DNA of 64,000 nucleotides, taken from Eubacteriales bacterium. GTDB lineage: Bacteria > Bacillota > Clostridia > Lachnospirales > Lachnospiraceae. Within the stretch, counting starts at the first letter, position 1, and every line of letters begins with the position of its first letter. The notes below the pieces were generated by a model, which saw nothing but the letters and a program-made list of their open reading frames with translations, ran no database searches and was not told the origin of the DNA. The stretch covers positions 62,001-126,000 of the forward strand of contig JAUNGC010000004.1 of the NCBI GenBank assembly GCA_030524745.1, given 5' to 3'. Positions 1 to 64,000 of this stretch are shown here, piece by piece. A program made the translations under genes and the position numbers.

Positions 1-1592
1 TCACTGCGGCATCGTTGGGCCGGCTTCTGAAAGCGAGAGGTTACCATGTGACGATGCAGAAGTTTGATCCCTATATTAATGTGGACCCGGGCACGATGAA
101 TCCGATCCAGCACGGCGAAGTGTACGTCACGGATGACGGCACGGAAACCGATCTGGATCTGGGACATTATGAGCGGTTCATCGATGAGAGCCTGGACCGC
201 AATTCCAATGTGACGACAGGAAAGATTTACTGGTCCGTTTTAAATAAGGAACGGCACGGGGACTACGGCGGCGGCACGGTACAGGTCATTCCTCATATCA
301 CGAATGAGATCAAGTCCCGTTTCTACCGGGCAAAGTCGCAGGACGAAGAGACCATTTCCATCATAGAGGTGGGCGGCACGGTGGGAGACATTGAAAGCCA
401 GCCTTTTTTGGAGGCGATCCGCCAGTTTCAGCATGAACAGGGACATGAGAATGCGATTCTGATTCAGGTGACGCTGATCCCTTATCTGAAGGCTTCGGGA
501 GAGATGAAAACAAAGCCCACTCAGATGAGCGTAAAATCCCTACAGAGCATGGGAATCTGGCCGGACATTCTGGTTTGCCGCAGCGATTATCCGGTGGATG
601 ATAAGATGAAAGAAAAGATCGCGCTTTTCTGCAACGTGAAAAAGGAACATGTGCTGCAGAATCTGGACGCGCCTTCCCTGTATGAAGTCCCCTTAATGAT
701 GGAAGAAGAGCAACTCGCGCAGGCGGTGTGCGAATGTCTGAATATCCCCTGTCCGGAACCCGATTTAAGCGATTGGAAGAACATGGTGGAAGATCTGCAC
801 CATTCCAAAAAGGCCGTGACGATCGCGCTGGTAGGGAAATATGTGGCGCTGCACGACGCATACTTAAGCGTTGCGGAAGCCCTGCGCCACGGCGGCATTG
901 CGAACCGGGCGCAGGTGAATATCCGCTGGATCGACGCGGAAGAACTGACTCCGGAAAATCTGGGAGAATATCTGCACGATGTGGACGGCGTTCTGGTGCC
1001 CGGCGGCTTTGGACAGCGGGGAACGGAAGGAAAAATTTTAGCGATCGGTTATGCGCGGAAGAATAAAATTCCTTTTCTTGGAATATGTTTGGGCATGCAG
1101 CTTGCGATCGTGGAATTTGCCAGAAATGCGGCGGGACTTTCGGGAGCCGCGTCCATTGAACTGGATCCTGACACGCCCGATCCGGTGATCGCTCTGATGC
1201 CGGAACAGAACGGCGTCGTAAATCTGGGCGGGACGCTCAGGCTCGGCGCGTATCCCTGCGTGCTCAAAGAGGGAACCCTTGCGGAACAGCTTTATGGAAA
1301 GAAAGAGATTTCTGAGCGCCACCGGCACCGTTATGAAGTGAACAATGATTACCGCGATATGCTGACCGAAAACGGCATGATCCTTTCCGGATTATCGCCG
1401 GACGGACGCATTGTGGAAATGATAGAATTAAAGGATCATCCGTTTTTTGTTGCCACACAGGCGCATCCGGAATTTAAATCCAGACCCAACCTCGCCCATC
1501 CTCTTTTTAAAGGGCTGATTGCGGCGGCGGTCGAATATGAAGATGCAGGCAGCGCTGCTGCTTATGCTGTCCAGAGCAAGGAGGAAATATGA
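1..1592 (+). CDS. pyrG: CTP synthase, 5' end cut by window edge
   Basis: CTP synthase makes CTP from UTP, ATP and glutamine in the cytoplasm, the last step of de novo pyrimidine nucleotide synthesis. The reading frame is already open at base 3 ([13 protein letters not shown]), so about 19 N-terminal residues, including the first part of the P-loop, lie outside the window; the TTG at 15 is not the start. The synthetase domain follows ([26 protein letters not shown]), then a class I glutamine amidotransferase domain with the nucleophile Cys in GICLGMQ (codon 1087-1089) and the HPEF His-Glu pair near the end. There are 529 visible residues, which fits a family of about 535-550. The stop overlaps the gltB start in ATGA, with an AAGGAGG ribosome site in the pyrG tail, so the two genes are translationally coupled. 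Confidence 0.97.
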
Positions 1593-4500
1593 TGAATCAG
1601 ACACAGGTACAGCAGGGCCTTTACAGCCCGACATTTGAGCACGACAACTGCGGTATCGGCGCGGTTGTCAATATAAAAGGTAAGAAGAGCCATCAGATCG
1701 TGGCGGACGCTCTTAAAATTGTGGAAAATCTGGAACATCGCGCGGGGAAGGATGCGGAAGGAAAAACCGGGGACGGCGTCGGTATTCTGACCCAGATTTC
1801 TCATCGTTTCTTTTCCAGGGTCTGCAAAGAGTGCGGCATTGCGATCGGCGGGGAGAGAGAATACGGCGTCGGCATGTTTTTCTTTCCGCAGAATGAGTTG
1901 AAGCGCAGCCAGGCCAGAAAGATGTTTGAGATCATCGTGGAAAAAGAAGGCATGGAGTTTCTGGGCTGGAGAGAGGTCGCAATTGCGCCGGAGGTTTTGG
2001 GGCACAAGGCAAGAGAATGCATGCCGGTCATTTATCAGGCCTTTGTGAAAAAGCCTGCCCAGATTGAAAAGGGACTGGATTTTGACCGCAAACTCTATGT
2101 GGTGCGCCGCGTTTTTGAACAAAGTAACGACAACACTTATGTGCCGTCCCTGTCCAGCAGAACCATCGTTTATAAGGGAATGTTTCTGGTAGGACAGTTG
2201 CGCACTTTCTTTAAGGATCTGCAGGATCCGGATTATGATTCCGCCATTGCCATTGTGCATTCCCGTTTTTCCACCAATACCAATCCGAGTTGGGAGCGAG
2301 CTCATCCGAACCGCTTCATCGTACACAACGGGGAAATCAATACCATCAAAGGCAATGCGGACAAGATGCTGGCGAGAGAAGAGACCATGCGCGCGCCGAA
2401 GTTTTCTGCGGACGATATGACAAAGGTGCTGCCGGTGGTGAATACCAACGGCTCCGACTCTGCGATGCTGGACAATACGCTGGAATTTCTGGTGATGAGC
2501 GGCATGGAACTTCCTTTGGCGGCGATGATTACGATTCCCGAGCCCTGGTCCCACAACGACACGATTTCCCAGGAGGGAAGGGATTTTTACCAGTATTATG
2601 CGACCATGATGGAGCCCTGGGACGGCCCCGCCTCCATTCTGTTTTCCGACGGGGATCTGATGGGCGCGGTGCTGGACCGCAACGGTCTTCGTCCTTCCCG
2701 TTATTATATCACCGATGACGACAGACTGATTCTTTCGTCCGAAGTGGGCGTGCTGGAACTGCCTGCGGAACACATTCTCAAAAAAGAGCGCCTGCATCCC
2801 GGCAAAATGCTGCTGGTGGATACGGTGAAAGGCCGCGTGCTTTCCGATGAAGAGATCAAGGAGCAGTATGCGAAAAAGGAGCCTTACGGCGAATGGCTGG
2901 ATTCCAACCTGGTGGAACTTTCGGAACTGAAGATCCCCAATGAGAAAATTCCTTCTTTTACAAGAGAACAGCGCGCCCGTCTGCAGAAGGCTTTCGGTTA
3001 TGCGTATGAGGAATACAGAAACGGTATCTGCACCATGGCTTTAAACGGCTCGGAGCAGATCGGCGCAATGGGCGTGGACACGCCGATCGCGGTTTTATCC
3101 AAAGAATATCAACCCCTGTTTTACTATTTTAAACAGTTATTCGCGCAGGTGACCAATCCGCCCATCGATGCGGTGCGGGAAAAAATCGTGACCTCCACCA
3201 CCGTATATGTGGGCAAAAACGGCAATCTTCTGGAAGAAAAGCCGGAAAACTGCCAGGTGTTAAAAATCAACAATCCGATTCTGACGGATCTGGATATGCT
3301 TAAAATCAAATCCATCAATAAGCCGGGCTTTAAGGTCGCCATCGTGCCGATCATTTTCTATAAGAGCACGCCGATGGAGAGAGTGCTGGACCACCTGTTT
3401 GTGGAAGTGGATAAGGCATACCGGGAAGGCGCGAACATTCTTGTTCTTTCCGACAGAGGCGTGGATGAAAACCATGTGGCGATTCCTTCGCTGCTGGCGG
3501 TTTCCGCAGTGCATAAACATCTGGTGCAGACGAAAAAATGTACGGCCCTATCCATTATTCTGGAATCAGGAGAACCCCGCGAGGTTCATCACTTTGCGGC
3601 TCTGCTGGGCTACGGCGCAAGCGCGGTGAACCCTTATCTGGCGCATTCCACCATTGCCGAACTGGTGGAAGACGGACTGGTGAATAAAGATTATTATGCG
3701 GCAGTGGCGGACTACGACCACGCTATCGTACAGGGCATTGTCAAGATTGCGTCCAAGATGGGAATTTCCACGATCCAGTCCTATCAGGGCAGCAAGATAT
3801 TTGAAGCGATCGGCATTTCCCAGGATGTGATCGACCGCTACTTTACAGGCACGGTGAGCCGTGTGGGCGGCATCACGCTGCAGGATATTGCGGCGCAGAC
3901 CGACGCGCAGCACTCCAAAGCTTTTGATCCGCTGGGGCTTTCCACGGATCTGACGCTGACTTCTCTGGGACGGCATAAAATGCGCAGCCAGGGCGAGGAG
4001 CACCGCTACAATCCCCAGACGATTCATTTGCTGCAGCAGTCGACAAAAGAAGGCGATTACAATAAATTTGTGGAGTATACAAAACTGATCGATGGAGAAA
4101 ATACAGGATATTTAAGAAGTCTGATGGACTTTAACTATCCCGAAGAGGGCGTGCCGATCGAAGAGGTGGAGAGCGTGGAAGAGATTGTGAAACGCTTTAA
4201 GACCGGCGCTATGTCTTACGGCTCCATTTCCGAAGAGGCCCATGAGGCGCTGGCGGTTGCCATGAACCGGCTGCACGGGAAGTCCAACAGCGGCGAGGGC
4301 GGCGAAAGCGATGAACGTCTGGAATCCGCAGGCACGGATCATGACAGAAGTTCTGCGATCAAGCAGGTGGCCAGCGGACGTTTCGGCGTGACCAGCCGCT
4401 ATCTGGTGAGCGCAAAGGAAATTCAGATCAAAATGGCGCAGGGGGCAAAACCCGGCGAGGGTGGCCATCTGCCTGCGAAAAAGGTTTATCCCTGGATCGC

Positions 4501-6145
4501 AAAAACCCGCCATTCCACGCCCGGCGTGAGCCTGATTTCTCCGCCGCCGCATCACGATATTTATTCCATCGAGGATCTGGCGCAGTTGATTTACGACCTG
4601 AAAAATGCAAATAAATATGCCCGCATTTCCGTAAAGCTGGTTTCCGAAGCGGGCGTGGGAACCGTTGCCGCAGGCGTGGCGAAGGCCGGCGCACAGGTCA
4701 TCCTGATTTCCGGTTACGACGGCGGTACGGGCGCGGCGCCTATCAGTTCCATTCACAATGCGGGCCTGCCCTGGGAACTGGGTCTGGCGGAAACGCATCA
4801 GACGCTTCTGGCAAACGGCCTTCGCAACCGCGTTGTGGTTGAGACGGACGGCAAGCTGATGAGCGGTAAGGATGTGGCGATCGCGGCGCTTCTGGGCGCA
4901 GAAGAATTCGGATTTGCAACCGCGCCCCTTGTGACGCTGGGCTGCGTCATGATGCGGGTCTGCAACCTGGATACCTGCCCGATGGGCATTGCAACCCAGA
5001 ATCCGGAGCTTCGCAAACGCTTCATCGGCAAGCCGGAATATGTGGAAAACTTCATGCGTTTTGTCGCGCAGCAGTTGCGGGAATATATGGCGAAGCTGGG
5101 CGTGCGCACCGTGGATGAAATGGTAGGCCGCACGGATTTATTGAAGAAGAAGGACGATCTGAAGGGACAGGAAGCGAAGGTGGATTTGAGCCGCATCTTA
5201 AATCCCGCTCCCGTAACGGACAGAAAACTTTGCGTATTCGATCCGGCATGCGTCTATGATTTCAAACTGGAAACGACCAAGGACGAAGCGGTTCTGTTAA
5301 AGAAGCGGGATCTGCAGAACGCCATAGCGAACGGAATCAGGAAAGAATATAATGTAAAGCTGACCAATATCGACAGAACCTTCGGCACGCTGCTGGGCGC
5401 GGAGATTACCAGACAGCATCCGGAAGGATTGCCGGCGGATACCATCACGATCAACTGTGAGGGCGCGGGCGGACAGAGTTTCGGCGCGTTTTTACCGAAA
5501 GGTCTGACCCTTTCTCTGTGCGGCGATTCCAACGACTATTTCGGCAAGGGCTTATCCGGCGGCAAGCTGGTGGTGTACGCCCCTGCGAAGGCGAAATTTG
5601 TGCCTCATGAGAATATCATCATCGGCAATGTGGCGCTCTATGGCGCGACCAGCGGCGAAGCTTATATCGCAGGCGTAGCAGGCGAACGTTTCTGCGTCCG
5701 CAACAGCGGCGCGACCGCGGTGGTGGAAGGCGTGGGCGAACACGGCTGCGAATATATGACCGGCGGACGCGCGGTGGTGCTGGGGCCTACCGGGAAGAAT
5801 TTTGCGGCGGGCATGAGCGGCGGTATCGCCTATGTGCTGGATGAAAAGAACTGTCTGTACCGGAACCTGAACAAGGAAATGGTGCTCATGGAGAAGGTGG
5901 AGACGAAATACGATCAGGAAGAATTAAGATCCATGATCGAAGCGCACGTAGCGCATACCGGATCTGCTAAGGGCAAAGAGGTGCTGGAGCATTTTAAGGA
6001 ATATCTGCCGAAGTTTAAAAAGATCATCCCCGGCGATTATAAGAGACTGATGCAACTGTCTTCGCAGTTTGAGGAACAGGGCATGAGCCGGCAGGAAGCG
6101 CAGATTGAAGCCTTTTATGAAAGCATAGGCGGAAAGGAAAAGTAA
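1589..6145 (+). CDS. gltB: Glutamate synthase large (alpha) subunit
   Basis: The large GOGAT subunit hydrolyses glutamine, channels ammonia and makes glutamate from 2-oxoglutarate. At 1518 residues it has the usual length. The N-terminal class II amidotransferase has its catalytic Cys at residue 21 (HDNCGIGAV); the chain before it is short, so a propeptide must be trimmed to expose it. A central domain follows, then the FMN domain (about residues 840-1200) with [10 protein letters not shown] and [11 protein letters not shown]. The 3Fe-4S cysteines are in [15 protein letters not shown]. The C-terminal GXGXG beta-helix ([18 protein letters not shown]) closes the protein. It starts 4 bases inside pyrG and its stop overlaps the gltD start by one base, so pyrG-gltB-gltD form one operon. 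Confidence 0.98.
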
Positions 6146-7629
6146 TGGGAAAACCGACAGGATTTTTGGAATACGAACGAAAAAATGGGCCGGTCGTCGC
6201 GCCTGCCGAAAGAATCAGGAATTTCAATGAATTTCACGGAGAACTCTCCGAAGAAGAGCAGCGCCTGCAGGGCGCGCGCTGCATGGAGTGCGGCGTGCCC
6301 TTCTGCCAGGCGGGCATGATGATCGCGGGCATGGCGTCCGGCTGTCCGCTGCACAATCTGGTGCCGGAAATCAATGATCTGGTGTACCATGGCAATTGGG
6401 AGCAGGCTTATATCAGGCTTTCCAAAACCCACTGCTTTCCGGAATTTACGTCCAGAGTCTGCCCGGCGCTGTGCGAAGCGGCCTGCACCTGCGGCCTGCA
6501 CGCGGAGCCGGTGAGCACGAAGGAAAATGAGCGGGCGGTTATCGAATACGCCTATGCAAACGGCCTGGTAAAGGCGGATGCGCCCAAAGTCCGCACCGGA
6601 AAGACGGTTGCCGTGATTGGCAGCGGCCCCGCGGGACTGGCAGCGGCGCAGCAGTTAAATCGCCGGGGCCACAGCGTGACCGTTTATGAAAGAAGCGACA
6701 GAGCGGGCGGCCTTTTGCGCTACGGCATTCCGAATATGAAGCTGGAAAAAAGCGTCATTGACAGACGGATCGAACTGATGAAGGAAGCGGGCGTCGAGTT
6801 TATCTGCAATGTGAATGTGGGAAAAGACATTACCGGAAAAGAACTGTTACAAAAATATGACCGGGTGATTCTGGCCTGCGGCGCGTCAAATCCCAGGGAT
6901 ATCAAGGTGCCCGGACGGGACGCGAAGGGAATTTACTTTGCGGTCGATTTCTTAAAAAGCGTGACAAAGACCCTTCTGGACAGCGACTTTCATACGGTTC
7001 CCTATGAACTGGCGAAAGGGAAAAAAGTGCTGGTCATCGGCGGCGGCGATACCGGCAACGACTGCGTGGGCACTTCCATTCGTCTGGGAGCGGCGAGCGT
7101 CGTGCAGCTTGAAATGATGCCCAAAGCGCCCGAACAGAGAGCGGAAAGCAATCCCTGGCCCGAATGGCCGAAGGTTTTAAAAACCGATTACGGCCAGGAG
7201 GAATCCATCGATCAGTTTGGTCATGATCCCAGAATTTATCAGACCACAGTGACCGAATTTAAGAAGAATAAAGAGGGAAATGTGTGCGCGGCCAAAATCG
7301 TCAGTCTTACGCCCAAAAAGGATGAAAAGACCGGACGGATGAGCATGGCGCCCGTGGAAGGAACCGAAAAGGAAATTCCGGTAGATCTTGTGCTGATTGC
7401 GGCAGGTTTCTTAGGATCAGAGGTTTACGTGGCGGACAGCTTTGGTGTAAAATATGATGCAAGAACAAACGTGGAAACAAAGCCCGGCGCTTATCAGACC
7501 AGCGTAGAGCGCATTTTCACAGCCGGAGACATGCACAGAGGCCAGTCCCTCGTAGTCTGGGCGATCGCGGAAGGCAGGGAAGCGGCCAAAGCGGTCGACG
7601 AATCGCTGATGGGATATACAAATTTGTAG
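6145..7629 (+). CDS. gltD: Glutamate synthase small (beta) subunit
   Basis: The small subunit takes electrons from NAD(P)H through FAD and two 4Fe-4S clusters to GltB. At 494 residues it fits the family. The N-terminal ferredoxin-like part carries the cysteine sets CMECGVPFCQ, GCPLHN and CPALCEAACTC (residues about 46-116). The FAD Rossmann motif GSGPAGLAAAQQ lies near residue 157 and the NAD(P)H motif GGGDTGNDCVG near 300. The C-terminal ATG-like GD motif is present as FTAGDMHRGQSLVV. The start codon shares its A with the gltB stop (TAATG). The next gene, glnA, follows after 47 bases. Confidence 0.97.
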   Translation: MGKPTGFLEYERKNGPVVAPAERIRNFNEFHGELSEEEQRLQGARCMECGVPFCQAGMMIAGMASGCPLHNLVPEINDLVYHGNWEQAYIRLSKTHCFPEFTSRVCPALCEAACTCGLHAEPVSTKENERAVIEYAYANGLVKADAPKVRTGKTVAVIGSGPAGLAAAQQLNRRGHSVTVYERSDRAGGLLRYGIPNMKLEKSVIDRRIELMKEAGVEFICNVNVGKDITGKELLQKYDRVILACGASNPRDIKVPGRDAKGIYFAVDFLKSVTKTLLDSDFHTVPYELAKGKKVLVIGGGDTGNDCVGTSIRLGAASVVQLEMMPKAPEQRAESNPWPEWPKVLKTDYGQEESIDQFGHDPRIYQTTVTEFKKNKEGNVCAAKIVSLTPKKDEKTGRMSMAPVEGTEKEIPVDLVLIAAGFLGSEVYVADSFGVKYDARTNVETKPGAYQTSVERIFTAGDMHRGQSLVVWAIAEGREAAKAVDESLMGYTNL

Positions 7630-7676
7630 AAGAGGCGCTTGTTCCGGTACATTTCAATAGTTGAGGGAGAGTTTAA

Positions 7677-9002
7677 ATGAAGACGAAAGCTGAGATTTTA
7701 CGACTGGTGGAAGAAGAAGACGTGGAATTTATCCGTCTGCAGTTTACGGATATGTTCGGTACCCTGAAAAACATTGCTGTGACGGCGAATCAACTGGAAC
7801 GGGCAATGGAAAATAAGTATGTGTTCGACGGTTCTTCCATGTATGGTAATCTGCGGAAAGGGGAAGAGGACATGTATCTGTATCCTGATCTGGATACTTT
7901 TGTGATGCTTCCCTGGAGACCGCAGCAGGGAAAGGTGGCAAGACTTTTGTGTGATGTCTGCAGAGCGGACGGTACGCCGCTCAACGTAAATTCCCGCACA
8001 ATTCTGAAAAAGGTTCTGAAGGAGGCGGAAGCGAAGGGCTACACGTTTTTTGTGGATCCGGAATGTGAATTTTTCCTGTTTCATACGGATGAAAACGGGA
8101 TTCCCACGACTACGACCCATGAGCAGGCCGGATACATGGATATCAGTCCTTTGGATCTGGGAGAAAACGCGAGAAGGGATATGGTGCTGACGCTGGAAGA
8201 AATGGGATTTGAAATAGAGTCCTCCCATCATGAGATTGCGCCGGCGCAGCATGAGATTGATTTTAAATATGCGGAGGCAATGAAAACTGCCGACAGCATT
8301 GTGACATTCAGAACCGCCGTTCGTTCCATTGCAAAGAGATTTGGCCTGCATGCCACATTTATGCCGAAGCCCAAGCCGGGGGTGGCGGGATCAGGCATGC
8401 ATATGAACATTTCTCTTTTTAAGGACGGAAAAAATCTCTTTTCGGATCCGTCCGACGAGGCCGGCATAAGTCAGGAAGCGAGATGGTTTATGGGCGGCAT
8501 TATGGCGCACGTGAAGGCTATGTGCGCGATTACCAATCCGCTGGTAAATTCCTATAAAAGACTGATGTCAGGGTTTGAAGCGCCCAGAGACATTATCTGG
8601 ACGACCAGAGTCCAGAATACATTAATTCGGATTCCGTCTCTGAAGGGAGAGGAAACGAGCATTGAACTGAGATTTCCGGATCCTTCCGCCAATCCGTATC
8701 TGACGCTGGCGGTCTGTTTGGCAGCAGGGATGGACGGCATTGAGAGAAGGCTGGATCCCGGCGCGGAAGCGGCATATCGCTTCGAAGAGCGCACGCCGGA
8801 AGAAAAGGCGGCGGCAGGCGTGGGACAGCTTCCGGAGACGCTGCGGGAAGCTGTCGCTTATATGGAGCAGGACGCTTTTATGAAAAATGTGCTGGGCGGC
8901 GATTTTGTGCAGCTTTATACCGATGCCAAAAAGGCGGAATGGAACGAATATATGTCGCAGGTATCGGAATGGGAAGTAGATAAATATTTGTATCGGACTT
9001 GA
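7677..9002 (+). CDS. glnA: Glutamine synthetase, type I
   Basis: It condenses ammonia with glutamate using ATP and, with GltBD upstream, completes the GS/GOGAT cycle. The 441-residue length fits the GSI-alpha (Bacillus/Clostridium) class. Visible motifs are the N-terminal DGSSMYGN, the metal-binding FFVDPECEFFL and HHEIAPAQHEID, the ATP-site GSGMHMN and the C-terminal RFPDPSANPYLT. A GAGGGAGAG ribosome site precedes the ATG. No adenylylation loop of the GSI-beta type is evident, which agrees with regulation at the transcript or feedback level. The ANTAR gene begins 13 bases after the stop, so the two are probably cotranscribed. Confidence 0.97.
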   Translation: MKTKAEILRLVEEEDVEFIRLQFTDMFGTLKNIAVTANQLERAMENKYVFDGSSMYGNLRKGEEDMYLYPDLDTFVMLPWRPQQGKVARLLCDVCRADGTPLNVNSRTILKKVLKEAEAKGYTFFVDPECEFFLFHTDENGIPTTTTHEQAGYMDISPLDLGENARRDMVLTLEEMGFEIESSHHEIAPAQHEIDFKYAEAMKTADSIVTFRTAVRSIAKRFGLHATFMPKPKPGVAGSGMHMNISLFKDGKNLFSDPSDEAGISQEARWFMGGIMAHVKAMCAITNPLVNSYKRLMSGFEAPRDIIWTTRVQNTLIRIPSLKGEETSIELRFPDPSANPYLTLAVCLAAGMDGIERRLDPGAEAAYRFEERTPEEKAAAGVGQLPETLREAVAYMEQDAFMKNVLGGDFVQLYTDAKKAEWNEYMSQVSEWEVDKYLYRT

Positions 9003-9015
9003 AGCGGGAGGCAGA

Positions 9016-9564
9016 ATGAGCAGTATCATTATTGTTTTGCCTAAACTGGAGGACGCAAAACATATCCGTGATATTTTAAACCGTCATGGATTGGCCACTG
9101 CTGCACTCTGTACGACTGCTTCCATGGTTTTGTCCAATGTGCATCAGTTAGACAGCGGTGTGGTGATATGCAGTTATCGGCTGCCTGATATGCATTATTC
9201 CCAACTGGCGGGTTATCTGCCGGAATATTTTGAAATGCTTTTGCTGACTTCTACTTCGGAAGTGGGAAACTGTCCTTCCGGAATGATGTCGCTGACTTAT
9301 CCGATCAGACCTTATGACCTTGTGAGCACGGTAGAAATGATGCTCGGACAACTGGAACGGCGTCTGAAGCGGAAAAAGCTGATCCCCAAAAAGAGATCAG
9401 AGCAGGAACAGAATTATATCAATAATGCAAAATGGGTGTTGATGGAAAGAAACAATATGACGGAGCAGGAAGCGTTCCGCTATATCCAGAAGTGCAGTAT
9501 GGACTCCGGCACAAATATGGTGGAAACCGCCCAGATGATTTTGCTGTTGATATATGACGGCTGA
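9016..9564 (+). CDS. ANTAR-domain RNA-binding regulator with degenerate receiver
   Basis: ANTAR proteins bind paired hairpins in nascent mRNA and prevent transcription termination, usually in nitrogen or amine metabolism. The 182-residue protein has an N-terminal receiver-like fold (about 1-115) and a C-terminal ANTAR three-helix domain (about 130-182), with the alanine-rich core NAKWVLMERNNMTEQEAF and the end MVETAQMILLL. The receiver looks inactive: the position where a phospho-accepting Asp is expected is Ser53 (VVICSYRLPDM), and the usual N-terminal acidic pair is not intact. Its place directly after glnA suggests control of nitrogen genes. No obvious paired-hairpin target was seen in the short gltD-glnA gap. 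Its partner or signal is unknown. Confidence 0.88.
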   Translation: MSSIIIVLPKLEDAKHIRDILNRHGLATAALCTTASMVLSNVHQLDSGVVICSYRLPDMHYSQLAGYLPEYFEMLLLTSTSEVGNCPSGMMSLTYPIRPYDLVSTVEMMLGQLERRLKRKKLIPKKRSEQEQNYINNAKWVLMERNNMTEQEAFRYIQKCSMDSGTNMVETAQMILLLIYDG

Positions 9565-9600
9565 AAAGGGCGTTTGACGCTGAAGGAAAAGAGGCAAAAA

Positions 9601-10815
9601 ATGTTTACAATCAATGAAAATTATTTAAAATTGCAGGGAAGTTATCTTTTTTCCACAATTGCAAAGAAAGTAGCGGCTTATAAGGAAGCGAATCCGGAAG
9701 CGGATGTCATTCGCCTGGGCATTGGAGACGTGACGCAGCCGCTGGCGCCTGTGATTATTGAAGCGCTGCAGAAGGCTGTGGCGGAAATGGGAACGGCAGA
9801 GGGATTTCGCGGTTACGGCCCGGAGCAGGGCTATGATTTTCTGCGCAATGCCATTGCGGTTAACGATTATCAGGCAAGGGGCTGCGACATTGCGGCGGAT
9901 GAAATTTTTGTTTCCGACGGCGCGAAATGCGACGTAGGGAATATTCAGGAAATCTTCGGGATTTCAAACCGTGTGGCGGTATGCGATCCGGTTTATCCGG
10001 TTTACGTGGACACAAACGTGATGGCGGGAAGAACGGGAATGTACAATTCTGCTGCCGGCGGCTTTGACGGGCTGATTTACATGCCCTGTACGGAAGAAAA
10101 CGGATTTGCCCCTTCGCTTCCGGAAGAGGTGCCGGATCTCATTTATCTGTGTTTCCCCAACAATCCCACCGGGGCGGCGATCAAAAAGGATGCGCTGCAG
10201 GAATGGGTGGACTATGCGAACCGGAACGGTTCCGTAATCCTCTATGACGCGGCATATGAAGCCTACATTTCCGAAGAGGATGTTCCGCACAGCATTTACG
10301 AGTGCAGCGGCGCCAGAACCTGTGCAATAGAAATGCACAGCTTTTCCAAGAATGCGGGATTTACCGGACTGCGCCTGGGCTATACGGTGATTCCGAAGGA
10401 TTTAAAAGCCGGAGGAGCGAGTCTGCACGATCTTTGGAACAGAAGACATGGCACCAAATATAACGGCGCTCCTTACATCGTGCAGAGGGCCGGAGAGGCG
10501 GTTTATTCCGAGGAAGGAAAGAAAAAGTTAAAGGCGCAGGTCGCTTATTACATGGAAAATGCCCGTATCATCCGGGAAGGCCTGAAGGAAGCCGGATTTA
10601 CGGCTTACGGCGGCGTCAACGCGCCCTATATCTGGCTGAAAACGCCGGATCAGTTAACTTCCTGGGAGTTCTTTGACAGACTCTTAAACGAGGTGCAGGT
10701 GGTCGGCACGCCAGGCTCTGGCTTTGGCGCGAGCGGGGAAGGCTTTTTCCGCCTGACGGCGTTTGGAACTCACGAAAACACGGTGGAAGCGCTGAAACGA
10801 ATCCGCAGATTCTGA
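9601..10815 (+). CDS. dapL: LL-diaminopimelate aminotransferase
   Basis: This PLP enzyme converts tetrahydrodipicolinate straight to LL-diaminopimelate using glutamate, the short lysine/peptidoglycan branch used by many Clostridia. The product starts [17 protein letters not shown] and has 404 residues, the family length. The PLP lysine is in [11 protein letters not shown], and FPNNPTGAA and LGYT are typical of fold-type I enzymes. The open frame extends back to a TTG at 9574, but the ATG at 9601 matches the family N-terminus and has a GAAAAGAGG ribosome site. Glutamate from the upstream GOGAT genes is the amino donor. A strong terminator follows. Confidence 0.96.
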
Positions 10816-10840
10816 TTCGTATTAATTAATAATAAAAAAT

Positions 10841-10890
10841 CCGGGATAAAGAATGGAAGCAGCATCCGATTTCTTTATTCCGGTTTTTTT
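10841..10890 (+). terminator. Rho-independent terminator after dapL
   Basis: CCGGGATAAAGAA pairs with TTCTTTATTCCGG (one G-T pair) around a 17-base loop, followed directly by TTTTTTT. It ends the run from glnA or pyrG through dapL. Confidence 0.92.
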
Positions 10891-10919
10891 GTGATTCAAC
10901 AGGAAAGCTGTGTTATACT
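10889..10919 (+). promoter_or_regulatory. Possible promoter for the PHP phosphatase gene
   Basis: TTGTGA and TATACT are separated by 19 bases just after the dapL terminator, leaving an untranslated leader of about 85 bases. The -10 box is good, but the spacing is long and the -35 box is weak, so this is only a candidate. Confidence 0.35.
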
Positions 10920-11009
10920 GATAATATCTGCCGGGTATTTTGGACCGTTTTGCGAAGGAGACAAAAAGAACTGCGGCTGGAATGAATTTTCAAAGGATTG
11001 TGATATAAG

Positions 11010-11801
11010 ATGCATAAGGAATTGGAACGGGTAAATTATCATGGGCATTGTGAACGCTGCAGACATGCGCGGGGACCTGCCCGGTCGTATGCGGAAGAGG
11101 CGATCAGGAAGGGACTGGTGAGACTGGGCATTTCAGATCATCTTCCGTTTCCGGACGATCGTTTCGGACTGCGTATGCCCTATTCGGAAATGGAGGACTA
11201 TCTCCGGGAAATCCGGGATTTAAAAGAGGAAATGAAAGGAATACTGAAAATATTCTGCGGATTTGAAGGCGAATATTTCAAAGAGGACCGGAAATATTAT
11301 GAGGAACTGCTTGCCGATGACAGGTGCGAATATTTGCTGCTGGGACAGCATTACTTTCCGGCAGCACAGGGCGGTCTGGTCAATGCCTATCAAATTAAAG
11401 ATCCCATATTATGTGAAGATTACAGCCGCAGCGTGGTAGAAGCCATGAAGACCGGATATTTCCGCTATGTGGCGCATCCGGACCTGATATTTATCAATGA
11501 TTTTGCGTGGGATATTCATTGCGAGCGGGCCTGCGATATTCTGATTGAAGGCGCGCTCCGGTACCATTTTCCTCTGGAATATAATGCGAACGGTTTTCGC
11601 AGAAAGAAGCAGATGTATGCGGACGGTGAACGTTATCCGTATCCGTATGAAAGGTTCTGGCAAAAAGTGAAAACTGCAAAGATCGATGTTTATGTCGGTT
11701 CTGACTGTCATGAACCGGAACAGGTTTATGATGATGTGGTAGAAATGGCTTATGAAAAGTTGGAAGAGATGGGAATTATTCCAGAAACGGATTGGCTCTG
11801 A
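11010..11801 (+). CDS. PHP-domain phosphatase, histidinol-phosphatase (HisJ/HisK) type
   Basis: The 263-residue protein belongs to the PHP metal-dependent phosphoesterases, which in this size class usually act on L-histidinol phosphate. The first metal motif is HGHCERCRH (His11, His13), a variant of the usual HxHT. Later metal ligands are visible in GISDHLPFP, CGFEGEYF, LLGQHYF, VAHPDLI and GSDCHEPEQ. It stands alone between two terminators with no other his genes nearby, so the substrate is assigned by family only. The start has only a weak ribosome site (AAAGGA about 14 bases upstream). The end is convergent with purC, and the two share a terminator. Confidence 0.8.
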   Translation: MHKELERVNYHGHCERCRHARGPARSYAEEAIRKGLVRLGISDHLPFPDDRFGLRMPYSEMEDYLREIRDLKEEMKGILKIFCGFEGEYFKEDRKYYEELLADDRCEYLLLGQHYFPAAQGGLVNAYQIKDPILCEDYSRSVVEAMKTGYFRYVAHPDLIFINDFAWDIHCERACDILIEGALRYHFPLEYNANGFRRKKQMYADGERYPYPYERFWQKVKTAKIDVYVGSDCHEPEQVYDDVVEMAYEKLEEMGIIPETDWL

Positions 11802-11836
11802 AATCAGTATCCTGCGTGGCCCAAAAAGATAAAAAA

Positions 11837-11893
11837 AGAAACAGGCGCTGCAGCCCCCGACTGATGTCCGGAAGAGGGAATGCGCCTGTTTCT
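11837..11893. terminator. Bidirectional terminator between the PHP gene and purC
   Basis: AGAAACAGGCGC pairs with GCGCCTGTTTCT. A-rich sequence lies on the left and CTTTTTA on the right, so it can end transcription from both convergent genes. Confidence 0.85.
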
Positions 11894-11956
11894 CTTTTTA
11901 TGGCAGATTTTATTACCGTTCTGAAATTTCCTGAACGCAGCGCTGCAAGTTCTGAA

Positions 11957-12832
11957 TCAGAGTTTTTCCCCTGTCAGAAGTTCGTAGCCCTGCAGATATT
12001 TTGCGATGGTTTTGTCCGCAACGTCCTGAGGAAGCGTCCAGTCGTTGCCGGGATTTTCTTTCAGCCAGTCGCGGGCAAACTGCTTGTCAAAGGAAGGCTG
12101 ACCGTGTCCGGGTTCATAGCCGTCTGCAGGCCAGAAACGGGAACTGTCGGGTGTGAGCATTTCGTCGCCCAGAACGATGTTGCCGTCTTCATCCAGACCG
12201 AATTCAAACTTGGTGTCCGCGATAATGATGCCGCGGCTGAGCGCATAATCCGCGCACTTCTTGTAAAGTGTGATCGTATAATCGCGCAGTTTGGAAGCGT
12301 ATTCGCTGCCTTTGCCGGGAAATCTCTTTTCCAGATATTCGACGCTTTGCTCATAGGAAATATTCTCGTCATGATCGCCGATTTCCGCCTTGGTGGAAGG
12401 GGTATAAATTGGTTCAGGGAGTTTGTCGGCTTCCTTAAGGCCTTCCGGAAGACGAATGCCGCATACGGTACCGTCCTTCTGGTAACTCGCCCAACCGCTT
12501 CCGGTGATATAGCCGCGAACGATACATTCTACGGGCAGCATTTCCAGCTTTTTGCACAGCATGCTGTTGCCGTCATAGGCGGGCTGGCGGAAAAATTCGG
12601 GCATGTCCTTCACATCAGTGGAAATCATGTGATTAGGAAGGATATCGTTGGTCATGTTGAACCAGAATTTTGACATCTGGGTCAGCATGGTTCCCTTCTT
12701 GGTAATGGTGTTCTTTAAAATTACGTCAAAGCAACTGATGCGGTCAGTCGCAACCATAATCAGGCTGTCGCCGTTGTCATAGATCTCACGGACTTTTCCT
12801 TCTTTTATGGGTTTCATTACTTCAACACTCAT
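11957..12832 (-). CDS. purC: SAICAR synthetase
   Basis: It joins aspartate to CAIR with ATP to give SAICAR in purine synthesis. The product starts MSVEVMKPIKEGKVREIY and has 291 residues. This is the longer eukaryote-like form of PurC rather than the roughly 240-residue form, with the family signatures GYITGSGWASYQKDG, TDRISCFD and DTKFEFG. The open frame runs 43 codons further upstream, but the ATG at 12832 has a GAGG ribosome site and matches the family start. It is monocistronic with no other purine genes nearby. The long form also fits the substrate-loop LPEGLKEADKLPEPIYTP. Confidence 0.96.
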   Translation of the reverse strand: MSVEVMKPIKEGKVREIYDNGDSLIMVATDRISCFDVILKNTITKKGTMLTQMSKFWFNMTNDILPNHMISTDVKDMPEFFRQPAYDGNSMLCKKLEMLPVECIVRGYITGSGWASYQKDGTVCGIRLPEGLKEADKLPEPIYTPSTKAEIGDHDENISYEQSVEYLEKRFPGKGSEYASKLRDYTITLYKKCADYALSRGIIIADTKFEFGLDEDGNIVLGDEMLTPDSSRFWPADGYEPGHGQPSFDKQFARDWLKENPGNDWTLPQDVADKTIAKYLQGYELLTGEKL

Positions 12833-12884
12833 ATCTTTACCTCGCTGTATTGTATGGATTTTGGTGGTGAAAGTTTCCTCTATA

Positions 12885-12913
12885 AGTAAAGCAGAATTGT
12901 GTTTAAAAATCAA
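12885..12913 (-). promoter_or_regulatory. Possible purC promoter
   Basis: On the minus strand TTGATT and TTTACT are separated by 17 bases, about 55 bases before the purC start. Both boxes are imperfect, so confidence is modest. No purine riboswitch-like fold was recognised in the leader. Confidence 0.4.
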
Positions 12914-12964
12914 TAGGATTTTGAAAAACGCCGCCAAATCCCGCGAACGCGGGCATGGCACGTA

Positions 12965-13849
12965 CTATTTGGGCTGATAAGCTTTCCAAAATCTTTCCAT
13001 ATATTCTTCTGCATTTTGCTGTGAAAGAGAAAACTTTTCCATTAATTTCATCATGGTTTCTTGTCTGGAGAGTTTAAATTCCATGCAAATATCTATCAAA
13101 ACTCCAATTCCGGCTTCCCTTCCGAGTTCAAACTCGTCTTCACGGATCTTTTTGAGTTCAATTTCTTCATTGTATTCAAAAATCGACATTGCCATTACCT
13201 CCGCTTTCTGCGTCAGCAAAAATTCTGCAAGAATTCCTTCCTGTATACATTTATTAACTGTACGTTTTACAGCTTCATCAATTCTCATCTCTTTTGCATA
13301 TCTTCTGACGCGATCCACATAAATGCAATATTTTTTTAAGGTTCTGCACTTCTCTAAAAGTTCTTTATTTTTTCCTGAATTGATGTTGAGCATCAAAACT
13401 TTCAGTTCCAATTCGGGTACAGTCACTTCTTTTTGAAATGCATCTGATAATTTTAAAATCTGTCTTTCCGGCTGATCTTTTGTACCAGTGTAAAACACCA
13501 CAAATCTGGGAACCGGAATCTTTATCAATTTTGACGAATATATCGATTCATTTCTGAAATATTTTTCCAATTGCCTCGCAACGTAAATCAAATCCCGCAA
13601 AGGCATATTGGGATTAAAAGAGGACTGTTGTTCATAAAGATTTAAAGTCGAATCCAACAGAAACGAAACGTCATTCTTTACATTCATGAAAATCGCACTT
13701 TCCAGCGTATAGACTTCCAGATCGTCCGGATTATCATAGAATGTTTCATTCAATGCGTTATAAAGCTGCAAAAGTTCCTTTTTGTCTTTGTACAACATAC
13801 GGAATATCGTATCTTTGTACTTTCTCATCACACTTAATTGTTCTGCCAT
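12965..13849 (-). CDS. Rpn-family / PD-(D/E)XK nuclease-like protein
   Basis: This 294-residue protein resembles the Rpn (recombination-promoting nuclease, once called putative transposase) group common in gut Clostridia. The core is residues about 35-120: KNDVSFLLDSTLNLYEQQS followed by NPNMPLRDLIY, where the Asp and the E-x-Q set form a PD-(D/E)XK-like site. A C-terminal region rich in charged helices (about 200-290) follows. The gene looks more AT-rich than its neighbours, which suggests separate ancestry. The ATG has an AAGGAG ribosome site. Family members are associated with RecA-independent recombination; the role here is unknown. It lies 242 bases from a long-inverted-repeat element, with no evidence that the two are linked. 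I see nothing certain between 13850 and 14091. Confidence 0.75.
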   Translation of the reverse strand: MAEQLSVMRKYKDTIFRMLYKDKKELLQLYNALNETFYDNPDDLEVYTLESAIFMNVKNDVSFLLDSTLNLYEQQSSFNPNMPLRDLIYVARQLEKYFRNESIYSSKLIKIPVPRFVVFYTGTKDQPERQILKLSDAFQKEVTVPELELKVLMLNINSGKNKELLEKCRTLKKYCIYVDRVRRYAKEMRIDEAVKRTVNKCIQEGILAEFLLTQKAEVMAMSIFEYNEEIELKKIREDEFELGREAGIGVLIDICMEFKLSRQETMMKLMEKFSLSQQNAEEYMERFWKAYQPK

Positions 13850-14091
13850 AGGCTGCTCCTTTCTGTAGTTACGTGACAGGAGCAGCGTTCATCCCAGCTC
13901 TCCTGCCTGTCATTGGAAATTGGTAAGCATAGAGTTCCTGAAATGAAATGCGAACACATACTCAATATTGTCGTTCGCAGTAAAGAAATAAAGAATGGAT
14001 CGGATTCTTAGAAATTTATGCTTGTTGTTATCCTAGCATGAATCAGAAATAAATACAAGGTGCTAAAGTTTGATTTTCAGGATAAATGCAT

Positions 14092-14460
14092 CAAGCGGCC
14101 ATCGGTCTTTGCGCTATATGCCAGTCGCTTCTGTCCGGAGCCTGCCGCCCTGTCCTGCCCGGCGTTGGGAGGCGCACAGGTATTTTTGCCATTCCGATAC
14201 TCAAATCGGGAATTTCCAGCCAAAGCGCCAGCCCGTTCCAAACTGTGAGCCGTTGCGCGAACTCGCGTCAAAGCCAGGCTTTGACGCTCAGACAATACGC
14301 ATCGGCTCACAGGAACGTTCTGACGTTTTGGGGAATTTCACCGATTTGAATATAAGTCATGGCTGCAAATACCTGTGCGTCTCCCAACGCCGGGCAGGAC
14401 AGGGCGGCAGGCTCCGGACAGAAGCGACAAGCACACGGCGCAAAGATCGACGGCCGCTTG
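14092..14460. repeat. Long-inverted-repeat structured element, copy 1
   Basis: Arms 14092-14184 and 14368-14460 (93 bp each) are reverse complements, with about 60 bp nearly perfect next to the core. The core (14185-14367) folds further: GCCAT/ATGGC (14188/14359), TCAAATCGG/CCGATTTGA (14201/14341), CCAAAGCG/CGTTTTGG (14220/14324), CGTTCC/GGAACG (14234/14312), TGTGAGCC/GGCTCACA (14244/14304) and a tip hairpin GCGTCAAAG/CTTTGACGC (14265/14279). Blocks shared with copy 2 are GCGCnAACTCGC, GCTCAGACA, CAGGAACGTTC, TTTGGGGAATTT and ATATAAGTCATGGCT. Short open frames cross it on both strands but follow the palindrome and are not credible genes. Function unknown. Confidence 0.88.
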
Positions 14461-14496
14461 TCGCGTTTATTCCGGTTAGCTTTTTCGGTTTTGCGC

Positions 14497-14525
14497 TTGA
14501 CAAATATTTTTCGATTCATTATAGT
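14497..14525 (+). promoter_or_regulatory. Strong sigma-A promoter for the valS leader
   Basis: TTGACA and TATAGT are separated by 17 bases. This is the best housekeeping-type promoter in the region. It begins 36 bases after the long-inverted-repeat element, so that element is outside the valS transcript. Confidence 0.88.
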
Positions 14526-14531
14526 GATAAA

Positions 14532-14876
14532 AAGGAAAAGATAATGAAGAAGAGGAGTACACATCCCCTGGCTGACAGAGAGAGCGTCTCACCGGCTGCA
14601 AGGACGTTTCGGCAACAGAATGTGGAAGGTAGCTTCTGAATCGGAAAGCTGAACACCAGAGTGAAGTCGGACAGGCAGCATGCTGCAGATCCGTTTTTGC
14701 TCCGGTAAAGTAAGTTTTCACGGCCGATCCCCGTTACCGGACAGCAGCTTTCGGAATATCGAAAGTATAAAATGAGGCTGTTTTTGGCGCACAGAGCGCA
14801 GACAACAGTGAACAAAGGTGGTACCGCGTATACAATGACGCCCTTTGGTGATGCAAGATCGCCAAAGGGCGATTTT
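14532..14876 (+). promoter_or_regulatory. T-box leader of valS
   Basis: A T-box reads the charging state of a tRNA, here expected to be tRNA-Val, and lets transcription continue when the tRNA is uncharged. The T-box sequence AAAGGTGGTACCGCG (14814-14828) contains the UGGN that pairs with the tRNA acceptor end. It is followed by the competing terminator CGCCCTTTGG/CCAAAGGGCG plus ATTTT (14839-14876). The upstream part has the length and AG-rich features of stem I (AGAGAGCGTCTC). A GTA at 14629-14631 in GGTAGCTTCTGAA is a candidate valine specifier codon, but the stem I fold was not fully worked out. Confidence 0.85.
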
Positions 14877-14879
14877 GCG

Positions 14880-15060
14880 CGAACAACGAGTCGAATGGGG
14901 ATGCTTGCATCCGCATTCGACGACTGCGCGTACAGCGAGCCGAAGGTGAGCGCGCGATATGGCAGAGCCGGAAAGCTTCAAGAGGAACTGCCATATCGGA
15001 AGAACAACGAGTCGAACGCGGATGCTGCTATATCATATCAGAAGAACAACGATCCGCAGA
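14880..15060 (+). repeat. Hairpin cluster between the T-box terminator and valS
   Basis: After the T-box terminator the leader continues for about 195 bases. GAACAACGAGTCGAA occurs at 14881 and 15003, and a shorter GAACAACGA at 15043. Hairpins are GTCGAATG..CATTCGAC (14890-14921) and CGATATGGCAG/CTGCCATATCG (14955-14998). Such structure between a T-box terminator and its start codon is unusual. It contains no credible coding signal and its role is unknown. Confidence 0.6.
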
Positions 15061-15071
15061 AAGGAGCACAC

Positions 15072-17735
15072 ATGAGCAGAGAACTTGCAAAGACCTATGA
15101 TCCTCATGGCATTGAGGACCGACTTTATCAGAAGTGGATGGAAAAGAAATATTTCCATGCCGAAGTAGATTATTCCAGAAAACCCTTTACCATCGTGATT
15201 CCCCCTCCGAATATCACCGGACAACTCCACATGGGACATGCGCTGGATAACACCATGCAGGATATTCTGATCCGTTTCAAACGGATGCAGGGCTACAACG
15301 CCCTCTGGCAGCCCGGCACCGATCATGCCAGCATTGCGACAGAAGTGAAAATTATTGAAAATCTGAAAAAAGAAGGCATCGACAAGCACGATCTGGGCAG
15401 AGACGGCTTTCTGGAGAAAGCATGGGAGTGGAAGAAGGAATACGGCGGCCGCATCATCAACCAGTTAAAGAAGCTGGGCTCTTCCTGCGACTGGGACAGA
15501 GAGCGGTTCACCATGGACGAGGGCTGTAATCAGGCCGTTACCGAAGTGTTCTGCAAGATGCATGAAAAAGGCTGGATTTATAAAGGCAACCGGATCGGCA
15601 ACTGGTGTCCGGTATGTAAGACCTCCATTTCCGATGCGGAGGTGGTATACGAGGAGCAGGCAGGCCATTTCTGGCACATCAAATATCCGCTGATCAATGA
15701 AGACGGCACGGTGAGCACGACGGAATTTCTGGAGTTTGCGACCACCCGTCCGGAGACCATGCTGGGCGATACTGCTGTCGCAGTCAATCCCGAGGATGAA
15801 AGATATACGAATCTGGTGGGCAGAAAGCTTCTGCTTCCTATTGTGAACCGGGAAATTCCGATTGTGGCGGACTCCTATGTGGATATGGAATTCGGTACCG
15901 GCGTCGTAAAGATTACGCCCGGCCATGACCCTAACGACTTTGAGGTCGGCAAGCGTCATAACCTGTCGGAAATCAACATTTTAAACGACGATGCGACCAT
16001 CAACGAAAATGGCGGCAAGTATAACGGCATGGACCGCTATGAAGCGAGAAAGGCCATTGTCAAAGAACTGGATGAGATGGGACTGCTGGTTTACATCGAG
16101 GACTATTCTCATAATGTCGGCACCCACGACCGCTGCGGCACGACGATTGAGCCGATGATTAAAAAGCAGTGGTTTGTGAAAATGGACGAACTGATCAAGC
16201 CCGCTGTGAAGGCAGTGCAGGACGGCGAAATCAAGCTGATTCCGGAACGCATGGAAAAGACCTATTACAACTGGACTGACAATATCAAGGACTGGTGCAT
16301 TTCCAGACAGCTCTGGTGGGGACACCGGATTCCCGCTTATTACTGTCAGGAGTGCGGCGAGACTGTAGTGGCGAAGGAAATGCCTGCGGTTTGTCCGAAG
16401 TGCGGATGTACGCATTTTGAGCAGGATCCCGATACGCTGGATACCTGGTTTTCTTCCGCGCTGTGGCCCTTCTCCACTTTGGGATGGCCAAAGCAGACGG
16501 AGGACTTGAAGTATTTTTATCCCACGGACGTGCTTGTGACCGGATACGATATCATTTTCTTCTGGGTCATCCGCATGATTTTCTCCGGCTATGAGCAGAT
16601 GGGAGAAAAGCCCTTCCATACGGTGTTGTTCCACGGCCTTGTGAGAGACTCTCAGGGGCGCAAGATGAGCAAGTCCCTCGGAAACGGCATCGATCCGCTG
16701 GAGATCATCGACAAATACGGCGCGGATGCGCTGCGCCTGACGCTGATTACAGGCAATGCGCCCGGCAACGATATGCGCTTTTACATGGAGAGGGTGGAAG
16801 CCAGCAGAAACTTCGCAAACAAGGTATGGAACGCTTCCCGCTTCATCATGATGAATATGGAAGGAAAAGAGATTTCCGAAGCTGCGAAAAAACATCTGCA
16901 GCCTGTGGATAAGTGGATTCTTTCCCGTTTAAACAATGTGGTCAAAGAAGTGACCGACAACATGGAAAGCTATGAACTGGGCATCGCGGTGCAGAAGGTT
17001 TACGACTTCATCTGGGACGAGTTCTGCGACTGGTATATCGAGATGGTGAAGCCCAGACTGTATGCGACGGATGATGCGGAAAGTCAGGGAGCGGCTTTGT
17101 GGACCTTAAAGACCGTGCTTATCGATGCGTTAAAGCTTCTGCATCCCTATATGCCTTTCATTACGGAAGAGATTTTCTGCACCCTGCAGTCCGAAGAGGA
17201 ATCCATCATGATTTCTTCCTGGCCGGTATATCAGGAGGAAAGAAGCTTCCCGAAGGAAGAGCAGGAGATTGAGATAATCAAAGAAGCGGTTCGCGGCATC
17301 CGCAACGTGCGCACCGACATGAACGTTGGGCCCGGCAAAAAGGCGCATATATTTGTGGTCAGCGGAAAGCAGGAAATGCTGGACATTTTCACGGAGGGCA
17401 AGCTGTTCTTCGCTTCCCTTGCGGGCGCATCTGATGTGACCATGCAGAGCGACAAGAGCGGCATTGCAGAGGACGCGGTTTCCGTGGTGATCGCAAACGC
17501 GACGCTGTATATTCCTTTTGCGGAACTTGTGGATATCCAAAAGGAAATCGAACGTCTGGAAAAAGAGGAAAAACGCCTCGGCGGAGAACTGGCCCGCGTC
17601 AACGGCATGCTCAACAATGAAAAATTCATGAGCAAAGCGCCGGAAGCGAAAATAGCGGAAGAACGCGGTAAGCTTGAAAAATATACAAAGATGATGGAGC
17701 AGGTAAAAGAGCGCCTGTCTCAGTTGAGAAAGTAA
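15072..17735 (+). CDS. valS: Valyl-tRNA synthetase
   Basis: It charges tRNA-Val. The 887-residue class I synthetase has the HIGH-type motif [16 protein letters not shown] (about residues 40-55) and the KMSKS motif [13 protein letters not shown]. The editing domain contains [17 protein letters not shown], and zinc-like cysteines occur in YYCQECGE and VCPKCGC. A C-terminal coiled coil (about 810-887, [16 protein letters not shown]) binds tRNA. The frame is open 100 codons further upstream through the T-box, but the ATG at 15072 has AAAGGAG and the family start [16 protein letters not shown]. Expression should follow valine supply through the T-box. Confidence 0.98.
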
Positions 17736-17799
17736 ACGGATCCGTCGTCTGCGGCGGGCAGCATCATAAATGGTCTTACGCTGACGCGGAGAGATTACA

Positions 17800-17827
17800 G
17801 GCGGTAAAGCTTGACAGCTTTGCCGCC
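17800..17827 (+). other. Hairpin in the valS-folC gap
   Basis: GGCGGTAAAGCT pairs with AGCTTTGCCGCC around TGAC. No T-run follows, so it may shield the folC leader or mark a processing site rather than end transcription. Confidence 0.5.
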
Positions 17828-17867
17828 GTATTGTGTAAAGAGGACGGAAAAAACGGAGAAAAGCGAT

Positions 17868-19187
17868 ATGATGCAGTTAACCTGGGAATCGGCAGAAAAA
17901 TATGTTCTTGAATTGCCTCTGCATACGAAAAAGAATCCTTTTGAAGTGACAAAGGCGTTTTATGAATGGATGGGGGAACCGGGGAGCGCATATCCCGTGA
18001 TTCATGTGGCGGGAACGAACGGGAAGGGATCTGTCTGCGCATATATCAACAGCATATTAAGCGAAGCGGGATATCGGACGGGAATGTTCACGTCTCCCCA
18101 TCTTGTGGATATCCGGGAACGCTTTGTATATGAAAATGAACAGATTGCGGGACCGGAATTTGCCCGACATCTGGAAAAGCTGCAGGACCGGCTGAAAGTT
18201 TATGAAAACGGCTCCTATCAGCCGACCTTTTTTGAGACGTTGTTTTTTGTTTTCCTGTTGTGGATGGAAGAAAAACAGCCGGACTGTATCCTGCTGGAAG
18301 CGGGAATCGGCGGAAGACTGGATGTAACCAATGTGGTCAGCCGTCCGGCGGCGGCGGTGATCACGCGCATTGGGCTGGACCACTGCGAATATCTGGGAAA
18401 TACGGCGGTTCAGATTGCCGGGGAGAAGGCCGGCATACTGAAAAAAGGAACGCCGGCCGTCTGCTTTGAGACGGATGAAGCCGTGACCCGGGTTTTTGCC
18501 GGAAAAGCGCAGGAATTGTCGATTCCGCTGGTGACCGTGTCGAAAAGGGAGATCGCTTTCTCAAAATTAAGGAAAAATTACATTGATTTTTTTCTGCAGT
18601 CTGCGTATGATAGAGATATTGAAGCCCGACTGGACACGACGGCGCTGTATCAGACTGAGAATGCGGCGTTGGCGGTCCGGACGCTGGAACAGTTAACGCA
18701 CCTTTTTCCGGTAACGGTTGACCAGATACGGCAGGGCCTGTCCCGGATGCGGTGGGAAGCCAGAATGGAGGAAATCGCGCCGGATATTTTTCTGGACGGA
18801 GCGCATAATCCGGACGGAATCCGCGCTTTTGTGGAAAGCGTGTCAAGGGACGGTTATGACGGGCGGCGCTGGCTGGTGTTCGGCGCGTGTGCGGACAAGT
18901 CGGTTGAAGAGATGGCTTCTGTTTTGCAACAGTCAGGATTGTTTAAACGGGTGACTGGAACGCTGCTTGAGAGCAAACGGAGCCTGACAAAACGGGAATT
19001 GACAGATTTGTTTGCGCAGGGGCGTCCGGAGATGGATTTTGTTTTTGAAGATGCTGCGCATGCTTTCGCTTCGGTTTTGCGGCAGAAGGAGGAAGACACC
19101 AGAGTTTACATTGTGGGTTCCCTGTATCTGGCGGGAGAAGTGAAACGTTATGGGAAAGAGAAGAACGCGGAGGTAAGCCATGATTAA
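17868..19187 (+). CDS. folC: Folylpolyglutamate synthase / dihydrofolate synthase
   Basis: FolC adds glutamates to folates and, in many bacteria, also makes dihydrofolate from dihydropteroate. The product has 439 residues. The Mur-ligase-type P-loop is VAGTNGKGSV (about residues 46-55), with FTSPHLVDIRER after it, the central domain LEAGIGGRLDVTNV and the C-terminal DGAHNPDGIR. The frame extends to 17811, but ATG at 17868 (MMQLTWESAEKYV) has GGAGAAAAG in front and gives the usual N-terminus. It follows valS, an order common in Bacillota, and overlaps the next small gene by 8 bases. Confidence 0.96.
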   Translation: MMQLTWESAEKYVLELPLHTKKNPFEVTKAFYEWMGEPGSAYPVIHVAGTNGKGSVCAYINSILSEAGYRTGMFTSPHLVDIRERFVYENEQIAGPEFARHLEKLQDRLKVYENGSYQPTFFETLFFVFLLWMEEKQPDCILLEAGIGGRLDVTNVVSRPAAAVITRIGLDHCEYLGNTAVQIAGEKAGILKKGTPAVCFETDEAVTRVFAGKAQELSIPLVTVSKREIAFSKLRKNYIDFFLQSAYDRDIEARLDTTALYQTENAALAVRTLEQLTHLFPVTVDQIRQGLSRMRWEARMEEIAPDIFLDGAHNPDGIRAFVESVSRDGYDGRRWLVFGACADKSVEEMASVLQQSGLFKRVTGTLLESKRSLTKRELTDLFAQGRPEMDFVFEDAAHAFASVLRQKEEDTRVYIVGSLYLAGEVKRYGKEKNAEVSHD

Positions 19188-19335
19188 TTTTGAAGACGAA
19201 TTGAAGAAATTTCATCCCAGCCTTGAGATCGACGAGGCGGAAGATGTTATCATAAACCACAATTTAACGGACTTTACGGATATTCTGGTACAGATGGTAA
19301 AGGAGCATGAAGAAAAGGCGCAGAAGGAAAATTAA
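19180..19335 (+). CDS. Conserved small acidic protein, 51 residues
   Basis: A 51-codon gene begins inside the folC stop region (ATG at 19180, ribosome site GCGGAGG) and ends 11 bases before the TPR gene. The product starts MINFEDELKKFHPSLEID and ends KEHEEKAQKEN. It is acidic, predicted helical, with no signal peptide or cysteines. The tight spacing on both sides and the good ribosome site argue that it is real. I do not recognise a function; the operon places it with folC and the zinc-ribbon/TPR protein. Confidence 0.72.
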   Translation: MINFEDELKKFHPSLEIDEAEDVIINHNLTDFTDILVQMVKEHEEKAQKEN

Positions 19336-19346
19336 GGAGTGGTTTT

Positions 19347-20756
19347 ATGCAGTGTTACAATTGTGGAGCGCAGCTTACGGAAAAGGACTTCTGCACAAAC
19401 TGCGGCGCGGATGTATCCAATTTCAAGAAGCTGATCAGTTTTTCCAATTATTATTATAATGACGGTCTGGAAAAAGCGGGAGTCAGGGATCTTTCCGGCG
19501 CGGTCGACAGCCTGAAACAGTGTCTGAAGTTCAACAAATATCATATTGAGGCGAGAAACCTGCTGGGACTGGTCTATTTTGAAATGGGCGAGCCGGTCGC
19601 GGCTCTCAGCGAGTGGGTAATCAGCAAGAACCTGCGTCCGGAGAAAAATGTGGCGGATGATTATATCGATGCGATACAGAAAAGTCCGACCCAGTTGGAG
19701 GCGATCAGCCAGAAGAGCAGAAAATTTAACCAGGCGCTGAATTATTGCTATCAGAACAGCAAGGATCTGGCGGTCATTCAGCTAAAGAAGCTGTTATCGG
19801 ATAATCCCAATTATGTGCAGGCCCATTTGCTGCTGGCGCTTTTGTATATCGATGCGAATGAATGGACAAAGGCGCGCAAAGAATTGGTGCGCTGCCTGAG
19901 AATTGATAAGAATAATACGATGGCGCTGCGCTATATGAAGGAAGTGGAAAGCGCGCTCCATGTGGAAGAGGAGAGTAAGTTTTCCAGAAAGCCTTCCAAA
20001 GCGGATGAAATCGTTAAGTACCAGAGCGGAAATGAAATGATTATCCAGCCGGTTAACATGATTGAGCCAAAGAAAAATATGAACTGGCTCTGGACGCTCC
20101 TGGCGGGACTTTCCGTCGGCGTGGCGGTTTCCTGGTTTTTGATTCTTCCGGCCAGAGTGCAGTCGGCAAAGGAAGACTTAAATAACAATCTGGTGGCGGT
20201 AGGGGAAGAAATCGACCGGAAGAATACGGAGATTGACAGCCTGACCAAACAGGTGGATACGCTGACCAGGGAAAATACGGACTTAAGATCCCAGACGGAA
20301 GCGCTGGCGAGCAAGGACGGACAGATGAGTACGGTGGAGGCGCTGTTAAATGCGGCTTATACCTATATCACGACGCCTGACGATATGGAAGCCCTGTCCG
20401 CCATCATTGAGCAGATCGACCGGGATACGATGGAAAATGAAGACACTTCGGAGGCTGCGCGCAATCTTTATGCAAAGCTTTTGGAGAATACGGGAACCGA
20501 TCTGGCAGAGTCTTATTATGACATCGGGTATAAGGCCTATCAGGCAACGGACTATGATACGGCTATTGAAAATCTGAAAAAAGCGGTCAGTTATGACGCC
20601 GAAAACAGCGAAGCGCTTTATGCGCTGGGAAATGCGTATAAAGAGAAAGGAAATAAGAAGCTGGCGATTGAAACTTACGAGAGCGTGATTGAACTTTTCC
20701 CGAATACGGAAAAAGCGAGACAGTCGCAGAAATATATCGATCAGCTTTCGGAATAA
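19347..20756 (+). CDS. Zinc-ribbon, TPR-repeat membrane protein
   Basis: The 469-residue protein opens with a zinc ribbon (CYNCGAQ and CTNCGAD, residues 3-19). TPR-like helical repeats follow (about 35-200, with ARNLLGLVYFEMGEP and AHLLLALLYIDANEW), then one membrane segment (WLWTLLAGLSVGVAVSWFLI, about 247-268). A coiled coil (about 275-320) and a second TPR pair near the C-terminus (SYYDIGYKAYQATDYDTA) complete it. The topology suggests cytoplasmic TPRs at the N-terminus and an extracytoplasmic coiled-coil/TPR part. It is probably a scaffold; partners are unknown. It sits between folC and the spoIIA operon and ends at its own terminator. Confidence 0.75.
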   Translation: MQCYNCGAQLTEKDFCTNCGADVSNFKKLISFSNYYYNDGLEKAGVRDLSGAVDSLKQCLKFNKYHIEARNLLGLVYFEMGEPVAALSEWVISKNLRPEKNVADDYIDAIQKSPTQLEAISQKSRKFNQALNYCYQNSKDLAVIQLKKLLSDNPNYVQAHLLLALLYIDANEWTKARKELVRCLRIDKNNTMALRYMKEVESALHVEEESKFSRKPSKADEIVKYQSGNEMIIQPVNMIEPKKNMNWLWTLLAGLSVGVAVSWFLILPARVQSAKEDLNNNLVAVGEEIDRKNTEIDSLTKQVDTLTRENTDLRSQTEALASKDGQMSTVEALLNAAYTYITTPDDMEALSAIIEQIDRDTMENEDTSEAARNLYAKLLENTGTDLAESYYDIGYKAYQATDYDTAIENLKKAVSYDAENSEALYALGNAYKEKGNKKLAIETYESVIELFPNTEKARQSQKYIDQLSE

Positions 20757-20833
20757 TGCGGTAATTTTTTGGCGGCGGCCATACGGGACGCCAAAGCCGG
20801 AATTTGGGGCAATTCAATAAAGTGATTTTACGG

Positions 20834-20866
20834 AAGAGAACATGGAAGATTTCTGTGTTCTCTTTT
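20834..20866 (+). terminator. Terminator after the TPR gene
   Basis: AAGAGAACA pairs with TGTTCTCTT followed by TT. It separates the TPR gene from the spoIIA operon, which must then have its own promoter between about 20867 and 20940. I could not pick a convincing sigma-H site there. Confidence 0.7.
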
Positions 20867-20950
20867 GTGCGTCTGGGAGAAGCGGATCGAAAAAGAAATT
20901 TTTTCAATCCGGTATGATAAGCCGTTTGCGCGGCGGAATGAGAGGGAAAT

Positions 20951-21259
20951 ATGGAAGAAAAATTGAAAATCATTGATCACTATCTGATGATAAGGCTTCC
21001 GGAGGAGGTGGATCATCACAGCAGCACAGAGATTTCCAGAAGGGCGGACAGTATGATTCTGGATAACGACGTGGAACATGTTGTATTTGACTTCTCGGAC
21101 ACAAAATTTATGGACAGTTCGGGAATCGGCGTGCTGGCCGGCCGGTACAGAAAGATATCCTGTTTTGGAGGAAAGGTCTATGTGATACATGCGGACAGCA
21201 GGATTCAGAGAATTTTGAAAATGTCCGGGCTGATGAATTTTGTGGAGATTATGGAGTAG
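20951..21259 (+). CDS. spoIIAA: Anti-sigma F factor antagonist
   Basis: SpoIIAA is a STAS-domain protein. In its unphosphorylated form it displaces SigF from the anti-sigma factor SpoIIAB in the forespore. The 102 residues cover a single STAS fold, and the phospho-acceptor serine lies in FMDSSGIGVLAGR (residues 53-65). The ATG has a GAGAGGGAAA ribosome site. It is the first gene of spoIIAA-spoIIAB-sigF, the order conserved across endospore formers, and the spoIIAB start follows after 10 bases. Confidence 0.96.
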   Translation: MEEKLKIIDHYLMIRLPEEVDHHSSTEISRRADSMILDNDVEHVVFDFSDTKFMDSSGIGVLAGRYRKISCFGGKVYVIHADSRIQRILKMSGLMNFVEIME

Positions 21260-21269
21260 GAGGGATACG

Positions 21270-21713
21270 ATGGGAAACAATATGAAAATTGAACTGGAAG
21301 CATTGGCGGAGAATGAAGGATTTGCGCGGGTGGCGGTAGCGGCGTTTATTACGCCCTTAAATCCGACGGTGGAGGAGATTTCGGATGTGAAGACGGCCGT
21401 CTCGGAGGCGGTCACAAACGCCGTCATTCACGCTTATGAGGAAAAGGGCGGAACAATCGTCATCCGGTGCGGCATTGACAACGATCTGTTACATATGGAA
21501 ATAGAGGACCGGGGAAAAGGAATTGAAAATGTGGAGCGGGCGATGGAACCGCTTTTTACCACAAGGCCGGATCTGGAGCGGTCCGGCATGGGCTTTGCCT
21601 TTATGGAAGCTTTTATGGACGGCCTGGAGGTGGAGTCCGCGCCCGGAAAAGGAACGACGGTTATTATGGAAAAAAAGCTGGGAAACAATTCCTGGGTATC
21701 TGACGAGGACTAG
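21270..21713 (+). CDS. spoIIAB: Anti-sigma F factor, serine kinase
   Basis: SpoIIAB holds SigF inactive and phosphorylates SpoIIAA. The 147-residue GHKL-type ATPase shows the N box EAVTNAVIHAYEE, the G1 box DRGKGI and the G2 region GMGFAFME. The frame extends back into spoIIAA, but ATG at 21270 (MGNNMKIELEAL) has AGGAGGG directly upstream and matches the family start. The sigF start follows after 3 bases, so coupled translation keeps the pair balanced. Confidence 0.96.
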   Translation: MGNNMKIELEALAENEGFARVAVAAFITPLNPTVEEISDVKTAVSEAVTNAVIHAYEEKGGTIVIRCGIDNDLLHMEIEDRGKGIENVERAMEPLFTTRPDLERSGMGFAFMEAFMDGLEVESAPGKGTTVIMEKKLGNNSWVSDED

Positions 21714-21716
21714 CCG

Positions 21717-22463
21717 ATGGAAGAAGTATCAGTATTGATTGCAAAGGCGCAGGCGGGGGACGCCGAAGCCAGAGACATACTGATCGAAAAAAACCTGGGA
21801 CTGGTGCATCATATTGTGAAACGGTTTACGGGAAGAGGGTACGACCTGGAGGATCTTTTCCAGACTGGAACGATCGGACTGATGAAGGCGATCGACCACT
21901 TTGATTTAAATTATGATGTGAAATTTTCAACCTATGCGGTGCCGTTGATCGCCGGGGAAATCAAGCGGTTTTTGCGGGACGACGGAATGGTGAAGGTGAG
22001 CCGCTCTTTAAAGGACGCCAACTATAAGCTGCATCTGGCAAAAACGGCTTTTCTGGCGGAGAACACAAGAGAGCCGACTTTACACGAACTTTGCGAAAAA
22101 GCGGGAATTCCTTATGAAGACGCGGTGATGGCGGTGGGAGCGGCCACGGAAGTGGAATCCCTTTCCCGGACGGTCTATGAAGGGGATGGGAAGGAAATCG
22201 TGCTGCTGGATAAGGTTGCGGCCCAGAGCCCGGACGGACAGTGGGAGGATACGGAAAAAAACCGGCTTTTAGACAAACTGCTGCTCAAACAATTGATGGA
22301 AGAACTGCCGGAGAAGGAGCGGACGCTGATCAGGATGCGTTATTACGAGGACCGCACCCAGACGCAGATCGCCAAAGCGCTGGGAATCAGCCAGGTGCAG
22401 GTGAGCCGGCTGGAAAAAAGAATTCTGATCCGCATGCGGGAATGCGCCTGCCGGGAGCCGTGA
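21717..22463 (+). CDS. sigF: RNA polymerase sigma-F factor
   Basis: SigF is the first forespore-specific sigma factor. The 248-residue protein has region 2 (GRGYDLEDLFQTGTIGLMKA and FSTYAVPLIAGEIKRF), region 3 and a region 4 helix-turn-helix (RTQTQIAKALGISQVQVSRL, about 205-225). It starts 3 bases after spoIIAB. The stop at 22463 lies only 8 bases before the second long-inverted-repeat element, so that element would be the first structure transcribed beyond the operon. Confidence 0.97.
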   Translation: MEEVSVLIAKAQAGDAEARDILIEKNLGLVHHIVKRFTGRGYDLEDLFQTGTIGLMKAIDHFDLNYDVKFSTYAVPLIAGEIKRFLRDDGMVKVSRSLKDANYKLHLAKTAFLAENTREPTLHELCEKAGIPYEDAVMAVGAATEVESLSRTVYEGDGKEIVLLDKVAAQSPDGQWEDTEKNRLLDKLLLKQLMEELPEKERTLIRMRYYEDRTQTQIAKALGISQVQVSRLEKRILIRMRECACREP

Positions 22464-22471
22464 GATGCGGG

Positions 22472-22847
22472 GACTTTGGCTGCGCCCGGCTTGTATGGAG
22501 GGAGGGGCCGGGGGTTCAGGCTTCCCGTCCGGGCGTCCTTCCCGGCGCAGGCAGGCATTTTCGCCATTCCGATATCCGAAACGGAAAATTCTGCCCAAAG
22601 TTTTGGCCCGTTTCAAACCGCCGCATGCCGCGCAAACTCGCAGCCCGCCACAGATTCATGCGAATCTGTGTCAGGCCGCTCAGACAGTGCGCGCCATACG
22701 GCAGGAACGTTCCAAAACTTTGGGGAATTTTCACGTTTCGGATATAAGTCATGGCTTCAAATGCCCGCCTGCGTCGGGAAGGACGCCCGGACGGGAAGCC
22801 TGAACCCCCTTTTGCCAGCCACCACACAGACCGGGCACAGGAAAGCC
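22472..22847. repeat. Long-inverted-repeat structured element, copy 2
   Basis: Arms 22472-22560 and 22759-22847 (89 bp each) are complementary, near-perfect for the inner 50 bp and looser outside. The core keeps the helices of copy 1 with different bases: GCCAT/ATGGC (22563/22751), TATCCGAAACG/CGTTTCGGATA (22573/22734), GAAAATT/AATTTTC (22584/22726), CCAAAGTTTTGG/CCAAAACTTTGG (22595/22712), CGTTTC/GGAACG (22609/22704), GCCGCATG/CATACGGC (22620/22695) and a tip hairpin CACAGATTC/GAATCTGTG (22649/22662). The unpaired blocks GCGCnAACTCGC and GCTCAGACA match copy 1. Open frames of 135-142 codons on both strands reflect the GC-rich palindrome. Function unknown; read-through from sigF would transcribe it. 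Confidence 0.88.
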
Positions 22848-22923
22848 ACAATAAGACAGCAGAATAAAAGCCGGGATGATAAAATGATTGCGGTTGCGCT
22901 GTGAATAGGGTAAAATGAAGCAT

Positions 22924-23085
22924 ATCAGCGAACGCCGTGTGGTGAGCTGATATGCGCTACTTCTCAACAAGCGAAGCGGTTGAGAAGGGACACGATCAGC
23001 GAACGCCGTGTGGTGAGCTGATATGCGCTACTTCTCAACAAGCGAAGCGGTTGAGAAGGGACACGATCAGCGAACGCCGTGTGGC
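22924..23085 (+). repeat. 71-bp tandem repeat of paired hairpins, 2.3 copies
   Basis: The unit starts ATCAGCGAACGCCGTGTGG and repeats at 22924, 22995 and 23066; the last copy is cut short and runs into the sortase ribosome site. Each full unit folds into two hairpins, ATCAGC..GCTGAT (extended to CATATCAGC/GCTGATATG) and CTTCTCAAC/GTTGAGAAG. The copies appear identical by eye, which suggests recent duplication. The unit contains in-frame ATGs that could extend the sortase frame upstream, but the repeat is better read as leader structure. The gap 22848-22923 shows nothing I can name. Confidence 0.85.
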
Positions 23086-23103
23086 GACAGGAGTACAGGT
23101 AAA

Positions 23104-23961
23104 ATGGATAAGAGAAAAAAGAGCGGACGAAAGAAAAGAAAGAGCGGGAGACGTTTTCATCCGGTTGAAATTATTATTTTGGCGGTAGCGATTGTGGTTT
23201 TGTGCGTCAGCGCTTTTCAACTGATTGGAATTTTTATGGAATATAAGGCGGGGAGCGACGCTTACGATGCCTTGCGGGACAAATATGTGACGGTTGTGCC
23301 GGAAGAACTGACTTCAACGCAAGAGGAAAAAGCCGGAGAGACGCAGGAGGCAGAGCGGGAAGACGCGGATGCGGATTATTTTCCGGAATATGCGATTGAT
23401 TTCGATGCGCTCGGCGGGGTAAACGGCGATATTACGGGATGGATTTATATTCCGGTTCTGAATATTGACTATCCTGTCGTACAGGGAACGGATAACGAAT
23501 ACTATCTGACGCATACGTTTGAGAAGAAAGAGAATACGTCGGGCGCTATTTTTATGGACAGCGGCGCGAATCCGCAGTTGACGGACTATAATACGCTGGT
23601 TTACGGACATAATATGAAAAACGGCAGCATGTTCGGCAAGCTGAAAAATTTCCAGAGGGACGATTCGCTATGCGCGGAAACGCCCTATATTTTCTATTAT
23701 ACAAAGGAAAAGAGTTATAAGTATCTGATCGTCAGTTATTATGTAACGGTGGACGGAAGCGACAGTTATTATCTTCCGCAGACAGAGGAAAGCTACGAGG
23801 AGTACAGAAGCCTTATTCTGAAAAAAGCGATTCATAGCTGTACCCGGGAAATTCCGGAAAATATGCCGATGCTGACTTTATCCACCTGTCACGGGAACGC
23901 GGGAGGAGAGGAACGCTTTCTGGTGCACGGCATTTTGGAGGAAGTGCGGGACGTCCGATAG
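23104..23961 (+). CDS. Class B sortase
   Basis: Sortases link surface proteins to peptidoglycan or to each other at the outer face of the membrane. The 285-residue protein has a basic N-terminus (MDKRKKSGRKKRKSGRR), one membrane anchor (about residues 22-45) and the sortase fold. The catalytic His is in LVYGHNMKNGSMFG, the Cys in TLSTCHGN and the Arg in EERFLVHG. The TLSTC form and the spacing point to class B. ATG 23104 is preceded by GGAGTACAGGTAAA; upstream in-frame ATGs fall inside the hairpin repeat and are rejected. No LPXTG-like substrate gene lies beside it. Confidence 0.9.
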   Translation: MDKRKKSGRKKRKSGRRFHPVEIIILAVAIVVLCVSAFQLIGIFMEYKAGSDAYDALRDKYVTVVPEELTSTQEEKAGETQEAEREDADADYFPEYAIDFDALGGVNGDITGWIYIPVLNIDYPVVQGTDNEYYLTHTFEKKENTSGAIFMDSGANPQLTDYNTLVYGHNMKNGSMFGKLKNFQRDDSLCAETPYIFYYTKEKSYKYLIVSYYVTVDGSDSYYLPQTEESYEEYRSLILKKAIHSCTREIPENMPMLTLSTCHGNAGGEERFLVHGILEEVRDVR

Positions 23962-24042
23962 TCTGAACGGGTAATTGCCGGAAAGATGACATAAAATTGT
24001 TTCAGATGAGCCATACTTTACATAAAAAGGCGAGGTGGGCTG

Positions 24043-24672
24043 ATGCAGAAGGAAACGCTTTATCTGAAACTGGAGAGAAATGTGGAAATACAGACGCAGG
24101 AGGTGCGGTTTAAGGATCTGGGAAAGCTGTATTGCAGGGATCAGAACCTGTTAAATCGGATCAAAGCGGAAAAGATTGTGACGCTGAAAAAGGAAGACGG
24201 CGGAAGAAAAGTCGTCTGCGTGATGAAGCTGATCGAAATGCTGCAGAAGGAATATCCGAATCTGGAAGTGGAAAATATCGGAGAAGCGGAAGTTGTGCTG
24301 GAACTTGTAAAGACAAATAAGTATAAGGGCGCAATGCAGGCGGCAAAAATCTGCTTTGTGTGCGGCATCTGCTTTTTTGGGGCTGCTTTTACGATTATGG
24401 CGTTTCATAATGATGTGGGAATCATTAAGACCTTCAGCCGGGTGTACGAAATGATTACGGGACAGGCTTCCGACGGCGTGACAATTCTGGAAATTTCTTA
24501 TTCCATCGGTCTGGCGTTGGGAATCATCGTATTTTTTAATCATATCGGCGGCAGACGCATTACGAAGGATCCGACGCCGATTGAAGTGGAAATGCGCATC
24601 TATGAAAAGGAAGTGAACGATACGCTGGTGGAAACGGCGGACAGAGAAGGAAAAATGCTGGATGTGGACTAG
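24043..24672 (+). CDS. spoVAA: Stage V sporulation protein AA
   Basis: SpoVAA is part of the SpoVA machinery that moves dipicolinic acid in spores. The 209-residue protein has a cytoplasmic N-terminal part (about 1-100) starting MQKETLYLKLERNVEI and two membrane segments (about 103-122, AAKICFVCGICFFGAAFTI, and about 148-168), matching the family length. The ATG has GCGAGGTGGG in front. In other endospore formers spoVAB follows at once. Here a 9.3-kb sugar-sensing and uptake block intervenes before spoVAB at 34067. I did not find a convincing sigma-G promoter just upstream. Confidence 0.88.
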   Translation: MQKETLYLKLERNVEIQTQEVRFKDLGKLYCRDQNLLNRIKAEKIVTLKKEDGGRKVVCVMKLIEMLQKEYPNLEVENIGEAEVVLELVKTNKYKGAMQAAKICFVCGICFFGAAFTIMAFHNDVGIIKTFSRVYEMITGQASDGVTILEISYSIGLALGIIVFFNHIGGRRITKDPTPIEVEMRIYEKEVNDTLVETADREGKMLDVD

Positions 24673-24736
24673 CGGCAGCGGTTGGAACGGACCGTAACGT
24701 TTGGAAAGTCCGGCAGGAAAAACGGGGTGGATGAAG

Positions 24737-26332
24737 ATGTATACAATCGTAGTGGCAGACGATGAAGAGGAACTCAGGAAAGCGATTATCAGACGAATCG
24801 ACTGGAATGAAATCGGATTTGAGGTAATCGGCGAGGCGGAAAACGGCATTGAAGCGCTGGAACTTGTGGGGCGTCTGGAACCGGACCTTTTATTGACGGA
24901 CATCCGTATGCCTTTCATTTCGGGAATAGAACTGGCAAGACAGGTACGGGAGATCCGTCCGGCTACGCAGATCGCCTTCTTGAGCGGTTATGATGACTTT
25001 ACTTATGCCCAGCAGGCCATTCAGTACAATATTATCAGTTATCTGCTAAAGCCGATCACGATGGCGGACCTGACGGCGGAACTGATCAATATCAGAAAAA
25101 AGATCGATTCCCTCTTCCGGGATTTTTCCCAGTATCCCAAGGAAAATCCGGACGGAGGGGAATTTTTGCTGCCCCTTTTGCTGGATCCTTTGCAAAGGCA
25201 GCCGGAGAAGGGCAGAGAAGAAAGGCTGATCAGGAAAGCGGAAACCTGCGGTCTGATTCAGGCGGAAAACAGCGCGAATCATTTTGTCGTGCTTTCCGCC
25301 GCGCTTTTTGACAAGGAAGGAAATATCTGTACGGAGCCGGGGCATGTGCATGCGGCGGACAGCATTCTGAAAAAATATGTCCGTTACAGGAGTTTTTATG
25401 TGGAAGACAGGATTGTGGCGATATTGTCTGCGACCCATGCGTCCTTTGACAAATATTTGCATATTCTGGCGGACGAGATTCTGCAGAGCATAGAGCGGAT
25501 TCTGGACCTGCACTGCTGCATCGGCGTGAGCAGAGAGGTGACGGCCCTTTGCAGTCTGCACGAAGCCTATCGGGAATCGGTGAATGCCATGCGGTATGCG
25601 AACCGCACCAGAAGCAGCAGTTGTTATATTTCGGACGAGGAACCGTTTGGCGGCGCGGATATGGAAGAGGTGCTGCAGATCAGCGCGCAGGTGGAGACAC
25701 TGATCAGAAGCGGCAGCAAGGAAGCGCTTTCTGCTTTTTTGGAGGACCAGTTTGGACAACTGGAAGGAGCCAGAAGAGAAAAAGTGAATTTTCTTCTGCT
25801 GGAACTGACCTCCAGCGTATGCCGGATTATGTATGCCGTTTCGGACGATATGGAGATCAATCATTTTTCGCGGGAAATGTTTGTGGAGAGGGCCCCGCTT
25901 CTGGACCGGACGTTTCCGGAGGCGATGGAGCAGTTTAAAAAGCTGTGCCTGTCAGCCGCGGATCAGATTCTGCGGGAGAAAAACAAAAGCAGAATGGACG
26001 CCTGCGACAGGGCGCTTGCTCTGATCGGAGAGGAGTTTTCCAATCCGGATATTTCGCTGGTTTTTGTTGCAGGCAGAATCGGCGTCAGTCCCAATTACCT
26101 GAGCGCGCTGATTAAGAAACGAACAGGGAAGAGTTTTGTGGACTATCTCACACAGAAACGGATGGAAGCGGCGCGGGAGCAGCTTTTACATACTTCTTTA
26201 AAAGTCAGGGAAATTTCCGAAGCCTGCGGTTATAACGATCAGCATTATTTCAGTTATTGTTTTAAAAAGTTTGCCGGCGTATCCCCGAATATGCTGCGCC
26301 AGCAGATGAATACGGGCGTGGAGAGCATATGA
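24737..26332 (+). CDS. AraC-family response regulator (YesN-like)
   Basis: The 531-residue regulator has an N-terminal receiver (about 1-120) with the acidic pair at 8-9, phospho-acceptor Asp55 in LLTDIRMPF and the lysine in YLLKPI. A long middle region (about 130-420) follows, then an AraC-type double helix-turn-helix (about 430-531, VAGRIGVSPNYLSALIKKR and EACGYNDQHYFSYCFKKF). The frame opens earlier, but ATG 24737 sits 7 bases after GGGGTGG and gives the usual MYTIVVADDEE start. It overlaps the histidine kinase by ATGA. Together they should sense an external sugar signal and control the mgl genes downstream. Confidence 0.92.
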   Translation: MYTIVVADDEEELRKAIIRRIDWNEIGFEVIGEAENGIEALELVGRLEPDLLLTDIRMPFISGIELARQVREIRPATQIAFLSGYDDFTYAQQAIQYNIISYLLKPITMADLTAELINIRKKIDSLFRDFSQYPKENPDGGEFLLPLLLDPLQRQPEKGREERLIRKAETCGLIQAENSANHFVVLSAALFDKEGNICTEPGHVHAADSILKKYVRYRSFYVEDRIVAILSATHASFDKYLHILADEILQSIERILDLHCCIGVSREVTALCSLHEAYRESVNAMRYANRTRSSSCYISDEEPFGGADMEEVLQISAQVETLIRSGSKEALSAFLEDQFGQLEGARREKVNFLLLELTSSVCRIMYAVSDDMEINHFSREMFVERAPLLDRTFPEAMEQFKKLCLSAADQILREKNKSRMDACDRALALIGEEFSNPDISLVFVAGRIGVSPNYLSALIKKRTGKSFVDYLTQKRMEAAREQLLHTSLKVREISEACGYNDQHYFSYCFKKFAGVSPNMLRQQMNTGVESI

Positions 26333-28071
26333 ATAAAAAGGAACGGGTGCGGGAAAAGAAAAGAAGGATATCCAGTTCGGCGGTTATGATAATGCTGGTG
26401 GTTGGAATTACGGCGATTGCCATGGGCGTGGGACTTGCTGCATTTCTGGCGGTTTACAGCCGCGCCGCCAGACAGAATGCGGTAATCAGCAGCGATCATG
26501 CCGTGGTGCAGGCTTCCAACATCATGCACAATTTTACGGAGGATATCGGAGAAGGACTGCGTCTTGTAGAGGGGATTTTTTCCAGAAATTCGCAGAGCCG
26601 GGACGCAGATATGAATGCGCTGGTATCCGTCCGCACGGATGTGGTGGCGGTCATGAGTTACGATCCTGCGACGGGAGAACTGGATGAAATGTGGAGCGGC
26701 CGGCAGCGGGTGAAGGAATCGCCGCTGGTCAATTTATCCTATGGAGAAGAAATTGCGGAAAAAGTGAAGGACGGGGATCGTATTTTTATTTCCAATCCCC
26801 ATGTGGAGAGTTTGCTTGCCGATTATTATCCGTGGGTGGTCTCTGTTTGTAAACTGGTGAAGACGGCGGAGGGAGAAGAACGCGTTCTGGTGATGGACAC
26901 CAGGTTTTCCCAAATCGCAGGTTATGTGGATGATGTGGGGATTGGCCATCATGGGTATTGTTTTATTATGGATGAAGCGGGAAACATCATCTATCATCCG
27001 CAGCAGCAGCTCATTTTTTCCGGTTTAAAGGAGGAAAAAACAAAGGAACTGGCTCAAAAAGAAGACGGCAGTTTTACGCAGGGAGAGATGATTTATACGA
27101 TATTGACCCTGCCGGACAGCGGCTGGAGAATTGTGGGCATCAGCTTTGTGGACGAGATGGTATATGACCGGATGGCAAGTGTGGCGGCGCTGATTATTAC
27201 ACTGCTTCTGGCTGTGCTTGCGATTACGTTTGTCAGCAGTCTGGTATTGTCCCGGGTGATTTCCAGACCGATGAAGGGGCTGGCAAAAGCGATGGAAGCG
27301 TTTGAAAAGGATGCGTCGGGTTTTACTTATTATCCGATAAAGGGAACGAGCGAAGTGGAAGCGCTTTCCGATTCCTTCGGCCATATGGTGGTGCAGATTC
27401 AGGAACTGATGACGAAGGTGCGCAATGAAGAGATTTCCTTAAGAAAGACCGAACTGCGTGCGCTGCAGGCGCAGATCAATCCCCACTTTTTGTATAATAC
27501 GCTGGATTCCATTGCCTGGATGTGCGAGGAGAGCAGAACGAAGGAAGCCGTGGAAATGGTAAACGCGCTGGCAAGACTGTTCAGAATCAGCATCAGCAAA
27601 GGGCACGAACTGATTCCCATTGAGAAGGAAGTGGAGCATGCCAGAAGCTATCTGATGATTCAGAATTTCCGGTATAAAAACCAGTTCCGGTATTCCTTTG
27701 AAGTGGATGAGGAATGTCTTCCTTACTATTGCAATAAAATCACGTTGCAGCCGATCATTGAAAATGCGATTTATCACGGGCTGAACCGGATGATCGACGA
27801 GGGGCTGATCCGGATCAGAATCTATATGGAAGAGGACGCCGTGATTTTTACGGTGGAGGATAACGGCGTGGGCATGTCGGCGGAACAGTGCCGCAGCATC
27901 TTAAACCGGGAACCGGGCGACAATACGGGGATTGGCATTAAGAATGTGAACGACAGGATCCGGATCTACTTCGGAGAGCAGTACGGACTGAAAATCGAGA
28001 GCGAGCAGGATGTGGGGACGAAAGTCATCATCACAATGCCGAAGGTGAAGGAGGAAATTCATGAAGCATAG
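26329..28071 (+). CDS. Sensor histidine kinase (YesM-like)
   Basis: The 580-residue kinase has a membrane segment near residues 20-42, an extracellular Cache-like sensor (about 45-280), a second membrane segment (about 282-305), a HAMP linker, and the His_kinase domain with His386 in AQINPHFLYNTLDS. A HATPase_c region follows (ENAIYHGL, DNGVGM, GIGIKNV). It is coupled to the response regulator by ATGA overlap. Its own end overlaps the next gene, a sugar-binding lipoprotein, by 11 bases, which suggests that the lipoprotein presents ligand to this sensor. Confidence 0.93.
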   Translation: MNKKERVREKKRRISSSAVMIMLVVGITAIAMGVGLAAFLAVYSRAARQNAVISSDHAVVQASNIMHNFTEDIGEGLRLVEGIFSRNSQSRDADMNALVSVRTDVVAVMSYDPATGELDEMWSGRQRVKESPLVNLSYGEEIAEKVKDGDRIFISNPHVESLLADYYPWVVSVCKLVKTAEGEERVLVMDTRFSQIAGYVDDVGIGHHGYCFIMDEAGNIIYHPQQQLIFSGLKEEKTKELAQKEDGSFTQGEMIYTILTLPDSGWRIVGISFVDEMVYDRMASVAALIITLLLAVLAITFVSSLVLSRVISRPMKGLAKAMEAFEKDASGFTYYPIKGTSEVEALSDSFGHMVVQIQELMTKVRNEEISLRKTELRALQAQINPHFLYNTLDSIAWMCEESRTKEAVEMVNALARLFRISISKGHELIPIEKEVEHARSYLMIQNFRYKNQFRYSFEVDEECLPYYCNKITLQPIIENAIYHGLNRMIDEGLIRIRIYMEEDAVIFTVEDNGVGMSAEQCRSILNREPGDNTGIGIKNVNDRIRIYFGEQYGLKIESEQDVGTKVIITMPKVKEEIHEA

Positions 28072-29038
28072 CAGAATGCTTAAGGCAGCTTTTGCGGTGA
28101 TTCTGCTCACGGGCTGTCTGATAGCGGGCGCGGCCGGCATGGGAAGCATGAAGGTGCAGGAAGCCTATGAGATTGCGGTCATTGCCAAGTCCACGGAATC
28201 TGCATTCTGGAAAACCGTATTTGCCGGGGCGAATGCGGCGGGAACGGAATACAATGTGAAGCTGACGGTACAGGGACCGGATACGGAAGAGGATTACGAA
28301 GCGCAGAATGACATGATCCGTCAGGCGGTGGAAAGCGGCGCGGACGCCATCGTTTTTTCCGCTGTGGATTTTAACGCGAATGCGTCCGCCGTTGACGAGG
28401 CGGTGCAAAACGGGGTGGAAGTGGTCGTGATCGACAGCGATGTAAACAGCGACGCGGTAAGCTGCAGAATCAGCACGGACAACTATGCTGCGGGCAGAAT
28501 GGCGGGGGAGGCCGCTTTATCCTGCGCGGAGGAGACGTTGTATGTGGGAATCGTTAATTTCGATGAAAAAACCGCAAACGGACAGCAGAGAGAACTGGGA
28601 TTTCGGGAAGTGGTGGAGCAGGATCCCAGGGTGAAATTCATAGAAACGATCAACGTGCTTTCCACGACGGAAGATGCGCGCCGGGGAATGATACAGCTTT
28701 TGGAAGAGCATCCGGAAATCAATGTGGTGGCGACCTTCAACGAGTGGACGAGCCTGGGGGTGGGCTGGGCGATCCGGGATCTGGATTTAAAGGAACAGAC
28801 GACCGTGGTGGCTTTTGATTCCAACGTAGTCAGCGTCGGCATGCTGGAAACGGGAGAGGTGGATGCTCTTATTGTACAGAATCCTTATGCGATGGGATAT
28901 CTCGGCATAGAGACCGCCTATCAACTGCTGTCCGGTAAGAAGCCGGGGAATGCGAGAGTGGATACGGAAACAACGCTGGTTACCCGGGAAAATATGTTTT
29001 CAGAGGACTGCCAGAAAATTCTTTTTACATTCGATTGA
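28061..29038 (+). CDS. Sugar-binding lipoprotein, probable sensor partner
   Basis: The 325-residue protein belongs to the periplasmic-binding-protein (LacI-like sugar) family. The signal peptide ends in a lipobox, ILLTGC (Cys19). The binding fold shows AIVAKSTESAFW-like N-lobe sequence, DAIVFSAVDFNANA and the hinge ATFNEWTSLGVG. It differs from the MglB-like gene that follows and has no calcium loop. Its start lies inside the kinase gene, so it is made with the kinase and regulator rather than with the transporter. I infer a sensory role like that of other kinase-linked binding proteins. The ligand is unknown. Confidence 0.85.
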   Translation: MKHSRMLKAAFAVILLTGCLIAGAAGMGSMKVQEAYEIAVIAKSTESAFWKTVFAGANAAGTEYNVKLTVQGPDTEEDYEAQNDMIRQAVESGADAIVFSAVDFNANASAVDEAVQNGVEVVVIDSDVNSDAVSCRISTDNYAAGRMAGEAALSCAEETLYVGIVNFDEKTANGQQRELGFREVVEQDPRVKFIETINVLSTTEDARRGMIQLLEEHPEINVVATFNEWTSLGVGWAIRDLDLKEQTTVVAFDSNVVSVGMLETGEVDALIVQNPYAMGYLGIETAYQLLSGKKPGNARVDTETTLVTRENMFSEDCQKILFTFD

Positions 29039-29076
29039 ACGGCGTGGCTAAACAGAGTGGACAAGAAAAAAAGCGG

Positions 29077-29192
29077 ATTTTGTGCAAAATAACGCGTATG
29101 GTGTAGAAATCAACTATTTTGGGTAAAAAAACCTCATAACTTGTGCACAAAGGGAAGAAGGATTTCAGGGAAAATTATTGAAAATTGTACAA
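29077..29192 (+). promoter_or_regulatory. Three palindromes upstream of the mgl promoter
   Basis: ATTTTGTGCAAAAT (29077-29090), TTGTGCACAA (29141-29150) and TTGTACAA (29185-29192) are related palindromes with a TTGT..ACAA-like core. Their centres are about 62 and 43 bases apart, upstream of a sigma-A promoter. They could be activator or repressor sites for the mgl operon. The 302-base gap 29039-29340 holds these, the promoter and the leader, and no gene. Confidence 0.45.
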
Positions 29193-29210
29193 CGATTGTG
29201 GAAAAATATA

Positions 29211-29239
29211 TTTACATTTTTGATCATAACCGATATACT
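29211..29239 (+). promoter_or_regulatory. Sigma-A promoter of mglB
   Basis: TTTACA and TATACT are separated by 17 bases, about 100 bases before the mglB start. The match is strong for a catabolic operon. Confidence 0.8.
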
Positions 29240-29340
29240 TGTCTTGTGAAGCGGAAAGAAATGGAAACTTCACAGGACTTTTTTATTATAGCAGCGGTTA
29301 CGCAAAGCGTGTCCGCATTTTGCAAGGAGGGCAAAGTATT

Positions 29341-30537
29341 ATGAAAAAGAAAGTTTTGGCACTGATGATGGCAGCGGCTATGGTGGTCGGCATGACAGCG
29401 TGCGGCAGCGACGCGCCTGCAGCGGCGGATCCTGCTCCGGCAGAGACCACACAGGATGCGGAAGACCAGGCGGCTGACGAAGCGGAATCCGTAGCGGATG
29501 CAGTTGTGGATGCGGCGGATGCGGTTGATCTGAATGTGGGCGTTTTCTATTATACCTACAGTGATACATACATCACAAGCGTTCGTACCGCGCTGGATGC
29601 GGAACTGACCGCAGCAGGAATCACATTCCAGAATTATGACGGCAATTCCAATCAGACCACACAGAACGAACAGATTGACACCGCGATTGTACAGGGATGC
29701 AATCTGCTGGTAGTGAACATCGTAACATCCGGTTCCGTGGACGCTTCTCAGGCGATCGTGGACAAAGCCAGCGCAGCGGACATTCCGGTGATCTTCTTCA
29801 ACAGAGCCGTTGAGACAGACGATGATGAAGGCACTGTTCTGGGCAGCTATGATAAGTGCGCTTTCGTAGGAACAGACGCTCCGGAAGCGGGCCATATGCA
29901 GGGCCAGTTGATCGGCGAATATCTGTTGGAAAACTATGATGCGATCGACTTAAACGGCGACGGCGTGATCAGCTATGCGATGATGATGGGCCAGTTGGGT
30001 AACGTAGAAGCGATTTATCGTACTCAGTATTCCGTAGAAGATGCAAACGCAATTCTGGAAGAGGCAGGCAAGCCCGCATTGGAATATTTCGACGCTTCCA
30101 ATTCTGATTGCTATCAGGTAGACCAGGATGGTAACTGGAGCGCAACCGCTGCAAACAACTATATGGTAACAAACCTGGCGCAGTACAGCGAAGAAAACGG
30201 CAACATGATCGAAATCGTGATCTGCAACAACGACGGCATGGCAGAAGGCGTTATTTCCGCTCTGAATGACAAAGGCTATAATCTGGGAACAGAAGATTGC
30301 ACCACAATCCCCGTATTCGGCGTAGACGCAACAGACGCTGCAAAACAGCTCATCGCTGACGGCAAGATGACCGGTACGATCAAACAGGATGCAGAAGGTA
30401 TGGCAAGCGGTATCGCTTACCTGGTAAAGAACGTAGGAGCAGGCAAGGAAGTTATGGCGGATACCGAGGACTTCAACATTTCTCCTAACGTAGCGAACAA
30501 GATCTATATCCCTTATGCAACTTACACAGGGGAATGA
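29341..30537 (+). CDS. mglB: Galactose/methyl-galactoside-binding lipoprotein
   Basis: This is the substrate-binding component of a sugar ABC importer. The 398-residue product has a lipoprotein signal (MKKKVLALMMAAAMVVG, lipobox MTAC, Cys21), an Ala/Asp/Glu-rich linker (about 22-60) and a type I binding fold. An EF-hand-like calcium loop, DLNGDGVISY, is a hallmark of the MglB glucose/galactose group. ATG 29341 has AAGGAGGG in front; the upstream frame extension is rejected. A terminator between mglB and mglA should give an excess of binding protein over transporter. Confidence 0.92.
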   Translation: MKKKVLALMMAAAMVVGMTACGSDAPAAADPAPAETTQDAEDQAADEAESVADAVVDAADAVDLNVGVFYYTYSDTYITSVRTALDAELTAAGITFQNYDGNSNQTTQNEQIDTAIVQGCNLLVVNIVTSGSVDASQAIVDKASAADIPVIFFNRAVETDDDEGTVLGSYDKCAFVGTDAPEAGHMQGQLIGEYLLENYDAIDLNGDGVISYAMMMGQLGNVEAIYRTQYSVEDANAILEEAGKPALEYFDASNSDCYQVDQDGNWSATAANNYMVTNLAQYSEENGNMIEIVICNNDGMAEGVISALNDKGYNLGTEDCTTIPVFGVDATDAAKQLIADGKMTGTIKQDAEGMASGIAYLVKNVGAGKEVMADTEDFNISPNVANKIYIPYATYTGE

Positions 30538-30565
30538 AGATACGTTTCATAAGTGAATAACATTC

Positions 30566-30600
30566 AAAACGGCTGCCAGCAGCGGCAGCCGTTTTCTTTA
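30566..30600 (+). terminator. Intercistronic terminator after mglB
   Basis: AAAACGGCTGCC pairs with GGCAGCCGTTTT, followed by CTTTA. It is likely a partial terminator that sets the ratio of mglB to mglAC. Confidence 0.8.
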
Positions 30601-30633
30601 TAAAACAGGAGAAGCTTCTCCTGTTTTATAAAG
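30596..30633. repeat. 38-bp perfect palindrome before mglA
   Basis: CTTTATAAAACAGGAGAAG is followed at once by its exact reverse complement. It abuts the mglB terminator. It could be a second terminator or RNA-stability hairpin, or a protein-binding palindrome. Confidence 0.8.
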
Positions 30634-30689
30634 AGAAACATAAAACGCGCAGGTTGCGTTATTTTTGCAGGAAAGGGGGACATTCATTT

Positions 30690-32189
30690 ATGGGGCAGGA
30701 AGTTTTGCTTGAAATGAAAGATATCTGTAAAGAATTTCCGGGCGTCAAAGCGTTGGATCACGTATCCCTCACAGTGAAGCGCGGAACTGTTCATGCGCTG
30801 ATGGGAGAAAACGGCGCGGGAAAATCCACCCTCATGAAGTGTCTTTTTGGTATGTACCAGAAGAACAGCGGACAGATATTTCTGGAAGGAAAGGAAGTCA
30901 ATTTCAAAAATTCCAAGGAAGCGCTGGAAAACGGCGTCGCAATGGTTCATCAGGAGTTGAATCAGGCGTTGAAAAGAAACGTCATGGACAATATCTGGCT
31001 GGGACGCTACCCGAAAAAGGGCGGCGTCATGATCGATGAGAAAAAGATGTATCAGGATACGATGGAGGTTTTTGCGGAACTGGGCATTGAAGTGGATCCC
31101 AGAAGAATTATGAGCACAATGCCCGTATCCCAGAGACAGATGGCGGAGATCGCCAAAGCGGTTTCCTTCCACTCCAAAGTGATTGTGTTTGACGAACCGA
31201 CCTCTTCACTGACAGAACAGGAAGTGGAGCACTTATTCAAGATTATTAATATGCTGCGCGACAACGGCTGCGGCATTATTTACATATCGCATAAGATGGC
31301 GGAGATTTTGCGGATTGCGGATGAGGTGACCGTCATGCGCGACGGCACCTGGGTGGCGACCCGCCCGGCAGCGGAACTGACGACGGAAGAGATCATTCGT
31401 CTGATGGTTGGCCGTGAACTCAAAAACCAGTTCCCGCCAAAGACCAATAAGCCCGGCGAGGTAGCGCTGGAAGTGGAACATCTGACGGCGCAATATTCTC
31501 TGTTAAAGGACGTTTCTTTCCAGGTCAGAAGGGGAGAAATTGTAGGACTTGCAGGTCTGGACGGCAGCGGCCGCACGGAGACGCTGGAGAATATTTTCGG
31601 CATTGCAACCCGCAAAGGCGGCACGATCCGGCTGGATGGAAAAACGGTAAGAAACAGGAATGCGCGGGAATCCATCAAAAACGGTTTCGCCATGCTGACG
31701 GAGGAACGCCGTGCAACCGGTATTTTCGGAATTTTAAATATCTGCGAGAATACGGTGATTTCCAGTCTGAAAAAGCATTTGAAGGGCGGTCTTGTGCTGA
31801 GCGACAAATCCATGGCGCAGGATACGCAGTGGGGCATAGATACGATGCGCACAAAGACGCCGGGGCAGAAGACGAAAATCCGCTCCCTATCCGGCGGCAA
31901 TCAGCAGAAAGTTATTTTAAGCAGATGGCTTCTGACGGAACCGGAAGTGCTGCTCCTGGATGAGCCGACAAGGGGCATTGACGTAGGCGCGAAATATGAG
32001 ATCTACCAGTTGATTATCGACCTTGCCAACAAGGGCAAGATCGTCATGGTGGTATCTTCGGAAATGCCTGAACTTTTGGGTATCTGCGACCGTATTCTCG
32101 TCATGTCCGGCGGACGGCTGGCCGGAGAGGTGGATGCAAGAAATACCACGCAGGAGGAGATTATGACTCTCGCTGCGAAGTATGTGTAA
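30690..32189 (+). CDS. mglA: Galactose/methyl-galactoside importer ATP-binding protein
   Basis: The 499-residue protein has two ABC domains, as in MglA/RbsA. Domain 1 (about 5-240) has an intact Walker [13 protein letters not shown], and FDEPTSSL. Domain 2 (about 250-495) has the degenerate Walker [10 protein letters not shown] typical of this group, with signature [14 protein letters not shown] and [12 protein letters not shown]. The frame starts earlier at 30654, but ATG 30690 follows AAAGGGGGA and gives [12 protein letters not shown]. mglC starts 16 bases after the stop. Confidence 0.95.
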
Positions 32190-32205
32190 AGGGGGTTTTG
32201 GATAT

Positions 32206-33276
32206 ATGAATGCAATCGCAAATGTAAAATCAAAATTTCAAAATTATAAAAACCTGGATTCCAAAGATAAGAAAACCTTCTGGAAAGAAACCGCGCTCAA
32301 CAATGCGCTGTATGTGCTGCTGATTCTTGCGGTCATCTATACGTTTCTGCAGAATAATAGGTTTTTGTCCATCAATTCCATTGTAAATATCGTCAGTCTG
32401 TCGGCGGCCAATCTGCCGATCGCCTGCGGTATCGCGGGATGTATTGTGCTGACGGGTACCGACCTTTCCGCCGGGCGTGTGGTTGGTCTGACCGCCTGCA
32501 TCAGCGCGTCGCTTTTACAGTCCATGACTTATGCGTCTAAGATGTTTCCGAACATGAATCCTTTGCCGATTCCGGTGGTGATTTTAGCGGTCATCGTCGT
32601 AGGTGGTATTGTTGGATGGGTCAACGGCTTTTTCGTGGCGAAGTTCCAGCTTCATCCCTTCATTGTGACGCTGGCGACGCAGTTGATCGTGAACGGCGTT
32701 TTACTGATGTACATCATGATTAACGGCAACAACGGACAGCCCCTGTCCGGTCTGGATGATTCCTTCAAGAAATTCGTAACGGGCAGCATTTTGTCCATCG
32801 GCGGCGTGGCGATTCCGAATTATGTCTGGTATGGCCTGATCGTGGTTGTTATCATGTGGTTTATCTGGAATAAAACTACATTTGGTAAAAATATGTTTGC
32901 AGTCGGTTCCAATCCGGAAGCGGCAAATGTATCCGGCGTCAATGTTATGAAAACCACTATCATGGTTCATACTCTGGCGGGAATGATGTACGGCGTAACG
33001 GGATTTATTGAATCTGCGCGTATCGGTTCCAACTCTGCAACGACCGGATTAAACTATGAGTGCGACGCGATTGCGGCCTGCGTTATCGGCGGCGTATCCT
33101 TTGTCGGAGGCACCGGTAAGATCAGCGGCGTAGTAATGGGCGTATTTTTGCTTCGTATCATCTTCGTTGCGCTGAATTTCCTTTCCATCAACATGAACAT
33201 GCAGTATGTGATCAAAGGTCTGATCATCCTGGTTGCCTGCGCGATCGATATGAGAAAGTATCTTGTGAGAAAATAA
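32206..33276 (+). CDS. mglC: Galactose/methyl-galactoside importer permease
   Basis: The 356-residue membrane protein has about 9-10 hydrophobic segments, beginning near residue 32 (NALYVLLILAVIYTFL), and the BPD_transp_2 signatures GTDLSAGRVVGL and GGVSFVGGTGKISG. The first 25 residues form a charged cytoplasmic stretch. ATG 32206 has AAAGGGGG upstream. With MglA and the lipoprotein MglB it forms the importer. The next gene begins one base after its stop. Confidence 0.95.
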   Translation: MNAIANVKSKFQNYKNLDSKDKKTFWKETALNNALYVLLILAVIYTFLQNNRFLSINSIVNIVSLSAANLPIACGIAGCIVLTGTDLSAGRVVGLTACISASLLQSMTYASKMFPNMNPLPIPVVILAVIVVGGIVGWVNGFFVAKFQLHPFIVTLATQLIVNGVLLMYIMINGNNGQPLSGLDDSFKKFVTGSILSIGGVAIPNYVWYGLIVVVIMWFIWNKTTFGKNMFAVGSNPEAANVSGVNVMKTTIMVHTLAGMMYGVTGFIESARIGSNSATTGLNYECDAIAACVIGGVSFVGGTGKISGVVMGVFLLRIIFVALNFLSINMNMQYVIKGLIILVACAIDMRKYLVRK

Positions 33277-33277
33277 T

Positions 33278-33919
33278 ATGGAAATAAAGGAAGAAAAAAA
33301 AGAGCCTCAAAAAGGAGTGCAGGATGAATCGCAAAAGGGACCGCAGGAAAATCCCATGGTGAAAAAACGCTGGTTTGGCCGGGGGATTTATGGAAGCAAG
33401 GATGTACCGATCCGCCTGCTGGACGGATTCATCGGTATTGTGATTGTGGCGATCGTCGCAATGACCGCATACTTCGCCGTAAACGGCGGCTTTTATGTGA
33501 CCTTTGACAGCCGGGGCGGCAGCGAAGTGGAGAGTCAGAAACTGCGTCACGGCAGCCTGGTGAGCGAACCGGAAACGCCCGTCAGGCCGGGCTACACCTT
33601 CGAAGGCTGGTATCTTGAGAGCAATGAGGAAGCCGGCTGGAATTTTGCCGTGGATAAAATTGAGGGGGATCTGACGTTGGTGGCGAAATGGGCGCCGGCG
33701 CAGATCATGGTGAAATTTGACCGGAACGGCGGAATTTTTGACGACGGGGAACAGCCTGATTTTAAGATGGTCACGTTTGGAGAGACCTATGGAGAATTAC
33801 CCGTTCCCTATAAAGAGGGAAGCGAGTTTCTGGGCTGGTATTACAGTGGCAGTGAGATCACGGAGAATACGCAGGTCACCATGAACGGGGAACATGTGCT
33901 CACGGCAGAATGGAATTAA
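33278..33919 (+). CDS. Membrane protein with InlB-type repeats
   Basis: The 213-residue protein has a charged cytoplasmic N-terminus (about 1-45), one membrane segment (DGFIGIVIVAIVAMTAYFAV, about 48-67) and two extracellular InlB/Listeria-Bacteroides beta-repeats (about 70-130 and 140-213). These carry the signatures FDSRGGS, GYTFEGWYL, FDRNGG and EFLGWYY. Such repeats occur in surface adhesins and carbohydrate-related proteins. The start lies one base after mglC, so it is in the sugar operon, and a terminator follows. Its role in sugar uptake is unknown. Confidence 0.8.
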   Translation: MEIKEEKKEPQKGVQDESQKGPQENPMVKKRWFGRGIYGSKDVPIRLLDGFIGIVIVAIVAMTAYFAVNGGFYVTFDSRGGSEVESQKLRHGSLVSEPETPVRPGYTFEGWYLESNEEAGWNFAVDKIEGDLTLVAKWAPAQIMVKFDRNGGIFDDGEQPDFKMVTFGETYGELPVPYKEGSEFLGWYYSGSEITENTQVTMNGEHVLTAEWN

Positions 33920-33932
33920 AAAAAGAGGAACG

Positions 33933-33972
33933 ACGGCTATCGGAGCGGATAAGACTTCGATAGCCGTTTTTT
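33933..33972 (+). terminator. Terminator of the mgl operon
   Basis: ACGGCTATCG pairs with CGATAGCCGT followed by TTTTT. It insulates spoVAB from the sugar operon. Confidence 0.9.
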
Positions 33973-34003
33973 CATGTTTAAAAAACGGAGGGAAGATGAG
34001 AAT

Positions 34004-34033
34004 GAATGATTTTCTGCTTTTTGATGCATAATG
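34004..34033 (+). promoter_or_regulatory. Sigma-G-type promoter of spoVAB-spoVAC
   Basis: GAATG and CATAATG are separated by 18 bases, close to the forespore sigma-G consensus (GHATR, 17-18 bases, CATnnTA). It lies 33 bases before the spoVAB start and just after the mgl terminator. A second CATAATG follows at 34034. Confidence 0.65.
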
Positions 34034-34066
34034 CATAATGAAAGAAAAATGCGAAGGAGACCGCAG

Positions 34067-34561
34067 ATGGTTTGGCAGCAGATAGTATTGGGAGTTGTGG
34101 GGATCAGCGCCGGAGTTCTTGTGTCGGCCGGCGTTTTCACCGTTCTTCTTGCCGTAGGTCTGGTTCCCCGTTTCGCGGGGAAAACGCACACGGCGGGAAA
34201 AGTTTTTTTATACGAAGAAATGGTGGTGCTTGGAACGCTTACCGGCGACTTTTTCAGCGTATTTGCGGATTACGGATATCTGGGAGAATGGATCCGGCAG
34301 CGGCAGATTTTAGGAGAAGCGACAGATACCGTCTGGAAAATGCTTGCAATGACGCTCGTGGCGCTTTTTGGCCTGTTTGCGGGGATCTTTGTAGGATGCC
34401 TGGCGCTGGCGATCGCGGAAATGCTGGATTCCATTCCCATTCTGACAAGAAGAATCGGATACAGACACGGGCTGGGACTCATGGTTCTGGCGATCGCGGT
34501 GGGAAAGCTGGCAGGCAGTCTGGTATACTTTGCATACCGTGTTTTTGAAGCGGCGCTGTAA
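34067..34561 (+). CDS. spoVAB: Stage V sporulation protein AB
   Basis: SpoVAB is a membrane component of the dipicolinic acid channel system. The 164-residue product has four or five hydrophobic segments, starting VWQQIVLGVVGISAGVLVSA, and the family motifs FVGCLALAIAEMLDSIPIL and RRIGYRHGL. The frame opens at 34031, but ATG 34067 has GAAGGAG seven bases upstream and matches the family N-terminus. It is separated from spoVAA by the sugar block and is followed 19 bases later by spoVAC. Confidence 0.9.
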   Translation: MVWQQIVLGVVGISAGVLVSAGVFTVLLAVGLVPRFAGKTHTAGKVFLYEEMVVLGTLTGDFFSVFADYGYLGEWIRQRQILGEATDTVWKMLAMTLVALFGLFAGIFVGCLALAIAEMLDSIPILTRRIGYRHGLGLMVLAIAVGKLAGSLVYFAYRVFEAAL

Positions 34562-34580
34562 AAGAAGGGAGTTATGAAAC

Positions 34581-35036
34581 ATGGATGAGAGGAAACAGAA
34601 GCAATATCAGGAATATGTCAAAAAGGTAACGCCCACTCACAGTCTGCCCATGCAGATGCTGCATGCGTTTATCACCGGCGGAATCATCTGTATGATCGGA
34701 CAGGGGATCTTAAACTATGCAGGCTCCATGGGACTGGATAAAGAAACGGCAGGAAGCGTCTGCTCGTTGCTGTTGGTGCTGACCTCCGTGATTCTTACCG
34801 GGTTTAATATTTATCCGAGGATCACAAAGTGGGGCGGCGCGGGCGCGCTGGTGCCGATCACCGGTTTTGCCAATTCCGTGGCGGCGCCTGCGATTGAGTT
34901 TAAAAAAGAAGGACAGGTTTTTGGCGTAGGATGCAAAATATTTACGATCGCCGGGCCGGTGATTCTGTACGGCATTTTTACAAGCTGGGTGCTGGGTGTG
35001 ATTTATTGGGCCTGGAAGATGATGATGGGGGCATAA
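34581..35036 (+). CDS. spoVAC: Stage V sporulation protein AC
   Basis: SpoVAC acts as a mechanosensitive-like membrane component in dipicolinic acid release. The 151-residue protein has the family core (LHAFITGGIICMIGQGI, LTGFNIYPRI, PITGFANSVAAPAIEFK) and about four membrane segments. The ATG follows GGGAG. The usual downstream partners spoVAD and spoVAE are not in this window; a terminator follows instead. Confidence 0.94.
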   Translation: MDERKQKQYQEYVKKVTPTHSLPMQMLHAFITGGIICMIGQGILNYAGSMGLDKETAGSVCSLLLVLTSVILTGFNIYPRITKWGGAGALVPITGFANSVAAPAIEFKKEGQVFGVGCKIFTIAGPVILYGIFTSWVLGVIYWAWKMMMGA

Positions 35037-35039
35037 AGG

Positions 35040-35069
35040 AGAGTGTGTGCGTTGGCACACTCTTTTTTT
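35040..35069 (+). terminator. Terminator after spoVAC
   Basis: GAGTGTG pairs with CACACTC followed by TTTTTTT. Confidence 0.85.
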
Positions 35070-35144
35070 GCTCAGATTAGACAAAAAAATGCGCGCGTAT
35101 CTGGGTAATATCTCACAAAAATTGTATAAAATGCACAAAAAAAC

Positions 35145-35173
35145 TTACATAAAGAAAAAAATAATGTTAAAAT
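35145..35173 (+). promoter_or_regulatory. Probable promoter for the 79-aa gene and the CarD-like gene
   Basis: TTACAT and TAAAAT are separated by 17 bases in an AT-rich stretch, about 47 bases before the first start codon. Confidence 0.55.
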
Positions 35174-35219
35174 AAGAAATGTAAAGCGGTCGAAGCTTAC
35201 AAGAAGGAGGCAGGAGGAA

Positions 35220-35459
35220 ATGAAACGAGTAAAAGCGGCGTGTATCCACCAGATTCTGCATTTCATGTTAAAGGAGGATTTCGGGCATGAATATGCGGTT
35301 AAGACGGTAAACGAAGAGGTTGCCCGCTATAAGATGCAGCTTGAACGGAGCCGGACACAGTATAAGATTCTGAAAGAAGAGAAGCAGGAAGACGGCTCTG
35401 TGATCATTGAGATCATCAAGCAGTATAACACTTCTCCGGTAGGGGATTTTCTGAAATAA
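35220..35459 (+). CDS. Conserved small basic protein, 79 residues
   Basis: The 79-residue product starts MKRVKAACIHQILHFMLK and continues with charged alpha-helix, then a beta-like end (GSVIIEIIKQYN). A strong GGAGGCAGGAGG ribosome site precedes the ATG. It lies 15 bases before the CarD-like gene and is probably cotranscribed with it. I do not recognise a function. It has no membrane segment or signal peptide. Confidence 0.75.
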   Translation: MKRVKAACIHQILHFMLKEDFGHEYAVKTVNEEVARYKMQLERSRTQYKILKEEKQEDGSVIIEIIKQYNTSPVGDFLK

Positions 35460-35474
35460 TAGGAGAGATGAGCA

Positions 35475-35984
35475 ATGTTTCAGGTGAATGATATTGTCGT
35501 ATACGGAAGACATGGCGTTTGCAGGATAACGGATATCGGTACGATTTCCATGTCCATGGCAGACCGGCACAAATTATATTACACGTTGAAGCCTATGTTT
35601 GGTCATGACGCGGTGATTTATGTTCCCGTTGATCATGAAGGAAGCGTTATGCGGCCCGTTATGACAAAAGAGGAGGCCAGGGAACTGATCAGTGAAATTC
35701 CGGATATTGAATGCGTCTGGAGTGTGAATGAACGGGAACGGGAAGCACAGTATAAAGAAGCGCTGCGTACCTGCGACGGCAGGGAACTGGTGAAGATTAT
35801 CAAGCTGCTGTATCAGAGAAAGCAGATCAGAGTACGGCAGGGAAAAAAGATGACAGCAGTGGACGAACGGTATTTTCACCAGGCGGAGGAGCGGCTTTAC
35901 GAAGAACTGGCCTATGCGCTGGACATTGCCAAGGAAACTGTCGAGACATATATTACAGATAATATAGTGGCCCTGGGGCGCTGA
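35475..35984 (+). CDS. CarD/CdnL-type transcription regulator
   Basis: CarD-like proteins bind the RNA polymerase beta subunit through an N-terminal Tudor-like domain and stabilise open promoter complexes. The 169-residue protein starts MFQVNDIVVYGRHGVCRI, the family signature for that domain (about 1-60). The helical C-terminal domain (about 70-169) includes VKIIKLLYQRK and DERYFHQAEERLYEELA. A terminator follows. It may set global promoter activity; no local target is indicated. Confidence 0.9.
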   Translation: MFQVNDIVVYGRHGVCRITDIGTISMSMADRHKLYYTLKPMFGHDAVIYVPVDHEGSVMRPVMTKEEARELISEIPDIECVWSVNEREREAQYKEALRTCDGRELVKIIKLLYQRKQIRVRQGKKMTAVDERYFHQAEERLYEELAYALDIAKETVETYITDNIVALGR

Positions 35985-36000
35985 AGAAAGAGAAGAAAAG

Positions 36001-36029
36001 AGAATCGGAGAAATCCGGTTCTTTTTTTT
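36001..36029 (+). terminator. Terminator after the CarD-like gene
   Basis: AGAATCGGA pairs with TCCGGTTCT, followed by TTTTTTT. Confidence 0.85.
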
Positions 36030-36169
36030 GCGCTCTGCCTTATCGCGCAGATTTTTCGTATCATAATTCTGCGTTCTCCCACATAGTTTATATCAGTGTA
36101 CAGGCCCTGCGGTATGCGAAGGCGAAAACGGCGGGGCGTGCGCAATATCGGGACAAGGAGTGGGAGGAA

Positions 36170-38905
36170 ATGTTCGAGCAAAAGACGGCAAAAGAAACCT
36201 GTGAAATATTACAATGCGATGGAAAACGCGGGCTTTCGTCCGCAGAAGCAAAAAAGCGTCTGGAAGAAAACGGCCCTAATCAACTGCTGGATGGTCCGAA
36301 AAAGAGCCGGATTGCCTCTTTTGTGGAACAACTCAACGATCCGCTGATTTATGTGCTGCTGGCGGCGGCCGCCATATCTTTGCTGCTGCATGAAGTCAGC
36401 GACGCGGTCATCATTCTGGCGGTTGTCGGTCTGAACGCTTTTGTGGGCATGGTGCAGGAGGGAAAGGCGCAAAAGGCGCTGGATTCCTTAAAAAAGCTGA
36501 CGCAGCCGAAAGCCTGCGTGATACGGGACGGGGCAGAGCGGGAGATCGAGGCGGCGGATCTTGTTTTAGGCGATCTGGTCTGTCTGGAAGCGGGACGCCA
36601 GGTGCCGGCGGATCTGCGCCTTCTGAAAACGGACAACCTGCAGGTGGAGGAGTCCACCCTGACAGGGGAGGCGGTGCCGGTCATGAAGGACGCTGCCTGG
36701 CAGGATAGCCCGGGCAAAGGAGAAGTCCCGCTGGGAGACCGGAAAAATATGGCATATATGTCCACAATCGTCACGGGAGGAAGAGGATACGGCGTTGTGA
36801 CTGCCGCAGGGATGGATACGGAAATCGGCCGGATTGCGGACATGATGCGGGAAAGCGAAGAAGAACTGACGCCGCTGCAAAAGAAGCTGGGCGAATTGGG
36901 AAAGATATTGAGTTTTCTGTCGCTGGGAATCTGCGCCGCGCTTTTCGGAATCGCCATCATTCAGAAGAGGAATGTGTTTGATATGCTTCTGACGGCGATT
37001 TCCCTCGCGGTGGCGGCGGTGCCGGAGGGGCTTCCGGCCGTGGTAACGCTGTGTCTGGCGCTTTCCGTAACCCGGATGGTGAAGGTCAACACAATTATCA
37101 GAAGGCTTCCTTCCGTGGAAACGCTGGGAGCCGTCAATGTGGTCTGTTCCGATAAAACGGGGACGCTGACGCAGAACAAGATGACGGTAACGGCCTGCTT
37201 TGCGGACCAGAAAATGCAGGAAGCGCAGAAGCTGAAAGTATCGGAACTGAAGCATTTTTTCTATGCAATGACATTGTGTAATGACGCGACGATCAAAGAA
37301 GAGCGCATCGGAGACCCCACGGAACTGGCCCTTTTGGATCTGTCTAATCGTTATGGCATGACCAGAGAAGAACTGGAGGCGGATATGCCCAGATATGCGG
37401 AAATCGCCTTTGATTCCGACCGGAAAATGATGTCCACTTTTCACAGGGGAAAGACGGAACGCATGATGTATACGAAGGGCGCGCCGGACCGGGTATTGTC
37501 GGGCTGCAGTTCCGTTTTATTAAATGGGAAGGCGGTCCCTCTGACAAAGACCCACAGGCAGCAGATCGAGAGCGCCGTCGGGCAGATGGCGTCCCTGGCG
37601 CTGCGCACGCTGGCGCTGGCCTGTGGCAGCGACGCCGGCAGGCGGGAAGAAAAAAATCTGACCTTTCTGGGACTGGTAGGCATGCAGGACCCGATCCGGC
37701 CGGAAGCCGTGGGCGCGGTTCAAACCTTCCGGCAGGCGGGCGTCTCCACGGTAATGATTACCGGAGATCATGTGGAAACGGCTTTTGCAATCGGCAAACA
37801 ACTGGGCATCGTGAACCGGATAGACGAATGTATGACGGGAGAGGAACTGTCCGGTCTGGCAGAAGAGGAACTTTCCCGGAAACTCAAGAAGGTGAGAGTG
37901 TTCGCGCGGGTTTCTCCGGCCAATAAGGTGCAGATCGTGAAAGGCTTTCAGAAGGACGGGAATATCGTCGCCATGACGGGCGACGGCGTGAACGATGCGC
38001 CGTCTTTAAAAGCGGCGGATGTGGGCGTGGCCATGGGAAAAAACGGAACGGACGTGGCGCGCCAGGCTTCCGACATGATTCTGACGGACGACAATTTCGC
38101 CACCATTGAAAAAGCGATTGAAGAGGGAAGAGGCGTTTATGAAAATATCAGAAAGTCGGTGATTTTCCTGCTCTCGTCCAATCTGGGAGAAATCATGACG
38201 ATGTTTGTGGCGGTGCTTTTAGGGCTTTCTTCCCCCTTGAAGTCGGCGCATATTCTGTGGATCAATCTCATCACGGATTCCCTGCCGGCGCTGGCGCTGG
38301 GCGTGGACCAAAACGATGGGGAAAGCCTGATGCGGCGTCCGCCCAGAAAGGCGAAGGAAAGTCTGTTTGCGCAGGGCGGATTGTCCAGAACGGTGTTTTA
38401 CGGCGTTCTGATTGCGGGCATCAGTCTGACGGCTTTTTTTACGGTCCCCTGGCAGATCCTGCGGGCGCAGGGACTTCCCTTTTCACTGGAACAGATCGCG
38501 CCGCTGCTTATGCAGGAGGCGGTGGTGTCCCGCGCCCAGACCTATGCCTTTACGGTGCTGGGAATGTCCCAATTGTTCCATGCCGTGGGAATGCGGGATG
38601 TCCATAAATCGTTTTTTTTCATGAATCATCTGGAAAACCGGATGATGATTCTGGCCTGCATAGCGGGATTTGCGCTGCAGTTTGCGGTGACGGAACTTCC
38701 TTTCTTAGTGGGCGCGTTCGGGACCGCAAGACTGGACCGGACAGAATGGCTTTACCTGACGGGACTGGCGGCGTTTCCGCTGCTTGCCCACGAATTGCTG
38801 GTGCTGTTTTCCGGGGACTGGGAAGCGCACATTATGCAGACGCCGGAGGAAAATTGTGATCCTTCCGGGAGGCCGGACTGTTCCGGTCAGGCAGGCCCGC
38901 TATAA
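36170..38905 (+). CDS. P-type cation ATPase, calcium-transporting (P2) type
   Basis: The 911-residue pump has the actuator motif TLTGEAVPV, the phosphorylation site CSDKTGTLT (Asp328), the nucleotide-binding KGAPDR region and the hinge [13 protein letters not shown]. About ten membrane segments are visible, with PEGLP in the fourth as in P2 ATPases. This order matches SERCA/PMR1-like calcium exporters; manganese or Na+/K+-type substrates cannot be ruled out. A GGGAGGAA site precedes the ATG. The last 20 residues are Pro/Gly/Cys-rich and look unstructured. It stands alone before the spoIIIA operon. Calcium use in sporulation is a tempting but unproven link. Confidence 0.9.
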
Positions 38906-39006
38906 AAATTTTCATGTATATGCGGGAAAAAAGAACAATATATTGAATTATATGGACAACGCCGAAACGGCGGGTGGAAAAGTCTGATCTGGCGGGAGGA
39001 ATCGAA

Positions 39007-39969
39007 ATGCAGCTTCAGGAGGAAATCATCCGGCTGTTTCCGGAGCATCTGCGTTTTAAGTGGAAATACGCAGCCGGGACAGGAAACGAATTGCAGGAAA
39101 TCAGGCTGCGGGCGCAGCGGCCAATCATGGTTTATCTAAGAAGCGGAGAGTGGTATCTGGAGGAATCGGGGCGGCTGACGAAGGACGAAGAGGCTGCCCG
39201 ATGTTTGCCGAAAGAGGAACTGGGCCAGATTTTAAAGCATATTTGCCGTTATTCGCTGTACGCCTATGAAGAGGAAATGAGCAAAGGGTATATCAGCGCG
39301 GACGGGGGATTCCGGGTCGGTATTGCGGGCGAAGTGATTCTGAATCCGGACGGAAGCGTGAAAAACGTCCGTTACATATCCAGTCTGAATATCCGGATTG
39401 CGCATGAAATAAAAGGGGCGGCAGCGGCGGTCATGCCCTGGCTGTATGAAGAGGGAAAACTTCAGAATACGCTGATTATTTCCCCGCCCGGGTGCGGAAA
39501 AACGACGCTTTTGCGGGATGCGATCCGTCTGATATCCGACGGGAACGAACTGGCGCGGGGACGGACGGTGGGGCTGGTGGATGAGCGTTCCGAAATCGCG
39601 GGATGTTTTCAGGGGATTCCCGGAAACGATGTGGGAAGAAGGACGGACGTGCTGGACGGTTGTCCGAAGGCGGAAGGAATGATGATGCTGCTTCGTTCCA
39701 TGGCGCCGGAAGTGGTGGCTGTGGATGAATTGGGAAGCGAAGCGGACGTGCATGCGCTGGAGCAGGTTTTGAAGTGCGGCTGCAGCGTGATGGCCACCAT
39801 TCACGGCGCATGCTGGGAGGAAGCTTGTCGAAAGCGTTTTTTAAAACCGCTGTTTGAGAGCCGGACGTTCGGACGTTTTCTGATTCTGGAAAAGCGGGAC
39901 GGAAATTTTTGGGTGGAGCAGGTCAGAAACGGGACCGGAGAAATTCTCACCGGCCATCTGCCATGCTGA
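39007..39969 (+). CDS. spoIIIAA: Stage III sporulation protein AA, ATPase
   Basis: SpoIIIAA resembles the ATPases of secretion systems and powers the SpoIIIA-SpoIIQ channel that links mother cell and forespore. The 320-residue product has Walker A, SPPGCGKTTLL (about residues 158-168), and Walker B-like VVAVDELGSEADV. ATG 39007 has GGCGGGAGGAA upstream and gives MQLQEEIIRLFPEHL; the earlier in-frame ATG at 38974 lacks this. The stop overlaps the spoIIIAB start. Confidence 0.95.
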   Translation: MQLQEEIIRLFPEHLRFKWKYAAGTGNELQEIRLRAQRPIMVYLRSGEWYLEESGRLTKDEEAARCLPKEELGQILKHICRYSLYAYEEEMSKGYISADGGFRVGIAGEVILNPDGSVKNVRYISSLNIRIAHEIKGAAAAVMPWLYEEGKLQNTLIISPPGCGKTTLLRDAIRLISDGNELARGRTVGLVDERSEIAGCFQGIPGNDVGRRTDVLDGCPKAEGMMMLLRSMAPEVVAVDELGSEADVHALEQVLKCGCSVMATIHGACWEEACRKRFLKPLFESRTFGRFLILEKRDGNFWVEQVRNGTGEILTGHLPC

Positions 39970-40493
39970 AGCTGATCGGGGCCTGTCTCATCGTCGTAGG
40001 AGCAGCCGGCGCGGGGGGCTGCATTTGTATGGAGAGAGCGTGCAGAATCCGGCAGTTGGAAGCGCTGGCAAGAACTTTTTCGCTGATTGCAGGAGAGATT
40101 TCCTACAGCAGGATTTCACTGCCCGAAATTTTTATGGAAACAGGAGAAAAGCTGAAAGGACCTGCGGATTTTGGCATAGGACCTGTGCTGGTCCGGATCG
40201 GCGGCCGGCTTTTTGACGGGAGCGGACAGGATATTCGGGAGGTCTGGCAGGAGGAAATGCGCATGCTGCTGTCGGAAACCAAACTGCGCGTGCCGGAAAA
40301 AGATCTGGTGCTTTCCTTTCCTGACGCCGTCTGGTTTTTGGACGGGCTAAGACAACAGACGGCGGTGACGGAATTTGCCCGGACGCTTCAGGAAGCGGCG
40401 CGGCAGGCCGGAAAAAGGCGCAGGGAAGAAGACAGGATCACGATGGCCTTTTGTCTGGCCTGCGGCTTTCTGGCGGCGATTCTGCTTTTGTGA
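39963..40493 (+). CDS. spoIIIAB: Stage III sporulation protein AB
   Basis: The 176-residue protein has one N-terminal membrane segment (LIGACLIVVGAAGAGGCI), a helical soluble domain (about 30-155) related to GspF-type secretion proteins, and a hydrophobic C-terminus (MAFCLACGFLAAILLL). ATG 39963 overlaps the spoIIIAA stop by 7 bases; frames opening earlier are shadows. Second gene of the eight-gene operon. Confidence 0.92.
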   Translation: MLKLIGACLIVVGAAGAGGCICMERACRIRQLEALARTFSLIAGEISYSRISLPEIFMETGEKLKGPADFGIGPVLVRIGGRLFDGSGQDIREVWQEEMRMLLSETKLRVPEKDLVLSFPDAVWFLDGLRQQTAVTEFARTLQEAARQAGKRRREEDRITMAFCLACGFLAAILLL

Positions 40494-40529
40494 TTGGAAA
40501 TGAATAAAAAGAAAGGTACTTTAAAGAAC

Positions 40530-40724
40530 ATGGAGATCAGTCTGATTTTTAAAATAGCGGCAATAGGCGTCCTGGTGACGATATTGAGCCAGGTCTTAAA
40601 GCATAGCGGAAGGGAAGAACACGCCTTTTTGCTGTCGCTGGCTGCGCTGATCCTGGTATTGAGCTGGATCGTACCTTATATTTATGATCTGTTTACGACG
40701 GTTCAAACGTTGTTTTCCCTGTGA
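40530..40724 (+). CDS. spoIIIAC: Stage III sporulation protein AC
   Basis: This small membrane protein of 64 residues has two hydrophobic segments (LIFKIAAIGVLVTILSQVL and FLLSLAALILVLSWIV), as in the family. ATG 40530 gives the typical MEISLIFKIA start, although ATG 40500 (10 residues longer) has equal sequence support because neither has an ideal ribosome site. It is part of the mother-cell membrane complex. Confidence 0.88.
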   Translation: MEISLIFKIAAIGVLVTILSQVLKHSGREEHAFLLSLAALILVLSWIVPYIYDLFTTVQTLFSL

Positions 40725-40738
40725 GGAGGTGCGGCGGT

Positions 40739-41125
40739 TTGTCATTTGTGAAAGTGGGGGCGATCGCTCTTTTAGGGGTGCTTTTGGGGATTCAGTTTAA
40801 GAGCGGAAAGCAGGAATACAGCATTTACATCGGTATGGGAATCTGCCTGCTGATCTTTTTTTATACTGCCGCCTATATGGGACAGGTGAAAACGCAGATG
40901 GAAACCCTGTTTGGACATATTTCTTCCGGAAACCGCTACTTTACGATTCTTTTTAAGGTGGTGGGCATTACCTGGATCTGTGAATTTGTGGCGGGTATAT
41001 GCCGGGACAGCGGTTTCGGCGCGATTGCCGCGCAGATAGAGTTGTTTGGAAAGATCGCAATATTATTTGCGGGAATGCCCGTGTTTTTGGCGCTGATTGA
41101 AACGATCGCCGGATTTGTGGGGTGA
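40739..41125 (+). CDS. spoIIIAD: Stage III sporulation protein AD
   Basis: The 128-residue membrane protein has four hydrophobic segments and the family end IETIAGFVG. A TTG at 40739 (MSFVKVGAIALLG) follows GAGGAGGTG by about ten bases and is the likely start; a GTG at 40721 overlapping the spoIIIAC stop is the alternative. It is a paralogue-like partner of SpoIIIAC. Confidence 0.88.
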   Translation: MSFVKVGAIALLGVLLGIQFKSGKQEYSIYIGMGICLLIFFYTAAYMGQVKTQMETLFGHISSGNRYFTILFKVVGITWICEFVAGICRDSGFGAIAAQIELFGKIAILFAGMPVFLALIETIAGFVG

Positions 41126-41127
41126 AC

Positions 41128-42177
41128 ATGGAGCATTATCTGGAACAGTTGGATATGACGGAGATGATGGAGAATCTGGATAGATTTTTCCCTGAGTTTA
41201 CCTGGAATCTGTCCGGCATGTTTGATCAGATTCTTGCGGGGAACTGGAAAGAAGCGCTGTCGATGATCTGGCAGGGGATATTTGGGAATTTACTTTCGGA
41301 AGCGGCCGGGATGAAGGGGCTTCTGGCGACCATATTGCTTCTGGGAATGCTGTCCGTGCTCATTTCCGGTTTTATGACAGGATTTGAAAACCGGCAGATT
41401 GCGGAGATCGCGCATACCATTTTTTATCTGCTTCTGCTGGCCGTATTACTGAAAATTTTTTACCAGTGCTATCAGACTGCGCTCAGGGTGCTGGAAGGAA
41501 TGACCCAGTTTTCCGCTCTCGTTTTGCCGGCTCTATGCTTAAGCCTGGGACCGGCTGCCGGAACCGTGACGGCGGCGGGCTATTATGAATTGGCGCTGTT
41601 CATCATTTTTCTGGTGGAAAATTTTATTCTGCACATCTGTATGCCGCTCATGCCCGTTTTCATGCTGCTGCTTTTGATGAACGGGGTGTGGGAGGAAGGA
41701 AAGCTGGCGCCGCTGATGGAATTGTTGGAGAAAGGGATTTTGGCTGCGTCAAAATTCTGTCTCGCCGCAGTGACGGGATTTGGCTTTCTGCAGTCCATGG
41801 TAGCGCCGGCTCTGGATTCGCTCAAGCGCGGCGCGGCCCAGAAGGTCATTTCCGTGATCCCCGGACTGGGGGATCTGGCGGAAGGAACGACGCAGCTTCT
41901 CATCGGTTCCGCTATACTGGTGAAAAACGGACTCGGGGTTTTTGTGCTGCTGCTGCTGGTCGCGCTGGTGGCGGTGCCCTTCGGAGAACTGCTGTTGTAT
42001 GGCGTTTTATTGAAAGTGAGCGGCGCTCTGGTGGGAGTGGCGGCTGATAAAAGGCTGACAGCGTCGATTCTCCGCACGGCCGACGCGGTTTTTCTTTCAT
42101 TGCGGCTGGCTGGATGCGGCGCGGCGTGCTTTTTTATTCTGGCGGCGATTATTACCTGTCTGGTGGGAAGGGGATAG
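41128..42177 (+). CDS. spoIIIAE: Stage III sporulation protein AE
   Basis: This polytopic membrane protein of 349 residues is the largest SpoIIIA membrane component. About seven hydrophobic segments follow an N-terminal soluble part (MEHYLEQLDMTEMMENL). The conserved FSALVLPALCLSLGPAAG and GDLAEGTTQLLIGSAIL regions fit the family. ATG 41128 lies 2 bases after the spoIIIAD stop with GTGGGGTG upstream; a GTG at 41122 is the alternative. Confidence 0.94.
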   Translation: MEHYLEQLDMTEMMENLDRFFPEFTWNLSGMFDQILAGNWKEALSMIWQGIFGNLLSEAAGMKGLLATILLLGMLSVLISGFMTGFENRQIAEIAHTIFYLLLLAVLLKIFYQCYQTALRVLEGMTQFSALVLPALCLSLGPAAGTVTAAGYYELALFIIFLVENFILHICMPLMPVFMLLLLMNGVWEEGKLAPLMELLEKGILAASKFCLAAVTGFGFLQSMVAPALDSLKRGAAQKVISVIPGLGDLAEGTTQLLIGSAILVKNGLGVFVLLLLVALVAVPFGELLLYGVLLKVSGALVGVAADKRLTASILRTADAVFLSLRLAGCGAACFFILAAIITCLVGRG

Positions 42178-42181
42178 GAAA

Positions 42182-42781
42182 ATGGAGAGTTTGAGCCGGA
42201 TTTTTGACGTACTGAAAGGAACGGCCCTGTTTCTTGTGGCCGCCAGAATTATTTTGCTGATCTTCCCCGGAAAAAAGTACGATAAATACGGGAAAATGGT
42301 GGTTGCGCTTGTGGTGCTCTCCCAGCTTGCGGTCCCGATTCTTTCTTTCGGGAACGAAGATCTTGCCGGCTTTTTTACCGAGACGGCGGACGTCCTGGAA
42401 GCGCAGAACGAGATGTTTTCCGCAAAAATAGAGGGGATTTCTCAGGAACAGGACGATCTGGTGGAGAACGGGCTTGTATTATCGGTGGAAGAGCGGATTG
42501 CCGGTCAGGCACAACAGGCGGGCGTAAAGGTCACGGACGTGCGCGTGGGGGACGGCAGCATCATCATAGAGGTGAAAGCAAATGGGGCGGAAGAAAACAG
42601 CGTCGCGGTTGATCCTGTGAAGATCGGAACGATTGAACTGGGCGGCGATACCGGGGAAGACGTCGCAGCGAGAGCGGATGCGGGGGCGCGGAAGGGAAAG
42701 CGGCGGGAAGATCTGGAAGGCCTTTTTGCCGGCGCGCTGGGAATGGGGGAAAAGGAGGTGGAGGTGATTGAACTTCAGTAA
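42182..42781 (+). CDS. spoIIIAF: Stage III sporulation protein AF
   Basis: The 199-residue protein has two N-terminal membrane segments (about 10-28 and 38-56) and an extracytoplasmic domain with the GKKYDKYGKMVVALVVLSQL motif region. The C-terminus is longer and more charged than in Bacillus. It overlaps spoIIIAG by 14 bases. Confidence 0.9.
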   Translation: MESLSRIFDVLKGTALFLVAARIILLIFPGKKYDKYGKMVVALVVLSQLAVPILSFGNEDLAGFFTETADVLEAQNEMFSAKIEGISQEQDDLVENGLVLSVEERIAGQAQQAGVKVTDVRVGDGSIIIEVKANGAEENSVAVDPVKIGTIELGGDTGEDVAARADAGARKGKRREDLEGLFAGALGMGEKEVEVIELQ

Positions 42782-43367
42782 ATTGCGGACATGGTGCAAA
42801 AAGAGAATGACCAGGGAAAACATGATTGTGTTGGGACTTCTGGGAATTCTGATCATGGTGATCGCTCTTCCGACGGAAAAAAAAGAAAAAGCGAACACAG
42901 AGTCCGGTTTATTGGACTCTGGAAATGATATGATGGATTCAGATACCGGACAGGGAGATTTTTTACAGGAAGAAGCGCTGGAGAAAAGGCTGGAGGCGTT
43001 TTTGGCCTGCATGGACGGCGTGGGAGAGGTGCGGGTGATGATTACCTTTGCATCCACACAGGAGCAGGTGGTGGAAAAGGACAGTCCGGCCAGCCGTTCC
43101 CAAACGAATGAAAGCGATTCGGCGGGCGGCAGCCGCAGCGTGGTATCGGAGGATCTGGAGGAAGACACCGTTTATACGACGGACCAGGCAGGGAATCAGG
43201 TTCCTTATGTGAAGCAGACGCTGGCGGCGCGAGTGGAGGGGGTGACTGTGCTGGCGCAGGGGGGTGACTCCGGCACAGTACAGAAGAATATTACCGATGT
43301 GATTGAGGCATTATTTGGAATAGAGGCTCATAAAATAAAAGTAGCTAAGATGGTGACGGCTCCGTAA
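42768..43367 (+). CDS. spoIIIAG: Stage III sporulation protein AG
   Basis: SpoIIIAG forms the large ring of the mother cell-forespore channel. The 199-residue product has one membrane segment (NMIVLGLLGILIMVIAL), a variable linker rich in Ser/Asp, and the ring-building beta-rich domain (about 70-199: GVGEVRVMITFAS, EGVTVLAQGG, VTDVIEALFGIEAHKIKV-like end). It starts with TTG at 42768 after AAAGGAGGTGGAGG, inside spoIIIAF. Confidence 0.92.
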   Translation: MNFSKLRTWCKKRMTRENMIVLGLLGILIMVIALPTEKKEKANTESGLLDSGNDMMDSDTGQGDFLQEEALEKRLEAFLACMDGVGEVRVMITFASTQEQVVEKDSPASRSQTNESDSAGGSRSVVSEDLEEDTVYTTDQAGNQVPYVKQTLAARVEGVTVLAQGGDSGTVQKNITDVIEALFGIEAHKIKVAKMVTAP

Positions 43368-43414
43368 GCAATGCCGTTATCGAAGATGAATGAGGAAAGC
43401 AGAGGGAGCAGAAA

Positions 43415-44173
43415 TTGAAAAACATGTTCAAACGCAACCAGATCATGATTACAGCCCTGGCGATTATGATCGCTGTAGCAGGTTACCTGAATTTTGCAGG
43501 AACAAAGATCGGGGAAGAGGAATTGGTGAGTGCAGGGGTGCAGACATCAGAGGACGATATGGCGGCGCTCCTGGATCTTTCGGAGGAAGATATCGCGTAC
43601 GATATTCCGAGCCTGGATTCGGACGACGAGGCTTTGGCGGCGGATAATTATCTGGATGCGGATATGCAGATGGTGGATCAGGCCAATGTCTCCGTCGTAT
43701 CGGACTATGTGGACGAGGGGATGGCGGAAGCGGCTGATGATACCGGCGCAGTCAGTCAGGAGGTGGAAGTGCCGGACGGCGAGACGCCGGGAGAAGCGGT
43801 ATATACCAGTTCGGCGGGAGTTTCCACACTTTCGGGAGCGAAGCTTTTAAAGGAGCAGACGCGGGCGAAAAATAAAGAAACGCTTCTGGAAATCATCAAT
43901 AACGCAAACATAGCGGAGGACCAGAAGCAGGAAGCTGTGAACAATATGATCGCGCTGACAGATATCGCGGAGCGGGAGACTGCGGCTGAAATCCTGCTGG
44001 AGGCCAAAGGCTTTGCGGACGCCGTCGTCACGATTACGGATGACAGCGCCGATGTGGTGGTGGGGATTTCCACGCTGACGGACGCACAGTGCGCGCAGAT
44101 TGAGGATATCGTATCAAGAAAGACGCAGATTGCAGCAGAGAATATCGTCATCAACCCGCTTTCGGGCAACTGA
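43415..44173 (+). CDS. spoIIIAH: Stage III sporulation protein AH
   Basis: SpoIIIAH meets forespore SpoIIQ to build the channel. The 252-residue product has one membrane segment (MITALAIMIAVAGYLNFAG), a long acidic linker (about 30-125) and the YscJ/FliF-like domain (about 130-252: INNANIAEDQKQEAVNNMIAL and EAKGFADAVVTITDDSADVV). The start is TTG at 43415 after GAGGGAG, or ATG at 43424 three codons on. It ends the spoIIIA operon. Confidence 0.93.
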   Translation: MKNMFKRNQIMITALAIMIAVAGYLNFAGTKIGEEELVSAGVQTSEDDMAALLDLSEEDIAYDIPSLDSDDEALAADNYLDADMQMVDQANVSVVSDYVDEGMAEAADDTGAVSQEVEVPDGETPGEAVYTSSAGVSTLSGAKLLKEQTRAKNKETLLEIINNANIAEDQKQEAVNNMIALTDIAERETAAEILLEAKGFADAVVTITDDSADVVVGISTLTDAQCAQIEDIVSRKTQIAAENIVINPLSGN

Positions 44174-44227
44174 AAAAGGGTGGGCAGCAGTTCGGCTGCG
44201 CCGGACCGTTACAGGCGCGGTCCCGAA

Positions 44228-44249
44228 TTATCCCAACGTTATCCCAACG
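44228..44249 (+). promoter_or_regulatory. Tandem 11-bp direct repeat upstream of deoB
   Basis: TTATCCCAACG occurs twice head to tail with no gap, so the sites lie on the same helix face. A possible -10 box (TAAAAT, 44267) and another (TACACT, 44286) follow, without clear -35 boxes. This fits an activator-dependent promoter for deoB, but it is only inferred. Confidence 0.4.
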
Positions 44250-44322
44250 TTTTCAAAAAAGCGTGCTAAAATGAAAAGAGTGTGGTACACTATTGCTATC
44301 TGTACAGTTAGGAGATACAAAC

Positions 44323-45474
44323 GTGAAAAGAGTATTTTTGATTGTTTTGGACAGCGTGGGAATCGGGGAGATGCCGGATGCCGCCGCCTATGGGGATGCA
44401 GGAACCAATACCCTCAAAGCGGCCGCATCCAGTCCCTATTTCCATATGCCGAATATGGCGAAACTGGGTCTGTTTCATATGGACGGAGTTGACTGGCATG
44501 AGAGAGAAGGTGAATTTACCGGCAGAATTGCCCGGATGAAGGAGGCTTCCAGGGGGAAGGACACGACGATTGGGCATTGGGAGATTGCGGGAATTTATTC
44601 TCCGAAGCCCCTGCCCACTTATCCGGACGGATTTCCAAAAGAGGTTCTGGAGCGTTTCAGCCAGGCTGTCGGAAGAGGGATTTTGTGCAACCGGCCTTAT
44701 TCCGGCACGGCTGTGATTCAGGATTATGGAGATGAGCATGTAAAGACGGGCAAACTCATCGTTTATACGTCGGCGGACAGCGTATTTCAGATCGCCGCTC
44801 ATGAGGAGGTGGTGAGCCTTGAAGAACTCTACCGCGACTGTGAAATCGCGCGGCAGCAGCTTTGCGGAGAGCATGGCGTGGGCCGGGTGATCGCGCGGCC
44901 TTTTACCGGAGAGAGCGGTCATTATACCAGAACGCCCAGACGGCATGATTATTCCCTTCTGCCGCCGGGCACCACGATGCTGGATCAACTGCAGGACGCC
45001 GGTAAAACGGTGATCGGCGTCGGTAAAATCCGGGATATTTTTGCGGGGAAAGGGATTACGGAATATGTGACCACCACCGGCAATGAGGACGGCATTGCAA
45101 AGACCATGGAATATATGAAGAAGGAGTTCGAGGGGCTTTGCTTTGTCAATCTTGTGGATTATGATATGCTGTACGGGCATCGAAGGGATATCGACGGATA
45201 TGCCAAAGCGCTCTCCTATTTTGACGGGAAGCTGCCCGGGATGCTGTCTTTGCTGAAAGAAGAGGATATTCTGATGATTACGGCAGATCACGGATGCGAT
45301 CCTTCCTATACAAAAACCACGGATCACACGAGAGAATATACGCCGTTTGTGATGGCCGGGCCGGGCGTGAGGGCGAAAAATCTCGGGACGCGGGAAACCT
45401 TTGCGGATATTGCGGCGACCGTTTTGGATTATTTTGGAATAAAACCGGCCTTTCAAGGGGATTCCATGCTTTAA
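44323..45474 (+). CDS. deoB: Phosphopentomutase
   Basis: DeoB interconverts (deoxy)ribose 1-phosphate and 5-phosphate, linking nucleoside salvage to central metabolism. The 383-residue alkaline-phosphatase-superfamily enzyme shows its metal sites in FLIVLDSVGIGEMPDA and ITADHGCDPSYTKTTDHTRE, and the threonine region GKDTTIGHWE. The start is GTG 44323 (VKRVFLIVLDSVG) with TAGGAGA in front; the longer frame from 44293 has no ribosome site. No nucleoside phosphorylase gene lies beside it. Confidence 0.96.
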   Translation: MKRVFLIVLDSVGIGEMPDAAAYGDAGTNTLKAAASSPYFHMPNMAKLGLFHMDGVDWHEREGEFTGRIARMKEASRGKDTTIGHWEIAGIYSPKPLPTYPDGFPKEVLERFSQAVGRGILCNRPYSGTAVIQDYGDEHVKTGKLIVYTSADSVFQIAAHEEVVSLEELYRDCEIARQQLCGEHGVGRVIARPFTGESGHYTRTPRRHDYSLLPPGTTMLDQLQDAGKTVIGVGKIRDIFAGKGITEYVTTTGNEDGIAKTMEYMKKEFEGLCFVNLVDYDMLYGHRRDIDGYAKALSYFDGKLPGMLSLLKEEDILMITADHGCDPSYTKTTDHTREYTPFVMAGPGVRAKNLGTRETFADIAATVLDYFGIKPAFQGDSML

Positions 45475-45557
45475 CGCTGCCGGAGAAAAAGCAGCTTTTA
45501 CGAAGCCCGCCCTGAAAGCGGGAAAATAGGACAGACGATATATCGGAGGAAATCAGA

Positions 45558-47153
45558 GTGAGTAACCTGAAGGAAGAAATCAACAGAAGAAGAACATTTG
45601 CCATTATCTCCCATCCGGACGCCGGAAAGACGACGCTGACGGAGAAGTTTTTGCTGTATGGCGGCGCGATTAATCTTGCGGGAAGCGTCAAGGGAAAAGC
45701 GACGGCAAGGCATGCGGTTTCCGACTGGATGGAGATCGAGAAGCAGAGAGGTATTTCCGTCACCTCTTCCGTGCTGCAGTTTGAATATGACGGCTATTGC
45801 ATTAACATACTGGATACGCCGGGGCATCAGGATTTCTCGGAAGACACGTACAGGACGCTGATGGCGGCGGATTCTGCGGTCATGGTGATCGATGCCAGCA
45901 AGGGCGTGGAAGCGCAGACGAGAAAGCTGTTTAAAGTCTGTGTAATGCGCAAGATTCCGATTTTTACATTCATCAATAAGATGGACCGGGACGCTAACGA
46001 TACATTTGACCTTCTGGATGACATTGAAAAGGAACTGGGGATTGCGACCTGCCCGATGAACTGGCCGATCGGTTCCGGCAAAAGTTTCAAGGGCGTGTAT
46101 GACCGGGAAAAACGGTGTGTGATCACCTATTCCGATACGGAAAAGGGAACCAAAGAGGGCGAGTCGACGGAAATTGCGCTGGAGGAATTGGACAAGCTTA
46201 CAGGTTTTGTGGGAGAGAATCTGAAGGACAAGCTGCTTGAGGAAATTGAACTGCTGGACGGCGCCAGCGCGGAGTTTGATCTGGGGGAGGTGCAGGCGGG
46301 AACGCTGACGCCGGTATTTTTCGGTTCCGCGCTGACGAATTTCGGCGTGGAGGACTTTTTGCAGCATTTTCTGAAAATGACGACGACGCCGCTGCCAAGA
46401 AGGGCGGACTGCGGCGTTATAGATCCGGTGGACAACCAGTTTTCCGCTTTTGTGTTCAAGATTCAGGCGAACATGAATAAGGCGCACAGAGACAGGGTGG
46501 CCTTCATGCGGATCTGTTCCGGGAAGTTCGATGCGGATATGGAAGTGAAGCACGTTCAGGGAAACCGGGTGATGCGCCTTTCCCAGCCGCAGCAGATCAT
46601 GGCGAACGACAGAAAGATTTTGTCGGAGGCTTATGCGGGAGATATCATCGGCGTGTTTGATCCCGGCGTATTTTCTATCGGGGATACGCTGTGCATGCCG
46701 AAGGAGCAGTTTACTTATGAAGGGATTCCGACCTTTGCGCCGGAGCATTTTGCCCGGGTGCGTCAGGTGGATACCATGAAGAGAAAGCAGTTCATCAAAG
46801 GAATCAGCCAGATCGCCCAGGAGGGCGCGATCCAGATTTTTCAGGAGTTCAACACCGGTATGGAAGAGATCATCGTCGGCGTGGTAGGCGTTTTGCAGTT
46901 CGACGTGCTTAAGTTCCGGCTGGAGAATGAATATAATGTGGACATTAAGCTGGAACCTTTGCCGTACGAGCATATCCGCTGGATTGAGAATAAGGACGAG
47001 GTGGATCTGACGAAGCTGGTGGGCACCTCGGATATGAAGAAAGTGAAGGATTTGAAGGATAATCCGCTTCTCCTGTTTGTCAATTCCTGGAGCGTCGGTA
47101 TGGTGCTTGACCGGAATAAGGGACTGGCGCTTTCAGAGTTTGGACGGAACTGA
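45558..47153 (+). CDS. prfC: Peptide chain release factor 3
   Basis: RF3 is a GTPase that recycles RF1/RF2 from the ribosome. The 531 residues match the family, with the G motifs HPDAGKTTLTE, DTPGHQDFSE and NKMDRD, followed by the domain II/III regions (RIQANMNKAHRDR-like stretch, GVLQFDVLKFRLENEY). The GTG start (MSNLKEEINRRRTF) follows ATCGGAGGAAA. It lies between deoB and the transglutaminase-like lipoprotein, in a block that separates spoIIIAH from asp23. Confidence 0.96.
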   Translation: MSNLKEEINRRRTFAIISHPDAGKTTLTEKFLLYGGAINLAGSVKGKATARHAVSDWMEIEKQRGISVTSSVLQFEYDGYCINILDTPGHQDFSEDTYRTLMAADSAVMVIDASKGVEAQTRKLFKVCVMRKIPIFTFINKMDRDANDTFDLLDDIEKELGIATCPMNWPIGSGKSFKGVYDREKRCVITYSDTEKGTKEGESTEIALEELDKLTGFVGENLKDKLLEEIELLDGASAEFDLGEVQAGTLTPVFFGSALTNFGVEDFLQHFLKMTTTPLPRRADCGVIDPVDNQFSAFVFKIQANMNKAHRDRVAFMRICSGKFDADMEVKHVQGNRVMRLSQPQQIMANDRKILSEAYAGDIIGVFDPGVFSIGDTLCMPKEQFTYEGIPTFAPEHFARVRQVDTMKRKQFIKGISQIAQEGAIQIFQEFNTGMEEIIVGVVGVLQFDVLKFRLENEYNVDIKLEPLPYEHIRWIENKDEVDLTKLVGTSDMKKVKDLKDNPLLLFVNSWSVGMVLDRNKGLALSEFGRN

Positions 47154-47176
47154 GCGGAGCATTTTTCTCAAAATAA

Positions 47177-48412
47177 ATGAAGAGAATTGATATGATCAGA
47201 AAATGGAAGAGTATTGTCTGGCTGATGGCCATCGTTTTTCTGACGTCCTGCGGCAGGATGGATGCGCCGGACGCTGTTTTCAGGACGGAGACGGCCGCGG
47301 AGGCGGATGCGTTTTCGGACGGCCTTTCGGAGGCGGATCCTGAACCGGAAACTCAAATGCGCGGCGGGGAAGAGCGGACTAAGAAAGAGGACGGAATCTT
47401 TTTGTATGCCTATGAAACGCTTGCTACGCAGGAAGAGCGGCAGCTTTATGAAGAAATGCTGCGCTCCTTAACGCAGCGGGAGAGTGAGACGGAACTTTCC
47501 ACGCTGAAGCAGGAATTGTTGGAGCCCGTGTTCCATTGCGTGCTGGCAGATCATCCGGAAATCTTTTATGTGGACGGATATACGAGCACGACCTACAAGC
47601 TGGGGGATGCGCTGAAAAAGATCACGTTTTCCGGCGACTATACGATGGAAGAAGAAGAGATTGTCAGAAGAAGCGGTCTTTTAGAGGACGTGATCGGCGA
47701 GTGGCTTTCCGGACTGGAAGCGGATGCGGATGATTACGAAAAGGTCAAATATCTGTATGATTTATTGATTTTGAAGACGGAATATGAGTTGGGATGCGCC
47801 GACAGTCAGAACATCTGCTCCGTTTTCCTAAACGGCAGATCCGTCTGCCAGGGGTACGCCAAAGCGCTGCAGCTTTTGTGCCAGAGGGCCGGCATCCCGG
47901 CGCTTCTGGTAACCGGCCGGGTGAACGGAGGCGGTCACGCATGGGACATGCTGCAGCTTGACGGCGAATGGTATTATGCGGATCCGACCTGGGGAGATGC
48001 GTCCTATCAGAAGGAAGAGGGGGACGCTTTATCAGGGGCGGACTATCCGGCGGTCAATTATGATTATTTCTGCGTGACCACAGAGCAGATTACGAAGACG
48101 CATCAGTTGGGCGAAGAACAGAATCTGCCCGTTTGTACGGCGGTTTCTGCGCAGTATTACCGCCATGAAGGCCTGTATCTGGAATCCGCCGATGAGGAGA
48201 AGCTTGCCGCCATCTTCAGCCGGGCGGGGCAAAGCGGTGCGGAAACGGTGACGTTTCAGTGCGCCGATGAGGAAGTCTACCGGGAAGTATACCGGCTTCT
48301 CATAGAGCAGCAGAAGATTTTTGATTATCTGCCAGATACAAACGGTACGGTAGCCTATGCGGATTCTCCCGTCCAGGGAACTTTCTGCTTCTGGCTGTCG
48401 CAGTCTGGGTGA
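47177..48412 (+). CDS. Transglutaminase-like lipoprotein
   Basis: The 411-residue product has a lipoprotein signal (WLMAIVFLTSC, Cys25), an acidic low-complexity linker (about 30-70) and a transglutaminase/protease-like core. The Cys is in SVCQGYAKALQLLC, the His in GGGHAWDM and the Asp in YYADPTWGD, the classic triad. A further C-terminal domain (about 320-411) is unassigned. Such proteins may act as peptidases or in cell-wall modification outside the membrane. The start is ATG 47177 or ATG 47192, five codons on; neither ribosome site is strong. Confidence 0.85.
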   Translation: MKRIDMIRKWKSIVWLMAIVFLTSCGRMDAPDAVFRTETAAEADAFSDGLSEADPEPETQMRGGEERTKKEDGIFLYAYETLATQEERQLYEEMLRSLTQRESETELSTLKQELLEPVFHCVLADHPEIFYVDGYTSTTYKLGDALKKITFSGDYTMEEEEIVRRSGLLEDVIGEWLSGLEADADDYEKVKYLYDLLILKTEYELGCADSQNICSVFLNGRSVCQGYAKALQLLCQRAGIPALLVTGRVNGGGHAWDMLQLDGEWYYADPTWGDASYQKEEGDALSGADYPAVNYDYFCVTTEQITKTHQLGEEQNLPVCTAVSAQYYRHEGLYLESADEEKLAAIFSRAGQSGAETVTFQCADEEVYREVYRLLIEQQKIFDYLPDTNGTVAYADSPVQGTFCFWLSQSG

Positions 48413-48456
48413 CAGAGCAAATCCCCATTTTATCAGGCGGCAGCGACGAAAAATAC

Positions 48457-48485
48457 TAGGCAAATGCAGTTGATTTTGTTATAAT
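48457..48485 (+). promoter_or_regulatory. Sigma-A promoter of the asp23-nusB run
   Basis: TAGGCA and a perfect TATAAT are separated by 17 bases, and the -10 box carries the extended TG motif (TGTTATAAT). It probably drives asp23 and the conserved genes after it. Confidence 0.78.
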
Positions 48486-48532
48486 GCAAGATAGAGTGGC
48501 AATTGTCTGAATTGTTTGTTACGGGATAATAG

Positions 48533-48561
48533 GGAACAATTCGGCTGCGCCGAACTGTTCC
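48533..48561 (+). other. Leader hairpin before asp23
   Basis: GGAACAATTCGG pairs with CCGAACTGTTCC around CTGCG (one mismatch), ending 24 bases before the asp23 start. No T-run follows, so it is a 5' leader hairpin, perhaps protecting the mRNA. A similar TTCGGCTGCGCCG core occurs at 44192 after spoIIIAH. Confidence 0.55.
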
Positions 48562-48585
48562 GATAAGAGTGAAGGAGGCAACAGC

Positions 48586-48972
48586 ATGGAAAAGGAACTG
48601 AGCAAAAATACGTATGTATTACAGGAAGACGAAAATATCGGCACCGTACAGATCGCCGATGAAGTGGTTGCCATGATCGCATCTCTGGCGGCCACGGAAG
48701 TTGACGGCGTTTCCGCAATGGCCGGCAATATTTCCAACGAGTTGATGAGCAAGGTCGGCGTGAAGAGCCTGACCAAGGGCGTGAAGGTGGAAGTGATCGG
48801 TTCCAGCGTGAAGGTGGAACTGACCGTATTGATGGAGTATGGTTATAATATTCCGGGGACCAGCCGCAAGGTGCAGGAACGTGTGAAGAATGCGATCGAG
48901 AATATGACGGGTCTTAAGGTGACGGATGTGAATATCCGGATTGCCGGCGTGAATATGAATGCCGGAAAATAG
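48586..48972 (+). CDS. Asp23/Gls24-family protein (YqhY-like)
   Basis: The 128-residue protein belongs to the Asp23 envelope-stress family; in Bacillus the neighbour of nusB is yqhY. The core is EVVAMIASLAATEVDGVSAM and VELTVLMEYGYNIP, ending VTDVNIRIAGVNM. A strong GAAGGAGG site precedes the ATG. YqhY-type members are linked to acetyl-CoA carboxylase control, but accB and accC are not here. nusB follows after 17 bases. Confidence 0.92.
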   Translation: MEKELSKNTYVLQEDENIGTVQIADEVVAMIASLAATEVDGVSAMAGNISNELMSKVGVKSLTKGVKVEVIGSSVKVELTVLMEYGYNIPGTSRKVQERVKNAIENMTGLKVTDVNIRIAGVNMNAGK

Positions 48973-48989
48973 AGTTGCCAGGAGAAGCG

Positions 48990-49388
48990 ATGAACAGAAG
49001 AGAACTGAGAGAGCAGATTTTTAAATTGTTGTTCCGGGTGGAATTCAACGCGCAAAGCGAGATGACCGAGCAATGCACTCTTTTTTTCGAGGATGAGGAG
49101 AATACGGCGTCCGAGAAGGATATCGCGTATATCCGGGGAAAATATGAGAAGATTGCGGAGAAGCTGCCCGAAATTGATGAACTGATTAACAAGACGGCGA
49201 AGGGATGGAGCACGGACCGCATGGGAAAGGTGGATCTTACCATCATCCGGCTCGCCGTTTATGAGATCCGGTACGACGAGGAAGTGCCGGAGGGCGTGGC
49301 GATCAATGAAGCGGTGGAACTGGCCAAGAAATTCGGACAGGACGGATCTTCCGGTTTTGTAAACGGTATCCTGGCAAAGTTTGCGTGA
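48990..49388 (+). CDS. nusB: Transcription antitermination protein NusB
   Basis: NusB binds NusE and boxA RNA to help transcribe rRNA operons. The 132-residue all-helical protein has the family start RRELREQIFKLLFRVEF and end AVELAKKFGQDGSSGFVNGIL. ATG 48990 follows AGGAGAAG; the ATG at 48975 is out of position for that site. The stop overlaps the extended xseA frame. Confidence 0.94.
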   Translation: MNRRELREQIFKLLFRVEFNAQSEMTEQCTLFFEDEENTASEKDIAYIRGKYEKIAEKLPEIDELINKTAKGWSTDRMGKVDLTIIRLAVYEIRYDEEVPEGVAINEAVELAKKFGQDGSSGFVNGILAKFA

Positions 49389-49396
49389 GTGGAAGC

Positions 49397-50614
49397 ATGA
49401 AAAATGTTTATACGGTAGCCCAGGTAAATTCTTATATCAAGAATATGTTTACCCAGGACTTTTTACTCCAGTCCATTCTGGTGAAAGGCGAAGTGAGCAA
49501 TTGCAAGTATCATTCTTCAGGGCATATTTATTTTACGCTGAAGGATGCGAAGGGTGCGATTTCCTGTGTCATGTTTGCCGGAAACCGGAGCGGACTGAAA
49601 TTTCATATGCGGGAAGGGCAGCAGGTCGTCGCCGCCGGCACGATTGACGTCTATGAGAGGGACGGAAAATACCAACTCTATGCGCGGCAGATTTTCCCGG
49701 ACGGCGCAGGTCTTCTTTATGAAAGATTCGAGCAGTTGAAGCGGGACCTGCAGGAGAGAGGGCTTTTTGCGCCGGAGTACAAACAGCCCATTCCCCGGTT
49801 CATCCACAGGCTGGGCGTGGTGACGGCGCCTACCGGCGCCGCCGTGAGAGATATTATCAATATTGCGACCCGGAGAAATCCCTATGTGCAGATCATTCTG
49901 TACCCCGCTATCGTGCAGGGGGAACAGGCTCCGGAGAGCATCGTCAAAGGAATCCGGGCGTTAGAGGCGCTGGGCGTGGATGTGATGATCGTGGGGCGCG
50001 GCGGCGGATCCATCGAAGATTTGTGGGCCTTCAATGAAGAAGCTGTGGCGCAGGCCATTTTTGACTGCAGTGTGCCCGTCATTTCTGCGGTCGGTCACGA
50101 AACGGATACCACGATTGCGGATTACGTGGCGGATCTTAGGGCGCCGACGCCTTCCGCGGGCGCGGAACTGGCGGTTTATGATTACAGCTTGCTGAAGGCG
50201 CAGTTGGACGAGGCGTCTGCCGGACTGACGAGACGGATGAAACAGAAGCTGGAGCAAAACAGGATGCAGCTTCGGCGCTATCAGATGCAATTGCAGTATT
50301 TAAGTCCTGCCAGTCAGATCAGGGAGAAGCGGAATTATTTAGTCCAGATGGAGGAGAAGCTTTCCGGCCGGATGCAGAAACGGATTGCGGACAGCCGCCA
50401 TCAGTTTTTGCTCTATGTGGAGAAATTAAAGGGCCTTTCCCCCCTGGAAAAACTCAACCAGGGATTTTCCCATGTATCGGATCAGGAAGGCAATACGGTG
50501 ACGGATGTGAACCGGATTGGGGAAGGGGAACTTCTCACCATTCATGTGAAGAACGGCCGGATTGTGGCCGAAGTGAAAGAAAAGGAAGAATGGCAATGGC
50601 AGAAGAACGGATGA
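49397..50614 (+). CDS. xseA: Exodeoxyribonuclease VII large subunit
   Basis: The catalytic subunit of ExoVII degrades single-stranded DNA. The 405-residue product has an N-terminal OB fold (YTVAQVNSYIKN, VKGEVSNCKYHSSGHIYF), the central domain (GVVTAPTGAAVRDI, VGRGGGSIEDLWAFN, VGHETDTTIADYVAD) and a C-terminal coiled coil. ATG 49397 (MKNVYTVAQ) is favoured over a GTG at 49385 that overlaps the nusB stop. xseB begins inside its end. Confidence 0.95.
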   Translation: MKNVYTVAQVNSYIKNMFTQDFLLQSILVKGEVSNCKYHSSGHIYFTLKDAKGAISCVMFAGNRSGLKFHMREGQQVVAAGTIDVYERDGKYQLYARQIFPDGAGLLYERFEQLKRDLQERGLFAPEYKQPIPRFIHRLGVVTAPTGAAVRDIINIATRRNPYVQIILYPAIVQGEQAPESIVKGIRALEALGVDVMIVGRGGGSIEDLWAFNEEAVAQAIFDCSVPVISAVGHETDTTIADYVADLRAPTPSAGAELAVYDYSLLKAQLDEASAGLTRRMKQKLEQNRMQLRRYQMQLQYLSPASQIREKRNYLVQMEEKLSGRMQKRIADSRHQFLLYVEKLKGLSPLEKLNQGFSHVSDQEGNTVTDVNRIGEGELLTIHVKNGRIVAEVKEKEEWQWQKNG

Positions 50615-50805
50615 CGTTGGAGGAGGCGTTTGCACAACTGGAACAGGTGACAAAGGCGCTGGAGGATGAGAATATTTCTCTGGAGGAGTCTTTTGCCGTA
50701 TACCAGCAGGGCATGCAACTCTTAAAATATTGCAATGACAGCATCGATAAGGTGGAGAAAAAGGTACTGGTTTTAAACGGGGAGGGAAAACTGGATGAAT
50801 TTTGA
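50596..50805 (+). CDS. xseB: Exodeoxyribonuclease VII small subunit
   Basis: The 69-residue helical-hairpin subunit of ExoVII has the signature TLEEAFAQLEQVTKALED and SLEESFAVYQQGMQLLKYC. Two in-frame ATGs exist. The second (50596) lies 9 bases after AAGGAA and is chosen; the first (50590) is too close. It overlaps xseA by 19 bases and ispA by 11 bases, so the three are tightly coupled. Confidence 0.92.
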   Translation: MAEERMTLEEAFAQLEQVTKALEDENISLEESFAVYQQGMQLLKYCNDSIDKVEKKVLVLNGEGKLDEF

Positions 50806-51742
50806 GGAAACGCTGGCGGCGCGGGTGGAAGAAGCGGAACGGGTTTTAAAACAATATCTGCCGGAGGAGTCCGGATTTGCGAAGCCTGTGATGGAAGCCA
50901 TGAATTACAGCGTGCTGGGCGGCGGAAAGCGGCTGCGCCCGGTCATGATGAAGGAAAGCTATACCTTGTTCGGCGGGAAATCCGGAATCGTGGAGCCGTT
51001 CATGGCTGCGCTGGAAATGATTCATAATTATTCTCTTGTGCACGATGATCTGCCGGCCATGGACAACGACGAATACCGCCGGGGACGCAAAACGACCTGG
51101 TGCGTGTACGGGGAAGGAATGGCGGTTCTGGCGGGGGACGCTCTGTTAAACTACGCTTTTGAGACGGCGTCCAAAGCTTTTTCCATGGTCCGGTCAGAAT
51201 CCGGTTATGAGGACGGTCCGGACCGGATGGCGAACGCGCTTTCCCTTTATGAGGCGGTGGGAAAAGCGATGCAGATTCTTTCGCAGAAGTCGGGCATATC
51301 CGGCATGGTGGGCGGACAGTGTGCGGACATCTGCGCGGAAAAGCTGGAGTCTTCAGACGTGACGGAAGAGTTGCTTCTTTATATTCATAAGAACAAGACT
51401 GCGGCGCTGATGGAAAGCGCGCTGATGATCGGGGCTGTGCTGGCCGGCGCGTCGGAGGGAGAGATCCGCCGGATGGAACGGATCGCGGAGAATATCGGAA
51501 TCGCCTTCCAGATTCAGGACGATATTCTGGATGTGACCAGTTCTCTGGAAGTGCTGGGCAAACCTGCCGGCAGCGATGAGAAGAATCATAAAGTGACATA
51601 TGTCAGTCTGAACGGACTGGAGAAATCAAAAGAGGATGTGCGCAGGCTGTCGGAGGAGGCGCTTGCAGGTCTGCAGTCTTTTGGCACCCGCAATGAATTT
51701 TTAGAGCAGCTTGTTGCAAATTTGATTACCCGTGTGAAATAA
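50795..51742 (+). CDS. ispA: Geranyl/farnesyl diphosphate synthase
   Basis: This polyprenyl synthase of 315 residues builds farnesyl diphosphate for undecaprenol and related lipids. The first aspartate-rich motif is DDLPAMDND (about residues 87-95) and the second is DDILD (about 241-245). GGGKRLRP and the KNKTAAL region bind diphosphate. A short insert (about 130-145) precedes helix F. It sits directly before dxs, which supplies the isoprenoid precursors. Confidence 0.95.
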   Translation: MNFEETLAARVEEAERVLKQYLPEESGFAKPVMEAMNYSVLGGGKRLRPVMMKESYTLFGGKSGIVEPFMAALEMIHNYSLVHDDLPAMDNDEYRRGRKTTWCVYGEGMAVLAGDALLNYAFETASKAFSMVRSESGYEDGPDRMANALSLYEAVGKAMQILSQKSGISGMVGGQCADICAEKLESSDVTEELLLYIHKNKTAALMESALMIGAVLAGASEGEIRRMERIAENIGIAFQIQDDILDVTSSLEVLGKPAGSDEKNHKVTYVSLNGLEKSKEDVRRLSEEALAGLQSFGTRNEFLEQLVANLITRVK

Positions 51743-51758
51743 ATGCAAGGAGGCGCCT

Positions 51759-53615
51759 ATGCTTCTGGAACAGATACAGCAGACGAATGATATTAAGAAA
51801 ATAGAACCCAGGGATTATCCGCTTCTGGCGGAAGAAATCAGGCAGTTTCTGATCGAGAAGATCAGCGTGACAGGCGGCCATCTCGGCTCCAACTTAGGAG
51901 CGGTGGAACTGACGATGGCGTTGCATCTTGCCCTGAATCTTCCGGAGGATAAGATTGTGTGGGATGTGGGGCATCAGTCCTATACCCATAAGCTTTTGAC
52001 GGGCCGAAGGGACGGCTTTGATACGCTGCGCAAATACGGCGGTATGAGCGGATTCCCGAAACGCAAGGAAAGCGATTGCGACTGTTTTGATACGGGACAC
52101 AGTTCCACCTCCATTTCAGCCGGGCTTGGGCTGGTGCGGGCGCGGGATATTCAGGGCGGAACCAATACGGTGGTATCGGTCATCGGGGACGGCGCGCTGA
52201 CGGGCGGCATGGCCTATGAAGCTTTGAACAACGCGGCCAGGATGGAGACCAATTATATCATCATTTTGAATGATAACAACATGTCCATTTCTGAGAACGT
52301 GGGCGGCGTTTCCAAATATCTGAGCAACATCCGCACTTCCAACAAATATCTGGATGTGAAGGACAATATTTATGACGCGGTCCGCAAAACCAAGTACGGA
52401 GACGGCGTTGTGACCGGCGTGCGGCGCGTGAAGAACAGCTTAAAGCAGCTTGTCATTCCGGGCATGTGGTTTGAAGATCTGGGCATCACCTATTTAGGGC
52501 CGGTGGACGGACATGACGTGAACGGCCTTGTCCGCGTGATCCGGGAAGCGAAGAGACGCAAAAACTGTGTGCTGATTCATATTCTGACCCAGAAGGGCAA
52601 AGGATATGGGCCTGCGGAAAAACATCCGGCCAGATTCCACGGGGCGGAGCCTTTTGACGTGGCCACAGGCGTGCCGTTAAAGAAGAAGACGAAAGCCAAC
52701 TATACCGACGTCTTTTCCACAGTCATGGTGAAGCTGGCGGCCCGCCATGAGGATGTGGTGGCGATCACGGCGGCGATGCCGGACGGAACCGGGTTAAAGC
52801 GGTTCCGGAATCTCTACCCGGAACGGTTTTTCGATGTGGGGATTGCGGAAGAACACGCGGTGACGTTTGCGGCGGGACTGGCGGTCGGCGGTCTGCATCC
52901 GGTTGTGGCGATTTACTCCTCTTTCCTGCAGCGCGCTTATGATCAGATTTTGCACGACGTCTGTCTGCAGAATCTTCCGGTGATTTTTGCGATTGACCGG
53001 GCGGGGCTGGTGGGCAGCGACGGAGAAACCCATCAGGGGATTTTTGATTTGTCCTTCCTTTCTTCGATTCCGAACATGCACCTGATGGCGCCCAAGAATA
53101 AGTGGGAACTTTCCGATATGATGAAATTCGCCTATGATTTTAAAGGGCCGATTGCGATTCGCTATCCCAGAGGAACGGCCTATGACGGTCTGCAGGAAAT
53201 GCGTACGCCGATCGAAATGGGCAAGAGCGAGATGATTTATGAGGAGAGCGGCATTGCGCTGATGGCGGCGGGCAGCATGGTATGCACGGCGGTGAACGTG
53301 TACAACAGCCTGAAGGCGCAGGGCAGGTCCTGCACGCTGGTGAACGCGCGGTTCATAAAGCCCATCGATGAAGACATGGTGCGCAGGCTCGCCCGGAATC
53401 ACGAACTGCTGGTGACGTTGGAAGAAAATGTGGCCAGCGGAGGCTTCGGAGAAAAGGTGCGGGAACTGGTCGACCGGGAGAAGTTAGGGATTCAGGTGTT
53501 GACGGTCACGATACCGGACGAATATGTGGAGCACGGAAATGTGGATATTCTGAAAAAAGAAATCGGCATTGATGAAGAATCCGTTTTAAAGAAAATTTCT
53601 GCGGCGCTTTCGTAG
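51759..53615 (+). CDS. dxs: 1-deoxy-D-xylulose-5-phosphate synthase
   Basis: Dxs makes DXP from pyruvate and glyceraldehyde 3-phosphate, the entry to the MEP isoprenoid pathway. The 618-residue TPP enzyme has GHQSYTHKLLTG, the TPP motif GDGALTGGMAYEALNNA, the pyrimidine domain (IAEEHAVTFAAGLA) and the transketolase C-domain. AAGGAGGCG precedes the ATG. It is 16 bases after ispA, as in many Bacillota. Confidence 0.97.
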   Translation: MLLEQIQQTNDIKKIEPRDYPLLAEEIRQFLIEKISVTGGHLGSNLGAVELTMALHLALNLPEDKIVWDVGHQSYTHKLLTGRRDGFDTLRKYGGMSGFPKRKESDCDCFDTGHSSTSISAGLGLVRARDIQGGTNTVVSVIGDGALTGGMAYEALNNAARMETNYIIILNDNNMSISENVGGVSKYLSNIRTSNKYLDVKDNIYDAVRKTKYGDGVVTGVRRVKNSLKQLVIPGMWFEDLGITYLGPVDGHDVNGLVRVIREAKRRKNCVLIHILTQKGKGYGPAEKHPARFHGAEPFDVATGVPLKKKTKANYTDVFSTVMVKLAARHEDVVAITAAMPDGTGLKRFRNLYPERFFDVGIAEEHAVTFAAGLAVGGLHPVVAIYSSFLQRAYDQILHDVCLQNLPVIFAIDRAGLVGSDGETHQGIFDLSFLSSIPNMHLMAPKNKWELSDMMKFAYDFKGPIAIRYPRGTAYDGLQEMRTPIEMGKSEMIYEESGIALMAAGSMVCTAVNVYNSLKAQGRSCTLVNARFIKPIDEDMVRRLARNHELLVTLEENVASGGFGEKVRELVDREKLGIQVLTVTIPDEYVEHGNVDILKKEIGIDEESVLKKISAALS

Positions 53616-53665
53616 AAAGCGGGCGATTTTGGATAGAATGAATTTATGAGGGATCTGATACAGGA

Positions 53666-54559
53666 ATGAAAGAACGTTTGGATGTGCTGCTGGTAAAGCA
53701 GGGGCTTGCGGAGTCCAGAGAAAAGGCGAAAGCGGTCATCATGGCGGGCGACGTGTTCGTACAGGGCCAGAGAGAAGATAAGGCGGGCGCCATGTTTGAC
53801 GAAACCAAAGTGCAGATTACGGTAAAGGGTGCTTCTCTGAAATATGTGAGCCGCGGCGGCCTGAAGCTGGAAAAGGCGATGAAATGTTTTCCGATCTGTC
53901 TGGAAGGCAGGGTATGTATGGACATCGGCGCTTCGACCGGCGGCTTTACGGACTGCATGCTGCAAAACGGCGCGGCGAAGGTTTATTCCGTGGATGTGGG
54001 ACATGGACAGCTTGCCTGGAAACTCCGGAACGATGAGCGGGTGGTCTGTATGGAAAAGACGAATTTCCGCTATATGACCAGAGCCGATATCGGGGACGAT
54101 CTGGATTTCGCTTCCGTGGACGTTTCCTTCATTTCCCTGACGAAGATTTTAGTTCCGGCAAGGAAGCTGTTAAAACAGGGCGGACAGATGGTCTGTCTGA
54201 TTAAACCCCAGTTTGAGGCCGGAAGAGAAAAGGTTGGGAAAAAAGGCGTGGTCAGGGAGCCGTCGGTGCATCTGGAAGTGATTCGGAAGGTCATGGATTT
54301 TGCGGATTTGACGGGATTTGAAATTCTCGGACTCAGCTTTTCTCCGATCAAAGGACCGGAAGGAAATATAGAATATCTGATCTGGTTACAAAAGGATGAA
54401 AGAGCGGGCGGAGCCGAGGCGCCCGATGAGGAACATGAGGCGGAGGAACGCCTCGCGCAGCTTTGCAGGGACGGCGCCGGTATTTCGGGGCAGGAAAGCA
54501 TGAAAAAGCTGGCGATAAAGATTGTGGAGGAAGCCCACTCGCGGCTGCAGGAATCATGA
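53666..54559 (+). CDS. tlyA: TlyA-family rRNA 2'-O-methyltransferase
   Basis: TlyA-like proteins have an N-terminal S4 RNA-binding domain (about 1-62, LDVLLVKQGLAESREKAK) and an FtsJ-type methyltransferase domain (about 80-250) with the SAM motif DIGASTGGFTDCML and KPQFEAGREKVGKKG. At 297 residues the protein carries about 30 extra charged C-terminal residues (AGGAEAPDEEHEAEERL) beyond the usual end. The stop overlaps the nadK start in ATGA. Confidence 0.92.
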   Translation: MKERLDVLLVKQGLAESREKAKAVIMAGDVFVQGQREDKAGAMFDETKVQITVKGASLKYVSRGGLKLEKAMKCFPICLEGRVCMDIGASTGGFTDCMLQNGAAKVYSVDVGHGQLAWKLRNDERVVCMEKTNFRYMTRADIGDDLDFASVDVSFISLTKILVPARKLLKQGGQMVCLIKPQFEAGREKVGKKGVVREPSVHLEVIRKVMDFADLTGFEILGLSFSPIKGPEGNIEYLIWLQKDERAGGAEAPDEEHEAEERLAQLCRDGAGISGQESMKKLAIKIVEEAHSRLQES

Positions 54560-55407
54560 AGCACTTTATGATTGTCACAAATAAAGGGAAGGATCCCGGA
54601 CTGGCAAGGACAGAGGAAATTTGCCGGTATCTGGAATCGGCGGGCTGCTCCGTCAGCGTATATGCGGACGAGATTTCCGGAAAAGAATGGGAAGCGATTC
54701 TGGCGAAGGAGAAGGAGCGGGCGGAAGGAATGCTGGTGCTGGGCGGAGACGGTACCTTGCTCCGGGCAGCCCGGGATACGGTGGAGAGCAAAATCCCGTT
54801 GCTGGGCATCAATCTGGGAACGCTGGGGTATCTGGCGGAAGTGGAACAGAGCAGCCTGATCCCTGCCCTTCAACAGCTTGTGGACGGGGATTACATGCTG
54901 GAGGAACGGATGCTTTTGGCCGGACAGGTGATCCGGAAGCAGCAAAGGATTCTGGAAACGCGGGCGCTGAACGACATCACAATCACCCGGAACGGACGGC
55001 TGCAGATGCTCTACTTTCAGATCTATGTTAACGGAAAGCTGTTAAAGGAGTATCATGCGGACGGAATCATTGTCGCAACGCCCACCGGCTCCACCGGCTA
55101 TAATCTATCCGCCGGCGGACCGATCGTGGAACCGAGCGCGAAGGTGACGCTTTTGACGCCAGTATGCGCCCATACGCTGCAGACCAGAAGCGTGATTCTG
55201 CGGGCGGAGGACAATATCGTCATCCGCATCGGAGAAAGGGAAGGAAAGGCGGCGCAGCCGGTGGAAGTGTGCTTTGACGGAAACCAGAACCTGGGGCTGG
55301 CGCCCGGGGATGAGGTACATATCACCCGCAGCAATATGGTAACTACCATTATCAAACTGAAAGAGACAAGCTTTCTGGACGTTTTGAACAGAAAGATGAG
55401 CGAGTGA
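54556..55407 (+). CDS. nadK: NAD kinase
   Basis: NadK phosphorylates NAD to NADP. The 283-residue product has the catalytic GGDGTLLRAARD (about residues 59-70) and the substrate motifs NDITITR and TPTGSTGYNLSAGGPI. The start overlaps the tlyA stop by 4 bases; the longer frame from 54463 is the shadow of the tlyA tail. It matches the conserved order tlyA-nadK-argR-recN. Confidence 0.96.
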   Translation: MKHFMIVTNKGKDPGLARTEEICRYLESAGCSVSVYADEISGKEWEAILAKEKERAEGMLVLGGDGTLLRAARDTVESKIPLLGINLGTLGYLAEVEQSSLIPALQQLVDGDYMLEERMLLAGQVIRKQQRILETRALNDITITRNGRLQMLYFQIYVNGKLLKEYHADGIIVATPTGSTGYNLSAGGPIVEPSAKVTLLTPVCAHTLQTRSVILRAEDNIVIRIGEREGKAAQPVEVCFDGNQNLGLAPGDEVHITRSNMVTTIIKLKETSFLDVLNRKMSE

Positions 55408-55483
55408 CTTTTGTCCGGCGTTGGATACAGGGGCGAATGAAACGGGCGTTTTACGAGGATAATAGAAAGGCATAATAAAAAAG

Positions 55484-55933
55484 ATGAAGCAGAACAGACA
55501 TCAGAAAATTGCAGAACTGGTATCCCTTTACGATATCGAAACGCAGGAAGAACTTGCAGAGAAATTAAAGGATGCGGGATTTCCTGTGACGCAGGCTACG
55601 ATTTCCAGGGATATCCGTCAGATGAAGCTGTCCAAAGTATCTACGGGGGACGGGCGGCAGAAATATGCGCTTCTGCCCCAGGAGAACAATGTACATGCGG
55701 ATAAGTACATTCGTGTGATGAGAGACGGTTTTGTTTCCATGGATATGGCGCAGAATATTCTGGTGATGCGCACGGTTTCCGGTATGGCGATGGCGGTAGC
55801 GGCGGCAGTCGATTCGATGAAGTTTCCGGAAGTGGTCGGCTGCATCGCGGGAGACGATACGATTATGATTGCGGTTCGTTCTGTGGAAGAAACAAAAGTG
55901 CTGATGGGAAAAATCAAAGATCTGATAAAATGA
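55484..55933 (+). CDS. argR: Arginine repressor
   Basis: ArgR senses arginine and controls its synthesis and breakdown. The 149-residue protein has a winged helix N-terminus (about 1-70, TQATISRDIRQMKL) and the C-terminal arginine-binding, hexamer-forming domain (GCIAGDDTIMIAVRS). The ATG follows a weak AGAAAGG. No arg genes lie here; the recN link is the usual Bacillota order. Confidence 0.95.
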   Translation: MKQNRHQKIAELVSLYDIETQEELAEKLKDAGFPVTQATISRDIRQMKLSKVSTGDGRQKYALLPQENNVHADKYIRVMRDGFVSMDMAQNILVMRTVSGMAMAVAAAVDSMKFPEVVGCIAGDDTIMIAVRSVEETKVLMGKIKDLIK

Positions 55934-55980
55934 GCGTCAGTTCGTTGAAGGAAGACGTTTATGCAACGAGCGGCGAACGG

Positions 55981-56002
55981 CAGCCGCAGGCGTTTGCGGC
56001 TG
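55981..56002 (+). other. Hairpin between argR and recN
   Basis: CAGCCGCA pairs with TGCGGCTG around GGCGTT, 22 bases before recN. No T-run follows, so it is unlikely to be a terminator. Confidence 0.5.
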
Positions 56003-56024
56003 TGACAGAATAGAGGGAAAAAAC

Positions 56025-57698
56025 GTGTTAGTAAGCTTACATGTGAAAAATCTGGCGTTGATTCAGGAGACGGAAGTCTTCTTCGGGACAGGACTCAATA
56101 TCCTGACCGGCGAAACCGGCGCCGGCAAATCTGTGATTTTAGGATCCGTGGCTTTGGCGCTGGGCGCGAAAGCGGACCGGGATATGATACGGACAGGTGC
56201 AGAATATGCTCTGATTGAATTGAATTTTGAAGTGTCACAGGAGATCAGAAAGAAGCTGGAAGAGATGGAGATTCCGGTGGAGGATGATCTGGTCGTTCTG
56301 CAGAGACGGGTGATGCCTGCGCGGAGCATTTGCCGTGTCAACGGAGAGACGGTGAATGCGAAAACGCTGCGGGAACTGGCGGGGCTTTTGATCGATATTC
56401 ACGGACAGCATGACAGCCAGGTGCTGCTGCAGACAAAGCGGCATCTGGAAATACTGGACGGCTACGCGCAGGGCGCGGTGGCGGAAAAGAAGGAAGCGGT
56501 CAAAAAAGCGTGGCAGCGCTATAATGCGCTGGAACGGGAACTGGCAGAAAATGAACTGGACGAGGCGTCCAGGAAACGGGAACTGTCCCTGGCCCAGTAT
56601 GAACTGGAAGAAATTGAGGATGCGGCGCTGCAGGCGGGAGAGGATGAACAACTGGAAAAGGACTATCGCCGCATGGTCAACGGCAGGCGCATAGCGGAGT
56701 CTCTCGGACAGGTCTACAGCCTGACCGGATACGACGGACAGGAAGGCGCCGGCGAGTCGATCGGGCGCGCCGTGCGGGAACTTTCCGGAATCCTTTCGTT
56801 TGACGAAGAACTGGAGAATTTTTACCGGCAGTTAAATGAGGTGGACGAACTGCTCAATGATTTTAACCGCGGCATTTCCGATTATTTGAACGACTTTGAA
56901 TTTGATGAAGAAACGTTTAAAAACGCGGAAGAGCGGTTAAATATAATAAACCGCCTGAAAGATAAATACGGCAGGACAATCGAAGAAATTCTCGCCTATG
57001 CGGACCGGCGCCGCAGCGAAGTGGACAGGCTGCTCAATCAGGACGCGTGGGTTTTGGAAAAGCGAAAACAGCTTTCGGAAGCGGAGAAAACCATGCTTGC
57101 GTTGGCGGAAGAACTCTCAGGGCTCAGAAAGGACGCCGCAGAGCAATTCCGGGAAGATATGCAGGCGGCGCTGCAGGATCTGAACTTTCTGCATGTGGAA
57201 TTTTGCGTATCTCTGACGCGGAAAGAGCGCTGCAGCGCGGAAGGTCTGGACGATGCGGTGTTTATGATCTCCACGAATCCCGGAGAGCCGGTCAAACCGC
57301 TGGCATCCATCGCAAGCGGCGGCGAATTGTCCCGTATCATGCTGGCGCTGAAAACGATCACGGCGAAACAGGAACCGATCGGAACCTTCATTTTTGATGA
57401 AATTGACGCGGGCATCAGCGGAAAAACGGCCTGGAAGGTTTCGGAAAAACTGGGACTTTTAAGCAGAACCCATCAGATCATCTGCATCACCCATCTGCCC
57501 CAGATTGCCGCGATGGCGGACCATCATTTTTATATTGAAAAAAATGCGGTGGACGCAACGACCGCCACAACGATCAGCAAACTTTCTTACGAGGAAAGTT
57601 TACAGGAATTGGCAAGACTTTCCGGAGCCGTGCAAATTACGGAAAATGTGCTTGCAAATGCCCGTGAAATGAAAGAATTGGCAGAAAAAAATAAATAG
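56025..57698 (+). CDS. recN: DNA repair protein RecN
   Basis: RecN is an SMC-like ATPase acting on DNA ends in double-strand break repair. The 557-residue protein has Walker A, GETGAGKSVILGS (about residues 29-41), a long central coiled coil (about 150-380), the ABC signature ASGGELSRIMLALKT and Walker B, FIFDEIDAGISG. The start is GTG 56025 (MLVSLHVKNLALI) after AGAGGGAAA. The terminator after it separates it from spoIVB. Confidence 0.95.
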   Translation: MLVSLHVKNLALIQETEVFFGTGLNILTGETGAGKSVILGSVALALGAKADRDMIRTGAEYALIELNFEVSQEIRKKLEEMEIPVEDDLVVLQRRVMPARSICRVNGETVNAKTLRELAGLLIDIHGQHDSQVLLQTKRHLEILDGYAQGAVAEKKEAVKKAWQRYNALERELAENELDEASRKRELSLAQYELEEIEDAALQAGEDEQLEKDYRRMVNGRRIAESLGQVYSLTGYDGQEGAGESIGRAVRELSGILSFDEELENFYRQLNEVDELLNDFNRGISDYLNDFEFDEETFKNAEERLNIINRLKDKYGRTIEEILAYADRRRSEVDRLLNQDAWVLEKRKQLSEAEKTMLALAEELSGLRKDAAEQFREDMQAALQDLNFLHVEFCVSLTRKERCSAEGLDDAVFMISTNPGEPVKPLASIASGGELSRIMLALKTITAKQEPIGTFIFDEIDAGISGKTAWKVSEKLGLLSRTHQIICITHLPQIAAMADHHFYIEKNAVDATTATTISKLSYEESLQELARLSGAVQITENVLANAREMKELAEKNK

Positions 57699-57712
57699 AA
57701 CCGAACATACTA

Positions 57713-57743
57713 AAGAGGACATTGTGCGATGTCTTCTTTTTTT
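57713..57743 (+). terminator. Terminator after recN
   Basis: AAGAGGACAT pairs with ATGTCTTCTT (one G-T pair), followed by TTTTT. Confidence 0.88.
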
Positions 57744-57773
57744 ATAGCTATGAGCCGGGCGTTTGGAAAAAGA

Positions 57774-57821
57774 TGAACATTGATCGGGGAGTTTGCTCAC
57801 CAGGCAATGTTCAGATTTTTT
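57774..57821 (+). terminator. Second terminator-like hairpin before spoIVB
   Basis: TGAACATTG pairs with CAATGTTCA around a 22-base loop, followed by GATTTTTTC. It may be a back-up terminator. The stretch to 57930 also holds a short direct repeat, TTTCGAGC(A/G), but no clear promoter. Confidence 0.6.
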
Positions 57822-57961
57822 CAAACATGCGGCGACAGCCGCAAAGCGAGGAACCGAAGGTTTCGAGCAGGCCCGGCGGGGCAGCGGAAAAATGTTTCGA
57901 GCGTGCCCGGCGTATAGAACGGGAATGGAAAAAGGCAAATCCGTAGAAAGGATGTAAAGAT

Positions 57962-59275
57962 GTGGGAAAAGGGACAGTTAAAAAAATAATTTTGCCGATT
58001 GCGCTGATTCTGACAACATTGTGTTTGAGCGGAATCTGGCTTTATTGTACATGGGAGAAAATCCCTTCTTCAATCCGGATCAAAGCCGGCGTGAGTCAGG
58101 AACTGGCGTGGAATCTGCCCGTTCAGGGAGAGGTATATCTGGACAGAGCGGCGGCGGAAGAGGAAGCTGTGCCGGCGGTGGGAATGCAGATGCAAAGCGT
58201 GAAAGAGGACGCATCCATACAGGTGAATTTTGGAAATCCGGTAACGTTTGTGGCAAATCAGATGCAGAATTACAAAATGGATGTGAAGCTGTTTGGCTTT
58301 ATTCCGTTTAAAACTGTGGACGTACAGGTGATTCCGGATGAAATGCTGATTCCTGCCGGCGTTCCCATTGGAATTTACGTGAAAACGGACGGAATTATGG
58401 TGATTGCCGAGGGGGAGTTTGAGGGACAGGATCACACGCGCAAAGAACCTGCCAAACATGTTTTGCAGTCCGGCGATTATATTTTGAAGGTGGACGGGGA
58501 AGAGATCGGAAGCAAAACAGAATTTATGGAAAAAGTGAATGGCTGCGACGGAAGCGAACTGGTTCTCACAATACGCAGAAACGAGGAAACATTCGATGTA
58601 AAAGTGAAGCCTGAATTAAATCTCAATGGGGAATACAAGCTGGGGATCTGGATCCGTGATAATGCACAGGGCGTCGGCACGATGACCTATCTGGAAGCGG
58701 ATCATACGTTTGGCGCGCTGGGGCATGGCATTAACGATACGGACACCACGCTTTTGATGGAGGTAAAAAGCGGCAGTCTTTATAAAACGGAGATCGTTTC
58801 TGTCAAGAAAGGGCAGGACGGAACGCCGGGAGAACTGACAGGGGTCATCGATTATAATCTCAATAATAAAATCGGAACGGTAGAGGCCAATTCGGTGGGA
58901 GGAATATTCGGGACATTAAATGAGGATATCGCGCAGGAACTGCAGAGCGAGGCGCTTCCGATCGGGTTAAAACAGGATGTGCAGGCGGGAAGCGCCCAGA
59001 TTCTTTGCTGCGTGGACGGGAATATAACGCCGCAATTATATGATATTGAAATTACCGCGATTCATTTGGATCATGACAATGTCAACCGCGGTCTGGAACT
59101 TCATGTGACAGATCCCGATCTTCTTGCACAGACGGGAGGAATTGTTCAGGGAATGAGCGGGTCGCCGATTCTCCAGGATGGAAAGATCATCGGGGCGGTC
59201 ACGCACGTGCTGGTCAATGATCCGACCAGAGGATATGGAATCTTTATCGAAAATATGCTGGCTGCTGCAAGCTGA
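57962..59275 (+). CDS. spoIVB: SpoIVB serine peptidase
   Basis: SpoIVB is secreted by the forespore and signals sigma-K activation in the mother cell. The 437-residue product has one N-terminal membrane segment (about 8-28), a PDZ domain (about 120-220, GDYILKVDGEEIGSK) and an S55 peptidase domain (about 230-437). The catalytic Ser is in QGMSGSPILQDGK and a His region is in TFGALGHGINDTD. The GTG start follows AAAGGATG. In most endospore formers spo0A comes next; here a TetR gene does. Confidence 0.95.
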   Translation: MGKGTVKKIILPIALILTTLCLSGIWLYCTWEKIPSSIRIKAGVSQELAWNLPVQGEVYLDRAAAEEEAVPAVGMQMQSVKEDASIQVNFGNPVTFVANQMQNYKMDVKLFGFIPFKTVDVQVIPDEMLIPAGVPIGIYVKTDGIMVIAEGEFEGQDHTRKEPAKHVLQSGDYILKVDGEEIGSKTEFMEKVNGCDGSELVLTIRRNEETFDVKVKPELNLNGEYKLGIWIRDNAQGVGTMTYLEADHTFGALGHGINDTDTTLLMEVKSGSLYKTEIVSVKKGQDGTPGELTGVIDYNLNNKIGTVEANSVGGIFGTLNEDIAQELQSEALPIGLKQDVQAGSAQILCCVDGNITPQLYDIEITAIHLDHDNVNRGLELHVTDPDLLAQTGGIVQGMSGSPILQDGKIIGAVTHVLVNDPTRGYGIFIENMLAAAS

Positions 59276-59289
59276 AAATCTTTTTGGTC

Positions 59290-59318
59290 TTGACTTATGA
59301 AAAACTTCCTGCTAGAAT
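59290..59318 (+). promoter_or_regulatory. Promoter of the TetR gene
   Basis: TTGACT and TAGAAT are separated by 17 bases, just before the inverted repeat at 59322. Confidence 0.82.
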
Positions 59319-59321
59319 AAA

Positions 59322-59343
59322 AACATCGTTATGAAACGATGTT
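59322..59343. promoter_or_regulatory. Operator-like inverted repeat at the tetR promoter
   Basis: AACATCGTT, ATGA and AACGATGTT form a perfect 9-bp inverted repeat starting 3 bases after the -10 box. That is the position expected for autorepression by the TetR protein. Confidence 0.72.
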
Positions 59344-59370
59344 ATGAAAAAAACAAGGGAAGGTAGTAAC

Positions 59371-59994
59371 ATGAGAAAACGGGTGGAAGGCGTTCAGGAG
59401 AAAATACTGGCGTGCGCGTTGGAGGAATTTCTGGAAAAGGGCTATACGGATGCGTCCCTGCGCACGATCGCTGAAAAAGCGGGAACCAGCACCAATTCCA
59501 TCTATGTCCGTTTTGGAGATAAGGAAGGGCTGTTCACTGCCATTGTGGAGCCTGTGGTCGGGGGCATGAAAGAAATGTTTCAGAACATTCAGGAAACTTT
59601 CCATTCCTTTGATAAAGAAACACAGCGGCGCGAGGTCGGACAGTATTCGTCAAATGAGATGCTGAACATCATAGATTATATTTATGATAACTTAGATGCG
59701 TTTCGTCTGCTCCTGGACGCTTCTTATGGCACGAGATTTCATAATTTTGTAGATTGGCTGGTATCCATTGAGGAGGAATATACCTATAAATGGATGGCGG
59801 TCACAGGTTATGGATTGCAGATGGAAGGGGCGGTGACGAAAGAACTGCTCCATATGGTCTTCACGTCCTATTTTGAGGGGATATTTGAAGTCGTCCGTCA
59901 TGGGATAAATCGGGAGGATGCCAGAAAATATATTGATATGCTCGGAACCTATCATCATGCGGGTTTTTTGGCAATTACGAAAAGCGATTCATAA
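59371..59994 (+). CDS. TetR-family transcription regulator
   Basis: The 207-residue regulator has an N-terminal helix-turn-helix (about 10-55, SLRTIAEKAGTSTNSIYVRF) and a helical C-terminal ligand domain ending in YIDMLGTYHHAGFLAI. ATG 59371 follows GGGAAGGTAG; the ATG at 59344 lies at the edge of the operator. It precedes the two ABC genes and should control them. The ligand is unknown. Confidence 0.9.
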   Translation: MRKRVEGVQEKILACALEEFLEKGYTDASLRTIAEKAGTSTNSIYVRFGDKEGLFTAIVEPVVGGMKEMFQNIQETFHSFDKETQRREVGQYSSNEMLNIIDYIYDNLDAFRLLLDASYGTRFHNFVDWLVSIEEEYTYKWMAVTGYGLQMEGAVTKELLHMVFTSYFEGIFEVVRHGINREDARKYIDMLGTYHHAGFLAITKSDS

Positions 59995-60001
59995 AAGAGT
60001 T

Positions 60002-60034
60002 AAGGGCTGCCTGATCCGCGGTTTGGCAGCCTTA
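60002..60034 (+). terminator. Terminator after the TetR gene
   Basis: GGCTGCC pairs with GGCAGCC around a 13-base loop, followed by TTAA. It is weak in T residues. Confidence 0.6.
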
Positions 60035-60048
60035 ACATAAAATTTAGC

Positions 60049-60064
60049 GTTAGAAAATACTAAC
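60049..60064. promoter_or_regulatory. Inverted repeat GTTAG-N6-CTAAC before the ABC genes
   Basis: GTTAG, AAAATA and CTAAC lie 21 bases before the first ABC start. A TAAAAT -10-like box lies at 60038-60043. The same GTTAG-N6-CTAAC form occurs at 63600, so both may be sites for one regulator. Confidence 0.6.
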
Positions 60065-60085
60065 TTGAGTGAGGAGGTAATTGAC

Positions 60086-61828
60086 ATGCAGAAGCAAAGC
60101 CCGCTGCTCAGAATATGGAGTTGGGGAAAGGAGGAACACGGCAGCCTGATAGGGGCGATTATCAGCGCGTTTGCCGGCGTTTTACTCGGAATGCTGCCAT
60201 ATTTTTCGGCGGCGCAAATGATTATAAAGCTGTTGGCAGGAGAAAGGGAACTTTCCGCTTATCTGCCATGGCTCGGGATTGGTCTGGCAGGATACATAGC
60301 AAGAACGCTGCTTTACAATATGGCGCTTTCCATTTCGCACAGGGCGACCTTTTCCATTTTAAAAACCATACGGCAGAAGATTCTTTCCAAGCTGCCGGAT
60401 CTTCCGCTCGGAACAGTCATGGATATGCCAAGCGGCAAGATAAAACAAATCATTGTAGACCAGGTGGACGGCATGGAGACGACGCTTGCGCATCTCTTTC
60501 CGGAAATGACCGCCAATGTGGCGGGACCGGTATTGATCCTGCTCTATCTCTTTGTTCTGGATTGGAGGATGGCGCTTTTATCTCTGGTAACGATTCCGGT
60601 CGGTTTTGCGTTTATGATGTCCGTCATGGGAAACTATCAGAAACAATATGAAGGAGCCGTCAAAACGACGATGGAAATGAACGGGACTATCGTGGAATAT
60701 ATCGGCGGCATTGAGGTGATCAAGGCGTTTAACCAGGGGAAGGCTTCTTATGCCAGATTTTCCGATAAAGTCATGGCAAACGCGTCGTATTACTATAACT
60801 GGATGAAAAGCTGCATATTCGGCACATCGATGGGATACGCCGTTGTACCGGCTACGCTGATTACTATTCTTCCGGCCGGATGGCTGTTCTATCAAAACGG
60901 AACGCTTTCGGCGGATACATTTATTACCGCGGTGATTTTATCACTCGGTATTGCCGGACCGCTCATGGCGGCGATGAACTTTGTGGATACCCTGGCGCAG
61001 GTGGGAACTACAGTGGGAGCCGTGGATGAACTGCTGGGCGCGGAAGAACAGCGGCACGGAAACCGTCCGGTTTCCATTCCCAATGCGGACATAGCCCTTT
61101 CTCATGTGTCCTTTGGCTATCAGGGGGACAAGGAAATTTTGAAAGATATCAGTCTGTCCATTCCGGCCGGCAGCATGACGGCGCTGGTGGGACCTTCCGG
61201 CTCCGGAAAATCCACTATCGCAAAACTGATCGCGGGATTCTGGGATGTGAAAAACGGAAGCGTGACCATCGGCGGTGTGGATGAAAAGGAAATTCCGTTA
61301 AAACAGCTTTATGACGAGGTGGCGTTTGTGTCCCAGGATAATTATCTGTTTGATGAAAGCGTGCGCGAGAATATCCGTATGGGCAGACTGACCGCTGCGG
61401 ATGAGGAAGTGGAGGCGGCGGCAAAGGCCGCAGGCTGCGACAGCTTTATCCGCGCGCTGGAAAACGGCTATGACACCGTTGTGGGCAGCGGCGGCGCACA
61501 TCTTTCCGGCGGAGAACGGCAGCGCATCGCCATTGCGAGAGCGATGTTAAAGGACGCCCCAATTGTAATACTTGATGAAGCCACGGCCTACATTGACCCC
61601 GAAAACGAGGCGGTGGTGCAGAAGGCCATTGCGAAGCTGGTGAAGGGGAAAACGGTCATTGTCATTGCGCACAGATTATCCACCATCAAGGATGCGGACA
61701 AAATCGTTGTCGTAAAGGACGGCCGGATTGAAGCGCAGGGAACGCATGAAGAGTTAAGGAAGAACTGCCTGTTGTATGAATCCATGTGGCAGGCGCATAT
61801 TGGGGCAAAGGACGGTGAAGTGGCATGA
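60086..61828 (+). CDS. ABC transporter, fused permease-ATPase, subunit 1
   Basis: The 580-residue half-transporter has six membrane segments (about 20-310) and a nucleotide-binding domain (about 335-580) with Walker A, GPSGSGKST, signature LSGGERQRIAIARAM and Walker B, VILDEATAYIDPE. ATG 60086 follows GAGGAGG. It pairs with subunit 2, which overlaps it by ATGA. The export-type fold is also used by siderophore importers such as YbtPQ and IrtAB, so direction and substrate are open. Confidence 0.93.
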   Translation: MQKQSPLLRIWSWGKEEHGSLIGAIISAFAGVLLGMLPYFSAAQMIIKLLAGERELSAYLPWLGIGLAGYIARTLLYNMALSISHRATFSILKTIRQKILSKLPDLPLGTVMDMPSGKIKQIIVDQVDGMETTLAHLFPEMTANVAGPVLILLYLFVLDWRMALLSLVTIPVGFAFMMSVMGNYQKQYEGAVKTTMEMNGTIVEYIGGIEVIKAFNQGKASYARFSDKVMANASYYYNWMKSCIFGTSMGYAVVPATLITILPAGWLFYQNGTLSADTFITAVILSLGIAGPLMAAMNFVDTLAQVGTTVGAVDELLGAEEQRHGNRPVSIPNADIALSHVSFGYQGDKEILKDISLSIPAGSMTALVGPSGSGKSTIAKLIAGFWDVKNGSVTIGGVDEKEIPLKQLYDEVAFVSQDNYLFDESVRENIRMGRLTAADEEVEAAAKAAGCDSFIRALENGYDTVVGSGGAHLSGGERQRIAIARAMLKDAPIVILDEATAYIDPENEAVVQKAIAKLVKGKTVIVIAHRLSTIKDADKIVVVKDGRIEAQGTHEELRKNCLLYESMWQAHIGAKDGEVA

Positions 61829-63564
61829 TTGAGACTTTCAGAAAAATATGGAAGTTTGCCGGGAAAGAACGAACAAATATCAATAAATCTGTGGCTGTCA
61901 GCTTTTTCAATGCGGTCTTTCGGATGTTTGAGGTCAGCGCTATTTATTTTGTGATCGTGGCATTGACGCAGGGGCAGAGCGGAACAAAAGCGGCATGGAC
62001 CGCGCTTGGATTTATGCTGGTAAGTATTATCGGAAACGGCATTACCGCCGGCGTTTCCAAAATGCAGCAGACCCACGCGGGCTATTTTATGGCGGCAAAC
62101 GAGCGGATTAAAATCGGGAATCTCTTAAAAGGAGTGCCGATGGGATTCTTTAACGAGAACAGTCTGGGAGAAGTGACGGGAGTCTGTACTACGGTGCTTG
62201 GAAATGTGGAAATGCTCGTTCCCATGACGCTGGTAAATATCATGGGAGGCGTGATTGGGACGGTCGTCTTTACGGCGATGATTTTACTGTTTGAGTGGAG
62301 GGTCGGATTGATTGCGGCAGCGGGAATCTTTTTCTACTTCCTGGTGGTTTCCGCGATGGAAAAGAAATCCGCGGCGATTGCGCCAAATACGCAGAAATCT
62401 CAGACCGCCCTTACGGCGGCGGTACTTGAGTACGTTCAGGGAATGGGAGTGGTCAAGTCCTTCAATTTAAGCGGTAAAGGGGATAAAAAGCTGCAGGAGG
62501 CGCTGGAATTTAACCGGAAGAGCAATCTGGACATGGAGAAACTCATGACGCCGTACACCATTTTTCAGGAACTTGTTCTGCAGGCGGCCGGCATCTGTAT
62601 GATCTTCGTAACCGTCTTGTGTTGGATCAACCAAACGATGCCCATAGCCAAAGCGCTTATGTGCATCGTAATGTCTTTTCTCGTGTTTGGACAGATCAAG
62701 CTGTTTGGTATGGGTATTTCTATGCTGAGGCTGTCGTCGGCCAGCATTGACCGTACGCTGGAAACGGAAAATATGGAGCAGATGGACGAAAAAGGCCGGG
62801 CAATGTCCCCCAAAAGTCACGACATTCTATTGGAGAATGTGCGGTTCTCCTATGAAAACAAAGAAATTTTACATGGTATCAGCGTGAAAATACCGGATAA
62901 GACCACGACGGCGGTAATCGGTCCGTCCGGTTCCGGGAAGACCACTCTTTGCAATCTGATCGCCCGATTCTGGGATGTGAACGGCGGGAGTATCAAAATC
63001 GGAGGACAGGACATACGGGAGTATACACTGGAAACACTGATGGATCAGATCAGCATGGTATTCCAGAATGTTTATCTTTTTGCGGATACCATTGAAAATA
63101 ATATTAAGTTCGGAAGACCGGATGCTACCCATGAGGAGGTTGTGGCGGCGGCGAAGAAAGCCTGCTGTGATGAGTTTATAGAGGCGCTTCCCGACGGATA
63201 TCAGACGGTGATCGGCGAGGGCGGCGCATCCCTCTCCGGCGGTGAAAAGCAGCGGATCAGCATTGCCAGAGCCATGCTGAAGGACGCGCCCATTATTATA
63301 CTGGATGAAGCGACCGCTAATGTGGACCCGGAGAATGAGGACAGACTGCAGAAGGCCATCGAGGAACTGACGAGGAACAAGACCATCCTCATGATCGCCC
63401 ATCGCTTAAAGACGGTGCGAAACGCTGACCAGATTCTGGTGATCGATGAAGGAAAGCTGGTTCAGCAGGGCAGACATGAAGAACTCATCACACAAAAAGG
63501 GATTTATGCGGACTTTGTGTTGGGCAGAAAAGAGGCTATCGAGTGGAAGCTGAATGCATTTTAG
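61825..63564 (+). CDS. ABC transporter, fused permease-ATPase, subunit 2
   Basis: The 579-residue partner has the same layout: six membrane segments (about 20-300) and a nucleotide-binding domain (about 330-579) with GPSGSGKTT, LSGGEKQRISIARAM and IIILDEATANVDPE. Both subunits keep the catalytic Glu, so neither site is clearly degenerate. Coupled by ATGA to subunit 1. The stop is followed within 40 bases by a promoter-like pair and the truncated metallo-beta-lactamase-fold frame. Confidence 0.93.
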   Translation: MIETFRKIWKFAGKERTNINKSVAVSFFNAVFRMFEVSAIYFVIVALTQGQSGTKAAWTALGFMLVSIIGNGITAGVSKMQQTHAGYFMAANERIKIGNLLKGVPMGFFNENSLGEVTGVCTTVLGNVEMLVPMTLVNIMGGVIGTVVFTAMILLFEWRVGLIAAAGIFFYFLVVSAMEKKSAAIAPNTQKSQTALTAAVLEYVQGMGVVKSFNLSGKGDKKLQEALEFNRKSNLDMEKLMTPYTIFQELVLQAAGICMIFVTVLCWINQTMPIAKALMCIVMSFLVFGQIKLFGMGISMLRLSSASIDRTLETENMEQMDEKGRAMSPKSHDILLENVRFSYENKEILHGISVKIPDKTTTAVIGPSGSGKTTLCNLIARFWDVNGGSIKIGGQDIREYTLETLMDQISMVFQNVYLFADTIENNIKFGRPDATHEEVVAAAKKACCDEFIEALPDGYQTVIGEGGASLSGGEKQRISIARAMLKDAPIIILDEATANVDPENEDRLQKAIEELTRNKTILMIAHRLKTVRNADQILVIDEGKLVQQGRHEELITQKGIYADFVLGRKEAIEWKLNAF

Positions 63565-63566
63565 GC

Positions 63567-63595
63567 TTGCAAGCGGTCGTGATCAGGGATATAAT
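63567..63595 (+). promoter_or_regulatory. Promoter-like pair after the ABC genes
   Basis: TTGCAA and a perfect TATAAT are separated by 17 bases, directly before the inverted repeat at 63600. What it drives is unclear because the following frame lacks its beginning. Confidence 0.6.
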
Positions 63596-63599
63596 AAAA

Positions 63600-63615
63600 G
63601 TTAGTCAGAACTAAC
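63600..63615. promoter_or_regulatory. Second inverted repeat GTTAG-N6-CTAAC
   Basis: GTTAG, TCAGAA and CTAAC start 5 bases after the -10 box. The spacing and half-sites match the site at 60049. Confidence 0.6.
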
Positions 63616-64000
63616 AAAAGAGGCGATTCTTTACAGAGGAGAGTGCGAGGAAGAGAACCGCTATCTGACCGGCGAAAAGCGCCGCCGCGTCATCTGCGGT
63701 TTGTATCGGCTGCCTATGGTGAAAATTGAGAATTCCAAAGTCCTGCTCAGGGACGGACAGATTTTCCATATTGGGGACATTAAAATCGAGTGCTTTCTCG
63801 TCCCGGGGCATACCTGGGGACATATGGCGTATCTCATTGACGATACCTATCTTTTTACGGGGGATACGCTGTGGTTTGGCGCGGACGGCGGTTACAGTTT
63901 TATCAATATGCTGGCTGAGAATAATAAGGTGGCGGTCCGTTCCCTGGCTGTGTTGGAAAACAGGCTGAGGGAGCGGGGAATTCGTCCCATGGTGATCACC
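63605..64000 (+). pseudogene. Metallo-beta-lactamase-fold protein remnant, N-terminus missing
   Basis: The frame is open from 63605 (just after a TAG at 63602) to the window end. It encodes the second half of a metallo-beta-lactamase-fold hydrolase: the metal His in PGHTWGHMAYLI and the Asp in LFTGDTLWFGADGG. The first metal motif (HxHxDH) and the beta-strands before it are absent, and only 40 bases separate the ABC stop from the frame. So the 5' part is truly lost, not merely mis-started. The first ATG is at 63716. The C-terminus lies outside the window. It is probably a remnant at a rearrangement junction. Confidence 0.7.

Follow-up and report, generated by a model that had tools for sequence, protein, structure and literature searches.

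The 64,000-nucleotide stretch of DNA analyzed here (the window) carries two copies, W1 and W2, of a long hairpin element, and we lean toward reading it as a non-autonomous mobile hairpin of a REP- or MITE-like kind. This reading is based on the many copies per genome, their presence in some related species and absence in others, their mostly intergenic position, the divergent pairing of adjacent copies, arms that change in concert, and a fixed tip that stands over arbitrary palindromic arms. Counting against it are the lack of a cognate enzyme among 523 open reading frames (ORFs), the patchiness of the family, and the retention of orthologous copies. A first-pass annotation of the window had proposed a structured non-coding RNA or a protein-recognized DNA cruciform, possibly mobile; our results support a structured, apparently non-coding, and probably mobile element, and so bear out that interpretation in part.

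If the element is mobile, its tip and internal loop would be recognized in a folded single strand, most likely of DNA and possibly of RNA, by a putative enzyme that is provided in trans and carries out the copying or insertion of the element. The role of the arms would be to present the tip, their complementarity being kept by template switching between the arms together with selection for the fold, and the outer arms would otherwise be free to change.

The hairpin element in the window

W1 is a 389-base hairpin with a gap of 181 nt between its arms, and W2 is a second copy with arms at 22510-22560 and 22759-22809 that are 96% complementary (Table 1). The two cores are similar in blocks of 67 and 64 nt, at 75% and 80% identity. 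Both copies folded far better than shuffled sequences (z of -35.2 for W1 and -23.1 for W2, with 0 of 100 shuffles as good in each case), which, with the 104-nt arms of W1, bears out the long inverted-repeat structure first described from the letters. Neither W1 nor W2 matched Rfam at the gathering score in a scan of the window, and a search with W1 down to an E value of 1 returned a sole match, to a miRNA, at 21.7 bits against a cut-off of 197; the element thus remains a structured one with no match to a described Rfam family, as had been supposed.

Table 1. Positions of the two hairpin elements and their parts, in window coordinates
Feature	Position	Strand	Basis or remark
W1, whole hairpin element	14082..14470	-	tip motif reads on minus strand
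W1 arm 1, 104 nt	14082..14185		arm detection in window
W1 arm 2, 104 nt	14367..14470		89% complementary to arm 1
W1 core: nested helices, conserved asymmetric internal loops	14186..14366	-	fold and consensus
W1 tip: minus-strand ATTGTCTGAGC / hairpin / GCGAGTT	14260..14296	-	loop and hairpin common to other phyla
W2, whole hairpin element	22510..22809	-	flanked by sigma-factor gene and sortase gene
W2 tip: minus-strand ACTGTCTGAGC / hairpin / GCGAGTTT	22634..22688	-	sequence

The strand originally written out for the element is not the one that pairs better. The minus strand folds at lower energy in 27 of 28 aligned copies of this genome and has more G-U pairs over those copies (192 versus 93). 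The better folding of the tip strand and its G-U pairs, like the conserved internal loops, would suit a structured non-coding RNA made from the tip strand, whose fold would serve, for example, in regulation or protein binding. We consider such an RNA unlikely, and one point against it is that neither the element nor the tips of 18 loci in other organisms match an Rfam family. The conserved blocks of the core had been placed in unpaired positions; this holds for AACTC and TCAGACA, which lie in an internal loop, but not for ATATAAGTCATGGCT, which is largely paired in the consensus.

On one side of W1 lies a minus-strand gene for a 294-aa protein and on the other the T-box leader of valS. The leader (window 14535-14848) scores 90.8 bits, and a default Rfam scan misses it because this is just under the gathering score of 93. 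The 294-aa protein (window 12965-13849) belongs to no Pfam family and matches no NCBIfam model above cut-off, and its gene has diverged DNA matches at several places in same-genus genomes; on the same grounds, and with no relative in viral contigs, it was rejected as a mobile factor. Upstream of the sortase gene, a 71-base unit stands in two perfect tandem copies (window 22924-23065); by eye it holds two small hairpins, and similar stretches occur in same-genus genomes.

Copies, covariation, and the arms

BLAST with the core gave 40 matches in this genome, both strands counted. A covariance model, R1, built from 27 copies of this genome, gave 59 matches at 30 places, all but one of which were matched on both strands; scores were above 106 bits at 29 places and 63 bits at one. 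In alignments of 28 copies (L034 and partial copies excluded; the 27 copies of R1 exclude L012 as well), the minus-strand consensus has 78 pairs with both-sided change in 50, and the plus-strand consensus has both-sided change in 52 of 78. The base changes that keep pairs, reported in the first-pass annotation from the two window copies, are therefore borne out over the larger set.

Strand-neutral counts of arm mismatches gave 161 G.T and 78 A.C in this genome, and 23 of the 27 copies counted were biased one way and 2 the other way. The corresponding counts were 417 to 343 in other phyla (112 copies), 39 to 49 in genome G027, and 16 to 20 in genome G227. The excess of G.T over A.C is strong only in this genome and is weak or absent elsewhere; as a general proof of RNA, the strand bias fails in G027 and G227.

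Three independent comparisons of orthologous arms, covering 381 pairs, revealed 6 compensated both-sided changes, alongside one-sided changes to G.T (15) and to A.C (7) and 6 other breaks. About 0.4 both-sided changes would be expected from the one-sided rate, and the 6 observed therefore indicate that the arms change together. Two papers describe how template switching homogenizes the arms of inverted repeats and inverts the spacer, so that it yields compensatory change (PMC8604942, PMC8794818); an inverted spacer also distinguishes the orthologues L303 and L309 described below. Because template switching between arms also gives covariation, covariation by itself is no proof of a selected RNA, and the earlier statement that the pattern means the fold is selected is not established by the paired changes. 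Selection is better seen in the parts that are not homogenized: the asymmetric internal loops, which stay conserved, and the tip motif, which does so across phyla, point to it.

Between the two arms of a single copy, the outer 50 nt have a median agreement of 0.76 in this genome and 0.81 in G027. For arms taken from different copies the values are 0.43 and 0.42, respectively, about the level of shuffles (0.40 and 0.42). For 21 copy pairs of G027 with cores at least 95% identical, the outer arms (105-155 nt from the tip) agreed at 0.64, and shuffled arms at 0.57; the arms of orthologous copies were 0.86-0.94 alike at 90-135 nt, a slightly different stretch from that used for the G027 pairs. No donor sequence for the outer arms was found in the genome, where 47 of 48 matches were the arm itself or its partner and the other was weak (E 0.05); the outer 50 nt of W1 arm 2 had no other strong match in the genome.

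A further-reaching version of the mobile-hairpin reading, which we hold to be rather unlikely, is a bacteria-wide class of mobile single-strand hairpins with one apical recognition motif, in which the arms would be rewritten as a new palindrome at the birth of each copy. If true, it would imply a new enzyme and hairpin-templated synthesis of arms. The alternative to new arms is that gene conversion keeps the cores alike, as in concerted evolution, while the arms drift. The left outer arms are G-rich in the G027 copies L263-L282 (G 0.44, C 0.18) and A-poor in this genome (0.09).

The tip motif across phyla

Of 299 genomes in the same family, R1 matched 13, with the present genome among them. 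The other 12 contribute 17 loci, whose arm sequences differ but whose apex has a common motif, with small variants. On the tip strand, opposite to that of the first-pass annotation, the motif reads ACTGTYTGAGC, a small hairpin, and then GCGAGTTT. A short apex model, R2 (L043, L053, and L042 were excluded from A6), covaries at 12 of its 16 pairs in a set of 19 sequences, across genera. R2 matched 18 of 25 chosen genomes, with 30 matches in this genome, 81 in G027, 15 in G134, 14 in G063, and 13 in G227, and in the phylum as a whole 17 of 398 genomes, the present one included, had matches in a search whose filters lose weak ones. Within the genus there were 0 to 30 tip matches per genome, a spread that speaks against a non-coding RNA, and 6 of 13 same-genus genomes had no R2 match at E 0.01. 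The distribution of the family is patchy, which argues that its function is not a universal one.

The exact pattern ACTGTYTGAGCGNAGCGAGTTT occurred in at least 120 stretches of a 257-billion-base collection, against about 0.2 expected by chance. Among the matches listed (80 titles) were Cellulophaga, Elizabethkingia, Bacteroides, Capnocytophaga, Ralstonia, Variovorax, Thioalkalivibrio, Selenomonas, Nitrospirales, Desulfobulbaceae, Gastranaerophilales, a Thermotoga bin, and a Vogelbacteria bin. Of the 129 tips in these 120 stretches, 108 had 6 or more of their 8 flanking bases paired; when the right side was shuffled, 6 of the 129 did. When 25 genomes of pattern-matching organisms were searched with R2, every one had matches, from 1 to 44 per genome. 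A plasmid search found the tip in 7 records, with a stem under it in all 6 examined; plasmids of Ilyobacter (Fusobacteriota) and Sulfurovum (Campylobacterota) are among them. In Bacteroidota, Proteobacteria, Fusobacteriota, and other phyla the motif sits at the apex of hairpins whose arms are unrelated, and the Lachnospiraceae, within which a search had been proposed, are too narrow a scope. The same tip on otherwise unrelated hairpins of many phyla points to an unrecognized family of mobile structured elements. We found no description of the family in the literature, including passages of PMC3733652, PMC6006769, and PMC2267715. A tip common to Bacillota, Bacteroidota, Proteobacteria, Fusobacteriota, and further phyla, which reaches 81 matches in one of the counted genomes and has neither a name nor a known enzyme, marks a gap in the catalogue of bacterial repeats.

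A third possibility, which we judge very unlikely, is a structural site in DNA, either a cruciform or a single-strand hairpin, to which a conserved protein of the host would bind and which would spread through recombination, not transposition. GC-GNA-GC is a very stable DNA mini-hairpin, and the tip often has this form, which is imposed by the search pattern ACTGTYTGAGCGNAGCGAGTTT and is also present in tips found by the model; conservation of the motif across phyla would likewise suit a protein-binding site. The patchy occurrence noted above argues against one, as does the absence of matches in an E. coli collection searched with one 53-base query.

A 51-base query found no match in phage records, and among viral contigs the exact pattern had one match, L063, whose hairpin is much like a G227 copy; on these grounds a phage origin was rejected. 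A pattern taken from the outer core of this genome's copies had no match in named genomes.

Probable insertion sites, neighboring genes, and known hairpin families

The flanks of W1 and W2 were searched in 12 same-genus genomes. At the W2 site, both flanks lay on one contig in 8 genomes, and the element was absent from all 8. At the W1 site, the valS leader and the upstream stretch could be compared in 7 genomes, all of which lacked the element; the other neighbor gene of W1 is not at that place in these 7. Presence or absence at orthologous sites, by which MITEs are judged, was thus seen for both copies. Judged from these alignments, the copies look like insertions.

Four further sites were compared between species. 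At the L304 site, the full copy of G003 corresponds to a short hairpin with a 19-bp stem in G002, and G007 and five more genomes have neither (by eye). At the L303 site, G002 and G003 have orthologues with the core inverted (L303/L309), a flip that counts against the RNA alternative, and G007 has just a hairpin with a 19-bp stem. One copy, L305, is common to three species in the same orientation, and another, L306, is shared by two species, with G008 and G010 aligning across the site without a copy. We could read no target-site duplication at either L304 or L306. The short hairpins of G007 and G002 may be deletions, not precursors. The short hairpins at these two sites raised the idea that terminators are targeted, which neither gene orientation at 120 loci nor G007 at the second site supported. 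At three sites, two or three species have kept orthologous copies, which would also fit a useful function, and this retention is a point in favor of the RNA alternative.

With naive ORF calls, the 129 tips at 120 loci of other organisms lay between co-directional (50), convergent (11), or divergent (11) ORFs or inside ORFs of at least 150 codons (9), and 48 were unplaced; background ORF pairs of those loci were 349 co-directional, 71 convergent, and 53 divergent. In co-directional contexts the tip strand is mostly antisense (13 of 15 in this genome and 33 of 50 elsewhere, though 12 of 29 in L037-L108), and the neighbor genes at the 120 loci are not consistent; both observations count against a transcribed RNA. 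All-against-all BLAST of the 523 ORFs near 120 tips gave no recurrent transposase-like cluster, as judged by eye. The clusters were small, with at most 5 loci each, and by eye consisted of housekeeping genes.

Mobilization of a REP/REPIN family by a RAYT transposase (TnpA_REP, Y1_Tnp) is quite unlikely in our view. The hairpins are dispersed, and adjacent tips within 700 bp form divergent pairs (12 divergent, 0 convergent, and 3 on the same strand among the matches listed). In 13 of 24 G027 copies GTAGG, a REP-like trait, stands 95-175 bases upstream of the tip, against 0 of 24 downstream, and searches for Y1_Tnp found it in 9 of 18 genomes of one set and 17 of 25 of another. However, a tip adjoined none of the 58 Y1 loci examined within flanks of up to 1.5 kb (20 of the 58 were shortened by contig ends), and G734, G732, and G134, with 17, 21, and 15 tip matches, have no Y1 match; a RAYT/Y1 transposase as the partner is not supported. 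In G027 one tip and a Y1 gene are 2.7 kb apart, for which the chance is about 8% with 81 tips in 5.7 Mb. There is no GTAG at the foot of W1 or W2, and the elements are about 10 times the length of a REP.

Passages of two papers describe REPs and REPINs as dispersed imperfect palindromes in inverted pairs, with many copies and no gene of their own, and REP hairpins as 20-40 bp long with GTAG or CGTC at the foot and a cognate RAYT (PMC3733652, PMC6006769). The present element is likewise dispersed, palindromic, multicopy, gene-free, and found in inverted pairs. Unlike REPs, it is 300-400 bp long, its apex rather than a GTAG/CGTC foot is conserved between genomes, and it was not found beside RAYT genes at the 58 Y1 loci; neither a 20-40 bp hairpin with such a foot nor a flanked Y1 gene was seen.

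MITEs, ERIC, Correia, and BOX elements are short non-coding hairpin repeats whose presence differs between relatives. The present element is also non-coding, hairpin forming, and variably present among relatives, but unlike theirs its tip is common across phyla while its arms are not, and we know of no parent transposon for the family. Integron attC sites are imperfect hairpins with conserved unpaired bases in an otherwise variable sequence, as is the present element; its motif appears to differ from the attC boxes, and it does not lie in cassette arrays. The family offers many natural test cases for which factor recognizes the tip, and for how far perfect stems come from template switching as opposed to selection on RNA.

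A class I aminoacyl-tRNA synthetase cluster (by eye) lies near the hairpin in 4 of the 120 loci, L110, L115, L162, and L170; valS likewise lies near W1, a recurrence that may be due to chance. At L045 of genome G166, a Clostridiales-1 RNA (positions 1800-1968, 97.9 bits) lies about 250 bases from the hairpin tip.
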